From IMG/VR virus record IMGVR_UViG_3300046792_000333, positions 1-31,602 of that record: a DNA stretch of 31,602 nt. One strand, 5' to 3'. How positions within the stretch are numbered: position 1 is the first letter of the stretch; every line of letters starts with the position of its first letter. This document shows positions 1 through 31,602 of this stretch, piece after piece. A program made the translations under genes and the position numbers. The stretch is from a virus. The notes under the pieces were generated by a model that saw only the letters and a program-made list of their open reading frames with translations, was not told the DNA's origin and searched no databases.

Positions 1-101
1 AGATCGTGCTCAACGGCACCGGCACCTGGGATTCGCTGATCGCCGAACGCTCCACCTGGCGCGATGTCTACCAGGTGCCCTACCCGGTCTCGGGTGGCTG
101 A
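1..101 (+). CDS. tail protein, C-terminal end only
   Basis: The window opens inside a gene read in the frame that starts at base 3. About 32 residues are visible (ending in YQVPYPVSGG) before a TGA at 99-101. The stop overlaps the ATG of the next gene by one base, so the two are translationally coupled. Because it sits directly upstream of a DUF5047-type tail protein, it is most likely a minor tail or distal tail protein. That assignment rests on position only; too little sequence remains to identify a family. Confidence 0.6.
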   Translation, partial: IVLNGTGTWDSLIAERSTWRDVYQVPYPVSGG

Positions 102-1270
102 TGTACGCCGTCACCGCCAAGTTCAAGAAGGCCATCACCCAGCCGCACAAGATCGTCAGCCGCGCCACCCTGGTCGCCACCGATGGACGGCGCATCGAGG
201 TGCCGATCGAGGAAGGCACCGTCCACCAGGACCGCACCGCCGAGGTCCGCACGCAGGCCGACCTGGTGCTGCTGGCCGCCGACCTGCCGCAGTACTGGCG
301 CGACGCGCTCCGCAAGCCGTATGCGATGCGGGTGCTGGTCAGCTCCGGGCTCGAGTATGCCGATGGTGCCCAAGAGACCGTGCCGCTCGGCTGGCTCTAC
401 ATCAGCGACGTTTCCTGGGGCAAGCACCAAGACGTCTTCGAGGTGAAGGCCCAAGACGTCGTCCGGCTGGTCTCAGACGCCAAGTTCCCGGTCTCCCATC
501 CCACCTTCAGCGGCACCACCATCGCCGCCCTCAACGGGCTGGTCAAGGAGCCCTGGGGTGACTCCTGGTATGGGATGGGGGCAGGCCCCAACCCGATGAA
601 TGTGGGGATCGCGCCGCAGCCGCCCTACGTCCAGGGCGGTGCCAACGACAAGGCCGTCACCTGGCCGGCCGACACCGGCGACGAACGCTGGGCGTTCATG
701 GTCTCGCTGGCCACCGCGATCGGTGCCGAGATGTATGCCGCCTACGACAGTGCCGCCCTCATCCTGGCCAAACGCGTCGACCCCTACAACCCCGGCGCAC
801 CCGTCTGGGCGGTCGCGGCCGGGGAGAGCGGCGTACTGATCGACTTCACCGGCAACCAGACCCGCGACGGCGTCTACAACGCGGTCATCGTCACCGGCAG
901 CGTGCCCGAAGGCGGCAGCGGCACCGGCCCCTACGGCTACATCGAGGACAACCGGGCCACCTCCGACACCTACCCGCGCTACTACGGCCGGCGCACGCTC
1001 GCCATCCAGTCCGACTCCCTGACCACCGCCGCCGCCTGCCTGGACTCGGCCTGGCAGGCGATCAACGCCAACCTGGGCGTGATCAAGGTGTTGTCGGTGA
1101 CCACCGTGCCGCACCCGGCGCTGCGCGTCGGTGACCCGATCACCATCGACGTCGGGCGCGGCGTCGAGCCCTACCTGATCGACACCCTCGAAATCCCGCT
1201 CGGGCCGTCCGGCACCTTCACCATCAGCGCCCGGACCACGACCCTGCCGCCCGCGATTCCCCACCCCTGA
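101..1270 (+). CDS. minor tail protein, DUF5047-like
   Basis: This 389-residue protein begins MYAVTAKFKKAITQPHKIVS and looks like the DUF5047 tail proteins of actinobacteriophages (recognised by eye, no profile search). These are thought to form part of the tail-tip baseplate, comparable in position to tape-measure-proximal or hub proteins. The N-terminal ~120 residues are beta-rich, with alternating hydrophobic and polar residues and a YADGAQETVPLGWLYI segment. The C-terminus (VGDPITIDVG, then FTISARTTTLPPA) resembles the last strands of a tail hub domain. The ATG overlaps the previous stop. Three small tail paralogues follow after 12 bases, so the gene belongs to the rightward late operon. 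No catalytic motif is visible. Confidence 0.75.
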   Translation: MYAVTAKFKKAITQPHKIVSRATLVATDGRRIEVPIEEGTVHQDRTAEVRTQADLVLLAADLPQYWRDALRKPYAMRVLVSSGLEYADGAQETVPLGWLYISDVSWGKHQDVFEVKAQDVVRLVSDAKFPVSHPTFSGTTIAALNGLVKEPWGDSWYGMGAGPNPMNVGIAPQPPYVQGGANDKAVTWPADTGDERWAFMVSLATAIGAEMYAAYDSAALILAKRVDPYNPGAPVWAVAAGESGVLIDFTGNQTRDGVYNAVIVTGSVPEGGSGTGPYGYIEDNRATSDTYPRYYGRRTLAIQSDSLTTAAACLDSAWQAINANLGVIKVLSVTTVPHPALRVGDPITIDVGRGVEPYLIDTLEIPLGPSGTFTISARTTTLPPAIPHP

Positions 1271-1282
1271 CGGAGGTCCCCG

Positions 1283-1657
1283 GTGCCGAACTACACCCCG
1301 AGGTACCAGTTCCCCAGCCCGACCCCGGCCGAAGCCCCGGACGGACCGGACGGCATCAAAGACCTCGCCGTCGCGCTGGAGAACAAGATCGCCTCGATGC
1401 TCGTCGCCGCCACCGGTTCCGGCAGTTTCGTCTTCAACAACACGCCTGCCGCCAACGCCGCCGTCACGTTCCCGGTCGGCCGGTTCGCCACACCGCCGTC
1501 GTTGTTCGCCATCATCGCCGCCAACGTGACGCTGTACGCCGTCACCTCGCCCGCCAGCATCAGCACCAGCGGCTGCACCCTCTTCGCCACCACGATCGCC
1601 AAAACCAACGCCACCGGCACCATCGGCTTCAGCTGGATTGCGCTACTGGCCCCGTAG
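1283..1657 (+). CDS. small tail-associated protein, paralogue 1 of 3
   Basis: A 124-residue protein with a GTG start preceded by GGAGG seven bases upstream. It opens MPNYTPRYQFPSPTPAEAPD, followed by GIKDLAVALENKI, a central VTFPVGRF block, then a Thr/Ala/Ser-rich hydrophobic C-terminal half ending in FSWIALLAP. The next two genes share the same plan. The N-terminal pattern, a short linker with Pro-Ser-Pro and 'apdGp..lkdLA.avE.ki', is typical of phage tail-fibre or receptor-binding proteins at the end of the tail operon. The rest looks like a small beta domain. The tail role is inferred from position and architecture. Confidence 0.6.
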   Translation: MPNYTPRYQFPSPTPAEAPDGPDGIKDLAVALENKIASMLVAATGSGSFVFNNTPAANAAVTFPVGRFATPPSLFAIIAANVTLYAVTSPASISTSGCTLFATTIAKTNATGTIGFSWIALLAP

Positions 1658-1668
1658 GGAGAACCGCC

Positions 1669-2052
1669 GTGCCCGACACCACCCCCAAGTACGCGTTCCC
1701 CAGTCCGCTGCTCACCGAGGCACCCGACGCCCCGAAGGGCATCCAGGATCTGGCCATCGCCGTCGAGAACACGATCTTCAGCAGCATGCCGGTCGCCGCG
1801 TCCGGCAGCAGCACCATCGGCTTCAGCAACTCCTCCGATTCCCTCAAGGCGGTCACGTTCCCGGTCGGCCGGTTCAGCGCGCCCCCGGCGGTCGTGCCGT
1901 TCTTCAACAACAACTCGTCGGTCTTCATCTTCGTCTCGGTCGTGGTCGGGTCACTGACGGCCAGCGGCGTGTCGTTCACCGCGATCCACATCCAGAAGAC
2001 CGTCGTCACGATCGCGCCGATGAACTTCACCTGGTTGGCCGTCCTCTTCTGA
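1669..2052 (+). CDS. small tail-associated protein, paralogue 2 of 3
   Basis: A 127-residue protein with a GTG start eleven bases after the previous stop and a GGGAGAACC ribosome-binding segment. It shares with its neighbours the N-terminal pattern MPDTTPKYAFPSPLLTEAPD, the DLAIAVEN helix and the exact block AVTFPVGRF, then diverges into a hydrophobic C-terminus ending FTWLAVLF. Similarity is strongest in the first 45 residues and in the VTFPVGRF block. The C-terminal halves differ, as expected if the N-terminus attaches to the virion and the C-terminus varies. Function is inferred; it could equally be a head-decoration or fibre-tip subunit. Confidence 0.6.
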   Translation: MPDTTPKYAFPSPLLTEAPDAPKGIQDLAIAVENTIFSSMPVAASGSSTIGFSNSSDSLKAVTFPVGRFSAPPAVVPFFNNNSSVFIFVSVVVGSLTASGVSFTAIHIQKTVVTIAPMNFTWLAVLF

Positions 2053-2065
2053 TTGGGAGACCGTC

Positions 2066-2440
2066 GTGCCCGAGTACACCCCCAAGTTCGCCTTCCCCAG
2101 TCCCACCCTGGCCGAGGCACCCCACGGCCCGAACAACCTCAAGGCGCTGGCCACGGCAGTCGAGACCAAACTCACCACCCTGCCGATCATTGCCATGGGC
2201 ACCGGCTCCGTCTCCTTCGCCAACGCCGCCCAGGCCAGCGCCGCCGTCACGTTCCCGGTTGGCCGGTTCACCACTGCCCCCAGCTGCGCCGCGATCCTCA
2301 CCACCACGACCTACGTCTACTTCGTCTGCTCGGTGATCAACATCACCCCGGCCGGTTGCTCGTTCTGGGCCGTGTATTGGAACCGCTCCCTCGTAACCGC
2401 AACGCTCCCCTTTCTCTGGATGGCGGTGTATGCCCCGTGA
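2066..2440 (+). CDS. small tail-associated protein, paralogue 3 of 3
   Basis: A 124-residue protein with a GTG start and upstream GGGAGA. It has the same plan as the two preceding genes: MPEYTPKFAFPSPTLAEAPH, then LKALATAVETKL, then AAVTFPVGRF, and a C-terminus ending FLWMAVYAP. Its last codons overlap the GTG of the next gene (GTGA), so the small downstream gene is coupled to it. Three adjacent copies with equal spacing point to two rounds of tandem duplication followed by divergence of the C-terminal half. Confidence 0.6.
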   Translation: MPEYTPKFAFPSPTLAEAPHGPNNLKALATAVETKLTTLPIIAMGTGSVSFANAAQASAAVTFPVGRFTTAPSCAAILTTTTYVYFVCSVINITPAGCSFWAVYWNRSLVTATLPFLWMAVYAP

Positions 2441-2628
2441 CCGAAACTCCGACGACGCCCGACTACCCGATGGCCGATGTGGTGGTCGTCTGCCACACCC
2501 CCGGCTGCGGGAACGAAGGCCATGAGATCACCCTCACCACGGTCAAGGGGACCTCCGTCATGTGCGGACCCTGCGGCCGGGACTGCGAAGTCATCTCCGA
2601 GAACGACGTCATCCAGGAAAGGAACTGA
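2437..2628 (+). CDS. small zinc-ribbon protein
   Basis: A 63-residue protein starting at a GTG inside the GTGA overlap with the preceding stop. It opens MTETPTTPDY and contains CHTPGC near residue 17 and CGPCGRDC near residue 46, a four-cysteine arrangement typical of a small zinc ribbon. There is no signal peptide or membrane segment. It lies between tail genes and the lysis cassette. Comparable small zinc-binding proteins are common in actinophage tail-lysis regions, with unknown role. The start is favoured because the longer reading frame upstream lies wholly inside the preceding tail gene. Confidence 0.6.
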   Translation: MTETPTTPDYPMADVVVVCHTPGCGNEGHEITLTTVKGTSVMCGPCGRDCEVISENDVIQERN

Positions 2629-2630
2629 TC

Positions 2631-2786
2631 ATGGGACTGTTCGATCGCAAGAAGGAAGAGGCGGCAGCCGCCGACAAGACGCCCGAAGAGCAGGCCGCCA
2701 GCGAGGCCGCCGACACCGAGCCGACCGTCGAGAGCACCGAGGCCGCCGAGCCGCCGAAGAAGCACACACCGCAGCGGCACCGCTGA
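2631..2786 (+). CDS. small charged Ala/Glu-rich protein
   Basis: A 51-residue protein starting at an ATG just downstream of AGGAAAGGA, an excellent ribosome-binding site. It opens MGLFDRKKEEAAAADK. The remainder is almost entirely Ala, Glu, Thr and Pro and ends in the basic tail KKHTPQRHR, which predicts a disordered, strongly polar peptide. It sits two bases before the holin-like gene. I do not recognise a family. Being next to the lysis cassette, it could be a lysis accessory protein or a late structural remnant. Confidence 0.5.
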   Translation: MGLFDRKKEEAAAADKTPEEQAASEAADTEPTVESTEAAEPPKKHTPQRHR

Positions 2787-2788
2787 CG

Positions 2789-3049
2789 ATGAAAGTCAAG
2801 GGCGGACGCGACACCGTCGCCTCGATCCTGGCCATCGGCCTCGCCCTGGCGATCGTCTTGATCACGGTGGCGGTGGCGTGGGCGTCGCTGTTCAACAAGG
2901 GCGCGACAGCCCTGTCCGACAACGGCACCAAGGTGCTCATCGGCGTGCTCGGCGGGCTCATCGGCGTGCTCGGAACCTACCTGGGCTTCCATGCCGCCAA
3001 GGACCCGCCGCCCGAGCCTCCCGCATCCAACGACGGGGAGAACCCATGA
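2789..3049 (+). CDS. putative holin, two transmembrane segments
   Basis: An 86-residue protein starting MKVKGGRDTVASIL. It has two hydrophobic stretches, about residues 11-31 (ILAIGLALAIVLITVAVAW) and 48-66 (VLIGVLGGLIGVLGTYLGF), and a polar tail rich in Pro, Glu and Asn. Size, two membrane segments, charged tail and position immediately before the endolysin (ATGA overlap) fit a class II-type holin that opens the cytoplasmic membrane for the amidase. The identification rests on topology and context, not on a sequence family I could name. Confidence 0.65.
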   Translation: MKVKGGRDTVASILAIGLALAIVLITVAVAWASLFNKGATALSDNGTKVLIGVLGGLIGVLGTYLGFHAAKDPPPEPPASNDGENP

Positions 3050-3909
3050 CCAGCATCAGCCAAGAACGCGCCGGTCTCGCCAGGGTCGGCCACACGCTGC
3101 GGACCCGCGAACAGGCACGGTTCAAGGGCAACTACACCAACTCGCGGTCGGTCGAGGAACCGGCCTCGAGGGTGTTCGTCCACATCACCATCACCAACCC
3201 GAAGTCCTACCCCAATGACGACGCCCACGCCCGCGCCGTCGAGGCCATCGGCCTCCAGCGCTTCCCGAACACCGGCGTGTCCTACAACAGGTTGATCATG
3301 CAGTCCGGCACGGCCTACGAAGGCCAGCCGATCGGCCGGCGCGGAGCCCACACCCTCAACGACAAGCAGCGGGCCACCTGCTCCACGTCCGGCTGCCCCG
3401 GCAAGGGCGGACCGCTGACCGCGCCCAGCTGGAACCTCAACATCAACAGCCGGGCCTACGCCGTCTGCCAAAACGTCAACGACGTCGTCACCGACAAGCA
3501 GCTGGACTCGATCGCCCGCTCGATCGCCGCCGACATGCTCGCGGGCTTCGTCCGCCGGGACGCCAAGATTCACGGCCACCGCTGTGTCTCCAGCAAGGAC
3601 TGCCCCGCAGGAAAAATGTGGTCGCGCATGTCCGAACTCCGCACGCTCGTCAACCGCTACCTCACCACGGGACTCACCGGCGGTGGGGCCGCGCCGAAGC
3701 CTCCACCTGGAGATGCAGACATGCCACTCAACGACGCCGACATCGTCAAGATCCGGGCCGCCGTTCAGGCCGAACTCGAAGAATACGGTGCCCGCCTGTG
3801 GGGCAAGTCCGGCACCGCAGGCTCCTACGTCGCCCGCTCCGACTCCCGCGAGAACGAGACCCTCAAGACCGCCAAGGAGATCGAGGACAACACCGACAAC
3901 ACACCCTGA
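3046..3909 (+). CDS. endolysin, N-acetylmuramoyl-L-alanine amidase (PGRP/Amidase_2 type)
   Basis: This 287-residue protein cleaves the amide bond between muramic acid and the stem peptide to release progeny. The expected zinc ligands are visible: His46 in FVHITIT, His178 in GHRC and Cys186 in KDCPAG. The eight-residue gap between the last two matches T7 lysozyme and PGRP amidases. The segment SYNRLIMQSGTAYEGQP, near residue 90, is the usual 'g.iyegrp..rrgaH' strand. After about residue 215, a Gly/Pro linker leads to a polar, probably helical 70-residue C-terminus that lacks a recognisable wall-binding domain. Its ATG overlaps the holin stop. A strong hairpin follows, so it appears to end the late operon. 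Confidence 0.85.
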   Translation: MTSISQERAGLARVGHTLRTREQARFKGNYTNSRSVEEPASRVFVHITITNPKSYPNDDAHARAVEAIGLQRFPNTGVSYNRLIMQSGTAYEGQPIGRRGAHTLNDKQRATCSTSGCPGKGGPLTAPSWNLNINSRAYAVCQNVNDVVTDKQLDSIARSIAADMLAGFVRRDAKIHGHRCVSSKDCPAGKMWSRMSELRTLVNRYLTTGLTGGGAAPKPPPGDADMPLNDADIVKIRAAVQAELEEYGARLWGKSGTAGSYVARSDSRENETLKTAKEIEDNTDNTP

Positions 3910-3957
3910 CCGGCCCAACAGGCTCCTATATATAGACCGGCCGATGACGTGAAACGT

Positions 3958-3995
3958 AAAAGCCCCCACCCCGTAAGCCGGGGTGGGGGCTCGCT
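3958..3995 (-). terminator. hairpin terminator between convergent operons
   Basis: A perfect 12-bp stem, AGCCCCCACCCC at 3961-3972 and GGGGTGGGGGCT at 3980-3991, with a 7-base loop. It sits between the endolysin stop and the end of the leftward operon at 3998. Read on the minus strand the stem is followed by TTTTAC, so it is a better intrinsic terminator for the leftward operon. It may also stop rightward late transcription. Confidence 0.75.
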
Positions 3996-3997
3996 CG

Positions 3998-4213
3998 TCA
4001 TTCCGGGAACGCACTCAGTCGCGGCCGATCGTCGTCGTCTGGCAGGAAGCGGGCCACCAGACCGTCGATCCAGCGCCGGACATACTGCTCCTCCGCCCCC
4101 CAGTCGTCATCCGGCCAACCCACGATGACGGCAGCCGCATGCAACTCGTCGTGGTCGTGCGCATCGTTGGTCTCGTCCGCCGCCGCGTGCAGCAGCCGGG
4201 ACAGGTCACTCAT
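3998..4213 (-). CDS. small acidic protein of unknown function
   Basis: A 71-residue protein beginning MSDLSRLLHAAADETNDAHD. I chose the ATG at 4213, which overlaps the preceding gene by eight bases and has GAGAGG upstream. A longer version from an ATG at 4237 lies deeper in the neighbour. The protein is rich in Asp and His (HDHDELHAA), with a WPDDDWGAEEQYVRRWIDGLVARFLPDDDD core that predicts a short helix between acidic patches. It is the last gene of the leftward five-gene operon. No family recognised. Confidence 0.55.
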   Translation of the reverse strand: MSDLSRLLHAAADETNDAHDHDELHAAAVIVGWPDDDWGAEEQYVRRWIDGLVARFLPDDDDRPRLSAFPE

Positions 4214-4400
4214 TGCCGGTCCTCTCGTTGGCTTCACGCTCTGCCCACAACTGCCTCAGCCACCGCCGGACATTGTCGATCGAAGGCTCCTGGCCGTCCC
4301 CGAACCGCGCGACGGCCTCCTTCATGTCCTCCATCAGACTCAGCCGCCGCTGGGTGTAGTAGGGCCGCGACCGCTCGCCGTCGTCGTCAAGCCCGCTCAT
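4206..4400 (-). CDS. small helical protein of unknown function
   Basis: A 64-residue protein starting MSGLDDDGERSRPYYTQRRL. It contains the amphipathic segment LMEDMKEAVARFGDG and a second helix with RRWLRQLWAEREANE, so it is mainly helical. It overlaps the upstream gene by 14 bases and the downstream gene by 8, evidence of one translated polycistronic message. No domain is recognised. Confidence 0.55.
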   Translation of the reverse strand: MSGLDDDGERSRPYYTQRRLSLMEDMKEAVARFGDGQEPSIDNVRRWLRQLWAEREANERTGNE

Positions 4401-4851
4401 GCGAGCCTTCCAACCGCTTGGTCTCGGCTTCGATCACGACGATCTCGACACCGTAGGGCCGCAGCAGGTCGAGCAACCTGTCGCGCGCCAAGAGGTCCGC
4501 ATCCGCGATCGTCGGGGCCTGCACGGTCGTCACGAACCGGTAGACACCCGGCTCCGGGGTCCGGGTGACCCGCTGCTTGGTCAGGTTCGACTCCGCCGCC
4601 ACGTTCAATTCCCCGGAGTCCAAGAAGAACACCTTCCGGCACTCGAAGTGGTCCTCCTGCCCGTAGATGCCACACCACCCCGACGTCGGATCACACGGCG
4701 ATCTGACGGCTTTCGTCGCGGCCAAAGGTCGATGGCAGCGCGGGCACACCGCGTCCACGTCGGCCAGCGTCTGGCGCATGAGGCGTTCCTGCCAGGACGT
4801 CAGCCGCACACCCAGGTGCTCGCGCAGGAAGGTGCTCATCTCCTCGGCCAT
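4387..4851 (-). CDS. zinc-binding protein of unknown function
   Basis: A 154-residue protein whose ATG at 4851 overlaps the stop of the upstream gene (TGATG). The same reading frame stays open upstream for 91 codons, but this stretch lies inside the Lsr2-like neighbour and is Arg/Gly-rich noise, so the internal start is preferred. It opens MAEEMSTFLREHLGVRLTSW. The pattern CPRCHRPL near residue 36, with later Cys residues in SPCDP, GWCGIYG and FECRKVFF, suggests a rubredoxin-like or zinc-ribbon domain in the first half. The second half (YRFVTTVQAPTIADADLLAR) looks like a small alpha-beta domain. Confidence 0.6.
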   Translation of the reverse strand: MAEEMSTFLREHLGVRLTSWQERLMRQTLADVDAVCPRCHRPLAATKAVRSPCDPTSGWCGIYGQEDHFECRKVFFLDSGELNVAAESNLTKQRVTRTPEPGVYRFVTTVQAPTIADADLLARDRLLDLLRPYGVEIVVIEAETKRLEGSHERA

Positions 4852-5429
4852 CACGCCGCCTGGACGTTCTGCCCGGCCGCCAGCCGCGCCGCGACCACCC
4901 CGTAAGGATCGCCGTGCTCTTCGGCGAAGCTGAACAGCTGCGACGCCGAAGGAGTCTCCGGGTGAATTCGCGCGGCGTGCATCCCCATCATCTGGAAACC
5001 GGTCTTCCCGCACGCTGGGCACTGCCCGCCGTAGGCATCGGTACTGTCGGCGAAGCCATGCACCCGCTGGAGATGCGTCGTCAACGATGCAGCGCCACCG
5101 AAGTTCAACGGACACCACAGGCACTGATGCTCGCGCTCGCCGCTGGCCGGCGGACGCCCCCGCCGGACCCCGGAGTTCACCGACTGCGCCATGATCCCCT
5201 CAGGCGAGGTGGCCGAGACACGGGCCGCCGCCTCCTGCTTCTCGGGCCGCAACTTCAGTTCGGCAACCAGGTCCACCAGCGGCGCGAGCACGACCTCATT
5301 GCACGCCGCGCACAGGTCGATCTTGTACTGCTTGCCGTTCAAGCCGAACGCCCGCTCCTCAGCCTCGGCCCGCATTTCAGCCGCCGCGCACCGGTCACAC
5401 CAGCGCAGCACCTTGATCTCGGTGGCCAC
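4851..5429 (-). CDS. Lsr2-like DNA-binding protein with AT-hook and two C2H2 zinc fingers
   Basis: A 192-residue protein with a GTG start one base after the upstream stop. Residues 1-58 resemble the Lsr2 dimerisation domain of actinobacterial nucleoid proteins, with EIKVLRWCDRC, FGLNGKQYKIDLC and APLVDLVAEL, but carry extra CxxC pairs (Cys11/14, Cys40/43). Residues 89-94 contain RGRP, an AT-hook core. Residues 103-124 form a textbook C2H2 finger (C-x2-C-x12-H-x4-H, with Phe110 and Leu116 in place). Residues 137-156 form a second, C-x2-C-x10-H-x4-H. Lsr2 bridges AT-rich DNA and silences foreign genes, so the phage protein probably binds or bridges DNA. The combination of domains is unusual. 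Confidence 0.6.
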   Translation of the reverse strand: MATEIKVLRWCDRCAAAEMRAEAEERAFGLNGKQYKIDLCAACNEVVLAPLVDLVAELKLRPEKQEAAARVSATSPEGIMAQSVNSGVRRGRPPASGEREHQCLWCPLNFGGAASLTTHLQRVHGFADSTDAYGGQCPACGKTGFQMMGMHAARIHPETPSASQLFSFAEEHGDPYGVVAARLAAGQNVQAA

Positions 5430-5430
5430 C

Positions 5431-5784
5431 TCACACGACCTTCTTTCCGCTCTTGCTCGCCGTCTTCTCCGCGAGCCGTTCCGTCACCCGCAACGCCATC
5501 GCGTCGCGGTCCGCCTCCTGCATCCGGCCACTGCCAGCAGGCCGCAGATAGCCGTCCACATAGTCAACCGACCAGCGACTCCGCTTCCCGGTCGAGTACA
5601 CCAAACGACTCCACTGCGACGTACAGCGCCGACACCGCAGCACCTCCCGGTAAGCGTGCGCATCGCTGTCCCACCAGGCCCTCCACGGGAACCTGGCATG
5701 CATGTAATCGCGGCACTCCAGGTATGCCTCCGGGACCTCATCGATCCAATCAAGCACGTCGGCATGCACGGCCTCATCGACCAC
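5431..5784 (-). CDS. small protein with CxxC motif, unknown function
   Basis: A 117-residue protein. The GTG at 5784 is chosen because GGAGG lies six bases upstream; a TTG 27 bases earlier has no such site. It starts MVDEAVHADVLDWIDEVPEA. It has an aromatic-rich centre (HARFPWRAWWDSDAHAYREV) and then LRCRRCTSQWSRLVYSTG, a CxxC knuckle typical of small actinophage zinc proteins. The C-terminus is basic (EKTASKSGKKVV), suggesting nucleic-acid contact. It heads the leftward operon ending at 3998. Confidence 0.6.
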   Translation of the reverse strand: MVDEAVHADVLDWIDEVPEAYLECRDYMHARFPWRAWWDSDAHAYREVLRCRRCTSQWSRLVYSTGKRSRWSVDYVDGYLRPAGSGRMQEADRDAMALRVTERLAEKTASKSGKKVV

Positions 5785-5934
5785 AGTTAACCTCCGGCGT
5801 CGTTGGCTCAACGCTCTGCTCCCTCCGCTTCGTGTAAAACGCTAGGTTCATCCCTATCGCACGGAGTAGGGCATTCGCCACTTAGCGACGGCAATTCGCC
5901 GCTACAACTGGACACTACTGGACATCAGACGCAC
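5785..5934 (-). promoter_or_regulatory. promoter/operator region of the leftward 3998-5784 operon
   Basis: About 150 bases lie between the start of the leftward operon and the integrase terminator. It contains two similar GGCATTCGCC/GGCAATTCGCC blocks around 5872-5900 and the 18-bp motif AACTGGACACTACTGGAC at 5906-5923, which recurs once more in the window at 9554-9571. On the minus strand TTGTAG at about 5907-5902 followed 17 bases later by TAAGTG is a poor but possible promoter. The assignment is mainly positional. Confidence 0.4.
5906..5923. promoter_or_regulatory. operator-like motif, copy 1
   Basis: AACTGGACACTACTGGAC contains two CTGGAC units spaced by five bases. It matches the copy at 9554-9571 at 17 of 18 positions. 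Both copies lie in leaders of phage operons of opposite orientation. A half copy, ACTGGACATC, spans the start codon of the gene ending at 9346. Confidence 0.45.
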
Positions 5935-5970
5935 AAAAAGGGCCTCCCCGCCAATTCGACGGGGAGCCCT
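5935..5970 (-). terminator. intrinsic terminator of the integrase gene
   Basis: Arms AGGGCCTCCCCG (5939-5950) and CGGGGAGCCCT (5960-5970) pair over 11 bp with a one-base bulge. On the minus strand the stem is followed directly by TTTTT. It lies ten bases after the integrase stop, so it should end leftward integrase transcription and separate it from the 3998-5784 operon. Confidence 0.8.
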
Positions 5971-5980
5971 ATAGCGCGTT

Positions 5981-7468
5981 CTAGGCCGAGTCCGGCGGGC
6001 CATCCCAGGCGAACCTGTTGGTCATCCGTGCCCTGGTCCCCCGACCGGTCGCTGGCATCACCGTCAGCGCCGGGAACGCCCGCTTGATCATCGCGCGGCG
6101 TGCGTCGATATCGGCGTGCTCCCAGTCGTCCACCGTGTCGAGACGCGCCGCGCCGACAGACTCTGGGCCGTCGATCTCAGCCAACCGCGACTCGAGGTCG
6201 GCAGCCGCCGCCAGCACCTTGCTCAATGACCGGTCCACGCGGGCCGCACCCCAGGCCACAACCTTGTCCGCGATTGCGTCAGCGTCCTCATTCAGATCGT
6301 CCAGCTGCTTCGTGATCCGCGCCCGTTCGGCACGCGTGTCCGATGCCCGCCTGGCGATCCTCGCCGCATGCTTCGGGTTCGACAGACGCGTCAGTACGGC
6401 CTCGGTCACCTGGGCGTCAGCGAACCGCTGATCGACGTTCAGGCGACCACAGCCCGAGTTGTACCCGGCGCGCTTTTGGCACCAGTACTCCCGCGCCATC
6501 TCGCCATCTGCGTACGGCGACCGGCTCACCCGTGGCCGCCCGGTCAGCCGATGCCCGCACCGCCCGCAGAAGAGCAGGTAGGTCAGCAGGTATCGCACGG
6601 ACGGCTTCCGGCCCGGCTTGGCCGCCGCGAAATGTGTCTGTACCCGATCCCAGGTCTCGCGGTCCAGCACCGGCTCACCGGACAGCCTGCCCACGTCCTC
6701 GCCGTCGTACGTGACGATGCCGGCCAGTGATGGGCGACGCAGCATCGTATGCAGCGACGTCTCCGACCACAGGAAGCCGTAGGTCGTCGGCAGCTCCGTC
6801 TCGTTCATGAACCGCACCTGCTCGGCACGCGACACCCCTGCGAGCAACTTGCGGGCCACTTCCCGGACCGCCTCGCGCTCGGCCGTCAACTGGGCTTCCG
6901 GCACCCAGATACGCGGCTGGTCCGGCGTCCAGTCCGGTGGGTTCGGCAGGTACCCCGGCATGGCGAACCCGCGATGCGAGGCGTTCGACAGGCCCCGACG
7001 CGCCTTCTTCCGCTTACCCCGCCGGACCCGCTCGCTGATCTTGTCCGACTCGTGCGCGGCAGCTGTCATCGCGTCACGGAACTGCTTCCGACCATCGGCG
7101 GTCTGTAGGTCGTAGGTGGAGTAGGTCGAGGCCACCACCACACCTCGCTTCGCCAACGCCAGCAGCCGCTCTCCCTCCGCTGGCTTGCGGGTGAACCTGG
7201 TCAGGTCGTAGACCTGCACGCCATCGGCCAGGCCGGTCTCCAGACGGGTCATCAGTGCCTCGAAATCCGGCCGCACCACCTTCGGGTTCCACGCGCTCAG
7301 CGCGTTGTCGCGGAACAACTTGCCCACCGTCCAGGCGGGGTTCTCGTTGATCGCGTCAACGTTGTCCTCCTCCTGGCTCTCCACCCGCCGCAGGGTGCCG
7401 TCAGGCTCCCGCGAGATACGACTGTAGGAGTCCATCACTTTCAGTTCCCTGCTCTGCGTTCTAGCCAT
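5981..7468 (-). CDS. int: large serine recombinase (phage integrase)
   Basis: A 495-residue site-specific recombinase that would integrate the phage at a host attB through a covalent serine-DNA intermediate. The N-terminal resolvase domain shows the catalytic motif YSRIS (Ser19), then RPDFEALM and a D-LTRFTRKPAEG helix region. A recombinase domain follows (GYLPNPPDW, LHTMLRRPSLAGI). The zinc-ribbon domain carries Cys301, Cys304, Cys330 and Cys340 (CGRCGHRL, then YWCQKRAGYNSGCG). A coiled-coil-like stretch spans about 375-440 (RAERARITKQLDDLNEDADA). The length fits complete large serine integrases. A candidate attP lies just upstream and an intrinsic terminator just downstream, so it is an independent leftward unit. 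Confidence 0.93.
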   Translation of the reverse strand: MARTQSRELKVMDSYSRISREPDGTLRRVESQEEDNVDAINENPAWTVGKLFRDNALSAWNPKVVRPDFEALMTRLETGLADGVQVYDLTRFTRKPAEGERLLALAKRGVVVASTYSTYDLQTADGRKQFRDAMTAAAHESDKISERVRRGKRKKARRGLSNASHRGFAMPGYLPNPPDWTPDQPRIWVPEAQLTAEREAVREVARKLLAGVSRAEQVRFMNETELPTTYGFLWSETSLHTMLRRPSLAGIVTYDGEDVGRLSGEPVLDRETWDRVQTHFAAAKPGRKPSVRYLLTYLLFCGRCGHRLTGRPRVSRSPYADGEMAREYWCQKRAGYNSGCGRLNVDQRFADAQVTEAVLTRLSNPKHAARIARRASDTRAERARITKQLDDLNEDADAIADKVVAWGAARVDRSLSKVLAAAADLESRLAEIDGPESVGAARLDTVDDWEHADIDARRAMIKRAFPALTVMPATGRGTRARMTNRFAWDGPPDSA

Positions 7469-7475
7469 ACCACTA

Positions 7476-7523
7476 CTGTACTCAATCCGGTGCTCGTTGG
7501 GACTGGTATCGAGTTGAGTACAG
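7476..7523. other. candidate phage attachment site (attP)
   Basis: CTGTACTCAA at 7476-7485 and TTGAGTACAG at 7514-7523 form a perfect 10-bp inverted repeat around a 28-base centre with scattered further symmetry. The total length of 48 bp and position eight bases upstream of the integrase ATG are as expected for attP sites of large serine integrases. The axis lies at 7499/7500, so the crossover dinucleotide should lie near there. It could alternatively be an operator for int. Confidence 0.6.
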
Positions 7524-7578
7524 GGACAAAACCGCAGGTCAGAGCCCTATTTTTGCCCACGGGGCTCCCGGCGTGTCG

Positions 7579-7791
7579 CTAGAGGTCATGGCTGCACAGC
7601 GGGCAGAAGGTGATCTTGTCGGGATCACCGGGCGGCAACGTGAGGCCGATCTCGGCGCACAATAGCCGCGCATCGGCCAGGAGGTCGTCGCCGGTGACCC
7701 AGCAGTGCCCGCACTCTCCGCAGACCACATACGCGTCGTCGGGAATGGGCTCGTGGCCATGCCAGAAGCATCCGAGTTCGGCGTCAAGCAT
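7579..7791 (-). CDS. small zinc-ribbon protein
   Basis: A 70-residue protein starting MLDAELGCFWHGHEPIPDDA. Cys pairs in VVCGECGHCW and FCPLCSHDL form a rubredoxin-like zinc ribbon. Its ATG overlaps the upstream stop by eight bases (ATGCTTGA). It is the last gene of the leftward immunity-type operon. No catalytic motif is visible. Similar proteins are frequent in actinophages and have no assigned role. Confidence 0.6.
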   Translation of the reverse strand: MLDAELGCFWHGHEPIPDDAYVVCGECGHCWVTGDDLLADARLLCAEIGLTLPPGDPDKITFCPLCSHDL

Positions 7792-8026
7792 CGCGTCCGC
7801 CGTCCCACAACGCGAGCGTCGTCACCGCGAGGATGGTCACCGTGGCCAGCAGGGCACCGCGCCACAGCGCCCCGGAGACCAGCGCCAACGCGACCGTCGT
7901 CGCCACCCCGATCACCTCGCCCAGGGCGAGCAGCAGGACGCCCCGCGAGGCTATCGACTTGTGGGTGGGGGTGTCCCCGGCCCATTCGCTGCCCACGCCC
8001 TCATCTCCTCCGTCGTCCGGCATCAT
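7784..8026 (-). CDS. small membrane protein, two transmembrane segments
   Basis: An 80-residue protein with an acidic N-terminus (MMPDDGGDEGVGSEWAGDTP) and two hydrophobic segments, about residues 30-48 (VLLLALGEVIGVATTVALAL) and 56-73 (RGALLATVTILAVTTLAL). It ends in WDGGRDA. It overlaps genes on both sides and lies in the repressor operon, a frequent place for membrane proteins that block superinfection. That role is only a possibility suggested by position. The first or second ATG could be the start. Confidence 0.55.
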   Translation of the reverse strand: MMPDDGGDEGVGSEWAGDTPTHKSIASRGVLLLALGEVIGVATTVALALVSGALWRGALLATVTILAVTTLALWDGGRDA

Positions 8027-8205
8027 CCATCATCACCGTTGCCCGGTGGGTGTGCTTCGTGCTCGTGCCGGTCGGCGGCCTCGTACGCGGCATCCGCGTC
8101 GGCGTACTCGACGCCGTCCAGGTCGTCGCATCGGTTGCAGCCGATGGACCAGTAGACCTCACGGTTGGCGAGGTCCGGCGGGTGCTGCCACACGAAGGTG
8201 GTCAT
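8023..8205 (-). CDS. small acidic protein with CxxC, unknown function
   Basis: A 60-residue protein beginning MTTFVWQHPPDLANREVYWS. Its ATG overlaps the stop of the XRE regulator (ATGA). It has a GCNRCDDLDG knuckle and an acidic, His-rich tail (RHEHEAHPPGNGDDG). The upstream extension of the frame lies in the regulator gene and is low-complexity Arg/Gly, so it is rejected. No family recognised. Confidence 0.55.
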   Translation of the reverse strand: MTTFVWQHPPDLANREVYWSIGCNRCDDLDGVEYADADAAYEAADRHEHEAHPPGNGDDG

Positions 8206-8573
8206 GTGCCCAGTGTGCGGGGGGCCGCATGGATCAGGGGACGCCCCAGCGCGTCCTCGGCGCACGCTCCGCTCGCCCCGCACACCGCGCAGGCCAGGGA
8301 GCCTTCGACGGCTATGACGTAGCGCCGGATGGTGTCGGGATCGGGCACCCTCGAGCCGGACTCCAGCCGCGAGACCGTGGCCTGGGTGACGCCGATCCGT
8401 TTGGCGACCTCGGCTTGCGACAGTCCCTTGGATCTGCGCAGGGCGGCCAGTCCAGCCCTCATCTGCTCCAACGCCGGCCCGGAGTAGACGTCGAGGTCGC
8501 GGCGGGCCTGCTGCACCGCGTCCGCCACTCCGTCCTTCCCCAGCTGCACCAGCCGGTGGTACGTCGTCATCAT
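8202..8573 (-). CDS. XRE-family HTH regulator, candidate immunity repressor
   Basis: A 123-residue protein. The ATG at 8573 is chosen because it overlaps the preceding stop (ATGA). An N-terminal helix region (MMTTYHRLVQLGKDGVADAV) is followed at about residues 38-92 by a Cro/C1-type helix-turn-helix: LRRSKGLSQAEVAKRIGVTQ, then ATVSRLESGSRVPDPDTIRRY. The C-terminal 30 residues contain CAVCGASGACAEDA, a Cys-rich patch. There is no peptidase-type domain. It sits in the leftward operon divergent from the early operon, the normal place for a lysogeny repressor. The palindrome TTGCCTCCGGCAT lies upstream of the operon's first gene and is a plausible operator. Confidence 0.75.
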   Translation of the reverse strand: MMTTYHRLVQLGKDGVADAVQQARRDLDVYSGPALEQMRAGLAALRRSKGLSQAEVAKRIGVTQATVSRLESGSRVPDPDTIRRYVIAVEGSLACAVCGASGACAEDALGRPLIHAAPRTLGT

Positions 8574-8761
8574 GTAGGCCGGTGGTGGCGACCCCGGAGC
8601 GGTGGCCCAGGGCAGTCCGGGTCGGGGCACCAGCAGCCCCAGTGGTCGAACGCCGGGTCTGGCGGGTCGGCCGGACCCTGCCCGTCTTTGGTGAGACCGA
8701 TCCGCAGGTGGACGGGTTCGCCGTCGTCACCAGCCGCGGACCAGTCGGTCTCGTCTGTCAT
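8570..8761 (-). CDS. small acidic/Pro-rich protein, unknown function
   Basis: A 63-residue protein beginning MTDETDWSAAGDDGEPVHLR, with WGCWCPDPDCPGPP near the C-terminus, a compact three-Cys patch. AAAAGGG lies directly before the ATG and GGAGG lies further upstream. It is the first gene of the leftward operon leading into the XRE regulator, to which it is coupled by ATGA. No family recognised. Confidence 0.5.
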   Translation of the reverse strand: MTDETDWSAAGDDGEPVHLRIGLTKDGQGPADPPDPAFDHWGCWCPDPDCPGPPLRGRHHRPT

Positions 8762-8911
8762 CCCTTTTACTTGCCTCCGGCATCAGGTTGATGATGTGAG
8801 GGCAGCGCACCGCACCCCACCGGGGCTGGGGCGGACGCCTCGGTGAGGGTGACGCGAGGGGCGGGGTCTGGGCCTCTCTGCGCTGTGTTGCATGCTCCCT
8901 TCGCTTACAAC
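8762..8911 (-). promoter_or_regulatory. promoter/operator region of the leftward immunity operon
   Basis: A 150-base gap holding one copy of the dispersed palindrome (TTGCCTCCGGCAT, 8771-8783) ten bases upstream of the ATG at 8761, and a minus-strand GAAGGGAGC at 8902-8894. A 36-codon minus-strand frame (8893-8783) follows the 9-mer directly, but it is Arg/Pro-rich and not convincing as a gene. No clear -10/-35 pair was found. Confidence 0.4.
8771..8783. promoter_or_regulatory. dispersed 13-bp palindrome TTGCCTCCGGCAT
   Basis: This matches TTGCCYNNRGCAW exactly and lies just upstream of the first gene of the XRE-regulator operon. The remaining strict copies lie at 17.5-21.9 kb. The position suggests a protein-binding site that could autoregulate the operon. 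Confidence 0.55.
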
Positions 8912-9346
8912 TCAGGGGTCGTCATCCCCCGTCGAGCCAGGGCCACGGTATTGCAGGTCCCCGCGCTTCAGCCGCTCACGAATCTCTTCGATGTCGGCCC
9001 CGGTGAACCGGGCTCCTCGTCCGATGGTGCGGTACGGGATCTGCCCCCGGTGGACACGACGCTGCAGCCACTTGGCGCTCACGCCGAGCGCGAACGCGGC
9101 CTGGTCGTAGGTGTAGGGCTTTCGGAGGAAGTGGGCCTCCGTCGTGTGACGGCGCAGGATCGTGTTGAGGACATCGACCAACTCGTCATCGACGCTACTC
9201 CCGAGTCGGAGCACCAGCGTGCCGTCAGCGGTCAGGACCGCGCGACCCAGCATGGACGCCCGGCCGCCCCGGATACGCACATGGCTCACCCCATTCCCCA
9301 GTAGGCCGAACAAACGTCGGGTGCTCGTCCCGCACACACTGGACAT
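8912..9346 (-). CDS. HTH DNA-binding protein (excisionase/MerR-like)
   Basis: A 144-residue protein. Residues about 78-128 form a winged-helix excisionase-like domain: PYTYDQAAFALGVSAKWLQR, RVHRGQIPYRTIGRGARFTG, then DIEEIRERL. The N-terminal half (LTADGTLVLRLGSSVDDELV) looks like a small alpha-beta domain. The start is uncertain: the ATG at 9346 has GGGGGTGG close by, while an internal GTG near 9289 or the ATG at 9253 would give a shorter protein. It is divergent from the early operon across a 303-base switch region, and its start codon overlaps an ACTGGACATC half-site. A regulatory or excision role is likely. Confidence 0.65.
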   Translation of the reverse strand: MSSVCGTSTRRLFGLLGNGVSHVRIRGGRASMLGRAVLTADGTLVLRLGSSVDDELVDVLNTILRRHTTEAHFLRKPYTYDQAAFALGVSAKWLQRRVHRGQIPYRTIGRGARFTGADIEEIRERLKRGDLQYRGPGSTGDDDP

Positions 9347-9649
9347 CCACCCCCGAGGGTGCCCGATGCGGGTTCGACGTTCGATCGATCCAACACACAG
9401 TAGTGCCGCTACTCCCTGTAGAGCAACGGGTTACGGCCAGGTTTCTGAACATTCTTCACCGCAAGTCAAGCCAGCACTTCGCTTATGCAGAAAATATGCA
9501 GAAACGTATACCGGCAAGGCGAATCCCGGTTGGCATGGCGAGTTCTGGTGAATAACTGGACGCTACTGGACGGAACGCCCCACGCAGGCCGAATCGGAGG
9601 TACCAAGGATGGCAGCGAGGTTCCGCTGACAGGGGAAGGGAGCGGACCG
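9347..9649. promoter_or_regulatory. divergent switch region between leftward and rightward operons
   Basis: A 303-base gene-free region, noticeably AT-richer than its surroundings. It contains a small palindrome AGTAGTGCCGCTACT (about 9400-9414), a direct repeat TATGCAGAAA in AT-rich DNA around 9484-9500, GTATACC near 9508, and the operator-like AACTGGACGCTACTGGAC at 9554-9571. A candidate rightward promoter is TTGGCA followed 17 bases later by TAACTG, overlapping the operator-like motif. It most likely controls the lysis-lysogeny choice. Confidence 0.5.
9554..9571. promoter_or_regulatory. operator-like motif, copy 2
   Basis: AACTGGACGCTACTGGAC differs from the copy at 5906-5923 at one of 18 positions. 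It lies about 80 bases upstream of the first early gene, where a repressor would block rightward transcription. Confidence 0.45.
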
Positions 9650-9880
9650 TTGTCTATGGCAACAGAATTTTCTGAGGCACTGCTCACGATGGGCGAAGCA
9701 GCGATGCGGCTGCGGGTGTCCACCTACCAACTGCGCAAGATCCGGGAGGATGGCCGGATCGGTTACACCAAGATCGGCTCAAAGTATATGTTTACGCCGA
9801 CCGATATCGAGGAGTACCTCCTCGCTCAGCGTGTCGCGCCGATCGAGCCGAAGCGCCGGGCCTCCGCCCGGAAGTCATGA
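9650..9880 (+). CDS. excisionase-like HTH protein
   Basis: A 76-residue protein of the HTH_17/excisionase type: LTMGEAAMRLRVSTYQLRKI, REDGRIGYTKIGSKYMFTPT, DIEEYLLAQ. The TTG at 9650 is preferred because GAAGGGAGC (9635-9643) ends six bases upstream. The ATG at 9656 would put that site 12 bases away. An open frame from 9485 covers the AT-rich switch region and is unlikely to be coding. It is the first gene of the rightward early operon and overlaps the nuclease gene by ATGA. It may act as the recombination directionality factor or as an early activator. Confidence 0.65.
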   Translation: MSMATEFSEALLTMGEAAMRLRVSTYQLRKIREDGRIGYTKIGSKYMFTPTDIEEYLLAQRVAPIEPKRRASARKS

Positions 9881-10872
9881 CGGCCTACCAGCTGCTGGCC
9901 CACTCCGAGGTCGACACCCCCGAGTGGCACGAGACCCGGTCGCGTGGCCTGGGTGGTTCCGACGCCAGCGCGATCCTGGGGATCAACCCGTACCGCTCGC
10001 CGTACGACGTGTGGGCCGAGAAGACCGGCAAGGTGCGAGCCGAAGGCGGCGGCGCGAGCGAGGCGGCGTACTGGGGCACGACCCTGGAGCCGATCCTGGC
10101 CAGCGAGTTGCAGCACCGGCTGGGCACCGAGTTGTCCGGCGGGATCTACCTGCGCCCGGCCGAGGGCACCCTGCGCAGCGTCGAGCACCCGTTCATGATC
10201 GCCAACGTCGACCGGATGGTGTTCGACACCGACGTACCGCCGGTGGCCGAGGCGATCGAGCCGGTCGCGGTCGCGGAGATCAAGACGGTCGGACTGCGCG
10301 GTGCCGCCGACTGGCGCTACGGCGGCATCGGCAAGCACGCCCTGGTCCAGGGTGTCCATTACATGGCGGTGACCGGGCTCGAGGTCTGCTACTTCGGGTG
10401 TCTGATCGGCGGCCAGGAGTTCGTCTGGCGGGCGCTGGAGCGCGACGCCGACCTGGAGGCCGACGTGATCCAAGCCGAAGAGGAGTTCTGGCGGCTCGTC
10501 ACCGAGGATCACCCGCCGCTGATCGACGGCTCGCCCTCGACCAAGCAGACGCTGCTGCGGATGTACCCGGAGGCGGTCGCGGACAAGACCGTCGATCTCG
10601 GTCCGGCGGCGGCGGCACTGATCGCCACCCACAACCGGATCAAGGACGAGGTCGGCCTGAACGAGCAGTCCCTCGCCGCCGTCGACAACGCCCTGAAGGC
10701 AGCCCTCGGTGAGGCCGAGGTCGGGCTGCTGCACGGTCGGCCGGCGGTGAAGTGGAGCAACGTCGCGGGCCGCCGCTCGATCGACACCAAACGTCTCCGG
10801 GCAGAGCACCCCGACATCGCCGCGAAGTACACCATCACCGGCGAGTCGTCGCGGCGCTTGTCCATCGTCTAG
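9877..10872 (+). CDS. YqaJ-family viral recombinase exonuclease
   Basis: This 331-residue 5'-3' exonuclease belongs to the lambda-exo/YqaJ PD-(D/E)XK superfamily and would produce single-stranded DNA for the adjacent RecT. Visible motifs are EWHETRSRGLGGSDASAILG at residues 16-35, GTTLEP with Glu71, ANVDRMV with Asp112, and AEIKT with Glu134/Lys136, the catalytic D-ExK pair. A conserved YGGIGKHALVQGVHYMAVTG segment follows. The C-terminal 90 residues are helical. The ATG overlaps the previous stop. The TAG overlaps a GAAGGGAGC ribosome-binding site that serves RecT. Confidence 0.9.
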   Translation: MTAYQLLAHSEVDTPEWHETRSRGLGGSDASAILGINPYRSPYDVWAEKTGKVRAEGGGASEAAYWGTTLEPILASELQHRLGTELSGGIYLRPAEGTLRSVEHPFMIANVDRMVFDTDVPPVAEAIEPVAVAEIKTVGLRGAADWRYGGIGKHALVQGVHYMAVTGLEVCYFGCLIGGQEFVWRALERDADLEADVIQAEEEFWRLVTEDHPPLIDGSPSTKQTLLRMYPEAVADKTVDLGPAAAALIATHNRIKDEVGLNEQSLAAVDNALKAALGEAEVGLLHGRPAVKWSNVAGRRSIDTKRLRAEHPDIAAKYTITGESSRRLSIV

Positions 10873-10888
10873 AAGGGAGCACCACATC

Positions 10889-11671
10889 ATGGCAACAGCC
10901 GACTCCGTGCGCGAGGAACTGGCCCAGGGCAAAGACCTGGAGACCTCGCAGCGGTCACGAGCCGACAACGTGATCAGCCTGATCCATCGTTCGCTGCCCG
11001 AGATCGCCAAGGCGCTACCGGCCCACATCCGGCCCGAGCGGATCGCACGGATCGCCACCACGGCGGTCCGGGTCACCCCGAAGCTGGCCGACTGCACCCA
11101 GACGTCGTTCCTGGGGGCGCTGCTGACGGCGGCCCAACTGGGGCTGGAACCGAACACCCCGACCGGCGAGGCGTACCTGGTGCCCTACGGCAAGCAGGTC
11201 CAGCTGATCATCGGCTACCGGGGCTACATCGCGCTGGCCAACCGCTCCGGGATGCTGGCCAACATCATGGCCCACACGGTCCACGACAACGACGAGTTCG
11301 ACTTCAAGTACGGCACCAAGCCGTACCTGGACCACACCCCGGTCATCGGCGTCGACCCCGGCCCGGCCAAGTGCTGGTATGCCTGCGCGACGCTGGTCAA
11401 CGGCGGCTCCTCGTTCGTGGTGCTGGACCACTTCGCGGTCGAGTCCTACCGGGTCCGCAGCAAGGCCAAGGAGGACGGCCCCTGGACCACCGACTACGAC
11501 GCGATGGCCCAGAAAACCTGCATCCGCCGACTCGCCCCGTACCTGCCGATGAGCGTCGAGTTCGCCCACGCCATGGTCGCGGACGAACAGGTCCACGACT
11601 TCACCCCCGGTGTCTCCGACCCCGAGGTCATCGCCACGCTCGCCGGTGTCGAACCCAGCAACGAGTCATGA
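10889..11671 (+). CDS. recT: RecT-family single-strand annealing protein
   Basis: A 260-residue annealing protein expected to coat single-stranded DNA made by the upstream YqaJ nuclease. The RecT signature is clear: ALPAHIRPERIARIATTAVR, then FLGALLTAAQLGLEPNTPTG, EAYLVPYGKQVQLIIGYRGY and a downstream KAKEDGPWTTDYDAMAQKTC. GAAGGGAGC (10872-10880) precedes the ATG by eight bases. Together the two genes form a lambda Red/RecET-like module. Confidence 0.92.
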   Translation: MATADSVREELAQGKDLETSQRSRADNVISLIHRSLPEIAKALPAHIRPERIARIATTAVRVTPKLADCTQTSFLGALLTAAQLGLEPNTPTGEAYLVPYGKQVQLIIGYRGYIALANRSGMLANIMAHTVHDNDEFDFKYGTKPYLDHTPVIGVDPGPAKCWYACATLVNGGSSFVVLDHFAVESYRVRSKAKEDGPWTTDYDAMAQKTCIRRLAPYLPMSVEFAHAMVADEQVHDFTPGVSDPEVIATLAGVEPSNES

Positions 11672-11841
11672 GTCGGCGGCGGCGGCCGGCGCGGCTGCGG
11701 GTGTACGAGTCACTGCTCTGTGAACGGTTCCAGCCGCCGATCCGCCGCCGCAACTCCTACCAGCCCGACGACAGCCCAGCCGAGGTCAGGCGGCGTGTCC
11801 GTGAACTGAGAGAGGCGGTGGGTGGCGATGAGGAGGGGTGA
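11668..11841 (+). CDS. small basic protein, unknown function
   Basis: A 57-residue protein starting MSRRRRPARLRVYESLLCER. It is Arg-rich in its N-terminal half and has a coiled segment EVRRRVRELREAVGGDEE at the end. Its ATG overlaps the recT stop (ATGA) and it ends three bases before the next gene. No family is recognised; the high positive charge suggests nucleic-acid contact. Confidence 0.5.
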   Translation: MSRRRRPARLRVYESLLCERFQPPIRRRNSYQPDDSPAEVRRRVRELREAVGGDEEG

Positions 11842-11844
11842 CGG

Positions 11845-12216
11845 ATGCCACGACTTGGCAAGCGCTACATCTGCGTGGACCTGGATTTCTGGGAGGACGC
11901 CGAGGATATGGGCCTCACCCTCAAGGCCGAGCGACTGTTCCTCAGGGGCCTCGCCGAATGTTACAGAAAGGCCACGGACGGGGTTATCTCGCGTTCAACT
12001 CTGCGTCGTCTCGGCGGTAACGGCTACCAACATAGCGTCCAGTTACTGCTTCGTTGTGGCCTGTTGGAGGAGAAGGAGCGGGACCTGTTCTGGATACCCA
12101 GCTGGAACAAGTGGAACGAGTCGATGGAGGACGTTTCCGCACGTCGCGCCGCAGACAGGCAGCGGAAACGGCTCAAGAAGGGCATCCCGCCGAACGCCTT
12201 CCGCATCCCCGACTGA
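11845..12216 (+). CDS. replication-initiator-like winged-helix protein
   Basis: A 123-residue protein starting MPRLGKRYICVDLDFWEDAE. The pattern 'vdldFw.d....l...aerLFlrgLaecy...tDGvIsr..lrrl' followed by LLLRCGLLEEKERDLFWIPS and WNKWNESMEDVSARRAADRQ resembles the N-terminal domain of phage replication initiators or replisome organisers. In those proteins the same 'W.kWn.s.e.v..rR..dR.R' motif closes the winged helix. It is short, lacking the usual C-terminal helicase-loader part. An iteron-like array begins five bases after its stop, supporting an origin-binding role. GAGGGGTGACGG precedes the start. Confidence 0.55.
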   Translation: MPRLGKRYICVDLDFWEDAEDMGLTLKAERLFLRGLAECYRKATDGVISRSTLRRLGGNGYQHSVQLLLRCGLLEEKERDLFWIPSWNKWNESMEDVSARRAADRQRKRLKKGIPPNAFRIPD

Positions 12217-12220
12217 GGTG

Positions 12221-12296
12221 CCTATTCCGCGCGGAACAGCGCCGGAACGGTCGCGGAATAGCAGTGCTATTCCGGCGCTGTTCCAGGCTATTCCGC
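12221..12296. repeat. iteron-like repeats and nested palindromes, candidate replication origin
   Basis: Four copies of a CTATTCCG core lie within 76 bases: 12222-12229, inverted 12254-12261, 12267-12274 and 12288-12295. GGAACAGCGCCGGAA (12233-12247) and TTCCGGCGCTGTTCC (12270-12284) form a perfect 15-bp inverted repeat. Inside it lies GGAATAGCAGTGCTATTCC (12255-12273), a perfect 9+1+9 palindrome. The two structures share bases and exclude each other. The site follows the initiator-like gene directly. An AT-richer stretch (AAGAATAGAAAGAGAGG) comes next. Confidence 0.55.
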
Positions 12297-12380
12297 TTCT
12301 AAGAATAGAAAGAGAGGTTTACGGCGAGGTCGCACGGAACCATCTACCCGCGCGCGCAGATTTAGTTGAAGGGGGCAACT

Positions 12381-12683
12381 GTGGACACTGTGGATAACCC
12401 TGTGGACATCCCGCTGCCGCTGGATGGCCTGCCGGACGCACCTCCACGGCACCGGGTGGCACCGCGTAAGGGGGCGCGGCGCAAGCCGATCTACCGGCGG
12501 GTGCCGAACATCGTGCATCGCTGCGACGACTGCATGGCCAACCACCGCGACAACGTCGCCGCTCCGCTGGCCCTGCCGGGCCGGTATGAGCGCCGCATCA
12601 TCGGAGAGGGGGCGCGGTTCCTGTGCTACGAACACGTCCAACACTGGCGGGAGTACGACTCGATGCAGCCGTTGGAGGAGTGA
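12381..12683 (+). CDS. small protein with Cys/His zinc-like motif
   Basis: A 100-residue protein. The GTG at 12381 is chosen because GAAGGGGG lies about five bases upstream; a TTG 15 bases earlier would sit on that site. It starts MDTVDNPVDIPLPLDGLPDA. A basic centre (KGARRKPIYRRVPNIVHRCD) leads to CDDCMANHRDNVAAP and later FLCYEHVQHW. The C-x2-C...C-x2-H arrangement could bind zinc. Its last codons overlap the RusA start. Function unknown. Confidence 0.6.
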   Translation: MDTVDNPVDIPLPLDGLPDAPPRHRVAPRKGARRKPIYRRVPNIVHRCDDCMANHRDNVAAPLALPGRYERRIIGEGARFLCYEHVQHWREYDSMQPLEE

Positions 12684-13114
12684 GCACGCTGCGGTTCGTG
12701 GTCGTCGGTGAACCGCAGCCGCAGGGCTCGCTCAAGTCGTTCCGGCACCGCTCGACCGGCGCGATCGTCTCCACGTCCGACAATGCCGCTCTGCGGCCCT
12801 GGAAGGACCGGGTGGTACTGGAGGCCAGGCAGGCCATGAAAGGCCGCCAGGAGCCGCTTGCTGGCCCGGTCTCGGTGCATGCAGCCTTCGCCCTACGCCG
12901 GCCAAAATCGGTACGCCGCGAATGGCCGACCGTGCGGCCGGACCTGGACAAGTTGCAGCGCGCCATCGGGGACGCCCTGGTCGAGGCCGGGGTGCTCATC
13001 GACGACGGCCAGATCGTGGCCTGGAGCCCCGTCAAGCGCTACGCCGACCACCCGACCAGCCCGATCAACCACCCCGGCGTGGTCGTCGCCGTACTCGCCC
13101 TGGAGGAACGATGA
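12680..13114 (+). CDS. rusA: RusA-family Holliday junction resolvase
   Basis: A 144-residue endonuclease that cuts four-way junctions arising from YqaJ/RecT recombination or replication. The RusA fold is recognisable: strand LRFVVVGEPQPQGSLKSFRH at the start, then the metal-binding cluster RPDLDKLQRAIGDALVEAGV with Asp88 and Asp90, and LIDDGQIV with Asp108/Asp109. The GTG start lies in a GTGA overlap with the preceding stop and just after GGAGGA. It overlaps the next gene by ATGA. Confidence 0.87.
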   Translation: MSTLRFVVVGEPQPQGSLKSFRHRSTGAIVSTSDNAALRPWKDRVVLEARQAMKGRQEPLAGPVSVHAAFALRRPKSVRREWPTVRPDLDKLQRAIGDALVEAGVLIDDGQIVAWSPVKRYADHPTSPINHPGVVVAVLALEER

Positions 13115-13467
13115 CCGACTTCGATCCGAAGCGACTCCGCGCCCTGCGCCTGGCGCGCGGCCTGACCGCCGACCAGACCGCCACCGCAGCCAATCGCAGC
13201 ACCGCCACCTACGACGGCTACGAGAGCGGGGCGATCCGCCCCACGATGGAATCCCTGGACCGTCTGGCCCATGTGCTCCAGTGCAGCATCGATGCGTTCT
13301 TCGACCCCGACGCTCCCGCCACGTACGACTGGCCGACACCGCAGCAGCGTGAAGACATCCGCCGGGAGGTCCGCAAGATGGCCGCTTTCACCGACGACGA
13401 GGTCGACTCGATGTCCGCCATCATCGCGGAGGTCCGCCGTGCGTCGGTCCGGCAGGCGATCCGATGA
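13111..13467 (+). CDS. XRE-family HTH regulator, early operon
   Basis: A 118-residue protein with an N-terminal Cro/C1-type helix-turn-helix: FDPKRLRALRLARGLTADQT, then ATYDGYESGAIRPTMESLDR and LAHVLQCSIDAFFDP. A helical C-terminus follows (PQQREDIRREVRKMAAFTDD). It lies inside the early operon, coupled by ATGA on both sides, so it may act as a Cro-like regulator or modulate middle genes. Its first 60 bases are nearly repeated at the start of the next gene. Confidence 0.75.
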   Translation: MTDFDPKRLRALRLARGLTADQTATAANRSTATYDGYESGAIRPTMESLDRLAHVLQCSIDAFFDPDAPATYDWPTPQQREDIRREVRKMAAFTDDEVDSMSAIIAEVRRASVRQAIR

Positions 13468-13700
13468 CCGACTTCGATCCGAAGCGACTCCGCGCCGTGC
13501 GTCTGGCGCGCGGCCTGACCACCTTCCCGCCCACCGATGCCGACGTCCTTCTGGATCTGTACGGCCTGACCCCGGAGCAGTCGGTGGTGTGGCTGCGGCT
13601 CGGTGACCTGATCGATGAGGCGCTGGAGCAGTTCGAGAAGGGCTACGCCGTGGACGTCGAACGACACATGGCCGACATCGCCAAGCAGGTGTGCCCATGA
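13464..13700 (+). CDS. chimeric protein with truncated XRE N-terminus
   Basis: A 78-residue protein. Its first ~19 codons (MTDFDPKRLRAVRLARGLTT) are almost identical to the preceding XRE gene at the DNA level, with three differences in about 60 bases. The sequence then switches to FPPTDADVLLDLYGLTPEQS and an acidic helical C-terminus ending HMADIAKQVCP. The helix-turn-helix recognition helix is missing, so it cannot bind DNA as an XRE protein. The fragment looks like a duplication that supplied a start and first helix to an unrelated gene. Coupled by ATGA on both sides. Confidence 0.6.
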   Translation: MTDFDPKRLRAVRLARGLTTFPPTDADVLLDLYGLTPEQSVVWLRLGDLIDEALEQFEKGYAVDVERHMADIAKQVCP

Positions 13701-14119
13701 GCACCGACCTGTGGCACTACACCTGCGACCACGGTCACCAGGGCATCGGAACCGAAGGCCAACTCCTGCCCCCGACCACACTCGACCCGATGCTGATCCT
13801 GAAGGCGCGGGCGGTGATGGGCCACGGCCCGGCGGTGAGCCTGTTCCTGTCGCTGGTCTGGTTGACCGACCTCGAGGAGCCCGACCGCGAAGGTCTCGGG
13901 TTGACGATGCGGCTCATCACCTGCGACCGGACCCGGCACCGATACCGGGTGACCGAGCCCCATATCTGCAAGCCGTACAAGGGCATCCGAAAACTGCTAC
14001 CGATGACGATGCGGGCAGAACTGGAGCAGGTGCCGCATGCGCGGCCCGACCACTGGTGGATCGCCTTCGAGCCGGTCGCCGTCACCTACGACCCGGTGCA
14101 GGTGGAGGCGTCACGATGA
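13697..14119 (+). CDS. hypothetical protein with HYTCDHGH N-terminus
   Basis: A 140-residue protein starting MSTDLWHYTCDHGHQGIGTE at an ATG overlapping the previous stop; a GTG two codons earlier is possible. The layout, LWHYTCDHGHQGIGTEGQL followed by a hydrophobic LFLSLVWLTDLEEPDREGLG strand and 'R.TRHRYRV', resembles a class of small phage and bacterial proteins with an ADP-ribosyltransferase-like N-terminal pattern. That comparison is tentative. The C-terminus ends DHWWIAFEPVAVTYDPVQ. Its last nine bases overlap the end of a minus-strand gene. Confidence 0.6.
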   Translation: MSTDLWHYTCDHGHQGIGTEGQLLPPTTLDPMLILKARAVMGHGPAVSLFLSLVWLTDLEEPDREGLGLTMRLITCDRTRHRYRVTEPHICKPYKGIRKLLPMTMRAELEQVPHARPDHWWIAFEPVAVTYDPVQVEASR

Positions 14120-14467
14120 TCCGCTACATGCCCCGCTGTAAACATGGTCGGCATAGGCGCGGATCACCGCGTGGGCCAGGTCTTCCGGCTCGGGCCGCCG
14201 ATCCATTCGGAACGACGGTCCGTGGAGCGGTGCCCGGCAGTTCGGACAGAAGTGCAGGATCTCAGCCGTGGGGTGACTCTCCTGCCAGCGCTCGTAGGGA
14301 CGGTCCGGCCAGGGCTGTCGCCCCCACCACGCGCCGCTCGGTCGCGGCTTGTCCAGCTTGCGGCGATACCTGCGCGGCCCACGCCGCTGCCGAATCGGGT
14401 GAGTCTCCCGGAAGGGTCGCGCCGATAGCAGGGCCTGACGGATCGCCTCGTTCAGTTCCTCGTTCAT
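14111..14467 (-). CDS. small zinc-binding protein, minus-strand insertion
   Basis: A 118-residue protein starting MNEELNEAIRQALLSARPFR at an ATG that overlaps the stop of the upstream T5orf172-like gene. It has an Arg-rich middle (RQRRGPRRYRRKLDKPRPSG), a CPNCRAPLHG knuckle, and a conserved-looking EDLAHAVIRAYADHVYSG tail. It runs against the surrounding rightward early operon and converges on the preceding gene with a short overlap. No family recognised. Confidence 0.5.
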   Translation of the reverse strand: MNEELNEAIRQALLSARPFRETHPIRQRRGPRRYRRKLDKPRPSGAWWGRQPWPDRPYERWQESHPTAEILHFCPNCRAPLHGPSFRMDRRPEPEDLAHAVIRAYADHVYSGACSGSS

Positions 14468-14805
14468 GCCGCGTCCTTCCGCTTCGCTCCGAGGATGACC
14501 TGGCGCAGCACCGCCAACTCGCGGTACTTGCCCTCCGCAACCAGCTGTGTGATCAGCCACAGCAGCAGGTCGTCGCCCGGACGGAACCACTCACTGCGGC
14601 TGATCCGGTAGCGGTGCCAGATGTCGAAGGCCCGCCGCTCGTCCAGTTCCGAGCCAGGCTCGGTGTACAGGATCGTGACCCCGAGTTCGCCGCCACGACG
14701 CCTTGCTGGGCGTCGGGTGTAGCCGATCTTGATGTTGCAGCCATCGGTCGCGTAGTACACGATTCCCGGCTGCACGTCCGCGCCGAACAGTGCCAGTTGC
14801 TCCAT
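14464..14805 (-). CDS. T5orf172/GIY-YIG-like protein
   Basis: A 113-residue protein starting MEQLALFGADVQPGIVYYAT. Residues about 14-75 read as a T5orf172-type domain of the GIY-YIG nuclease superfamily: GIVYYATDGCNIKIGYTRRP, then LGVTILYTEPGSELDERRAF and WHRYRISRSEWF. In family members the second strand carries 'vKIGyT', as here, and Tyr/Arg residues contribute to catalysis. AAAGGAATTCACC precedes the ATG. With the downstream zinc protein it forms a two-gene minus-strand unit inside the plus-strand early operon, consistent with a mobile or moron-type insertion. Confidence 0.65.
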   Translation of the reverse strand: MEQLALFGADVQPGIVYYATDGCNIKIGYTRRPARRRGGELGVTILYTEPGSELDERRAFDIWHRYRISRSEWFRPGDDLLLWLITQLVAEGKYRELAVLRQVILGAKRKDAA

Positions 14806-14823
14806 GGTGAATTCCTTTGGTTC

Positions 14824-14866
14824 GGAGGCGTGCAGAATCTGCGCCTTACAGCGGCGCAGTGCCTCC
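14824..14866. promoter_or_regulatory. nested inverted repeat in divergent intergenic region
   Basis: GGAGGC (14824-14829) pairs with GCCTCC (14861-14866), enclosing a perfect stem CTGCGCC (14839-14845) / GGCGCAG (14853-14859). It sits in the 140-base gap between the leftward T5orf172-like gene and the rightward zinc-protein gene. It may be an operator or a transcript structure. No T-run follows on either strand. Confidence 0.45.
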
Positions 14867-14945
14867 GGAACGCACGAGCAGGACTCGCGGCACGCCGGGA
14901 CGTGCGGGCAGATGCCGTTGACGAATTTAGCAGGGGGTTCCGACC

Positions 14946-15596
14946 GTGACCAGCACCGATGTCCGCCGTTGCGCGGTCAACCGATGTACCGGACCGGATG
15001 GCCGGCCACGGCTGCTGTCCGGCGACCAGCTGGCCTGTGACTCGTGCATCCATCAGGGCCACGGTGACATCGCTGGCCTGCCGCGTCGGTACGTGATGCT
15101 GCGACTGGCCTTGCAGTACCGGGGCGGTCAGCCCGAGAAGATCACCGGCCCCGGCTTCGGGTCGAGGTCGCCGTTGCGCGACGCCGCGCTGGTGGCGATG
15201 GAGTCGGTAGTTGCCTTTTGCATCGACACCGACAACCGGCTCCGCTCGGAGATGGAATTCCGGCAGCGGCCCTACAGCCTGATGAGGCCAGCCCAGGCAC
15301 TGTCCGCCTCGACGGCGAGCACCCTGGCGTTGTGGTGGCGGGGTGTGTGCTACCCGGCCGGGGTCGCGGCCATCGATGGCAGTGCGCGGATGCGCTGGCA
15401 CGTCGACCAGGTGCTCGGCTGGACCCGGCTGCGGCACCGACTGCCAGCACCCTGCCCGTACTGCGACCTGATGACCCTGGTCCGCGACGACGGCTCCGAC
15501 TTCGTCCGGTGCAGCGGCTGCCACCGCAGCTGGAACGAGCGGGAGTACGCGTTGTTCGTGCGGATGCTGGCCGATGAGATGGGAGCGACCGGATGA
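14946..15596 (+). CDS. zinc-finger protein of unknown function
   Basis: A 216-residue protein with a GTG start preceded by AGGGGG. The N-terminus MTSTDVRRCAVNRCTGPDGR and LACDSCIHQGHGDI contains four spaced Cys. The middle is helical (LRDAALVAMESVVAFCIDTD, ASTASTLALWWRGVCYP). The C-terminus holds a zinc ribbon, CPYCDLMTLVRDDG then FVRCSGCHRSWNEREY. Two zinc modules flanking a helical domain recall small replication or transcription accessory proteins found in actinophage early regions. No catalytic signature is visible. Confidence 0.65.
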   Translation: MTSTDVRRCAVNRCTGPDGRPRLLSGDQLACDSCIHQGHGDIAGLPRRYVMLRLALQYRGGQPEKITGPGFGSRSPLRDAALVAMESVVAFCIDTDNRLRSEMEFRQRPYSLMRPAQALSASTASTLALWWRGVCYPAGVAAIDGSARMRWHVDQVLGWTRLRHRLPAPCPYCDLMTLVRDDGSDFVRCSGCHRSWNEREYALFVRMLADEMGATG

Positions 15597-15796
15597 GTGC
15601 CGACAGCAAGGGACTGGTGCCCTCCGGGAGCCGGGGTCGGCATCGGGTCGCACCGTGGCGACCGCTGGCATGGGGTGCGTTCGTGGCGATCTGGGGGATC
15701 GGCTGGGCGACGCTGCACTACCTCGGATGGACGGCGTTCCTGCTCCAGTGCGCCGCGACTTTCTTGACCGCGTTCTGGAGCGTGGCGCGCCGATGA
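15593..15796 (+). CDS. small membrane protein
   Basis: A 67-residue protein with a basic N-terminus (MSADSKGLVPSGSRGRHRVA) and hydrophobic segments around residues 24-42 (PLAWGAFVAIWGIGWATLHY) and 46-62 (WTAFLLQCAATFLTAFW). The positive-inside rule places the N-terminus in the cytoplasm. Coupled by ATGA to genes on both sides. Function unknown. Confidence 0.55.
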   Translation: MSADSKGLVPSGSRGRHRVAPWRPLAWGAFVAIWGIGWATLHYLGWTAFLLQCAATFLTAFWSVARR

Positions 15797-16065
15797 GCAA
15801 CCTGATCACGACCCGGCAGGCCGCGACCCTGGCCCGTGTCAGCGTCTCGACCATCGACCACTGGCGGCGGCGTGGCCTGGTCACCCCGGTCCGGCGGGCC
15901 GACAACGTCCGGGGCAAGCCGTTGCTGTACCGGCCAGCCGACATCCTCGCAGTCGAGAGCCGGACCCGGAGGGGTGATCCGGCCCGGCGGCGGGCGCGGC
16001 GACTTGCACGGGAGGTCGCTAGTGGCGGAGGATGGCCTCAATCTGGGATTCCTCCGCCCGTGTGA
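15793..16065 (+). CDS. MerR/excisionase-like HTH protein
   Basis: A 90-residue protein with an N-terminal HTH_17/MerR-type domain: LITTRQAATLARVSVSTIDH, WRRRGLVTPVRRADNVRGKP, LLYRPADILAVESRTR. The remaining ~40 residues are Arg-rich and end with GGGWPQSGIPPPV. It is the third excisionase-like HTH in the window. The start is fixed by the ATGA overlap. It probably regulates transcription or assists recombination. Confidence 0.7.
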   Translation: MSNLITTRQAATLARVSVSTIDHWRRRGLVTPVRRADNVRGKPLLYRPADILAVESRTRRGDPARRRARRLAREVASGGGWPQSGIPPPV

Positions 16066-16324
16066 TGGCGGGATGAGAGCCCAGATTAGGACGCCCGGAC
16101 CGGTCGAGGCTCTCCGAAGAGTTGGTGCTCCCTTCGCTTCGCGGCTCTCCCAGTTCCGGGCGTCCGCCATTCATCGCCCTCTCCCTTGGCCACGGCCCCC
16201 GCGCGCTGGCGCAGTGTCCACCCGTCGAACCCACATGCCCGCCACCCGGCTCCCGTGTGGTGTCCGGGTCGACGCCCGCGCGGGGACCGTGTACCAACCC
16301 CCGGCCGACCAGGGTAGGTGAGCG
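16066..16324. other. intergenic region with 11-bp inverted repeat
   Basis: A 259-base gap. It contains a perfect inverted repeat, GGACGCCCGGA (16089-16099) and TCCGGGCGTCC (16155-16165), with GGCTCTCC repeats between, and a minus-strand GAAGGGAGC at 16135-16127. A 28-codon plus-strand frame ends at 16321, immediately before the HNH start, but has no supporting feature. No other gene is visible. Confidence 0.4.
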
Positions 16325-16654
16325 ATGGTTCAACGCGCACCCCGACCGTGTTCGGTGCCCGGCTGCCCGCAGCTGGTGACCGACCGGCTGGCCCAATGCG
16401 TCGACCACCGCCGCCGAGCTGACCGGCTCCGCACCGACCGTGCCTACGACCAGGGTCACTGGCGGGTGATCGCCCGGCGTCGTCGCCGCGCCTACCCGAT
16501 CTGCGAGATGTGCCACCGCCAGCGCTCCACCGAGACCGACCACATCAACGGCGACTCCAGCGACAACCGATGGATCAACCTGCGCGCGCTGTGTGGCCTT
16601 TGCCACCGCCGGCGCACGGCTCACGACCAGCCGGGAGGGGCGGTAGTGCAATGA
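16325..16654 (+). CDS. HNH endonuclease
   Basis: A 109-residue HNH nuclease. The N-terminus has CSVPGC and AQCVDH (Cys9, Cys14, Cys25, His28), a small zinc site. The core shows CEMCHRQRSTETDHINGDSS with Asp72-His73, NRWINLRALCGLCH with Asn85 and Cys90/Cys93, and His94, the H-N-H triad with its structural zinc. Phage HNH enzymes of this size can be free-standing homing nucleases or packaging cofactors. This one is far from terminase in the window and sits in the early operon, coupled by ATGA to the next gene. Confidence 0.85.
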   Translation: MVQRAPRPCSVPGCPQLVTDRLAQCVDHRRRADRLRTDRAYDQGHWRVIARRRRRAYPICEMCHRQRSTETDHINGDSSDNRWINLRALCGLCHRRRTAHDQPGGAVVQ

Positions 16655-16854
16655 GCATCAGCGATGACTACTACGCCCAGGCGCGGGCGATCTGCTTCGA
16701 CTGCGGCCACTACCTGTGGTTCGATGACTCCCTCGACCTGGACTCCGACGAAGACGGCTGGGTCGATGAGGCCAACCGCCCAACCTGCCACTATCGCATC
16801 GACATCGGACATGTCCCGGTGCCGATCGGCTCGGTCCCGGCACCCACGCCATGA
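16651..16854 (+). CDS. small acidic protein with Cys pair
   Basis: A 67-residue protein starting MSISDDYYAQARAICFDCGH, followed by an acidic stretch (DDSLDLDSDEDGWVDEANRP) and a single TCHYRIDIGHVPVP. CxxC plus Cys-His could form a zinc knuckle. ATGA-coupled on both sides. No family recognised. Confidence 0.55.
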   Translation: MSISDDYYAQARAICFDCGHYLWFDDSLDLDSDEDGWVDEANRPTCHYRIDIGHVPVPIGSVPAPTP

Positions 16855-17300
16855 CCAGCCCGTTGTGCCGAACCTGCGGGACACTCATGCACCCGGTCAT
16901 CGTGGCCGAAGGCAATGACCGTCACCCCTGCTGTGACCCGGAGTTCCTCCAGATCCAGCGGCGGCTACGGCACAAGGCAGCCGATCCCGTCCCTGCCCAG
17001 CCGGTCACCCCGCGCCCGGAGATCCCGGTCTCGCGCCGCCACCCGCACACCGCCCAGAAGATGGCACGGCTGCCCCGAGGGCTTCGCCGCGACATCCTCC
17101 GCTCACTGCGCCACCGTGGACCCTGCACCGACTTCGAGTTGGAAGACGCCCTGCACCGCCAACACCAGTCGGTCTCAGGTGCGAGGCGCGGCCTGGTACT
17201 CGAGGGCAGGGTCGAGGCCACCGACCTGACCCGACGCAACCGCTTCGGCAACGACGCGATCGTCTGGACCATCACACCGCAGGGGATCGCAAGCCTATGA
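16851..17300 (+). CDS. zinc-knuckle plus winged-helix-like protein
   Basis: A 149-residue protein with an N-terminal CRTCGTLMHPVIVAEG and HPCCDPEF, likely zinc-binding. After a Pro-rich linker the second half reads as a winged helix: LPRGLRRDILRSLRHRGPCT, DFELEDALHRQHQSVSGARR, GLVLEGRVEATD and a wing ending VWTITPQGIASL. Similar 'r.gLv..g.v....r.r....a.vw.it..G' patterns occur in phage and bacterial replication or regulatory proteins. Starts at ATGA and ends at ATGA. Confidence 0.6.
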   Translation: MTSPLCRTCGTLMHPVIVAEGNDRHPCCDPEFLQIQRRLRHKAADPVPAQPVTPRPEIPVSRRHPHTAQKMARLPRGLRRDILRSLRHRGPCTDFELEDALHRQHQSVSGARRGLVLEGRVEATDLTRRNRFGNDAIVWTITPQGIASL

Positions 17301-17437
17301 CTGACGGCCCGTACGACTTCGCCCGTGAGGACCGCGAGGCCCTCGAGGAGACGACCGACCGCGTGGTCTGGGTCGGCAACCAGGCCCGCGACGCCGACGA
17401 CGTGCCGTCGCGCAGTGACCTCGCTGATGAGCCCTGA
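17297..17437 (+). CDS. small acidic protein
   Basis: A 46-residue protein read from an ATG overlapping the previous stop: MTDGPYDFAREDREALEETT, then DRVVWVGNQARDADDVPSRS and DLADEP. It is strongly acidic and probably soluble. It overlaps the following membrane peptide gene by 11 bases. Identified from start coupling and coding-type composition only. Confidence 0.45.
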   Translation: MTDGPYDFAREDREALEETTDRVVWVGNQARDADDVPSRSDLADEP

Positions 17438-17537
17438 CGGGCTCACGATGAGGCCCTGGGTGCCCTTCGTGGTGGTCATGGTGGCTGTGGTGGGCACCCT
17501 GGCCGTGCTGTGGTGGGTACTGCGCCGTGGCCTGTAG
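17427..17537 (+). CDS. single-pass membrane peptide
   Basis: A 36-residue peptide, MSPDGLTMRPWVPFVVVMVA followed by VVGTLAVLWWVLRRGL. One transmembrane helix spans about residues 11-32, with Arg residues at the C-terminal end. It overlaps the upstream gene and ends the plus-strand block before the gene-free region. It may start at the internal Met8. Confidence 0.45.
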   Translation: MSPDGLTMRPWVPFVVVMVAVVGTLAVLWWVLRRGL

Positions 17538-17576
17538 GCCGGTAGTACACAGACAGCATGAGGCATGGCAGGTCTG

Positions 17577-17589
17577 TTGCCTACAGCAT
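17577..17589. promoter_or_regulatory. dispersed palindrome TTGCCTACAGCAT
   Basis: Exact match to TTGCCYNNRGCAW; first of the dense cluster. Confidence 0.55.
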
Positions 17590-17699
17590 CCATCCATTGT
17601 GTGTGCATCATGGACTACAGCCATAGCCTATGCATGCATGCATGTGCATGACCCTACTGCCTTGCCCCCTCGCGGTGTGTGGTGGCGTGACTGGCATGG

Positions 17700-17712
17700 T
17701 TGCCCTAGGCAT
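17700..17712. promoter_or_regulatory. dispersed palindrome TTGCCCTAGGCAT
   Basis: Exact match to the consensus; second in the gene-free block. Confidence 0.55.
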
Positions 17713-17796
17713 CCACTGTCCCTGCCTGCCCCATCGGACACATGGGCTGAGTCGACATGGTCGGGCTCATGGTGGAATGACAGCGATGACTAGTCA

Positions 17797-17809
17797 TTGC
17801 CTAAGGCAA
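17797..17809. promoter_or_regulatory. dispersed palindrome TTGCCTAAGGCAA
   Basis: Fully symmetric copy about a central A and therefore the best guess at the ideal site. Confidence 0.6.
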
Positions 17810-17844
17810 GCACATGCCTCATCATTCATGCCTCATGATCACCC

Positions 17845-17920
17845 CCCACCCCCCACCCCCATGCCCTTGCCCATAGCAACAATAAAGGTTGCCTGTAGCA
17901 AGGGAAGGGTGGGGGGTGGG
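17845..17920. repeat. 13-bp inverted repeat enclosing two palindromes
   Basis: Arms 17845-17857 and 17908-17920 are perfect complements. Between them lie TTGCCCATAGCAA (17867-17879) and TTGCCTGTAGCAA (17889-17901), placed almost symmetrically around AATAAAGG. The right arm plus its left neighbour can form a G-quadruplex on the plus strand. Confidence 0.65.
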
Positions 17921-18017
17921 TACCGCCCAAGGCCCACCCAACAACCCCCGGCCAGGCATTTGTCCACCCCTGGGGGTTGTGGCCACGGTTGAACGACGGC
18001 GATTCGGAGGTGACGTC

Positions 18018-18287
18018 ATGGCCAGGCTGACCGCCAAGAGCCGCAAGAAGTTGCCTAAGGCATCGTTCGCGGTGCCAGGCAAGCGCAAGTACCCGATCCA
18101 TGACCGCTCCCATGCGGCCAACGCGCTGGCACGGGTGAGCCAACACGGCTCCAGCGCCGAGAAGGCCCAGGTCCGCAAGGCGGTGGCCCGACGCTACGGC
18201 ATGGGGCCAGCCGCCAAGGCCGCCTTGACCCGCAAGCGGACCACGGCCAAGCGCACGCCGGCCACGCGCGGCCGGCGTCGAAGGTGA
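18018..18287 (+). CDS. small basic protein (KLPKASFAVPGKRKYPI family)
   Basis: An 89-residue protein; GGAGGTGACGTC precedes the ATG. It opens MARLTAKSRKKLPKASFAVP and continues GKRKYPIHDRSHAANALARV and SQHGSSAEKAQVRKAVARRY. This 'klPks.FA.PgkR.YPi.d..HA.nAlarv.q.g..ee...v..av' pattern is common in phage-associated proteins of unknown function. The C-terminal 30 residues (RKRTTAKRTPATRGRRRR) are histone H1-like and should bind DNA. It follows the structured gene-free block, and its codons 12-16 contain one dispersed palindrome (18051-18063). Confidence 0.7.
   Translation: MARLTAKSRKKLPKASFAVPGKRKYPIHDRSHAANALARVSQHGSSAEKAQVRKAVARRYGMGPAAKAALTRKRTTAKRTPATRGRRRR
18051..18063. promoter_or_regulatory. 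dispersed palindrome TTGCCTAAGGCAT within a gene
   Basis: Exact consensus match inside the basic-protein gene, encoding part of KKLPKAS. It is the sixth copy in about 490 bases. Confidence 0.5.
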
Positions 18288-18367
18288 GCACCTCCACGAT
18301 CGTCAACGTCGGGATCGCCCTGGTCGTCGCCGGGCTGGTCGCCATCCTCATCGGGCTGCGACGGTAG
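18284..18367 (+). CDS. 27-residue membrane peptide
   Basis: GTG start in a GTGA overlap with the preceding stop. Sequence MSTSTIVNVGIALVVAGLVA followed by ILIGLRR: one transmembrane helix and a basic C-terminal end. It closes the rightward operon and faces a strong hairpin. Recognised by coupling and hydrophobic pattern only. Confidence 0.45.
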   Translation: MSTSTIVNVGIALVVAGLVAILIGLRR

Positions 18368-18369
18368 GC

Positions 18370-18405
18370 AAAAAAATACCCCGGCCAGCCGAAGCTGACC
18401 GGGGT
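18370..18405 (-). terminator. intrinsic terminator of the long leftward operon
   Basis: Arms ACCCCGGCCAGC (18378-18389) and GCTGACCGGGGT (18394-18405) pair around a CGAA loop with one C-A mismatch. On the minus strand a run of seven T follows. It lies between convergent operons and should end the leftward cassette; the stem may also slow rightward transcription. Confidence 0.85.
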
Positions 18406-18475
18406 CATGACATCTCACAGTGAATGCTCTCTCCAGGCCACGGCCTTCAGTCGGACGACTTCAGGTCACGGTCTG

Positions 18476-18652
18476 TCAGCGGTCCGCCGCCTTGCGGAAG
18501 ACCTGGATCTGGTCCAGCGCCACGTTGATCGTGGAGCCTGTGGCCTCCGGGTCGTCATGCTGGCGCAGCACCGCGACCTTGCCGGTGACGGTGTGTACGG
18601 TCCACTCCGAACCGAAGTAGAACACCAGGTCGCCGGGCTCAACCCCGGTCAT
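18476..18652 (-). CDS. small protein of unknown function
   Basis: A 58-residue protein, MTGVEPGDLVFYFGSEWTVH then TVTGKVAVLRQHDDPEATGS and TINVALDQIQVFRKAADR. The pattern of short beta strands with a conserved 'GDlV.y' start resembles small SH3-like barrels. Its ATG overlaps the upstream stop (ATGA). It is the last gene before the terminator at 18.37-18.41 kb. Confidence 0.55.
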   Translation of the reverse strand: MTGVEPGDLVFYFGSEWTVHTVTGKVAVLRQHDDPEATGSTINVALDQIQVFRKAADR

Positions 18653-18774
18653 GGCCGACGCTTGTCTTCGGCGTGGTCGGGGTCACCGAACGAGACGCAG
18701 TAGGCCACATGCTCATCCACCTCCTCCTGCGTGCCCTCGAATGGACAGTCTCCGTACGGACACTTCCTCATCAT
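18649..18774 (-). CDS. 41-residue zinc-finger peptide
   Basis: MMRKCPYGDCPFEGTQEEVD then EHVAYCVSFGDPDHAEDKRR and P. Cys5, Cys10, His22 and Cys26 give a C-x4-C-x11-H-x3-C pattern, a plausible single zinc finger. GAAGGGAGC ends two bases before the first ATG, or five before the second, which may be the actual start. ATGA-coupled to the following gene. Confidence 0.55.
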   Translation of the reverse strand: MMRKCPYGDCPFEGTQEEVDEHVAYCVSFGDPDHAEDKRRP

Positions 18775-18858
18775 CTGCTCCCTTCACCTTCCCTGTCGGG
18801 TGACAGGACACCACCCAGGGACGATACCCGCCCCTGGGCGATGCTCACTCACCCGCTC
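18775..18858 (-). repeat. intergenic hairpin/9-mer module A
   Basis: On the minus strand: stem CCCAGGG/CCCTGGG (18832-18838 with 18814-18820), stem CCTGTC/GACAGG (18802-18807 with 18792-18797) with the ACCC loop, then GAAGGGAGC (18785-18777) before the start at 18774. Confidence 0.65.
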
Positions 18859-19230
18859 CTACTGCAACCAGTTGAACGTCCGTGCCACCGCGATCAGCTG
18901 ATCCGGCACGTCGGTGTCCTCACCGTCGCCGTCCGGCGGCCCAGCGAAGAACACCGGCCCGCACAGCACGTCGTCGGTCAGCCATCCGAGCCCCTTTGCG
19001 AGGTGCGTCGCGCGCTGGTTGATCGGCAGGCCCTTCAGCTTGCCTTCCTCATCGCAGTACGCACACCAGCTGACCCCCAGGTGACTCATCGACCCGATCA
19101 CCTCGAGGTAGCCGCCCCCGACGAGTTCCCTCATCGGGTCCAGCCTCGGGACCACCTCGGTGTAGCTGACCGGCTCGGTCACATCGACCGGTACGACCAG
19201 CACCTTGATCACTCCTCGCGGAACGGCCAT
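18859..19230 (-). CDS. DUF3846-like protein
   Basis: A 123-residue protein starting MAVPRGVIKVLVVPVDVTEP; GAAAGGGGGCGACCGGA lies upstream. The motif set VGGGYLEVI, then DEEGKLKGLPINQRAT, HLAKGLGWLTDD and VLCGPVFFAG is the DUF3846 signature found in many phages of actinobacteria and firmicutes, whose function is unknown. The start overlaps the end of the upstream gene by 22 bases. An open extension upstream lies inside that neighbour and is rejected. Confidence 0.75.
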   Translation of the reverse strand: MAVPRGVIKVLVVPVDVTEPVSYTEVVPRLDPMRELVGGGYLEVIGSMSHLGVSWCAYCDEEGKLKGLPINQRATHLAKGLGWLTDDVLCGPVFFAGPPDGDGEDTDVPDQLIAVARTFNWLQ

Positions 19231-19472
19231 TCCGGTCGCCCCCTTCTGAGTTCCACGGCGGTGGCCGTGACCTCGACCAGCCGCCGACCATCGTCGGGCC
19301 AGGTGTGCTCGCTCGTGGCGTAGTGCTCCCGAAGAGTGTCCTGCGCCACGGTGATGTGGACCGAGTCGTACGGACCCCAGACCGCGAACACGCCGCGCCA
19401 CTCGTCGTGAGCCTCCGGGAGGCCGGTGTCTCCGGTCCCCTCCACGACTACGACATAGGCTTTGCTGCCCAT
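19209..19472 (-). CDS. small protein of unknown function
   Basis: An 87-residue protein starting MGSKAYVVVVEGTGDTGLPE. The ATG at 19472 is chosen because GAAGGGAGC ends four bases upstream. An ATG inside the 9-mer leader would add MMKGAN, an artefact seen at many starts of this cassette. Strands VFAVWGPYDSVHITVAQDTL and RRLVEVTATAVELRRG suggest a small alpha-beta domain. Confidence 0.55.
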   Translation of the reverse strand: MGSKAYVVVVEGTGDTGLPEAHDEWRGVFAVWGPYDSVHITVAQDTLREHYATSEHTWPDDGRRLVEVTATAVELRRGRPEWPFREE

Positions 19473-19549
19473 GTTTGCTCCCTTCATCATTCGATCCTGC
19501 CGGGTGGCAGGACACCACCCAGGACGCTTCGTTCCTGGGTCGTGCTCCG
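19473..19549 (-). repeat. intergenic hairpin/9-mer module B
   Basis: Stem ACCCAGGA (19517-19524) / TCCTGGGT (19533-19540) with ACGCTT in the plus-strand loop; stem CCTGCC (19496-19501) / GGCAGG (19506-19511) with GGGT loop; then minus-strand GAAGGGAGC at 19485-19477. Confidence 0.7.
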
Positions 19550-19762
19550 TTACCCGATCTGCTCTTCGTACGCGCGGTTCAGCCGCTCACCGGCCTGCGA
19601 CATCGACGGGTAGTAACCGAAATCGGCCCCGTCCAGCGTGACGGCCCAGTGCCGGTCACCCCGATGCAAGACCTCGCCAATCGGCCGGATCTTCCCGTCC
19701 ACGTTCCGCCAGACGGTGTGCCCGTCCTTGGTGCGGGTGTAGGTGATCGTTGCCTCAGGCAT
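19550..19762 (-). CDS. small beta-rich protein of unknown function
   Basis: A 70-residue protein starting MPEATITYTRTKDGHTVWRN, then VDGKIRPIGEVLHRGDRHWA and VTLDGADFGYYPSMSQAGER. The ATG is adjacent to a GTG that overlaps the upstream stop, so the start could be one codon earlier. AAGGAGG lies upstream. The start codons overlap a dispersed palindrome. The first residues MPEAT are shared with the gene at 21190-21390. Confidence 0.55.
   Translation of the reverse strand: MPEATITYTRTKDGHTVWRNVDGKIRPIGEVLHRGDRHWAVTLDGADFGYYPSMSQAGERLNRAYEEQIG
19750..19762. promoter_or_regulatory. dispersed palindrome TTGCCTCAGGCAT over a start codon
   Basis: Exact consensus match covering the first codons (ATG CCT GAG GCA) of the minus-strand gene beginning at 19762. 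The identical site covers the start at 21390. Confidence 0.55.
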
Positions 19763-19959
19763 CACCAGTTCGCCTCCTTACGCCACCGCGTCGAGATCCG
19801 CGCGCTGGCCGGTAGGTGAATCCACAGCGCCGGACCGTTGTCCGGTGCCAGCTTCAGCTTCACACGATCCTTACCGTCCGGCTTGACATCCTCGACCTTC
19901 GCCACCTTGCCGGGGGCGAGGTAGACGCGATGGCCAGCCCTGACCGCGTCCGCTCTCAC
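19762..19959 (-). CDS. small KOW/SH3-like protein of unknown function
   Basis: A 65-residue protein read from a GTG overlapping the upstream stop (GTGA): MRADAVRAGHRVYLAPGKVA, KVEDVKPDGKDRVKLKLAPD, NGPALWIHLPASARISTRWR. The alternating strands and 'G.rv.lapgkvakVedv' opening resemble a small beta barrel. No signature of a named family was recognised. Confidence 0.5.
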   Translation of the reverse strand: MRADAVRAGHRVYLAPGKVAKVEDVKPDGKDRVKLKLAPDNGPALWIHLPASARISTRWRKEANW

Positions 19960-20183
19960 TGCGGAGTCACCGGCGTGAGCCGAGCGGCCCAGTGGGCACG
20001 ACCAAGGTCGTAGTCCTTGTTGAACCAGGCCGCCAAGGTCGGATCGGACGGCCTCAAGATGGCGACAGGCGCGGAGGGGTCCTCCGTTGGCCTGCCGTCC
20101 CGCTCGAACCCGATGACGACGACGGCCATGAGGCCCCCGTCGTCGTTCGTCATGATGTACTCGTTGCCTATGGCAAGTTCCAT
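19956..20183 (-). CDS. small protein of unknown function
   Basis: A 75-residue protein starting MELAIGNEYIMTNDDGGLMA at the ATG that follows GAAGGGAGCAGTG. It continues VVVIGFERDGRPTEDPSAPV and AILRPSDPTLAAWFNKDYDL. A short beta-rich N-terminus is followed by an aromatic C-terminal half. A dispersed palindrome (20164-20176) lies in codons 3-7. Confidence 0.5.
   Translation of the reverse strand: MELAIGNEYIMTNDDGGLMAVVVIGFERDGRPTEDPSAPVAILRPSDPTLAAWFNKDYDLGRAHWAARLTPVTPQ
20164..20176. promoter_or_regulatory. dispersed palindrome TTGCCTATGGCAA
   Basis: Exact consensus match within the first codons of the gene starting at 20183 (encoding LAIGN on the minus strand). Confidence 0.5.
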
Positions 20184-20259
20184 CACTGCTCCCTTCATCA
20201 TTCCCTGCCGGGTGGCAGGACACCGCCCACAGACGCTTGGCCCTGTGGGCGATGCTCAA
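20184..20259 (-). repeat. intergenic hairpin/9-mer module C
   Basis: Stem CGCCCACAG (20224-20232) / CTGTGGGCG (20243-20251) with ACGCTT in the loop; stem CCTGCC (20204-20209) / GGCAGG (20214-20219); minus-strand GAAGGGAGC at 20196-20188. Confidence 0.7.
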
Positions 20260-20541
20260 CTACCCGATAGTTCTCGAACTGCGCTTCCTGTCGTTGACGT
20301 TGACCTCCTCGACGCTCAGGTTCGCGTCGTAGGCCCGGCCCGTTTCGTTGAGCCACGCCTTCACATGTGGCCACCAGAAGATCGGCCCGCAGCGCGGTTC
20401 GGCTACAGGCTCCGGGAACGTCTCATGACGCACCCGCCACATCGCCACGGCCGGTTTCTGTACACCGGCACGCTGGGCGATCTCGGTGAGGCTCACCAGC
20501 GGCAACCTACTGCCGGGGCGAACGTCGATCTCATCCGTCAC
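20260..20541 (-). CDS. AlpA/MerR-like HTH protein
   Basis: A 93-residue protein with a GTG start overlapping the upstream stop region: MTDEIDVRPGSRLPLVSLTE, IAQRAGVQKPAVAMWRVRHE, TFPEPVAEPRCGPIFWWPHV, KAWLNETGRAYDANLSVEEV. The 'lvsltEIAqraGVqkpaVamWr.RH..FPePv......p.fwwp.V.aWl' pattern is the HTH used by AlpA-type phage regulators and excisionases. It is the clearest helix-turn-helix regulator in the leftward cassette, so it may act on the dispersed palindromes. No direct evidence links them. Confidence 0.7.
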   Translation of the reverse strand: MTDEIDVRPGSRLPLVSLTEIAQRAGVQKPAVAMWRVRHETFPEPVAEPRCGPIFWWPHVKAWLNETGRAYDANLSVEEVNVNDRKRSSRTIG

Positions 20542-20821
20542 GATGCCCGCCAGCCTCAGCGAAGCCCTTGCCCAAGGCAAAGGCATCCATGTAGAGCGCC
20601 GCCTCACGGTACTGTGGCGGCAACTTGTCGTGGACCATCTTGATCCGTTCAGCGATGACGTACATCAACGCCGCCATGTCGACGCCGAGGATGTCCTCGA
20701 CGCGCTGGCCGCCCTCGTCGGACGCGCCGTCGATCCGCAGGATCACCTCCGACATCCGCCAGAAGTCCTGCGACTGTGGACGGTCCGGGAACCGCTTATC
20801 CCGCAGTGGATCGTCGCTCAT
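20531..20821 (-). CDS. small helical protein of unknown function
   Basis: A 96-residue protein starting MSDDPLRDKRFPDRPQSQDF after GAAGGGAGCAACG. It contains WRMSEVILRIDGASDEGGQR and VEDILGVDMAALMYVIAERI, then KMVHDKLPPQYREAALYMDA. It is mostly helical with an ordered hydrophobic core. A dispersed palindrome (20568-20580) lies in the FALGKG codons near the C-terminus. No family recognised. Confidence 0.55.
   Translation of the reverse strand: MSDDPLRDKRFPDRPQSQDFWRMSEVILRIDGASDEGGQRVEDILGVDMAALMYVIAERIKMVHDKLPPQYREAALYMDAFALGKGFAEAGGHRDG
20568..20580. promoter_or_regulatory. dispersed palindrome TTGCCCAAGGCAA
   Basis: Exact consensus match inside the 3' part of the gene at 20531-20821, 27 bases upstream of the next start codon. 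Confidence 0.5.
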
Positions 20822-20899
20822 CGTTGCTCCCTTCAACATTCGTGCTGCCGAGTCGCAGCACACCCGCCAGGGACGCTTGCCCCTGGCGGATGCTCCCCG
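20822..20899 (-). repeat. intergenic hairpin/9-mer module D
   Basis: Stem CCGCCAGGG (20864-20872) / CCCTGGCGG (20881-20889) with ACGCTT loop; stem GTGCTGC (20842-20848) / GCAGCAC (20855-20861), which replaces the CCTGCC/GGCAGG of modules B and C; minus-strand GAAGGGAGC at 20834-20826. Confidence 0.7.
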
Positions 20900-21118
20900 C
20901 TACTCGACCTTGGTGGCCTTGCCCCGGAGGTACTTGACCTCCAGGTCACGGACCTCCGCGAAGAACGCCTCGATGTCCAGGCTGTTCTCGATGGTCAGCT
21001 CCGCGATCGGGTCATCGCCCTGTGGTGCGACGATGAACCCAATGGCCGAACCGTCGACGTGGGCGTCCATCTTGCAGTCCCACGTCTCGCCGTCGCTGAG
21101 GTTGGTCAGCTTCGCCAT
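20900..21118 (-). CDS. small acidic protein of unknown function
   Basis: A 72-residue protein starting MAKLTNLSDGETWDCKMDAH after GAAGGGAGCAAGA. It continues VDGSAIGFIVAPQGDDPIAE and LTIENSLDIEAFFAEVRDLE. Beta strands are followed by an acidic helix. No family recognised. Confidence 0.55.
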   Translation of the reverse strand: MAKLTNLSDGETWDCKMDAHVDGSAIGFIVAPQGDDPIAELTIENSLDIEAFFAEVRDLEVKYLRGKATKVE

Positions 21119-21189
21119 TCTTGCTCCCTTCACATGCTGCCGAGTTGCAGCACACCGCCCACAGACGCTTGCCTGTGGGCGATGCTCCA
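21119..21189 (-). repeat. intergenic hairpin/9-mer module E
   Basis: Stem CGCCCACAG (21156-21164) / CTGTGGGCG (21173-21181), same arms as module C; stem TGCTGC (21135-21140) / GCAGCA (21147-21152), close to module D; minus-strand GAAGGGAGC at 21131-21123. The mixed arms suggest recombination between modules. Confidence 0.7.
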
Positions 21190-21390
21190 TCACTCGACCA
21201 TCTCGTACCCGTCGAACCATCGGCCCCGCTCCTTGGTCCGCCTCACGGCGGGCTCGCTGGTCGCGGTGTTGGATGAGGTCTCTGGGTCGCTGCAGTGTGC
21301 CTGCGCCTGTGCGAGCGTGAGCCCGCGAACGATGACCTCCCGCTCGTCGTTCTCGAAGAACCGGATGATCGTATAGGTTGCCTCAGGCAT
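21190..21390 (-). CDS. small actinophage protein (TIIRFFENDERE type)
   Basis: A 66-residue protein starting MPEATYTIIRFFENDEREVI, then VRGLTLAQAQAHCSDPETSS, NTATSEPAVRRTKERGRWFD and GYEMVE. The layout 'yti.Rff.nd..evi..gLTLaeAqaHC.dpeTSS.ta......t...G.WFdGYe' is typical of a small protein seen repeatedly in actinobacteriophages, with unknown function. GAAGGGAGC lies seven bases upstream of the ATG. Confidence 0.65.
   Translation of the reverse strand: MPEATYTIIRFFENDEREVIVRGLTLAQAQAHCSDPETSSNTATSEPAVRRTKERGRWFDGYEMVE
21378..21390. promoter_or_regulatory. dispersed palindrome TTGCCTCAGGCAT over a start codon
   Basis: Identical to the site at 19750-19762; covers the codons for MPEA at the start of the gene beginning at 21390. 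Confidence 0.55.
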
Positions 21391-21475
21391 CGATCTTGCT
21401 CCCTTCATCCGTCAGCCGGAGTTGGCTGACTCGGCACACGCCGACCCTTTACGGGTTCGGCATGCACCGGGACTG
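21391..21475 (-). repeat. intergenic hairpin/9-mer module F
   Basis: Stem GTCAGCC (21411-21417) / GGCTGAC (21424-21430); stem GCCGACCC (21440-21447) / GGGTTCGGC (21453-21461) with one bulged base; minus-strand GAAGGGAGC at 21406-21398. Confidence 0.65.
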
Positions 21476-21694
21476 TCACTCCGGGGTCCACATCGGATGG
21501 TTGTAGACGACGATCTGTCCGTCGTCGTCGGTGACGCATCGCCGCCAGTCGCCGCCCGCCAGCCGGTAAGCCTGACGGATTACCTTCGGCGGGAGGTGAC
21601 GAAACGCGACCGGCACCCGGTTCTCCGAGTACCAGCGCGCCGCGTCGACAGTGATCGACGGACCGAGGCTGGACAGATCACGCAGTTTCGGCAC
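21476..21694 (-). CDS. small protein of unknown function
   Basis: A 72-residue protein starting MPKLRDLSSLGPSITVDAAR, then WYSENRVPVAFRHLPPKVIR and QAYRLAGGDWRRCVTDDDGQ. It overlaps the end of the RHH gene by 17 bases, so translation is coupled. Likely helical N-terminus with a short strand pair at the end (IVVYNHP). No family recognised. Confidence 0.5.
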   Translation of the reverse strand: MPKLRDLSSLGPSITVDAARWYSENRVPVAFRHLPPKVIRQAYRLAGGDWRRCVTDDDGQIVVYNHPMWTPE

Positions 21695-21860
21695 TGGCCA
21701 ACACCTCCGCGATCACGTCCGCCTGGCCCGCCTCCACGAGACCCACATACACCTCGACGGCGATCCGGGCCTCATTGGACACTGAGCGACGATTCCGATC
21801 CGCGAGTTCGGCAAGCCGTTCCCACATTTCGTCATCGACGTAGACACTTCTCTTAGCCAC
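21678..21860 (-). CDS. ribbon-helix-helix (CopG/Arc-like) DNA-binding protein
   Basis: A 60-residue protein with a GTG start following GAAGGGAGCCATC: MAKRSVYVDDEMWERLAELA, DRNRRSVSNEARIAVEVYVG, LVEAGQADVIAEVLASAETA. A strand (RSVYVDD), then helix A (EMWERLAELADRN), then the turn and helix B (SVSNEARIAVEVYV) are diagnostic of the RHH fold. Such dimers bind palindromic operators and often repress their own operon. This is a second candidate binder of the cassette's repeated sites. Confidence 0.75.
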   Translation of the reverse strand: MAKRSVYVDDEMWERLAELADRNRRSVSNEARIAVEVYVGLVEAGQADVIAEVLASAETA

Positions 21861-21982
21861 GATGGCTCCCTTCGATTTCGCCGGCCACACGGCCGGACGC
21901 TGTTGCCCTCAGCAAGGAGATGACTGCGACCCCGGCCCGCCTTGCGACGGACCGGGGTGCAGCCGGGGAAGAAACGGGACTG
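21861..21982 (-). repeat. intergenic hairpin/9-mer module G
   Basis: Stem CCGGCC (21881-21886) / GGCCGG (21891-21896); longer-range stem ACCCCGG (21929-21935) / CCGGGGT (21952-21958); one dispersed palindrome TTGCCCTCAGCAA at 21903-21915 between them; minus-strand GAAGGGAGC at 21873-21865. Confidence 0.6.
21903..21915. promoter_or_regulatory. dispersed palindrome TTGCCCTCAGCAA
   Basis: Exact consensus match located between two hairpins of module G. Confidence 0.5.
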
Positions 21983-22390
21983 CTAGATCACCTGGCCGTC
22001 AGCCGTCACGACGAACACCTTCGTCTTGAACTCGATCGAGTACCTGTATCCAGCTGCCTTGCCGAGCCGCGAACGGTACGGTTTGGCCTGCTGGAGGCGA
22101 TCGAACGAGCGGCATTCCCAGGGTTCCGTCATCGTGTTCACGACGACGTAGGGTTTGCCGGACTGGGTGGCCGCGTGGCGACCTTGGGTGGCGACCTCTT
22201 CGAGCAACACGGTCTCGGTACAGTCGGCCGGTCGGCACCTACGGTGATCGCCCAGCTGTTCATGCCGGAAACGCAACTCCTCCAGACAGAACTCGTCTGG
22301 AGGGCTGCCCGGACATGCGCTGGGCCACCGCTTGGGCTCTCCGCACCAACCGCACGGATTCCGCGCGGGCAGTGGACGTGCTGCCGTCAT
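21983..22390 (-). CDS. zinc-binding protein of unknown function
   Basis: A 135-residue protein starting MTAARPLPARNPCGWCGEPK. Cys residues in NPCGWCGEP, SACPGSPPDEFCLEEL and RRCRPADC suggest a zinc-ribbon or WhiB-like fold, although the spacing matches no family I can name. The C-terminal half (YRYSIEFKTKVFVVTADGQ) is beta-rich. The start lies after a degenerate AGAGGGAGATGGG in place of the usual 9-mer. Confidence 0.55.
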   Translation of the reverse strand: MTAARPLPARNPCGWCGEPKRWPSACPGSPPDEFCLEELRFRHEQLGDHRRCRPADCTETVLLEEVATQGRHAATQSGKPYVVVNTMTEPWECRSFDRLQQAKPYRSRLGKAAGYRYSIEFKTKVFVVTADGQVI

Positions 22391-22507
22391 CCCATCTCCC
22401 TCTCTCTCCCGGCTCTGGGGCCGGGAGCCCTTGCCCTAGCGGGCAACCCCACCACCCGACGAATCATCGCCGGGGGGCGAGGCAACACGCTAGCGTCGCA
22501 CTGTCAT
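22391..22507 (-). repeat. intergenic hairpin module H (degenerate 9-mer)
   Basis: Stem CTCCCGGC (22406-22413) / GCCGGGAG (22420-22427) and stem TTGCCC (22431-22436) / GGGCAA (22441-22446). The expected GAAGGGAGC is replaced by AGAGGGAGA before the start at 22390, the only degenerate copy in the cassette. Confidence 0.55.
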
Positions 22508-23230
22508 TCAGGCCGGTTCGGCATCACCAACGTCGTAGTTGCCGATGTTGATGTCGTACCGCTCGAGGCCGAGGACCGCAGCCTCGACGTCGGACTCGTC
22601 CACCATCTGCGTCGCGCTGTCGGCGCTGGTGGCCGTCACCCGGACGGTGATCGGCAACGTGACCTCGACGTCGACGTTGAAGTCGCGCTCACGACCACGA
22701 AGGCCGATTTCCTCCATGCACCGATCGAATTCCCCGCACAGGTCATGCCGGTCGGCATACTCGTGCGCGGTCACGATCGCCCGCTCCTTCCAGGTCTCGT
22801 GCTCCTGGCGCTCGCGGTTCCCGGCCTCGATCAGGACGCCGATACGCAGCTGGTAGTGCTTCCACAACGCGTCCACCAAGGACCCCAGCGCGGGGCTGGT
22901 CACGTACGACCAGTCGTTCGCGCTGGACCACGGAATGAACTCCGCGCCATCGGCGGTCCAGAGCGAGAACCCGCTGTGCTGACGGTTGGTGACAACCGCC
23001 AGGACTACCGGACCCTCGTTCCAGCGCTTGCCCGACACCACCGTTCCTTCACGGAACGGCATGACGATGTCGGACACGCCACGGGTGAACTCCGAGCCGT
23101 CCTCGGCGCGCAGGACCGCGAGGTTGTCCTCACGGTTCAACCGCACCCACTCGACCTCTCGGGCGAACCCGATCGACCAACGGCTGTTGTCGAAGCTGAC
23201 AGTGCTCTCTGATGTTGTCGTGGTTTCCAC
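22508..23230 (-). CDS. 240-residue protein of unknown function
   Basis: The largest gene of the cassette. The GTG at 23230 is chosen because GAAGGGAGC ends three bases upstream; the frame stays open further upstream through module I. It starts METTTTSESTVSFDNSRWSI. The first half is beta-rich (EVEWVRLNREDNLAVLRAED, RGVSDIVMPFREGTVVSGKR). The centre has a helical segment with ALGSLVDALWKHYQLRIGVL and EHETWKERAIVTAHEYADRH. The last 50 residues contain FNVDVEVTLPITVRVTATSA, a beta sandwich-like run. Actinophages encode similar multi-part proteins without known role. Confidence 0.6.
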   Translation of the reverse strand: METTTTSESTVSFDNSRWSIGFAREVEWVRLNREDNLAVLRAEDGSEFTRGVSDIVMPFREGTVVSGKRWNEGPVVLAVVTNRQHSGFSLWTADGAEFIPWSSANDWSYVTSPALGSLVDALWKHYQLRIGVLIEAGNRERQEHETWKERAIVTAHEYADRHDLCGEFDRCMEEIGLRGRERDFNVDVEVTLPITVRVTATSADSATQMVDESDVEAAVLGLERYDINIGNYDVGDAEPA

Positions 23231-23340
23231 GACGCTCCCTTCGGTTTCCCGGCTGTGATGAGCCGGGGTGCCTGCTTCCGTGCAGGCAGCCCGAACCGCC
23301 ACAAGGATCTGTGGCGGCCAGGCAACTGGCACGGTGTCAG
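23231..23340 (-). repeat. intergenic hairpin/9-mer module I (three hairpins)
   Basis: Stems CCCGGCT (23248-23254) / AGCCGGG (23261-23267), TGCCTGC (23269-23275) / GCAGGCA (23282-23288) and CCGCCACA (23296-23303) / TGTGGCGG (23310-23317); minus-strand GAAGGGAGC at 23242-23234. Confidence 0.7.
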
Positions 23341-23589
23341 TTAGTCACGCGGATCGTACGGTGATGCGGTCTTGCGCGCGGTCGGCGTCTCGCCTTCCTT
23401 GACCAGCATCTGGCCACGGCCGAGCCCGAGCCCGACGCCGAAGACCTCGAAGTGCTCCTGGCACATGTTTGCCCAAGGCCCCAATGTGGTCTTGCCGTCG
23501 TAAAGGGCCGGCACGCCCATCTTCCCTTGCGACACGCACAAGGTGCAGTCGGGAATGTGCAAGACGGTAACTCTGGTGTGATCGCTCAT
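23341..23589 (-). CDS. small protein with CxxC...CxxH motif
   Basis: An 82-residue protein starting MSDHTRVTVLHIPDCTLCVS; GAAGGGAGC lies seven bases upstream. It continues QGKMGVPALYDGKTTLGPWA and NMCQEHFEVFGVGLGLGRGQ. CTLC and CQEH form a four-ligand zinc site of the type seen in a very common small actinophage protein ('C..C...g..A.YDg.t..GpWA.mC..Hf...g.gLG.G.gQ.L'). Role unknown. Confidence 0.65.
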   Translation of the reverse strand: MSDHTRVTVLHIPDCTLCVSQGKMGVPALYDGKTTLGPWANMCQEHFEVFGVGLGLGRGQMLVKEGETPTARKTASPYDPRD

Positions 23590-23671
23590 GCGATCTGCTC
23601 CCTTCATCGGTACTGTCTGAGTGACAGCAGGCGCTGCACCAGCCCTACGGCTGGTGCCTCACCTTCCCTAC
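23590..23671 (-). repeat. intergenic hairpin/9-mer module J, switch-like
   Basis: Stem CTGTC (23613-23617) / GACAG (23623-23627); stem GCACCAGCC (23636-23644) / GGCTGGTGC (23649-23657); minus-strand GAAGGGAGC at 23605-23597. GTCTGAGT (23615-23622), which forms part of the first stem and its loop, can instead pair with ACTCAGAC (23670-23677), which overlaps the upstream stop codon. Confidence 0.65.
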
Positions 23672-24076
23672 TCAGACCTCGCAGTCATGGCCCGCCGAAA
23701 ACTCGCTCGGGTCATCGTCGGTCGTCCACGTCCTCCCGCACTCCGGGCACCGGTAGACGACACTGCCTGGCACTAGCTGGTCGGCGTCCGGCCGCAGTAA
23801 CGTGCCGGGCGCTTTCCCAGGGAACAACATCGCTTCCGCCCTGGCCAGCACACGCGCCCTGCGGGCGGCCAACTCGGGGTCGACCACGTACAGTTCACGT
23901 TCCGGCGTGGTGACCGGCACCGCGCGGATCTTGTCGACCAGCGTCCAGCGGGCACGCAGGTTCACGGCGTACTCGAGGGCTTCCGCCTCGGTGTCGAAGC
24001 GCAGGGCGTTGCCCGCCCAGTGCGTCTCACCGAACGTCAGAACCTCGGCACGCCAGGTGCCCTTGTTGTCTGCCAT
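23672..24076 (-). CDS. zinc-ribbon protein of unknown function
   Basis: A 134-residue protein starting MADNKGTWRAEVLTFGETHW at the ATG after GAAGGGAGCAAACGAA. It continues AGNALRFDTEAEALEYAVNL and RARWTLVDKIRAVPVTTPER. The pattern 'w.....rFdt..eA..ya.nL..rW..vd.iRvv' is a common small phage domain resembling KTSC/DUF-type strands. The C-terminus has YRCPECGRTWTTDDDP and GHDCEV, a zinc ribbon. Confidence 0.6.
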   Translation of the reverse strand: MADNKGTWRAEVLTFGETHWAGNALRFDTEAEALEYAVNLRARWTLVDKIRAVPVTTPERELYVVDPELAARRARVLARAEAMLFPGKAPGTLLRPDADQLVPGSVVYRCPECGRTWTTDDDPSEFSAGHDCEV

Positions 24077-24168
24077 TTCGTTTGCTCCCTTCAACGGTTC
24101 ACTGTCTGAGTGACAGCAGGCCGCGCACCGACCGTAAGCCGGTGCGCCACCCTCCATACTCAGACCTC
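24077..24168 (-). repeat. intergenic hairpin/9-mer module K, switch-like
   Basis: Stem CTGTC (24102-24106) / GACAG (24112-24116); stem GCGCACCG (24123-24130) / CGGTGCGC (24140-24147); alternative long pairing GTCTGAGT (24104-24111) / ACTCAGAC (24158-24165) as in module J; minus-strand GAAGGGAGC at 24092-24084. Confidence 0.65.
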
Positions 24169-24504
24169 TCAGTTCCTCACTGTGAGCGTGCGGCGCAGAC
24201 GCGCTGGCCGCACGGCAGTGGCTTCGAGGTATCGCTGATCGTCAGCGCTCGAGGTCGCCAGGTACCACAGCGTCCACGGGCTCTGCATGGATGAGGCGGT
24301 CTCGGTCACGAAGAACGCCCTGGCCTCTCGCCGGACGGTCTCCATGAACGGGCCGACGAGGTGACCGTACCGCTCCCAGGCTCGGGTGCTGGCCGGTACC
24401 GGGCGATCGTTGAACCAACGGCCCAACGCTCGCCACGCCTCCGCGACGTGCTCCTGCTCCCGTCGTTGGCCTTCTTCGACGGTAAACAGCAGTCGTTCCT
24501 TCAT
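24169..24504 (-). CDS. small helical protein of unknown function
   Basis: A 111-residue protein, first gene of the leftward cassette, starting MKERLLFTVEEGQRREQEHV, then AEAWRALGRWFNDRPVPAST, RAWERYGHLVGPFMETVRRE and ARAFFVTETASSMQSPWTLW. Mostly helical with many Arg/Trp. GAAGGGAGCAAGAA precedes the ATG. No family recognised. Confidence 0.55.
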   Translation of the reverse strand: MKERLLFTVEEGQRREQEHVAEAWRALGRWFNDRPVPASTRAWERYGHLVGPFMETVRREARAFFVTETASSMQSPWTLWYLATSSADDQRYLEATAVRPARLRRTLTVRN

Positions 24505-25042
24505 TTCTTGCTCCCTTCACTGCCGGATGCCGTCCGGCGGCGGTTGCCCATTGGGCAGCGCGTAAGGCAACGACCCGAAGGTCGTTGCCCCACGCAACCG
24601 AATGGGTGAAGAGAGAGCATTCACTATTGAGATGTCAAGAATCGTGGGAATTCACCGCCCCGCAGGTCTGGCACTGCCAGTGCTTGTCTCCCATGGCGCT
24701 TGGAAAGCCGTCCGCGCGTTGCCCTGCCCCCTCCCTGGTGGCAGACCATAGGACCCTGTCTCTCCCGCCGGATTGCCTGCCTGGTGCCCCCTGGTGCCCC
24801 CTGGTGCGCCTGATGGCGTCCCTGGTGACTCCCTGGGTGGCCCGTTGGGCAGGTACTGCCGTGCGGGGTCGGTGCGCGTGCCAGCGAAGCGCGTATGTCC
24901 TCGCATGTGGCGCGTACCGGGGTCGGTGTCCAGTTGTGAATCTTCGAGTCCGCAACTCCCGCCCGGTCTCCCGGATGGGGGTGGAACACCCCCATCCTAC
25001 CACCCGTTCCAAATCTGGCCCGAAAATGTGCCAAGACACGCT
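24505..25042 (-). other. long structured leader of the leftward cassette
   Basis: About 540 bases without a well-supported gene. It contains module L: stems GCCGGA/TCCGGC (24522-24538), TGCCCA/TGGGCA (24545-24557) and GGCAACGACC-CGAA-GGTCGTTGCC (24566-24589), plus GAAGGGAGC at 24518-24510. Further upstream are tandem CCTGGTGCCC-type units at 24779-24804 and a perfect hairpin GGATGGGGGTG/CACCCCCATCC (24973-24997). A 19-codon minus frame at 24635-24694 (MGDKHWQCQTCGAVNSHDS) has a CxxC knuckle, but its start lacks the 9-mer; it may be a tiny gene or remnant. Confidence 0.5.
24635..24694 (-). CDS. possible 19-residue zinc-knuckle peptide or gene remnant
   Basis: MGDKHWQCQTCGAVNSHDS followed by a stop. 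The 'HWqC.tCG..Ns' pattern looks like the start of a zinc ribbon truncated after the first knuckle. The upstream frame stays open but is low-complexity. There is no GAAGGGAGC before the ATG. Listed because the pattern is protein-like; it may not be expressed. Confidence 0.25.
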   Translation of the reverse strand: MGDKHWQCQTCGAVNSHDS

Positions 25043-25070
25043 TATTTACAAGGGAAACTCGATTTGACAA
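25043..25070 (-). promoter_or_regulatory. candidate promoter of the leftward cassette
   Basis: On the minus strand TTGTCA (25070-25065) is followed, after 16 bases, by TAAATA (25048-25043) in a locally AT-rich stretch. Transcription would begin near 25036 and run into the long leader. The consensus fit is moderate. AATCG-containing repeats lie immediately upstream (25078-25130). Confidence 0.45.
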
Positions 25071-25077
25071 GGTCCTG

Positions 25078-25131
25078 AAAATCGACCCCAAATCGGGCCG
25101 AAATCGACCCCGAAATCAACACAATCGAACA
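25078..25131. repeat. AAATCG-type repeats upstream of the cassette promoter
   Basis: AAAATCGACCCCAAATCGGG and GAAATCGACCCCGAAATCAA are near-identical tandem units, followed by AATCGAAC. They lie directly upstream of the candidate -35 of the leftward promoter and about 100 bases upstream of the rightward start at 25199, so an activator or repressor bound here could act on both. Confidence 0.45.
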
Positions 25132-25198
25132 GAGTTTCGAGCGAAAATGGCCTCTGCCCACGTTGCGTTTTCGCCGGCTCGTTGCGGGAGGCAACTAG

Positions 25199-26023
25199 AT
25201 GGCCGAGGCGGATGACGCATGGTCGGAAATCCCGCAGTACGGCCATGGCGTGCTTCCCGGCTGGGAGCCGTATGAGGGTGAGGATCGGCCGCTCGACGAT
25301 GGCGGCGTCTGGCTGGACAGCGGACGGCTGTGTGAGTGGGTGCGCGAACGCAGCCCGAAGGTGATGCTCGGGTTCTCCACGGGCAAGGACAGCATCGCCG
25401 CGTGGTTCCGCCTGCGGGAGTACTGGTCCGCCGACGACATCTACCCGTACTTCCTCTACCTCGCGCCGCGCATGCCGATGATCGAGCGCAGCCTGACCTA
25501 CTACGAAGACGTGCTGGGCACGGACATCTGGCGGATGCCGAACCGCTCGGTGTACCGGTTCCTCAATGATGCGGTCGCCCAGACGCCGGCCAACCTGCCG
25601 GTGATCATCGGGGCGCAACTGCCGGACATGTCCTACCCCGACATCTACGACTGGCTGGCCGTGGACATGGGCATCGCGGACGAGCACCCCTGGGTCGCGC
25701 ATGGGGTCCGATCGGCGGACTCCCCGATGCGTCGGATGCTGCTGAAGAAGCACGGTCCGTGGCGGCCGAACGAGCGGGCGTTCTACCCGATCCATGACTA
25801 CTACGTCGCGGACATCCGCCGGGTGCTGACCGAGACCGGGGTCAAGTTGCCGGTGGACTACCGCCTGTTCGGCCGGTCGTTTGACGGTCTGGATCACCGG
25901 TTCGCGGCACCGTTGCGCGAGAACTTCCCGGAGGACTTCGAGGCGCTCCGTGCGCTGTACCCGCTGATGATCCTCGATTCCTGGCGACGAGGGGACGGAC
26001 CAGACCCGCATGACTTCCAGTGA
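25199..26023 (+). CDS. PP-loop PAPS-reductase-like protein
   Basis: A 274-residue protein of the phosphoadenosine-phosphosulfate reductase/ATP-pyrophosphatase superfamily. The PP-loop is clear: VMLGFSTGKDSIAAWFRL with Ser60-x-Gly62-Lys63-Asp64-Ser65. A strand-helix unit follows (YPYFLYLAPRMPMIERSLTY), then GTDIWRMPNRSVYRFLNDAV and HGVRSADSPMRR. The usual C-terminal ECGLH-type cysteine of assimilatory reductases is absent, so sulfate reduction is unlikely. Phage members are suspected to adenylate or modify nucleic acids, comparable to DndC, but this is not shown. GGGAGG lies upstream of the ATG. Confidence 0.75.
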   Translation: MAEADDAWSEIPQYGHGVLPGWEPYEGEDRPLDDGGVWLDSGRLCEWVRERSPKVMLGFSTGKDSIAAWFRLREYWSADDIYPYFLYLAPRMPMIERSLTYYEDVLGTDIWRMPNRSVYRFLNDAVAQTPANLPVIIGAQLPDMSYPDIYDWLAVDMGIADEHPWVAHGVRSADSPMRRMLLKKHGPWRPNERAFYPIHDYYVADIRRVLTETGVKLPVDYRLFGRSFDGLDHRFAAPLRENFPEDFEALRALYPLMILDSWRRGDGPDPHDFQ

Positions 26024-26486
26024 CGACGACTTCCTCGCCACGGGCTACGACCCGTCCGAGGTGATCGGCTATGACGACCGCCACGAGGCTTCCAGCCTGG
26101 GTGAGGCCGTGCCGAAGGTGACCGCAGGCATCTACCGCGAGGACCGCACCGGCAACCTGGCCGACGTTGCCGAGGAGGAACTGGACGCGGTCGCCCAGGG
26201 CTTCCGCGACCGCAAGGACCGCGAGGCCGAACGGTACGAACTGGCCACGAACTCCGACTACTGGCTCTGCCTGTGCTTCGCCACCCAGGCGCAGCGCGAC
26301 GCGTTCCTGGCGGAGACCGGGTGGCGCGATCTGGGCTACCGCTATCTCGACGGTCGCGCACTGGCTAACCGGATGGGTGTCGACCTGCCGCCCGACCCGG
26401 ACTGGCCGAACAGTAAGCGGGACACGTCATGGGATGGCTTCGCCATGACGGTCGAGGACAACCGAGCGGTCGAGAGGAGGGAGTGA
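26010..26486 (+). CDS. protein of unknown function next to the PP-loop gene
   Basis: A 158-residue protein starting MTSSDDDFLATGYDPSEVIG and overlapping the previous gene by 14 bases, so the pair is co-translated. An acidic N-terminus leads to a helical EEELDAVAQGFRDRKDREAE and then NSDYWLCLCFATQAQRDAFL, AETGWRDLGYRYLDGRALAN and RMGVDLPPDPDWPN. The latter segment is frequent in actinophage proteins encoded near terminase, with unknown function. Coupling to the PP-loop gene suggests a shared pathway. Confidence 0.6.
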   Translation: MTSSDDDFLATGYDPSEVIGYDDRHEASSLGEAVPKVTAGIYREDRTGNLADVAEEELDAVAQGFRDRKDREAERYELATNSDYWLCLCFATQAQRDAFLAETGWRDLGYRYLDGRALANRMGVDLPPDPDWPNSKRDTSWDGFAMTVEDNRAVERRE

Positions 26487-26488
26487 CC

Positions 26489-26707
26489 ATGGCAACACAG
26501 GTGGCACGCGGTGCGGGCGGCAAGGAACTGACCCCCGCGCAGAAGCGAGCGCTGATGAACCGCTACAACAAGCAGTTCGGCACGAACATCACCAACATGG
26601 GCCAGCTGGACGCGGCGATCAGGTCGGTGCGTGATGAGGGCCAGTTCACGGGACCACAGCGTCGGACGATCACGTCAATCCGGAACTCGTTCACCGGTTC
26701 CAGCTAG
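26489..26707 (+). CDS. small helical protein of unknown function
   Basis: A 72-residue protein with GAGGAGGGAG upstream of the ATG: MATQVARGAGGKELTPAQKR, ALMNRYNKQFGTNITNMGQL, DAAIRSVRDEGQFTGPQRRT, ITSIRNSFTGSS. Two helices separated by a polar turn. It begins three bases after the preceding stop. No family recognised. Confidence 0.55.
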   Translation: MATQVARGAGGKELTPAQKRALMNRYNKQFGTNITNMGQLDAAIRSVRDEGQFTGPQRRTITSIRNSFTGSS

Positions 26708-26842
26708 AGACGTCGCCCCCGCCCCGGCACCGACATGCCTGCGGGTGGGCGCGGCCAGGGAGGGCGACCCCGGTCCACGATCCCCCAGGTCGGGACCGGG
26801 GTGGTCCATTTGCTTCAAGCAACCATTTAGAGAGGAGGGTTC
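26708..26842. other. gap upstream of terminase: hairpin, palindrome and possible cos region
   Basis: A 135-base GC-rich gap. ACCCCGGTCC (26767-26776) pairs perfectly with GGACCGGGGT (26793-26802). The fully symmetric TTGCTTCAAGCAA (26810-26822) is a variant of the dispersed palindrome. AGAGAGGAGGG precedes the terminase ATG. Phages with this gene order usually have cos or pac here, but no cleavage site can be read from sequence. Confidence 0.45.
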
Positions 26843-27328
26843 ATGGGCGCGAGGGGACCGAAGCGTGACCCGAAGGCCCTGACCCTGTTGAAGGGCGTCA
26901 CGGACAAGCGCCAGCTGAACCTGGACGAGCCCGACGTGCCCGAGGTGCCGGTGACGCTGCCCGACTGGGTCGAGGGCGACGACGAATGGGTGTCGCGCTG
27001 GCAGACCGTGTTCGCCGATGCGATCGGTCAGTGGCCGTGGGTCCGCAAGGCCGACGAACGGATGCTGTGGCAGTACTGCACCGCCGTGGTCGACTGCGAG
27101 CGACTCGGGCGAGCCCTCCTGAAGAGCCCGCTGCTGGAGCGTGACCCGGCCAACGGCGGCCCGAAGGCGTTGACGGTACGCCGGGAGTGGAACGCCGCGA
27201 TCAAGACCGCCCTGAGCCTGGCCCAGCAGTTCGGCGGCACCTCGTCGTCGCGGACGTCGCTGAAGACGACCATGCTGGCCGATGACGGTCTCGGGGCCGA
27301 GGCTGGCGCGGATGGCCTCTTCGGCTGA
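26843..27328 (+). CDS. terS: terminase small subunit, P27-like
   Basis: A 161-residue DNA-recognition subunit of the packaging motor. The start MGARGPKRDPKALTLLKGVT and KRQLNLDEPDVPEVPV matches the P27-type opening ('G.rGPkp.p..l..l.G...kr.ln..eP'). Helical middle region VSRWQTVFADAIGQWPWVRK and MLWQYCTAVVDCERLGRALL. The C-terminus SLAQQFGGTSSSRTSLKTTM is also typical. GAGAGGAGGGTTC precedes the ATG. It overlaps the large subunit. Confidence 0.85.
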   Translation: MGARGPKRDPKALTLLKGVTDKRQLNLDEPDVPEVPVTLPDWVEGDDEWVSRWQTVFADAIGQWPWVRKADERMLWQYCTAVVDCERLGRALLKSPLLERDPANGGPKALTVRREWNAAIKTALSLAQQFGGTSSSRTSLKTTMLADDGLGAEAGADGLFG

Positions 27329-29006
27329 GCCGGTCTGCCACGAAACCTGGACCGACGCTCAGCACCGCAAGTGGGCGAGGCTGCCACTGTGCGAGATGAC
27401 CGGGGAGCACCGTTGCGAGCCCCGCGCGCTGCACGCCGTGCTGTGGTTCAACACCGCACTCGTGCATACCAAGGCGCGCTGGGCTCGCAAGCCTTTCATC
27501 CTGGCCGACTGGCAGCGCGACCAGATCATCGAGCCGCTGTTCGGCAACGTCCGCTACCACCCCGAGGCCGGCACCTACGCCCGCCGGTACACGATGGGCT
27601 GGATCGAACTGGGCCGCAAGAACGGCAAGTCCGAGTTGCTCGCCGGGATCGCGCTGTACCTGCTGATGATGGACGGCGAGGAGGGCGCGGAAATCTACGG
27701 CGCGGCCCGTGACCGCGACCAGGCCCGGATCGTGTGGGATGTCGCGGACCGGATGTGCGCCTTGTCGCCGGTGATCCAGCGCAACGCCGCCCGGCTGGGG
27801 CTGCGGACGCTGGCCTCCACCAAGCGGATCGTCTGCTCGAGCACCGGGTCGTTCTACACCACCGTGGCCCGTGACGCGCTGGGCAACCTGGGCCAGAACC
27901 CGCACGGCATCTTGTTCGATGAGATCATCGCCCAGCCTGACGGGCGGTTGTGGAACTCGATGCGGACCGCGATGGGTGCCCGGACCCAGCCGTTGATGCT
28001 GGCGGCAACCACCGCAGGCGATGACATGTCGTCGTTCGCGGCGGCCGAGCACAGCGAGAACATCAAGATCGTTGACGAGCCCGACCGGGCGCGGCACCGC
28101 TTCGTCTACATCCGCAACCTGCCGATGGAAGCCGACCCGTGGGACGAGTCGCTGTGGCCGCAGGCCAACCCGGCACTCGGTGACTTCTTGTCGATCGATG
28201 CGCTCCGCGAGGAGGCCGCCGAGGCGCGCAACGACCCCACCAAGGAGAACGCGTTCCGCCAGTTCCGGTTGAACCAGTGGGTCAAGCAGTCGACCCGCTG
28301 GATGCCGATGCACCACTACGCCGAATGCACCGGCGACATCTGGCTCGACCCCGACTACGGCATCGAGGCGCTGACCGGCCAGGCGTGCTGGGTGGGCCTG
28401 GACCTGTCGGCCCGCCACGACCTGACCAGCTGCGCGGCGTACTTCCCCGAGACCGGCGACATGGTCTGGCGGCATTGGCTGCCAGAAGACTCGCTGTCCA
28501 GCATCGACGAGGCCAGCAACGGGCAGGCGTCGGTGTGGGTGAAGGGCAAGTGGCTGACCCTGCTCGACGGCGCGGTGATCGACTTCAAGGTGCTGTGCGC
28601 CGACATCGCCACCTGGTTGTCGCAGTTCCGGCCGCGCGAGATCACCTATGACAAGTGGTCGGGTGAGTACGTCCGCCAAGAGTTGTCCGGCCTGATGGGC
28701 AAGGTCCCGATGGTGGCCAACGAGCCGTCGTTCCTGGGGATGACCGGGCCGATGAACGCGCTGATGTCCGCGACCGTCGACAAGTCCTGGAGCCATCACG
28801 CCAACCCGGTGGCCGCCTGGTGCTTCGACAACGTCGAGGTCAAGCGCGGCGTCGACAACCCCGACCTGCTGAAGCCGGTCAAGCCCGCCCGCAACACCGG
28901 CGGCAAACGCATCGACGCAGTGATCCCGGCCGCGCTCGCGGTCGGCGCATACACCACCCGAGGCCAGCTGCAACGCAAGCCACGACGCGGCTACGGATTC
29001 AAGTGA
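27312..29006 (+). CDS. terL: terminase large subunit
   Basis: A 564-residue packaging ATPase/nuclease from the ATG at 27312 (an ATG at 27282 would add ten residues). The ATPase shows Walker A IELGRKNGKSELL at about residues 98-110 and Walker B GILFDEII with Asp203-Glu204. The coupling motif LMLAATTAG follows. The C-terminal RNase H-like nuclease opens with ACWVGLDLSARHDLTSCAAY, carrying the metal-binding Asp near residue 364. The last region has NTGGKRIDAVIPAALAVGAY, the usual closing helix. It fits the Terminase_1 group in domain order and size. Confidence 0.93.
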   Translation: MASSAEPVCHETWTDAQHRKWARLPLCEMTGEHRCEPRALHAVLWFNTALVHTKARWARKPFILADWQRDQIIEPLFGNVRYHPEAGTYARRYTMGWIELGRKNGKSELLAGIALYLLMMDGEEGAEIYGAARDRDQARIVWDVADRMCALSPVIQRNAARLGLRTLASTKRIVCSSTGSFYTTVARDALGNLGQNPHGILFDEIIAQPDGRLWNSMRTAMGARTQPLMLAATTAGDDMSSFAAAEHSENIKIVDEPDRARHRFVYIRNLPMEADPWDESLWPQANPALGDFLSIDALREEAAEARNDPTKENAFRQFRLNQWVKQSTRWMPMHHYAECTGDIWLDPDYGIEALTGQACWVGLDLSARHDLTSCAAYFPETGDMVWRHWLPEDSLSSIDEASNGQASVWVKGKWLTLLDGAVIDFKVLCADIATWLSQFRPREITYDKWSGEYVRQELSGLMGKVPMVANEPSFLGMTGPMNALMSATVDKSWSHHANPVAAWCFDNVEVKRGVDNPDLLKPVKPARNTGGKRIDAVIPAALAVGAYTTRGQLQRKPRRGYGFK

Positions 29007-29111
29007 CACCGATGTGCCATGGCGAATCTGGGGGGTAATCGCCGGTTCCGCACTTAGAAGCCAGGCGCGGCCTGCCTACAACCACGATCTGTCCCAAGTA
29101 GGAGGTGAGCG

Positions 29112-30608
29112 ATGACCCAGGCACCCTCGGAGTCCCAGCCGCTGGACGATGAACAGGCTGCGGCGCTCGCCAAGGTGATGGCGCGGGAACTGCAAGACAT
29201 CCGGCCCCAGTTGCAGGTCTACGACGACTACTACGCGGGCATCCAGGCGCTGCCGAAGGAGCCGCGCCGGTTGACGCAGAAACACAAGGATCTGCTCGAC
29301 ATGTCGGTGTCGAACTGGATGCGCCTCGTGGTCGATGTCGTCAATGAGCGGCTGGTGGTCGGCGGCATCAAATCCAGCACCGATGACGACCTGGACGACA
29401 CCTGCTGGGGCTACTGGCAAGACAACAACATGGACTTCGGGCAGGGCGCGATCCACCAGGCCGCGCTCAAGTACGGCTTCACCTACGCCTCGGTCTGGCC
29501 GCGCGACGGCGGGCTGAGTCCCCGGATCACCGGCGAGTCCCCGCTCCAGGTTCACTGCCGCCACCATGAGGTCACCGGCGAGATCACGGTCGGGGTCAAG
29601 GTGTGGGAGTCGATGACCGAGCCGCGCCAGCTGTTCGTCACCCTCTACACCCCGCAGGGCGTTCACCGGTTCGTGTCGGCGCAGAACCTGGAGGCGATCA
29701 CCCGCTACGAGCCCCGCGCCCCGATGACCGTCGACCTGGCCCAGGTGGACCTGGTGCCGCGTCAGCAAGACGACGACGGCGGGTCGTTCCTGCCGAACCC
29801 GCTCGGCAAGGTGCCGTTCGTCTGGTTCCCGACCCAGCCGGACCTGCTCGGCGGGGTCAGCTCCGAGATCGAGGGCGTCATCCCGATCCAGGACCGGATC
29901 AACCGCACCACGTTCCACCGGCTGCTGACCCAGGAGTTCCACGCGTTCCCGCAGCGCTGGGTCACCGGCATCGATGTGGACACCGACGAAGAGGGCAACC
30001 CGATCTCCCCGTTCGACTCCGAGGTGGACCGGCTGTGGACGGCGCTGGATTCGGAAACCCAGTTCGGGCAGTTCCCGGCCGCGACCCCCGAGGGGTTCCT
30101 GTCGGCCAACGAGCACGACATCCAGGCGCTGGCCACCCAGTCGCGCACCCCGCCGCACTACCTGACGTCGGGGATGGGCACGTTCCCGTCCGGTGAGTCG
30201 GTGCGGGCCACCGAGTATGGGCTGAGCCGCAAGGTGTCGAACCGGCAGCTGACCTACGGCGAGGCGTGGGCCGACACGATCCGGCTCGCGGCGCTGGCCG
30301 CAGGCAACCAGGCGCTGGCCCAGGACATGAAGATCAAGGTGCTGTGGGAAGACGTCGAGGCCCGCAGCGAGGGCGAGATCGTGGATGCCCTGCTGAAGAT
30401 GTCCACCCTGGGTGTGCCACGCAAGGTGCTGTGGGAAAAGTGGGGTGCCAGCCCGACCGAGGCGACCCGCTGGGAGGACATGGTCGGCCAGGAGGTCGCC
30501 ACCGAAGCCGGGCTGGGTCTCGCGGTCGGCCAGGGCACCCGCACGGTCCCCGTCAACGGTGTCAGCCCACAGGTGGCCGAGGCCGCGTCGAGGCCGGCGG
30601 TTGAGTGA
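29112..30608 (+). CDS. portal protein, SPP1 gp6-like
   Basis: A 498-residue portal that forms the dodecameric DNA entry channel of the capsid vertex. It starts MTQAPSESQPLDDEQAAALA with AGGAGGTGAGCG upstream. Family features are the LQVYDDYYAGIQALPKEP opening with NWMRLVVDVVNERLVVGG, the central PFVWFPTQPDLLGGVSSEIE and GVIPIQDRINRTTFHRLLTQ helix, and the late ATEYGLSRKVSNRQLTYGEA WADTIRLAAL stretch. It overlaps the next gene by GTGA. Confidence 0.9.
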   Translation: MTQAPSESQPLDDEQAAALAKVMARELQDIRPQLQVYDDYYAGIQALPKEPRRLTQKHKDLLDMSVSNWMRLVVDVVNERLVVGGIKSSTDDDLDDTCWGYWQDNNMDFGQGAIHQAALKYGFTYASVWPRDGGLSPRITGESPLQVHCRHHEVTGEITVGVKVWESMTEPRQLFVTLYTPQGVHRFVSAQNLEAITRYEPRAPMTVDLAQVDLVPRQQDDDGGSFLPNPLGKVPFVWFPTQPDLLGGVSSEIEGVIPIQDRINRTTFHRLLTQEFHAFPQRWVTGIDVDTDEEGNPISPFDSEVDRLWTALDSETQFGQFPAATPEGFLSANEHDIQALATQSRTPPHYLTSGMGTFPSGESVRATEYGLSRKVSNRQLTYGEAWADTIRLAALAAGNQALAQDMKIKVLWEDVEARSEGEIVDALLKMSTLGVPRKVLWEKWGASPTEATRWEDMVGQEVATEAGLGLAVGQGTRTVPVNGVSPQVAEAASRPAVE

Positions 30609-31345
30609 GCCAGACCGGGGACGCCTGGCGCAGGGTGATCCGCCGGGCGTCGGTGCTGACCACGGCGGTGCTCACCAGGGACTGGACCGCGCTGCGCCCC
30701 GACCGGGTGGTGACCGACTGGTTGTCCGGGGTCGGTGACCTGGCCCGCGCCGATGTGTCCGACACCGCGACCACGACCCGCACCAACACGATCCTGTGGT
30801 TCATCGACCTGATGCTCGAGGGCGGGTTCGGTGTCGACATGCGGGCCGCGGTGCTGCTGCACGACCGCCCCGACCTGGCGATGACGCTGTTCACCGCCGG
30901 ACCCGAGTACGCCGCGACGTTGATGTTGGACGGGATCGCCGAACGCGAGGCGATGCAGCGCGGCCTGAACCGGCTGGCGCTTGCGTCCAGCAACTACCTG
31001 GACTCGGTGTCGAAGGACGAACTCCAGCGGGTGATGGGCGACAACTACGTCACCTTGCAGGGCTACCGGCGGGAGGCGAAACCCGGCGCGTGCGGGTTCT
31101 GCCGCACCCTGGCCGCCCGCACCAACCCGGCGCTGACCGGCTCGGTCATCTTCAACGTCACCGAGCAGTGGGCCAAGCCGCACCCAGGCTGCAAGTGCGT
31201 GCTGCTCCCGCAGCCGATCTACAAGGTCCGCCGGACGCTGCGACCCGTCGAGTTGGCGCAGGTCCGGGAAGTGAAGCGCGAACTGATCGCTGAGCGCGAC
31301 GCCGCCCTGAAGGCGCTGCGCGAACGCCACCCAGTCGCCGCGTAA
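30605..31345 (+). CDS. head morphogenesis protein, MuF/VG15-like
   Basis: A 246-residue protein with a GTG start coupled to the portal stop. Its C-terminal half carries the minor head signature: GACGFCRTLAARTNPALTGS, VIFNVTEQWAKPHPGCKCVL. Cysteines in CGFC and HPGCKC are typical of MuF-type proteins, which are injected or aid capsid assembly. The N-terminal half is helical (AWRRVIRRASVLTTAVLTRD). No extra toxin or ADP-ribosyltransferase domain is present. Confidence 0.8.
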   Translation: MSQTGDAWRRVIRRASVLTTAVLTRDWTALRPDRVVTDWLSGVGDLARADVSDTATTTRTNTILWFIDLMLEGGFGVDMRAAVLLHDRPDLAMTLFTAGPEYAATLMLDGIAEREAMQRGLNRLALASSNYLDSVSKDELQRVMGDNYVTLQGYRREAKPGACGFCRTLAARTNPALTGSVIFNVTEQWAKPHPGCKCVLLPQPIYKVRRTLRPVELAQVREVKRELIAERDAALKALRERHPVAA

Positions 31346-31391
31346 GGAACCACCACGTCCCGCCGAGGGGCCATAGAGGGAAGGGCAGCCG

Positions 31392-31602
31392 ATGCCCGAA
31401 GCAACCGCATCATCCGAGCCCGCCGAGGGCGACACCACCACCACCACCACCACCAAGCCCGCACCCGCCGAGGGTCAGGCCACGCCGCCAGCAGAGCCGG
31501 TCGAGGACGACTTGACCAAGGCCAAGCGCCAGGCCCGTCACTGGGAGAACGAGGCGAAGAAGGCCGCGAAGCAGGCGGCGGCAACCAGCACGGAACTCGA
31601 AA
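31392..31602 (+). CDS. scaffolding-type protein, N-terminal part only
   Basis: The reading frame starts MPEATASSEPAEGDTTTTTT and runs past the window edge; 70 codons are visible. The N-terminus is disordered (Ala, Glu, Pro, Thr) with a (ACC)7 microsatellite at 31434-31454. It then becomes helical: LTKAKRQARHWENEAKKAAK. This composition and the place after the MuF-like gene are those of head scaffolds. GAGGGAAGGGCAGCCG lies upstream of the ATG. Confidence 0.7.
   Translation, partial: MPEATASSEPAEGDTTTTTTTKPAPAEGQATPPAEPVEDDLTKAKRQARHWENEAKKAAKQAAATSTELE

Follow-up and report, generated by a model that had tools for sequence, protein, structure and literature searches.

Xenogeneic silencers decide the expression of incoming DNA. 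Lsr2 forms dimers and oligomers through its N-domain, and C2H2 fingers are DNA-binding modules. Lsr2 has been classed as a treble clef whose known structure is without zinc (Kaur and Subramanian, 2016; PMC4999995, in the part concerned with Lsr2). Lsr2 was surveyed in 2951 actinophage genomes by Sharma et al. (2021), whose account includes the Ku-Lsr2 fusions of cluster J phages, and the strings 'zinc' and 'cystein' are both absent from the main text of that survey (PMC8612146). Among the papers searched, none describes the combination of an Lsr2-type domain and a zinc finger in a phage protein.

The DNA analysed here (the window), an IMG/VR virus record, is 31,602 bases long and harbors genes for an HTH regulator, an excisionase, RecE/RecT, a terminase, a portal, tail proteins and an endolysin. 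Owing to this gene content (integrase, excisionase, terminase, portal, tail and endolysin), the window is taken to be a temperate tailed phage, the terminase of which is nearest to those of mycobacteriophages (46%). The first-pass annotation had described, at 4851-5429, an open reading frame joining an Lsr2-like domain to an AT-hook and two C2H2 fingers. An ORF with this layout was confirmed on the minus strand, where it encodes 192 amino acids with coding-like composition (third-position GC 0.85). The minus-strand genes are packed tightly around it, with a single base between its start and the stop codon of its upstream neighbour, and a terminator-like hairpin (5966-5944) divides this run from a serine integrase (5981-7468). 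The features of the locus are as follows.

4387..4851, minus strand: next gene of the run; its start overlaps the stop of the gene of interest (TGATG); no significant family
4851..5429, minus strand: gene of interest, 192 aa, encoding a protein with an Lsr2-type N-domain and C2H2 fingers; GTG start at 5429
5431..5811, minus strand: partner gene of the PHROG 4480 family, 126 aa, directly upstream (phrog_4480, E 1.2e-9)
5944..5966, minus strand: intrinsic-terminator-like hairpin, past the integrase; 1 found against 0.3 expected in shuffles

Elsewhere in the window, a phosphoadenosine phosphosulfate reductase-like gene (25199-26023, plus strand; phrog_2302, 1.7e-17) is placed beside the lowest-GC stretch (~24981-25140), and at 13615-14949 (plus strand) there is a 444-aa ORF that matched no PHROG at E 0.01 and is perhaps spurious. 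Two small overlapping ORFs are present between the HTH regulator and the integrase (7579-8026, minus strand); by eye, one contains CxxC pairs and the other is membrane-like, and they are possible lysogeny-associated genes.

A family of eight phage proteins

Seven relatives of the window protein with the same layout were found in IMG/VR contigs, giving a family of eight. A degenerate DNA pattern (C-D-x-C ... Y-x-x-D-L-C-x-x-[CH]) searched over viral contigs matched 12 contigs, two of which encode the layout, namely, L010 (two fingers; zf-C2H2 2.5e-7, above cut-off) and L011 (one finger). DNA patterns for D-L-C followed by C2H2, used with two linker lengths, matched 4 and 5 contigs, of which two (L093 and L094) and three (L137, L138, and L141), respectively, are members, and the remaining contigs look like chance matches. 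L094 matches the window protein from end to end, with 61 of 189 residues identical (32%), and L137 has the same C-terminal DPxGVVA tail. Alignment of the eight members revealed ten invariant columns: C11, D12, G32, D38, L39, C40, C103, C106, H119, and H124.

A short-peptide search of viral and genome contigs with the window protein found no relatives, and tblastn of phages and plasmids gave none at E 0.01; at E<=10, eight records were returned, all of them unrelated weak matches (E 1-3). Similarly, tblastn of L010, L011, L094, L093, and L141 against named phages gave none at that sensitivity, and a short-peptide search of viral contigs with the integrase and the partner gene found no relatives.

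N-domain, fingers and predicted fold

The candidate metal ligands of the window protein comprise all eight of its cysteines and four of its six histidines, arranged as one Cys/His set per domain. The parts of the protein are listed below.

5250..5429, minus strand: residues 1-60, Lsr2-like dimerisation domain (treble-clef type); sub-threshold Pfam Lsr2 match, hhalign match, and PDB 4e1p as best fold match
5388..5399, minus strand: residues 11-14, first putative metal-ligand pair, CxxC; C11 invariant in 8/8 members, its partner Cys or His in 8/8 (by eye)
5301..5312, minus strand: residues 40-43, second putative metal-ligand pair; DLCxxC here, DLCxxH in most relatives; D38, L39, and C40 invariant in 8/8
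5151..5162, minus strand: residues 90-93, RGRP, an AT-hook-like basic motif in the linker, not kept in all relatives
5058..5129, minus strand: residues 101-124, C2H2 finger 1 (C103, C106, H119, H124); ligands invariant in 8/8; Pfam zf-C2H2 E 0.024
4962..5021, minus strand: residues 137-156, C2H2-like finger 2 of reduced spacing (C137, C140, H151, H156), from motif and alignment
4884..4910, minus strand: residues 174-182, C-terminal tail motif DPYGVVAAR, common to L094 and L137

The Pfam Lsr2 model matched the window protein alone at E 0.0093 over residues 23-42, below its cut-off (16 against 29.6 bits). Profile-profile comparison by hhalign of three phage members with six canonical Lsr2 proteins gave a probability of 92 and E 5e-7 (7e-7 in a second run), against E 0.3 for a control profile; this fell to a probability of 35 and E 4e-4 with five members (L093 and L094 added) and stood at 88 and E 2.7e-6 with eight, so that the score depends on profile membership and is not robust across 3, 5, and 8 members. 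The alignment of the eight, read by eye, showed four Cys/His positions in the N-domain of every member, the second and fourth being either C or H, in agreement with the added CxxC pairs noted earlier (C11/C14 and C40/C43).

Tertiary structure prediction of the window protein with AlphaFold gave a mean pLDDT of 63 and a pTM of 0.36, with blocks of residues 21-60 at 74-82 and an N-domain composed of a hairpin (23-30/33-40) followed by a helix (41-59). A Foldseek search of the PDB (350,542 chains) placed two Lsr2 dimerisation-domain chains, including 4e1p, at the top (probabilities 0.98 and 0.97), with modest E-values of 0.13 and 0.19. In VIA, the N-domain was aligned with Lsr2 4e1p over 56 of 56 residues (Z 4.5), and the finger region matched the C2H2 finger of the archaeal virus AFV1 (AFV1p06; Z 4.1, rmsd 1.1) and that of Kaiso. 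The comparison with Lsr2 and C2H2 folds that had been proposed for this protein thus came out in favor of both, from a model whose input alignment included Cys/His Lsr2 N-domains and with fold scores that are modest.

Finger 1 shows the classical spacing C-x2-C-x12-H-x4-H. The exact C2H2 match claimed for residues 103-124 holds for this spacing and in part for the hydrophobic core, in which F110 and L116 occupy two of the three positions and the third is H101. The zf-C2H2 model (PF00096) matched residues 101-124 of the window protein alone below its cut-off (15.5 against 25.2 bits); it was recognised in all five members scanned at E<=1 and exceeded the curated cut-off in L010. The second of the two fingers proposed does not stand as a classical one, since its spacing is C-x2-C-x10-H-x4-H, and Pfam gives no call there in the window protein; at this position L094, L137, L010, L138, and L141 have a finger with x12 or x13 spacing, and L093 and L011 end earlier. 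RGRP is present as described, and the alignment, read by eye, contains a GRP/RGR-type core in four of the eight members; hence, the AT-hook is a weak part of the description and no defining feature of the family. When the protein was shuffled 200,000 times, a CxxC...Cxx[CH] pair arose in 0.89% of the shuffles, a classical finger in 0.19%, two fingers in 0.066%, and RGRP in 0.35%; no shuffle combined the first three of these features (0/200,000).

At E<=1, the Lsr2 DNA-binding domain (PF23359) was recognised neither in the window protein nor in five A5 members. As this domain was tested for and is missing, the protein is filed as an Lsr2 N-domain/C2H2 chimera and not as a full Lsr2. Two other assignments were dropped for want of support. 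The NCBIfam model for MqsA-type antitoxins with CxxC pairs reached E 0.012 (15.4 against 61.8 bits), and for a Ros/MucR identity the family model gave no match to the window protein at E<=1.

The N-domain pattern was also found in bacterial genomes, in 32 stretches, of which 15 were translated and yielded seven relatives, all from Actinomycetota records. Among five of these that were scanned, PF11774 was above cut-off in two and just short of it in two (best 1.7e-8), and PF23359 was present in four. By these domain matches, there are bacterial bridging proteins that join a Cys/His N-domain to a real Lsr2 DNA-binding domain. The assignment of the phage N-domain to PF11774 draws on these bridging proteins above cut-off, on the profile-profile matches (E 5e-7 to 4e-4) and on the first rank in the PDB fold search; the three agree, and no single one is leaned on. 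The Lsr2-like dimerisation segment proposed in the first-pass annotation is thereby upheld, and the sequences support residues 1-~60 as an Lsr2-type dimerisation domain with a four-ligand putative metal site at C11/C14 and C40/C43.

When three phage and seven bacterial N-domains were combined in one profile, 36 of the 396 genomes of the phylum were matched; of the 29 newly fetched loci, 26 read as canonical Lsr2 and one as a Cys/His form, the other two being left unassigned. With a profile of three phage members, 3 of 396 genomes were matched: the Cys/His Lsr2 of G001 at 4.9e-7, another at 5.8e-4, and a canonical Lsr2 (G146) at 8.6e-4. Profile A5 matched 29 of the 394 genomes of the class, and of its 29 loci, 28 read as Lsr2-like proteins with a Cys/His N-domain (the MAREVIS..NVWCDN type in 17, a VCDxH/VCDxC type in 11) and one as an unrelated Fur-like protein. 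Profile A10 matched 63 of 394 genomes; 20 of these loci were read, of which 17 carried the ligand pattern and none C2H2. The architecture was claimed to be distinct, and this claim is supported. The C2H2 form looks phage-bound, given genome searches that scored the best 8-9 candidates per genome, from which rare prophage copies could escape.

Several of the bacterial proteins merit description. Those of L096-L107, L109, L111-L113, and L115 are conserved proteins (MAREVIS..NVWCDN...D[LV]C.EC) with a Cys/His Lsr2-type N-domain, mostly from large genomes, and most have a longer, modified Lsr2-like C-terminus. L108, L110, L114, L116-L121, and L124 encode Lsr2 with CDxH, CDxC or similar, followed by D[LV]CxxH, and with ordinary Lsr2 DNA-binding ends; judging from these motifs, they are probable metal-binding forms of chromosomal Lsr2. 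One actinobacterial genome contains two Cys/His Lsr2-type N-domain matches ~0.9 kb apart (G002:C48:70670-71755; L056 and L059).

The PHROG 4480 partner gene

A PHROG 4480 gene was found upstream of the C2H2 gene, on the same strand, in all eight member records. The gap between the two is -8 to +39 bases in seven records and ~0.8 kb, with small ORFs between, in L011. None of 18 distinct other virus records fetched by the patterns has a PHROG 4480 gene, and five of these hold canonical Lsr2; no P value is attached, since the member records are partly related to one another and cannot be counted as independent (L093 and L011 have common neighbours).

Among named phages, the sample consisted of 57 records with a PHROG 4480 homologue, plus E3, and 12 regions were read. 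In five of the 12, the partner adjoins an annotated Lsr2-like gene with an overlap of 1-8 bases (Gordonia phages Anon and Nedarya; mycobacteriophages Dulcita, Lucyedi, and Jeeves), and the Lsr2-like neighbour in each is of canonical Lsr2 sequence. The other seven regions (P3.1, ReqiDocB7, GMA6, Xenia2, Perlina, Finch, and E3) show no annotated Lsr2 beside the partner. The pairs in the five named phages are located as follows.

L126, 2606-3273: PHROG 4480 gene and annotated Lsr2-like gene
L127, 2582-3267: the same pair
L128, 2604-3264: the same pair
L135, 2625-3285: the same pair
L136, 2552-3264: the same pair

The gene order differs, with the partner upstream of the C2H2 gene here and downstream of Lsr2 in the named phages. 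Section 9 of the actinophage Lsr2 survey makes no mention of a PHROG 4480-Lsr2 pair (PMC8612146). As the partner is common to both, the C2H2 protein seems to replace Lsr2 in a recurring two-gene module, and the sharing of a partner with ordinary Lsr2 is the strongest functional hint for the C2H2 protein. Since the partner is present in every relative found, the gene of interest is probably one half of a two-gene switch acting on viral or host DNA. Structural modeling of the partner proteins gave one acceptable model out of five (pLDDT 74 against 42-52), for which WRKY domains ranked first at E 0.15, a hint.

No sigma-70-like promoter was found at 5700-6100. The GC content dips to 0.54 per 100 bp upstream of the module (lowest 1.5% of the window), and comparable dips precede lsr2 in Anon, Nedarya, Dulcita, Lucyedi, and Jeeves (lowest 0.8-4.1%). 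In the three relatives measured, L094 (7.5%), L010 (11.5%), and L093 (25%), the dip is slight or absent, and nothing is drawn from it.

Proposed function and comparison with known systems

The homology of the N-domain, the finger motifs, the family and the gene pairing are established at the level of sequence, and from them we infer zinc binding, dimerisation, DNA binding, silencing and cooperation with the partner. With moderate confidence, the protein is read as a dimeric, zinc-stabilised Lsr2-like DNA-binding regulator, silencer-like in action, in which the DNA-binding end has been swapped for C2H2 fingers. It would be a temperate actinophage regulator built like Lsr2 with other DNA-binding hardware. 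The N-terminal ~60 residues would fold as the Lsr2 beta-hairpin/helix dimerisation domain, in which C11/C14/C40/C43 would hold a metal, with zinc the likeliest; owing to these ligands, it would be a metal-binding version of a domain that is metal-free in ordinary Lsr2. The dimer would bring two copies of the basic linker and of the two C2H2-like fingers to DNA, so that one dimer could contact two sites or two duplexes and thus act as a repressor or silencer, and the regulator may cooperate with the small PHROG 4480 protein encoded directly upstream. The silencer, anti-silencer or nucleoid-remodelling role suggested earlier is plausible from the sequence features, and the partner shared with ordinary phage Lsr2 adds weight to it.

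More tentatively, a two-gene (anti-)silencing module may exist in actinophages, composed of PHROG 4480 and an Lsr2-type protein whose DNA-reading end is exchangeable between ordinary Lsr2 and eukaryote-style C2H2 fingers (a kind common in animals and plants), permitting retargeting to chosen sequences, with the N-domain as the surviving zinc form of the Lsr2 fold. If this is true, the fingers would retarget an Lsr2-like bridging dimer, e.g., when the DNA is rich in GC and recognition of AT-rich tracts would gain little.

The protein could instead antagonise the host silencer, its N-domain pairing with host Lsr2 and either poisoning bridging or redirecting host Lsr2 to sites that the fingers select, in the manner of H-NST acting on H-NS. 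The missing PF23359 domain would suit such a role, and a review gives precedents: N-terminal fragments of silencers are dominant-negative, the CGP3 prophage is derepressed when such a fragment of CgpS is overexpressed, and H-NST counters H-NS, most likely via heterodimers (PMC7074111). We regard antagonism as unlikely, as the conserved C-terminal fingers exceed what a poison needs, the partner gene also accompanies complete Lsr2 in named phages, and the metal site alters the N-domain, making cross-pairing doubtful.

An ordinary sequence-specific phage transcription factor, repressing or activating a few promoters and using the N-domain merely to dimerise, without being a nucleoid protein, is improbable to about the same degree. 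C2H2 arrays recognise specific sequences in eukaryotes, and the gene lies near an integrase, an HTH regulator and an excisionase. However, the gene pairing equates the C2H2 protein with Lsr2, and in L093 and L011 the gene sits near replication genes, not lysogeny genes. That the protein regulates no DNA at all and is a metal-binding scaffold, its treble-clef and finger domains touching proteins or RNA and PHROG 4480 serving as its partner, appears very improbable: binding to proteins or RNA is frequent among small zinc domains, but the profile and fold likeness here is to the dimerisation domain of a DNA-bridging protein, the linkers are basic, and the partner is shared with Lsr2.

The protein resembles Lsr2 (PF11774 and PF23359, including phage Lsr2-like proteins and CgpS) in its N-terminal dimerisation domain, its occurrence in phages and, in some named phages, the same partner; it differs in having four Cys/His ligands in the N-domain and C2H2 fingers and in being without the Lsr2 DNA-binding domain. 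The ligand-type actinobacterial Lsr2 proteins (L022, L023, L030, L049, and most of L096-L124) share the CxxC or CxH ... D[LV]Cxx[HC] N-domain, whereas they keep an Lsr2 or Lsr2-like C-terminal segment, with C2H2 in none of the 20 loci read. A zinc-bearing form of the same domain is implied to be possible by the treble-clef classification of Lsr2, whose account of Lsr2 names only the metal-free 4E1P (PMC4999995). By their ligand patterns, the Cys/His forms fit as a metal-keeping branch of the Lsr2 treble clef, and a metal-bearing N-domain would be a direct test of the published view of Lsr2 as a treble-clef zinc-finger fold minus zinc. The pairing also offers an initial way into PHROG 4480, a phage family of unknown function, which may supply a component so far missing from the picture of how phage Lsr2 works.

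The Ku-Lsr2 fusion, as described in the survey, is a precedent for a domain swap in phage Lsr2; the fusion retains the C-terminal domain of Lsr2 in place of whose N-domain another stands, and the window protein is the reverse (PMC8612146). With a phage C2H2 version, the half of an Lsr2-type silencer that reads DNA would prove swappable. The H-NS-like silencers of the Ros/MucR family follow the same principle of an oligomerising N-terminus with a C2H2-type finger, and their N-domain, as presented in the relevant part of PMC9779718, has no sequence homology to Lsr2. Phages would thus have reached the Ros/MucR design, an oligomeriser with a C2H2 finger, from an Lsr2 start.

Follow-up and report, generated by a model that had tools for sequence, protein, structure and literature searches.

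A phased seven-site array behind a short initiator-like gene, a probable replication origin in a temperate actinophage

The initiator-like gene and its surroundings

Here we analyzed the window, the whole 31,602-base stretch of an IMG/VR record, which is a temperate actinophage with genes for a serine integrase, a RecE/YqaJ-like exonuclease, RecT, RusA, and terminase. The phage probably integrates, given the integrase gene at 5981-7468. Among the scanned ORFs of the window, none was recognized as a helicase loader, helicase, or primase, and the record may be partial. Between the RecT and RusA genes sits a short gene with an array of repeated sites directly behind it, followed by these features:

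11845-12216, plus strand: short initiator-like gene (123 aa), winged-helix domain and basic tail; the array begins 5 bp past its stop codon
12301-12317, plus strand: purine-rich stretch AAGAATAGAAAGAGAGG
12380-12409, minus strand: three DnaA-box-like sites, GTGTCCACA, TTATCCACA (perfect), and ATGTCCACA, some 85 bases past the array
12381-12683, plus strand: next gene (phrog_34991), GTG start, with the DnaA-box-like triplet in its first codons

The first-pass annotation had ascribed replication-initiator features to the 123-aa protein. In agreement with this, the protein matches phrog_2447, annotated as a replication initiation protein (E=1.5e-16), and also phrog_3926 (E=5e-12), in both cases over the N-terminal third of the family only. 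Full-length initiators of these two families have about 250-310 aa, and the C-terminal domain is missing here; no ORF of the window or of the Kribbella contig described below matched the C-terminal part of any relative. A Pfam scan returned Phage_rep_org_N alone, below the cut-off (E=0.18), and no RepA_N (PF06970) match. AlphaFold, run with two distant relatives in the alignment, gave a model whose winged-helix core is confident (pLDDT 82-92) and which also has a long basic helix, while an alignment-free model (pLDDT 50) was discarded. The best viral structural matches of the AlphaFold model are actinophage helix-turn-helix proteins and replisome organizers (best E 8.5e-6). In the PDB it has weak matches only, among them MarR regulators, the DnaD N-domain, and Rep initiators, with structural Z scores of 7.5 for 2vn2 and 6.8 for both 4pt7 and 5kbj that unrelated winged helices tie. 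Close relatives of the initiator were not found in viral_contigs or genome_contigs at the sensitivity used.

Elsewhere in the window, a gene for an XRE-type regulator at 13111-13467 is followed from 13464 onward by the start of a near-identical tandem copy, and ATGACCGACTTCGATCCGAAGCGACTCCGCGCC is present twice.

The seven-site array and its Kribbella counterpart

The array consists of seven 7-bp sites, each CTRTTCC or one step away from it, in mixed orientation (+ - - - + + +). The sites are given below with their counterparts in the Kribbella array:

12222-12228, plus strand: site 1, CTATTCC; identical in Kribbella
12233-12239, minus strand: site 2, CTGTTCC; identical in Kribbella
12244-12250, minus strand: site 3, CCGTTCC; CTGTTCC in Kribbella
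12255-12261, minus strand: site 4, CTATTCC; same sequence in opposite orientation in Kribbella
12267-12273, plus strand: site 5, CTATTCC; identical in Kribbella
12278-12284, plus strand: site 6, CTGTTCC; ACGTTCC in Kribbella
12288-12294, plus strand: site 7, CTATTCC; GTATTCC in Kribbella

Start-to-start spacings are 11, 11, 11, 12, 11, and 10 bp, or one helical turn each. Four repeats had been described here previously, and these copies of CTATTCCG are indeed present at 12222, 12267, and 12288 on the plus strand and at 12254-12261 on the minus strand, but the count was incomplete because CTGTTCC and CCGTTCC bring the array to seven. The core YRTTCC occurs 7 times in the 80 bp of the array, versus a maximum of 4 per 80 bp when the whole window was dinucleotide-shuffled 200 times and 3 per 80 bp elsewhere in the window. 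All spacings fell at 10-12 bp in only 2 of 2517 random non-overlapping placements of the sites, and the composition-corrected k-mer score of the array was reached by none of 505 other window stretches (p=0.002). An exact 18-mer, CTATTCCGCGCGGAACAG, was also found at two loci in viral_contigs (L046 and L047), each time as a single copy with no array in the surroundings read, and we took these matches as chance.

Using terminase similarity (82% identical), we located a related prophage in Kribbella albertanoniae JCM 30547. Its initiator gene product is 67% identical to that of the window and is also 123 aa long. A search for the repeat in relatives, proposed when the array was first noticed, yielded seven matching sites behind this gene, with orientation + - - + + + + and spacings of 11, 11, 11, 11, 12, and 10 bp. 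Both arrays span 66 bp, the A or G at position 3 matches in 7/7 sites, and site 4 is reversed. The pairing of an iteron-like array with a short initiator-like gene, which had been suggested from the window alone, is thus kept site by site. The close-relative comparison of initiator and array draws on this one relative, and a search of 37 other Kribbella genomes found no copy of the initiator gene.

The perfect 15-bp inverted repeat (12233-12247/12270-12284) and the perfect 19-base palindrome (12255-12273, perfect out to 12254-12274) that had been reported are both present, and they do share TTCC at 12270-12273. It had been proposed that these mutually exclusive palindromes form a switch, and they could act as alternative hairpins or cruciforms, or as an RNA element between the two genes. 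As this idea would predict, RNA from the window array is unusually well folded, with z -4.0 for the coding strand and -6.5 for the other, and the Kribbella minus strand still has a weaker, partly paired dyad that includes G-U pairs (z -2.9). However, both the perfect inverted repeat and the 19-base palindrome are absent from Kribbella, the former because one site is flipped, and folding of the Kribbella coding strand is no better than shuffled (z -0.6). An Rfam search of the array region gave no family at gathering score, only microRNA models far below threshold, and no terminator was found there. Since sites and spacing are kept in Kribbella while the palindromes are lost, the conserved unit is the phased site. 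The Kribbella comparison therefore argues against a hairpin switch, the minus-strand dyad notwithstanding, and we consider such a switch or RNA element very improbable. The best reading of both palindromes is that they arise as by-products where neighboring sites face opposite ways.

The related prophage is spread in pieces over assembly contigs, including L048 and L055 (contig C98). L048 carries an ORF at 7602-8489 resembling a phosphoadenosine phosphosulfate reductase-like gene of the window (25199-26020, plus strand; phrog_2302, E=1.7e-17), which lies just ahead of the terminase region. Both also share a repeated leader, which in the window stands upstream of small minus-strand genes between 18 and 24.5 kb and consists of two hairpins, then GAAGGGAGCA before the start:

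Window, minus strand: leader copies at 18765-18848, 19470-19552, 20180-20260, 20820-20898, 21112-21190, 23590-23690, and 24080-24178
Kribbella L048: leader copies at 1675-1755, 2895-2975, and 3450-3530

Across these ten copies, compensatory changes occur in 11 of 19 predicted pairs, and the element looks like a structured leader RNA.

Phased arrays across the initiator family

We next collected 30 additional initiator-like genes, including four HNH-fused ones, from phage records and same-class genomes. Most family members have short repeated sites directly behind the domain, with lineage-specific letters (GTCAC, GGGAC, GTTCG, GTAAC, GATTCG, and others). In distant initiators (n=24; RepA-like, phrog_2447, phrog_3926, and phrog_1882), a phasing of 11-12 bp is found just after the winged-helix domain. 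A blind test for this masked short tandem runs and compared the number of exact 5-mer matches at every lag with a same-locus background. Pooled over the 24 relatives, the counts peak at 10-12, 22-24, and 34-36 bp (0/5000 same-locus draws), with 24 matches versus 3.8 in the background at lag 11, 70 versus 10.4 at lag 12, and 30 versus 2.8 at lag 22. A codon rhythm does not account for the phasing, as lags 11, 22, and 34 are not divisible by 3. A plain 5-mer site test was weak (Fisher 0.009) due to GC-rich codons and was replaced by a composition-corrected score and the lag spectrum. The corrected half-site enrichment behind the domain is strong overall (Fisher 1e-9), though not significant in every single relative, and is not seen in the four HNH-fused homologs that served as negative controls. 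Behind the array, a tandem tract of 5-6 bp units is common (Fisher 7e-15 over 26 relatives; examples are AGAACAGAACAGAAC and CCCGACCCGACCC). The arrays of relatives also stand near helicase loader or helicase genes. Phased arrays thus lie at the homologous place across the initiator family, which further supports the suggested link between array and gene. We found no account of arrays of this kind in actinophage initiators in the literature searched; Wetzel et al. (PMC7157519) reported no repeats for another RepA group and suspected its origin to be in-gene or upstream.

In most relatives the array DNA lies within the reading frame and encodes a linker. In the window, the stop codon (12214-12216) precedes the first site at 12222, placing the iterons outside the initiator reading frame, unlike a lambda O-type origin. 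The gene likewise ends before or at the array, with the C-terminal domain absent, in Kribbella, in locus L065 (G125:C68), and in phages Anatole and Auxilium. For L065 and Auxilium gp78 (L136 1897-2000), a short initiator is accompanied by a site array outside the gene, and for Anatole gp45 (L134 around 10597), the stop codon falls among the first repeats. A short gene with an extragenic array therefore occurs in at least three other lineages and is a recurrent minority form. The earlier view that the short initiator is unusual holds against the majority of relatives, but the form is not unique.

A candidate origin and its known counterparts

The purine-rich stretch at 12301-12317 occupies the place of the 5-6 bp tandem tract in relatives and is a candidate unwinding region by position alone. 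A tandem tract at this place is clear in most relatives, marginal in Kribbella (AGAAATAGAAATAGA, p=0.04), and not significant in the window (p=0.89). The same DnaA-box-like triplet is found in the start of the next gene in Kribbella, with a perfect TTGTCCACA in the middle, and three copies of TGTGGA so close and in that order occur at one place in the 9.7-Mb Kribbella genome. Between window and Kribbella, synonymous conservation covers 13/16 codons at the triplet versus 38/54 in the rest of the next gene, which is only mildly higher, so that selection at the DNA level is possible. No relatives of this gene (12381-12683) were found in viral_contigs. The idea that DnaA boxes mark short initiators in general was considered and rejected, as no perfect box lies near the L065, Anatole, or Auxilium arrays.

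Based on these sequence features, 12222-12409 is probably the phage replication origin, with a probability of roughly two in three. In our best reading, it would be an origin of the initiator-bound, in-gene iteron kind that has been left outside a shortened initiator gene. With spacings of 10-12 bp, the seven CTRTTCC sites face the same side of the DNA, where the short winged-helix protein (11845-12216) would bind them and build a compact nucleoprotein complex. Opening of the neighboring purine-rich stretch would follow, and host DnaA, bound at the adjacent three boxes, would assist in loading the host helicase, standing in for the missing C-terminal domain. Repression of the operon to which the gene belongs may be a further role of the array. 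A broader evolutionary scenario, which we regard as tentative and rather doubtful, is that the C-terminal half of an in-gene-origin initiator, which recruits the loader, has been lost repeatedly in actinophages, and that what remains is a bare DNA-binding domain with an extragenic array. Here, host DnaA at a newly recruited three-box cluster would replace the lost half, giving a hybrid phage-iteron/DnaA origin.

Alternatively, the array could be an operator without origin function. The protein would then be a small regulator of transcription, binding its own operon 3' of the gene and controlling how strongly the RusA-containing operon is expressed. The array does lie between two genes of one strand, its mixed-orientation sites fit a dimeric regulator, and the top Foldseek matches in the PDB are MarR-type regulators, though this fold is common. 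However, a scan of 11700-12800, covering sigma-70 type promoters only, found no promoter-like site. Relatives carry their arrays in the middle of the initiator reading frame, which would be odd for an operator, and near helicase loader or helicase genes, and the best family matches of the 123-aa protein are initiators. We therefore consider a pure operator unlikely, although it is the strongest of the alternatives. Partition systems also have phased short sites bound by a winged-helix protein, and the array could instead be a parS-like centromere or another nucleoprotein array unrelated to the start of replication. This is very improbable as well: no ParA/ParB-type gene was found among the scanned window ORFs, the serine integrase indicates a phage that probably integrates, and the family carries a replication-initiator annotation, with helicase loader genes nearby.

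To our knowledge, the origins of most actinobacteriophages are unmapped. The order of a winged-helix initiator, lineage-specific sites one turn apart, and often a short tandem tract could serve as a simple origin predictor for many genomes. This pattern can be tested in laboratory hosts through the cultured phages Anatole, Auxilium, Dropshot, and OneDirection, and the short-initiator forms raise the question of what loads the helicase when there is no C-terminal domain.

Among the closest counterparts are Anatole gp45 (from a Propionibacterium freudenreichii phage) and Auxilium gp78 (from an Arthrobacter phage). Like the window protein, they are stand-alone winged-helix proteins, of 121 and 144 aa, with repeats arrayed at the stop codon or directly past it, but their sites differ in sequence (TAAGCAA in Anatole and GCGGCAA in Auxilium). 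The actinophage RepA-like initiators Dropshot gp42 (Microbacterium phage), OneDirection gp60 (Gordonia phage), and prophi62-3 gp22 (Mycobacterium phage) share the winged-helix N-domain and basic tail, with phased short sites directly behind the domain as in the window, then mostly a 5-6 bp tandem tract. In these, the array lies in the gene and is followed by the C-terminal domain and often a helicase loader gene, whereas the window gene stops first and neither was found.

Among better-known systems, lambda O (PMC7466680), SPP1 gene 38/oriL (PMC6316719), and pSK41 rep (PMC5703833) are precedents for sites inside or beside the initiator gene, and in these, as in most relatives, the site DNA is in frame and encodes a linker. 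As in the window, the initiator N-domain of lambda O and SPP1 gp38 stands next to its repeats. An AT-rich or unwinding region flanks these repeats on one side (PMC7466680, PMC6316719), for which the purine-rich stretch is the candidate in the window. Unlike the window, both have an in-gene origin. Both also have a dedicated loader (P and gp39, respectively), of which no counterpart was recognized among the scanned window ORFs, and the iterons of lambda measure about 19 bp and have inner symmetry, in contrast to 7-bp sites one turn apart. The pSK41 Rep protein has an N-domain of ~120 residues with a DnaD-like fold that binds several Rep boxes mid-gene (PMC5703833). N-domain structures of such RepA_N initiators (4pt7 and 5kbj, Z 6.8) are among the matches of the window protein, which differs from pSK41 Rep in having its array outside the gene, no DnaD-like C-terminal domain, and no RepA_N sequence match in Pfam.
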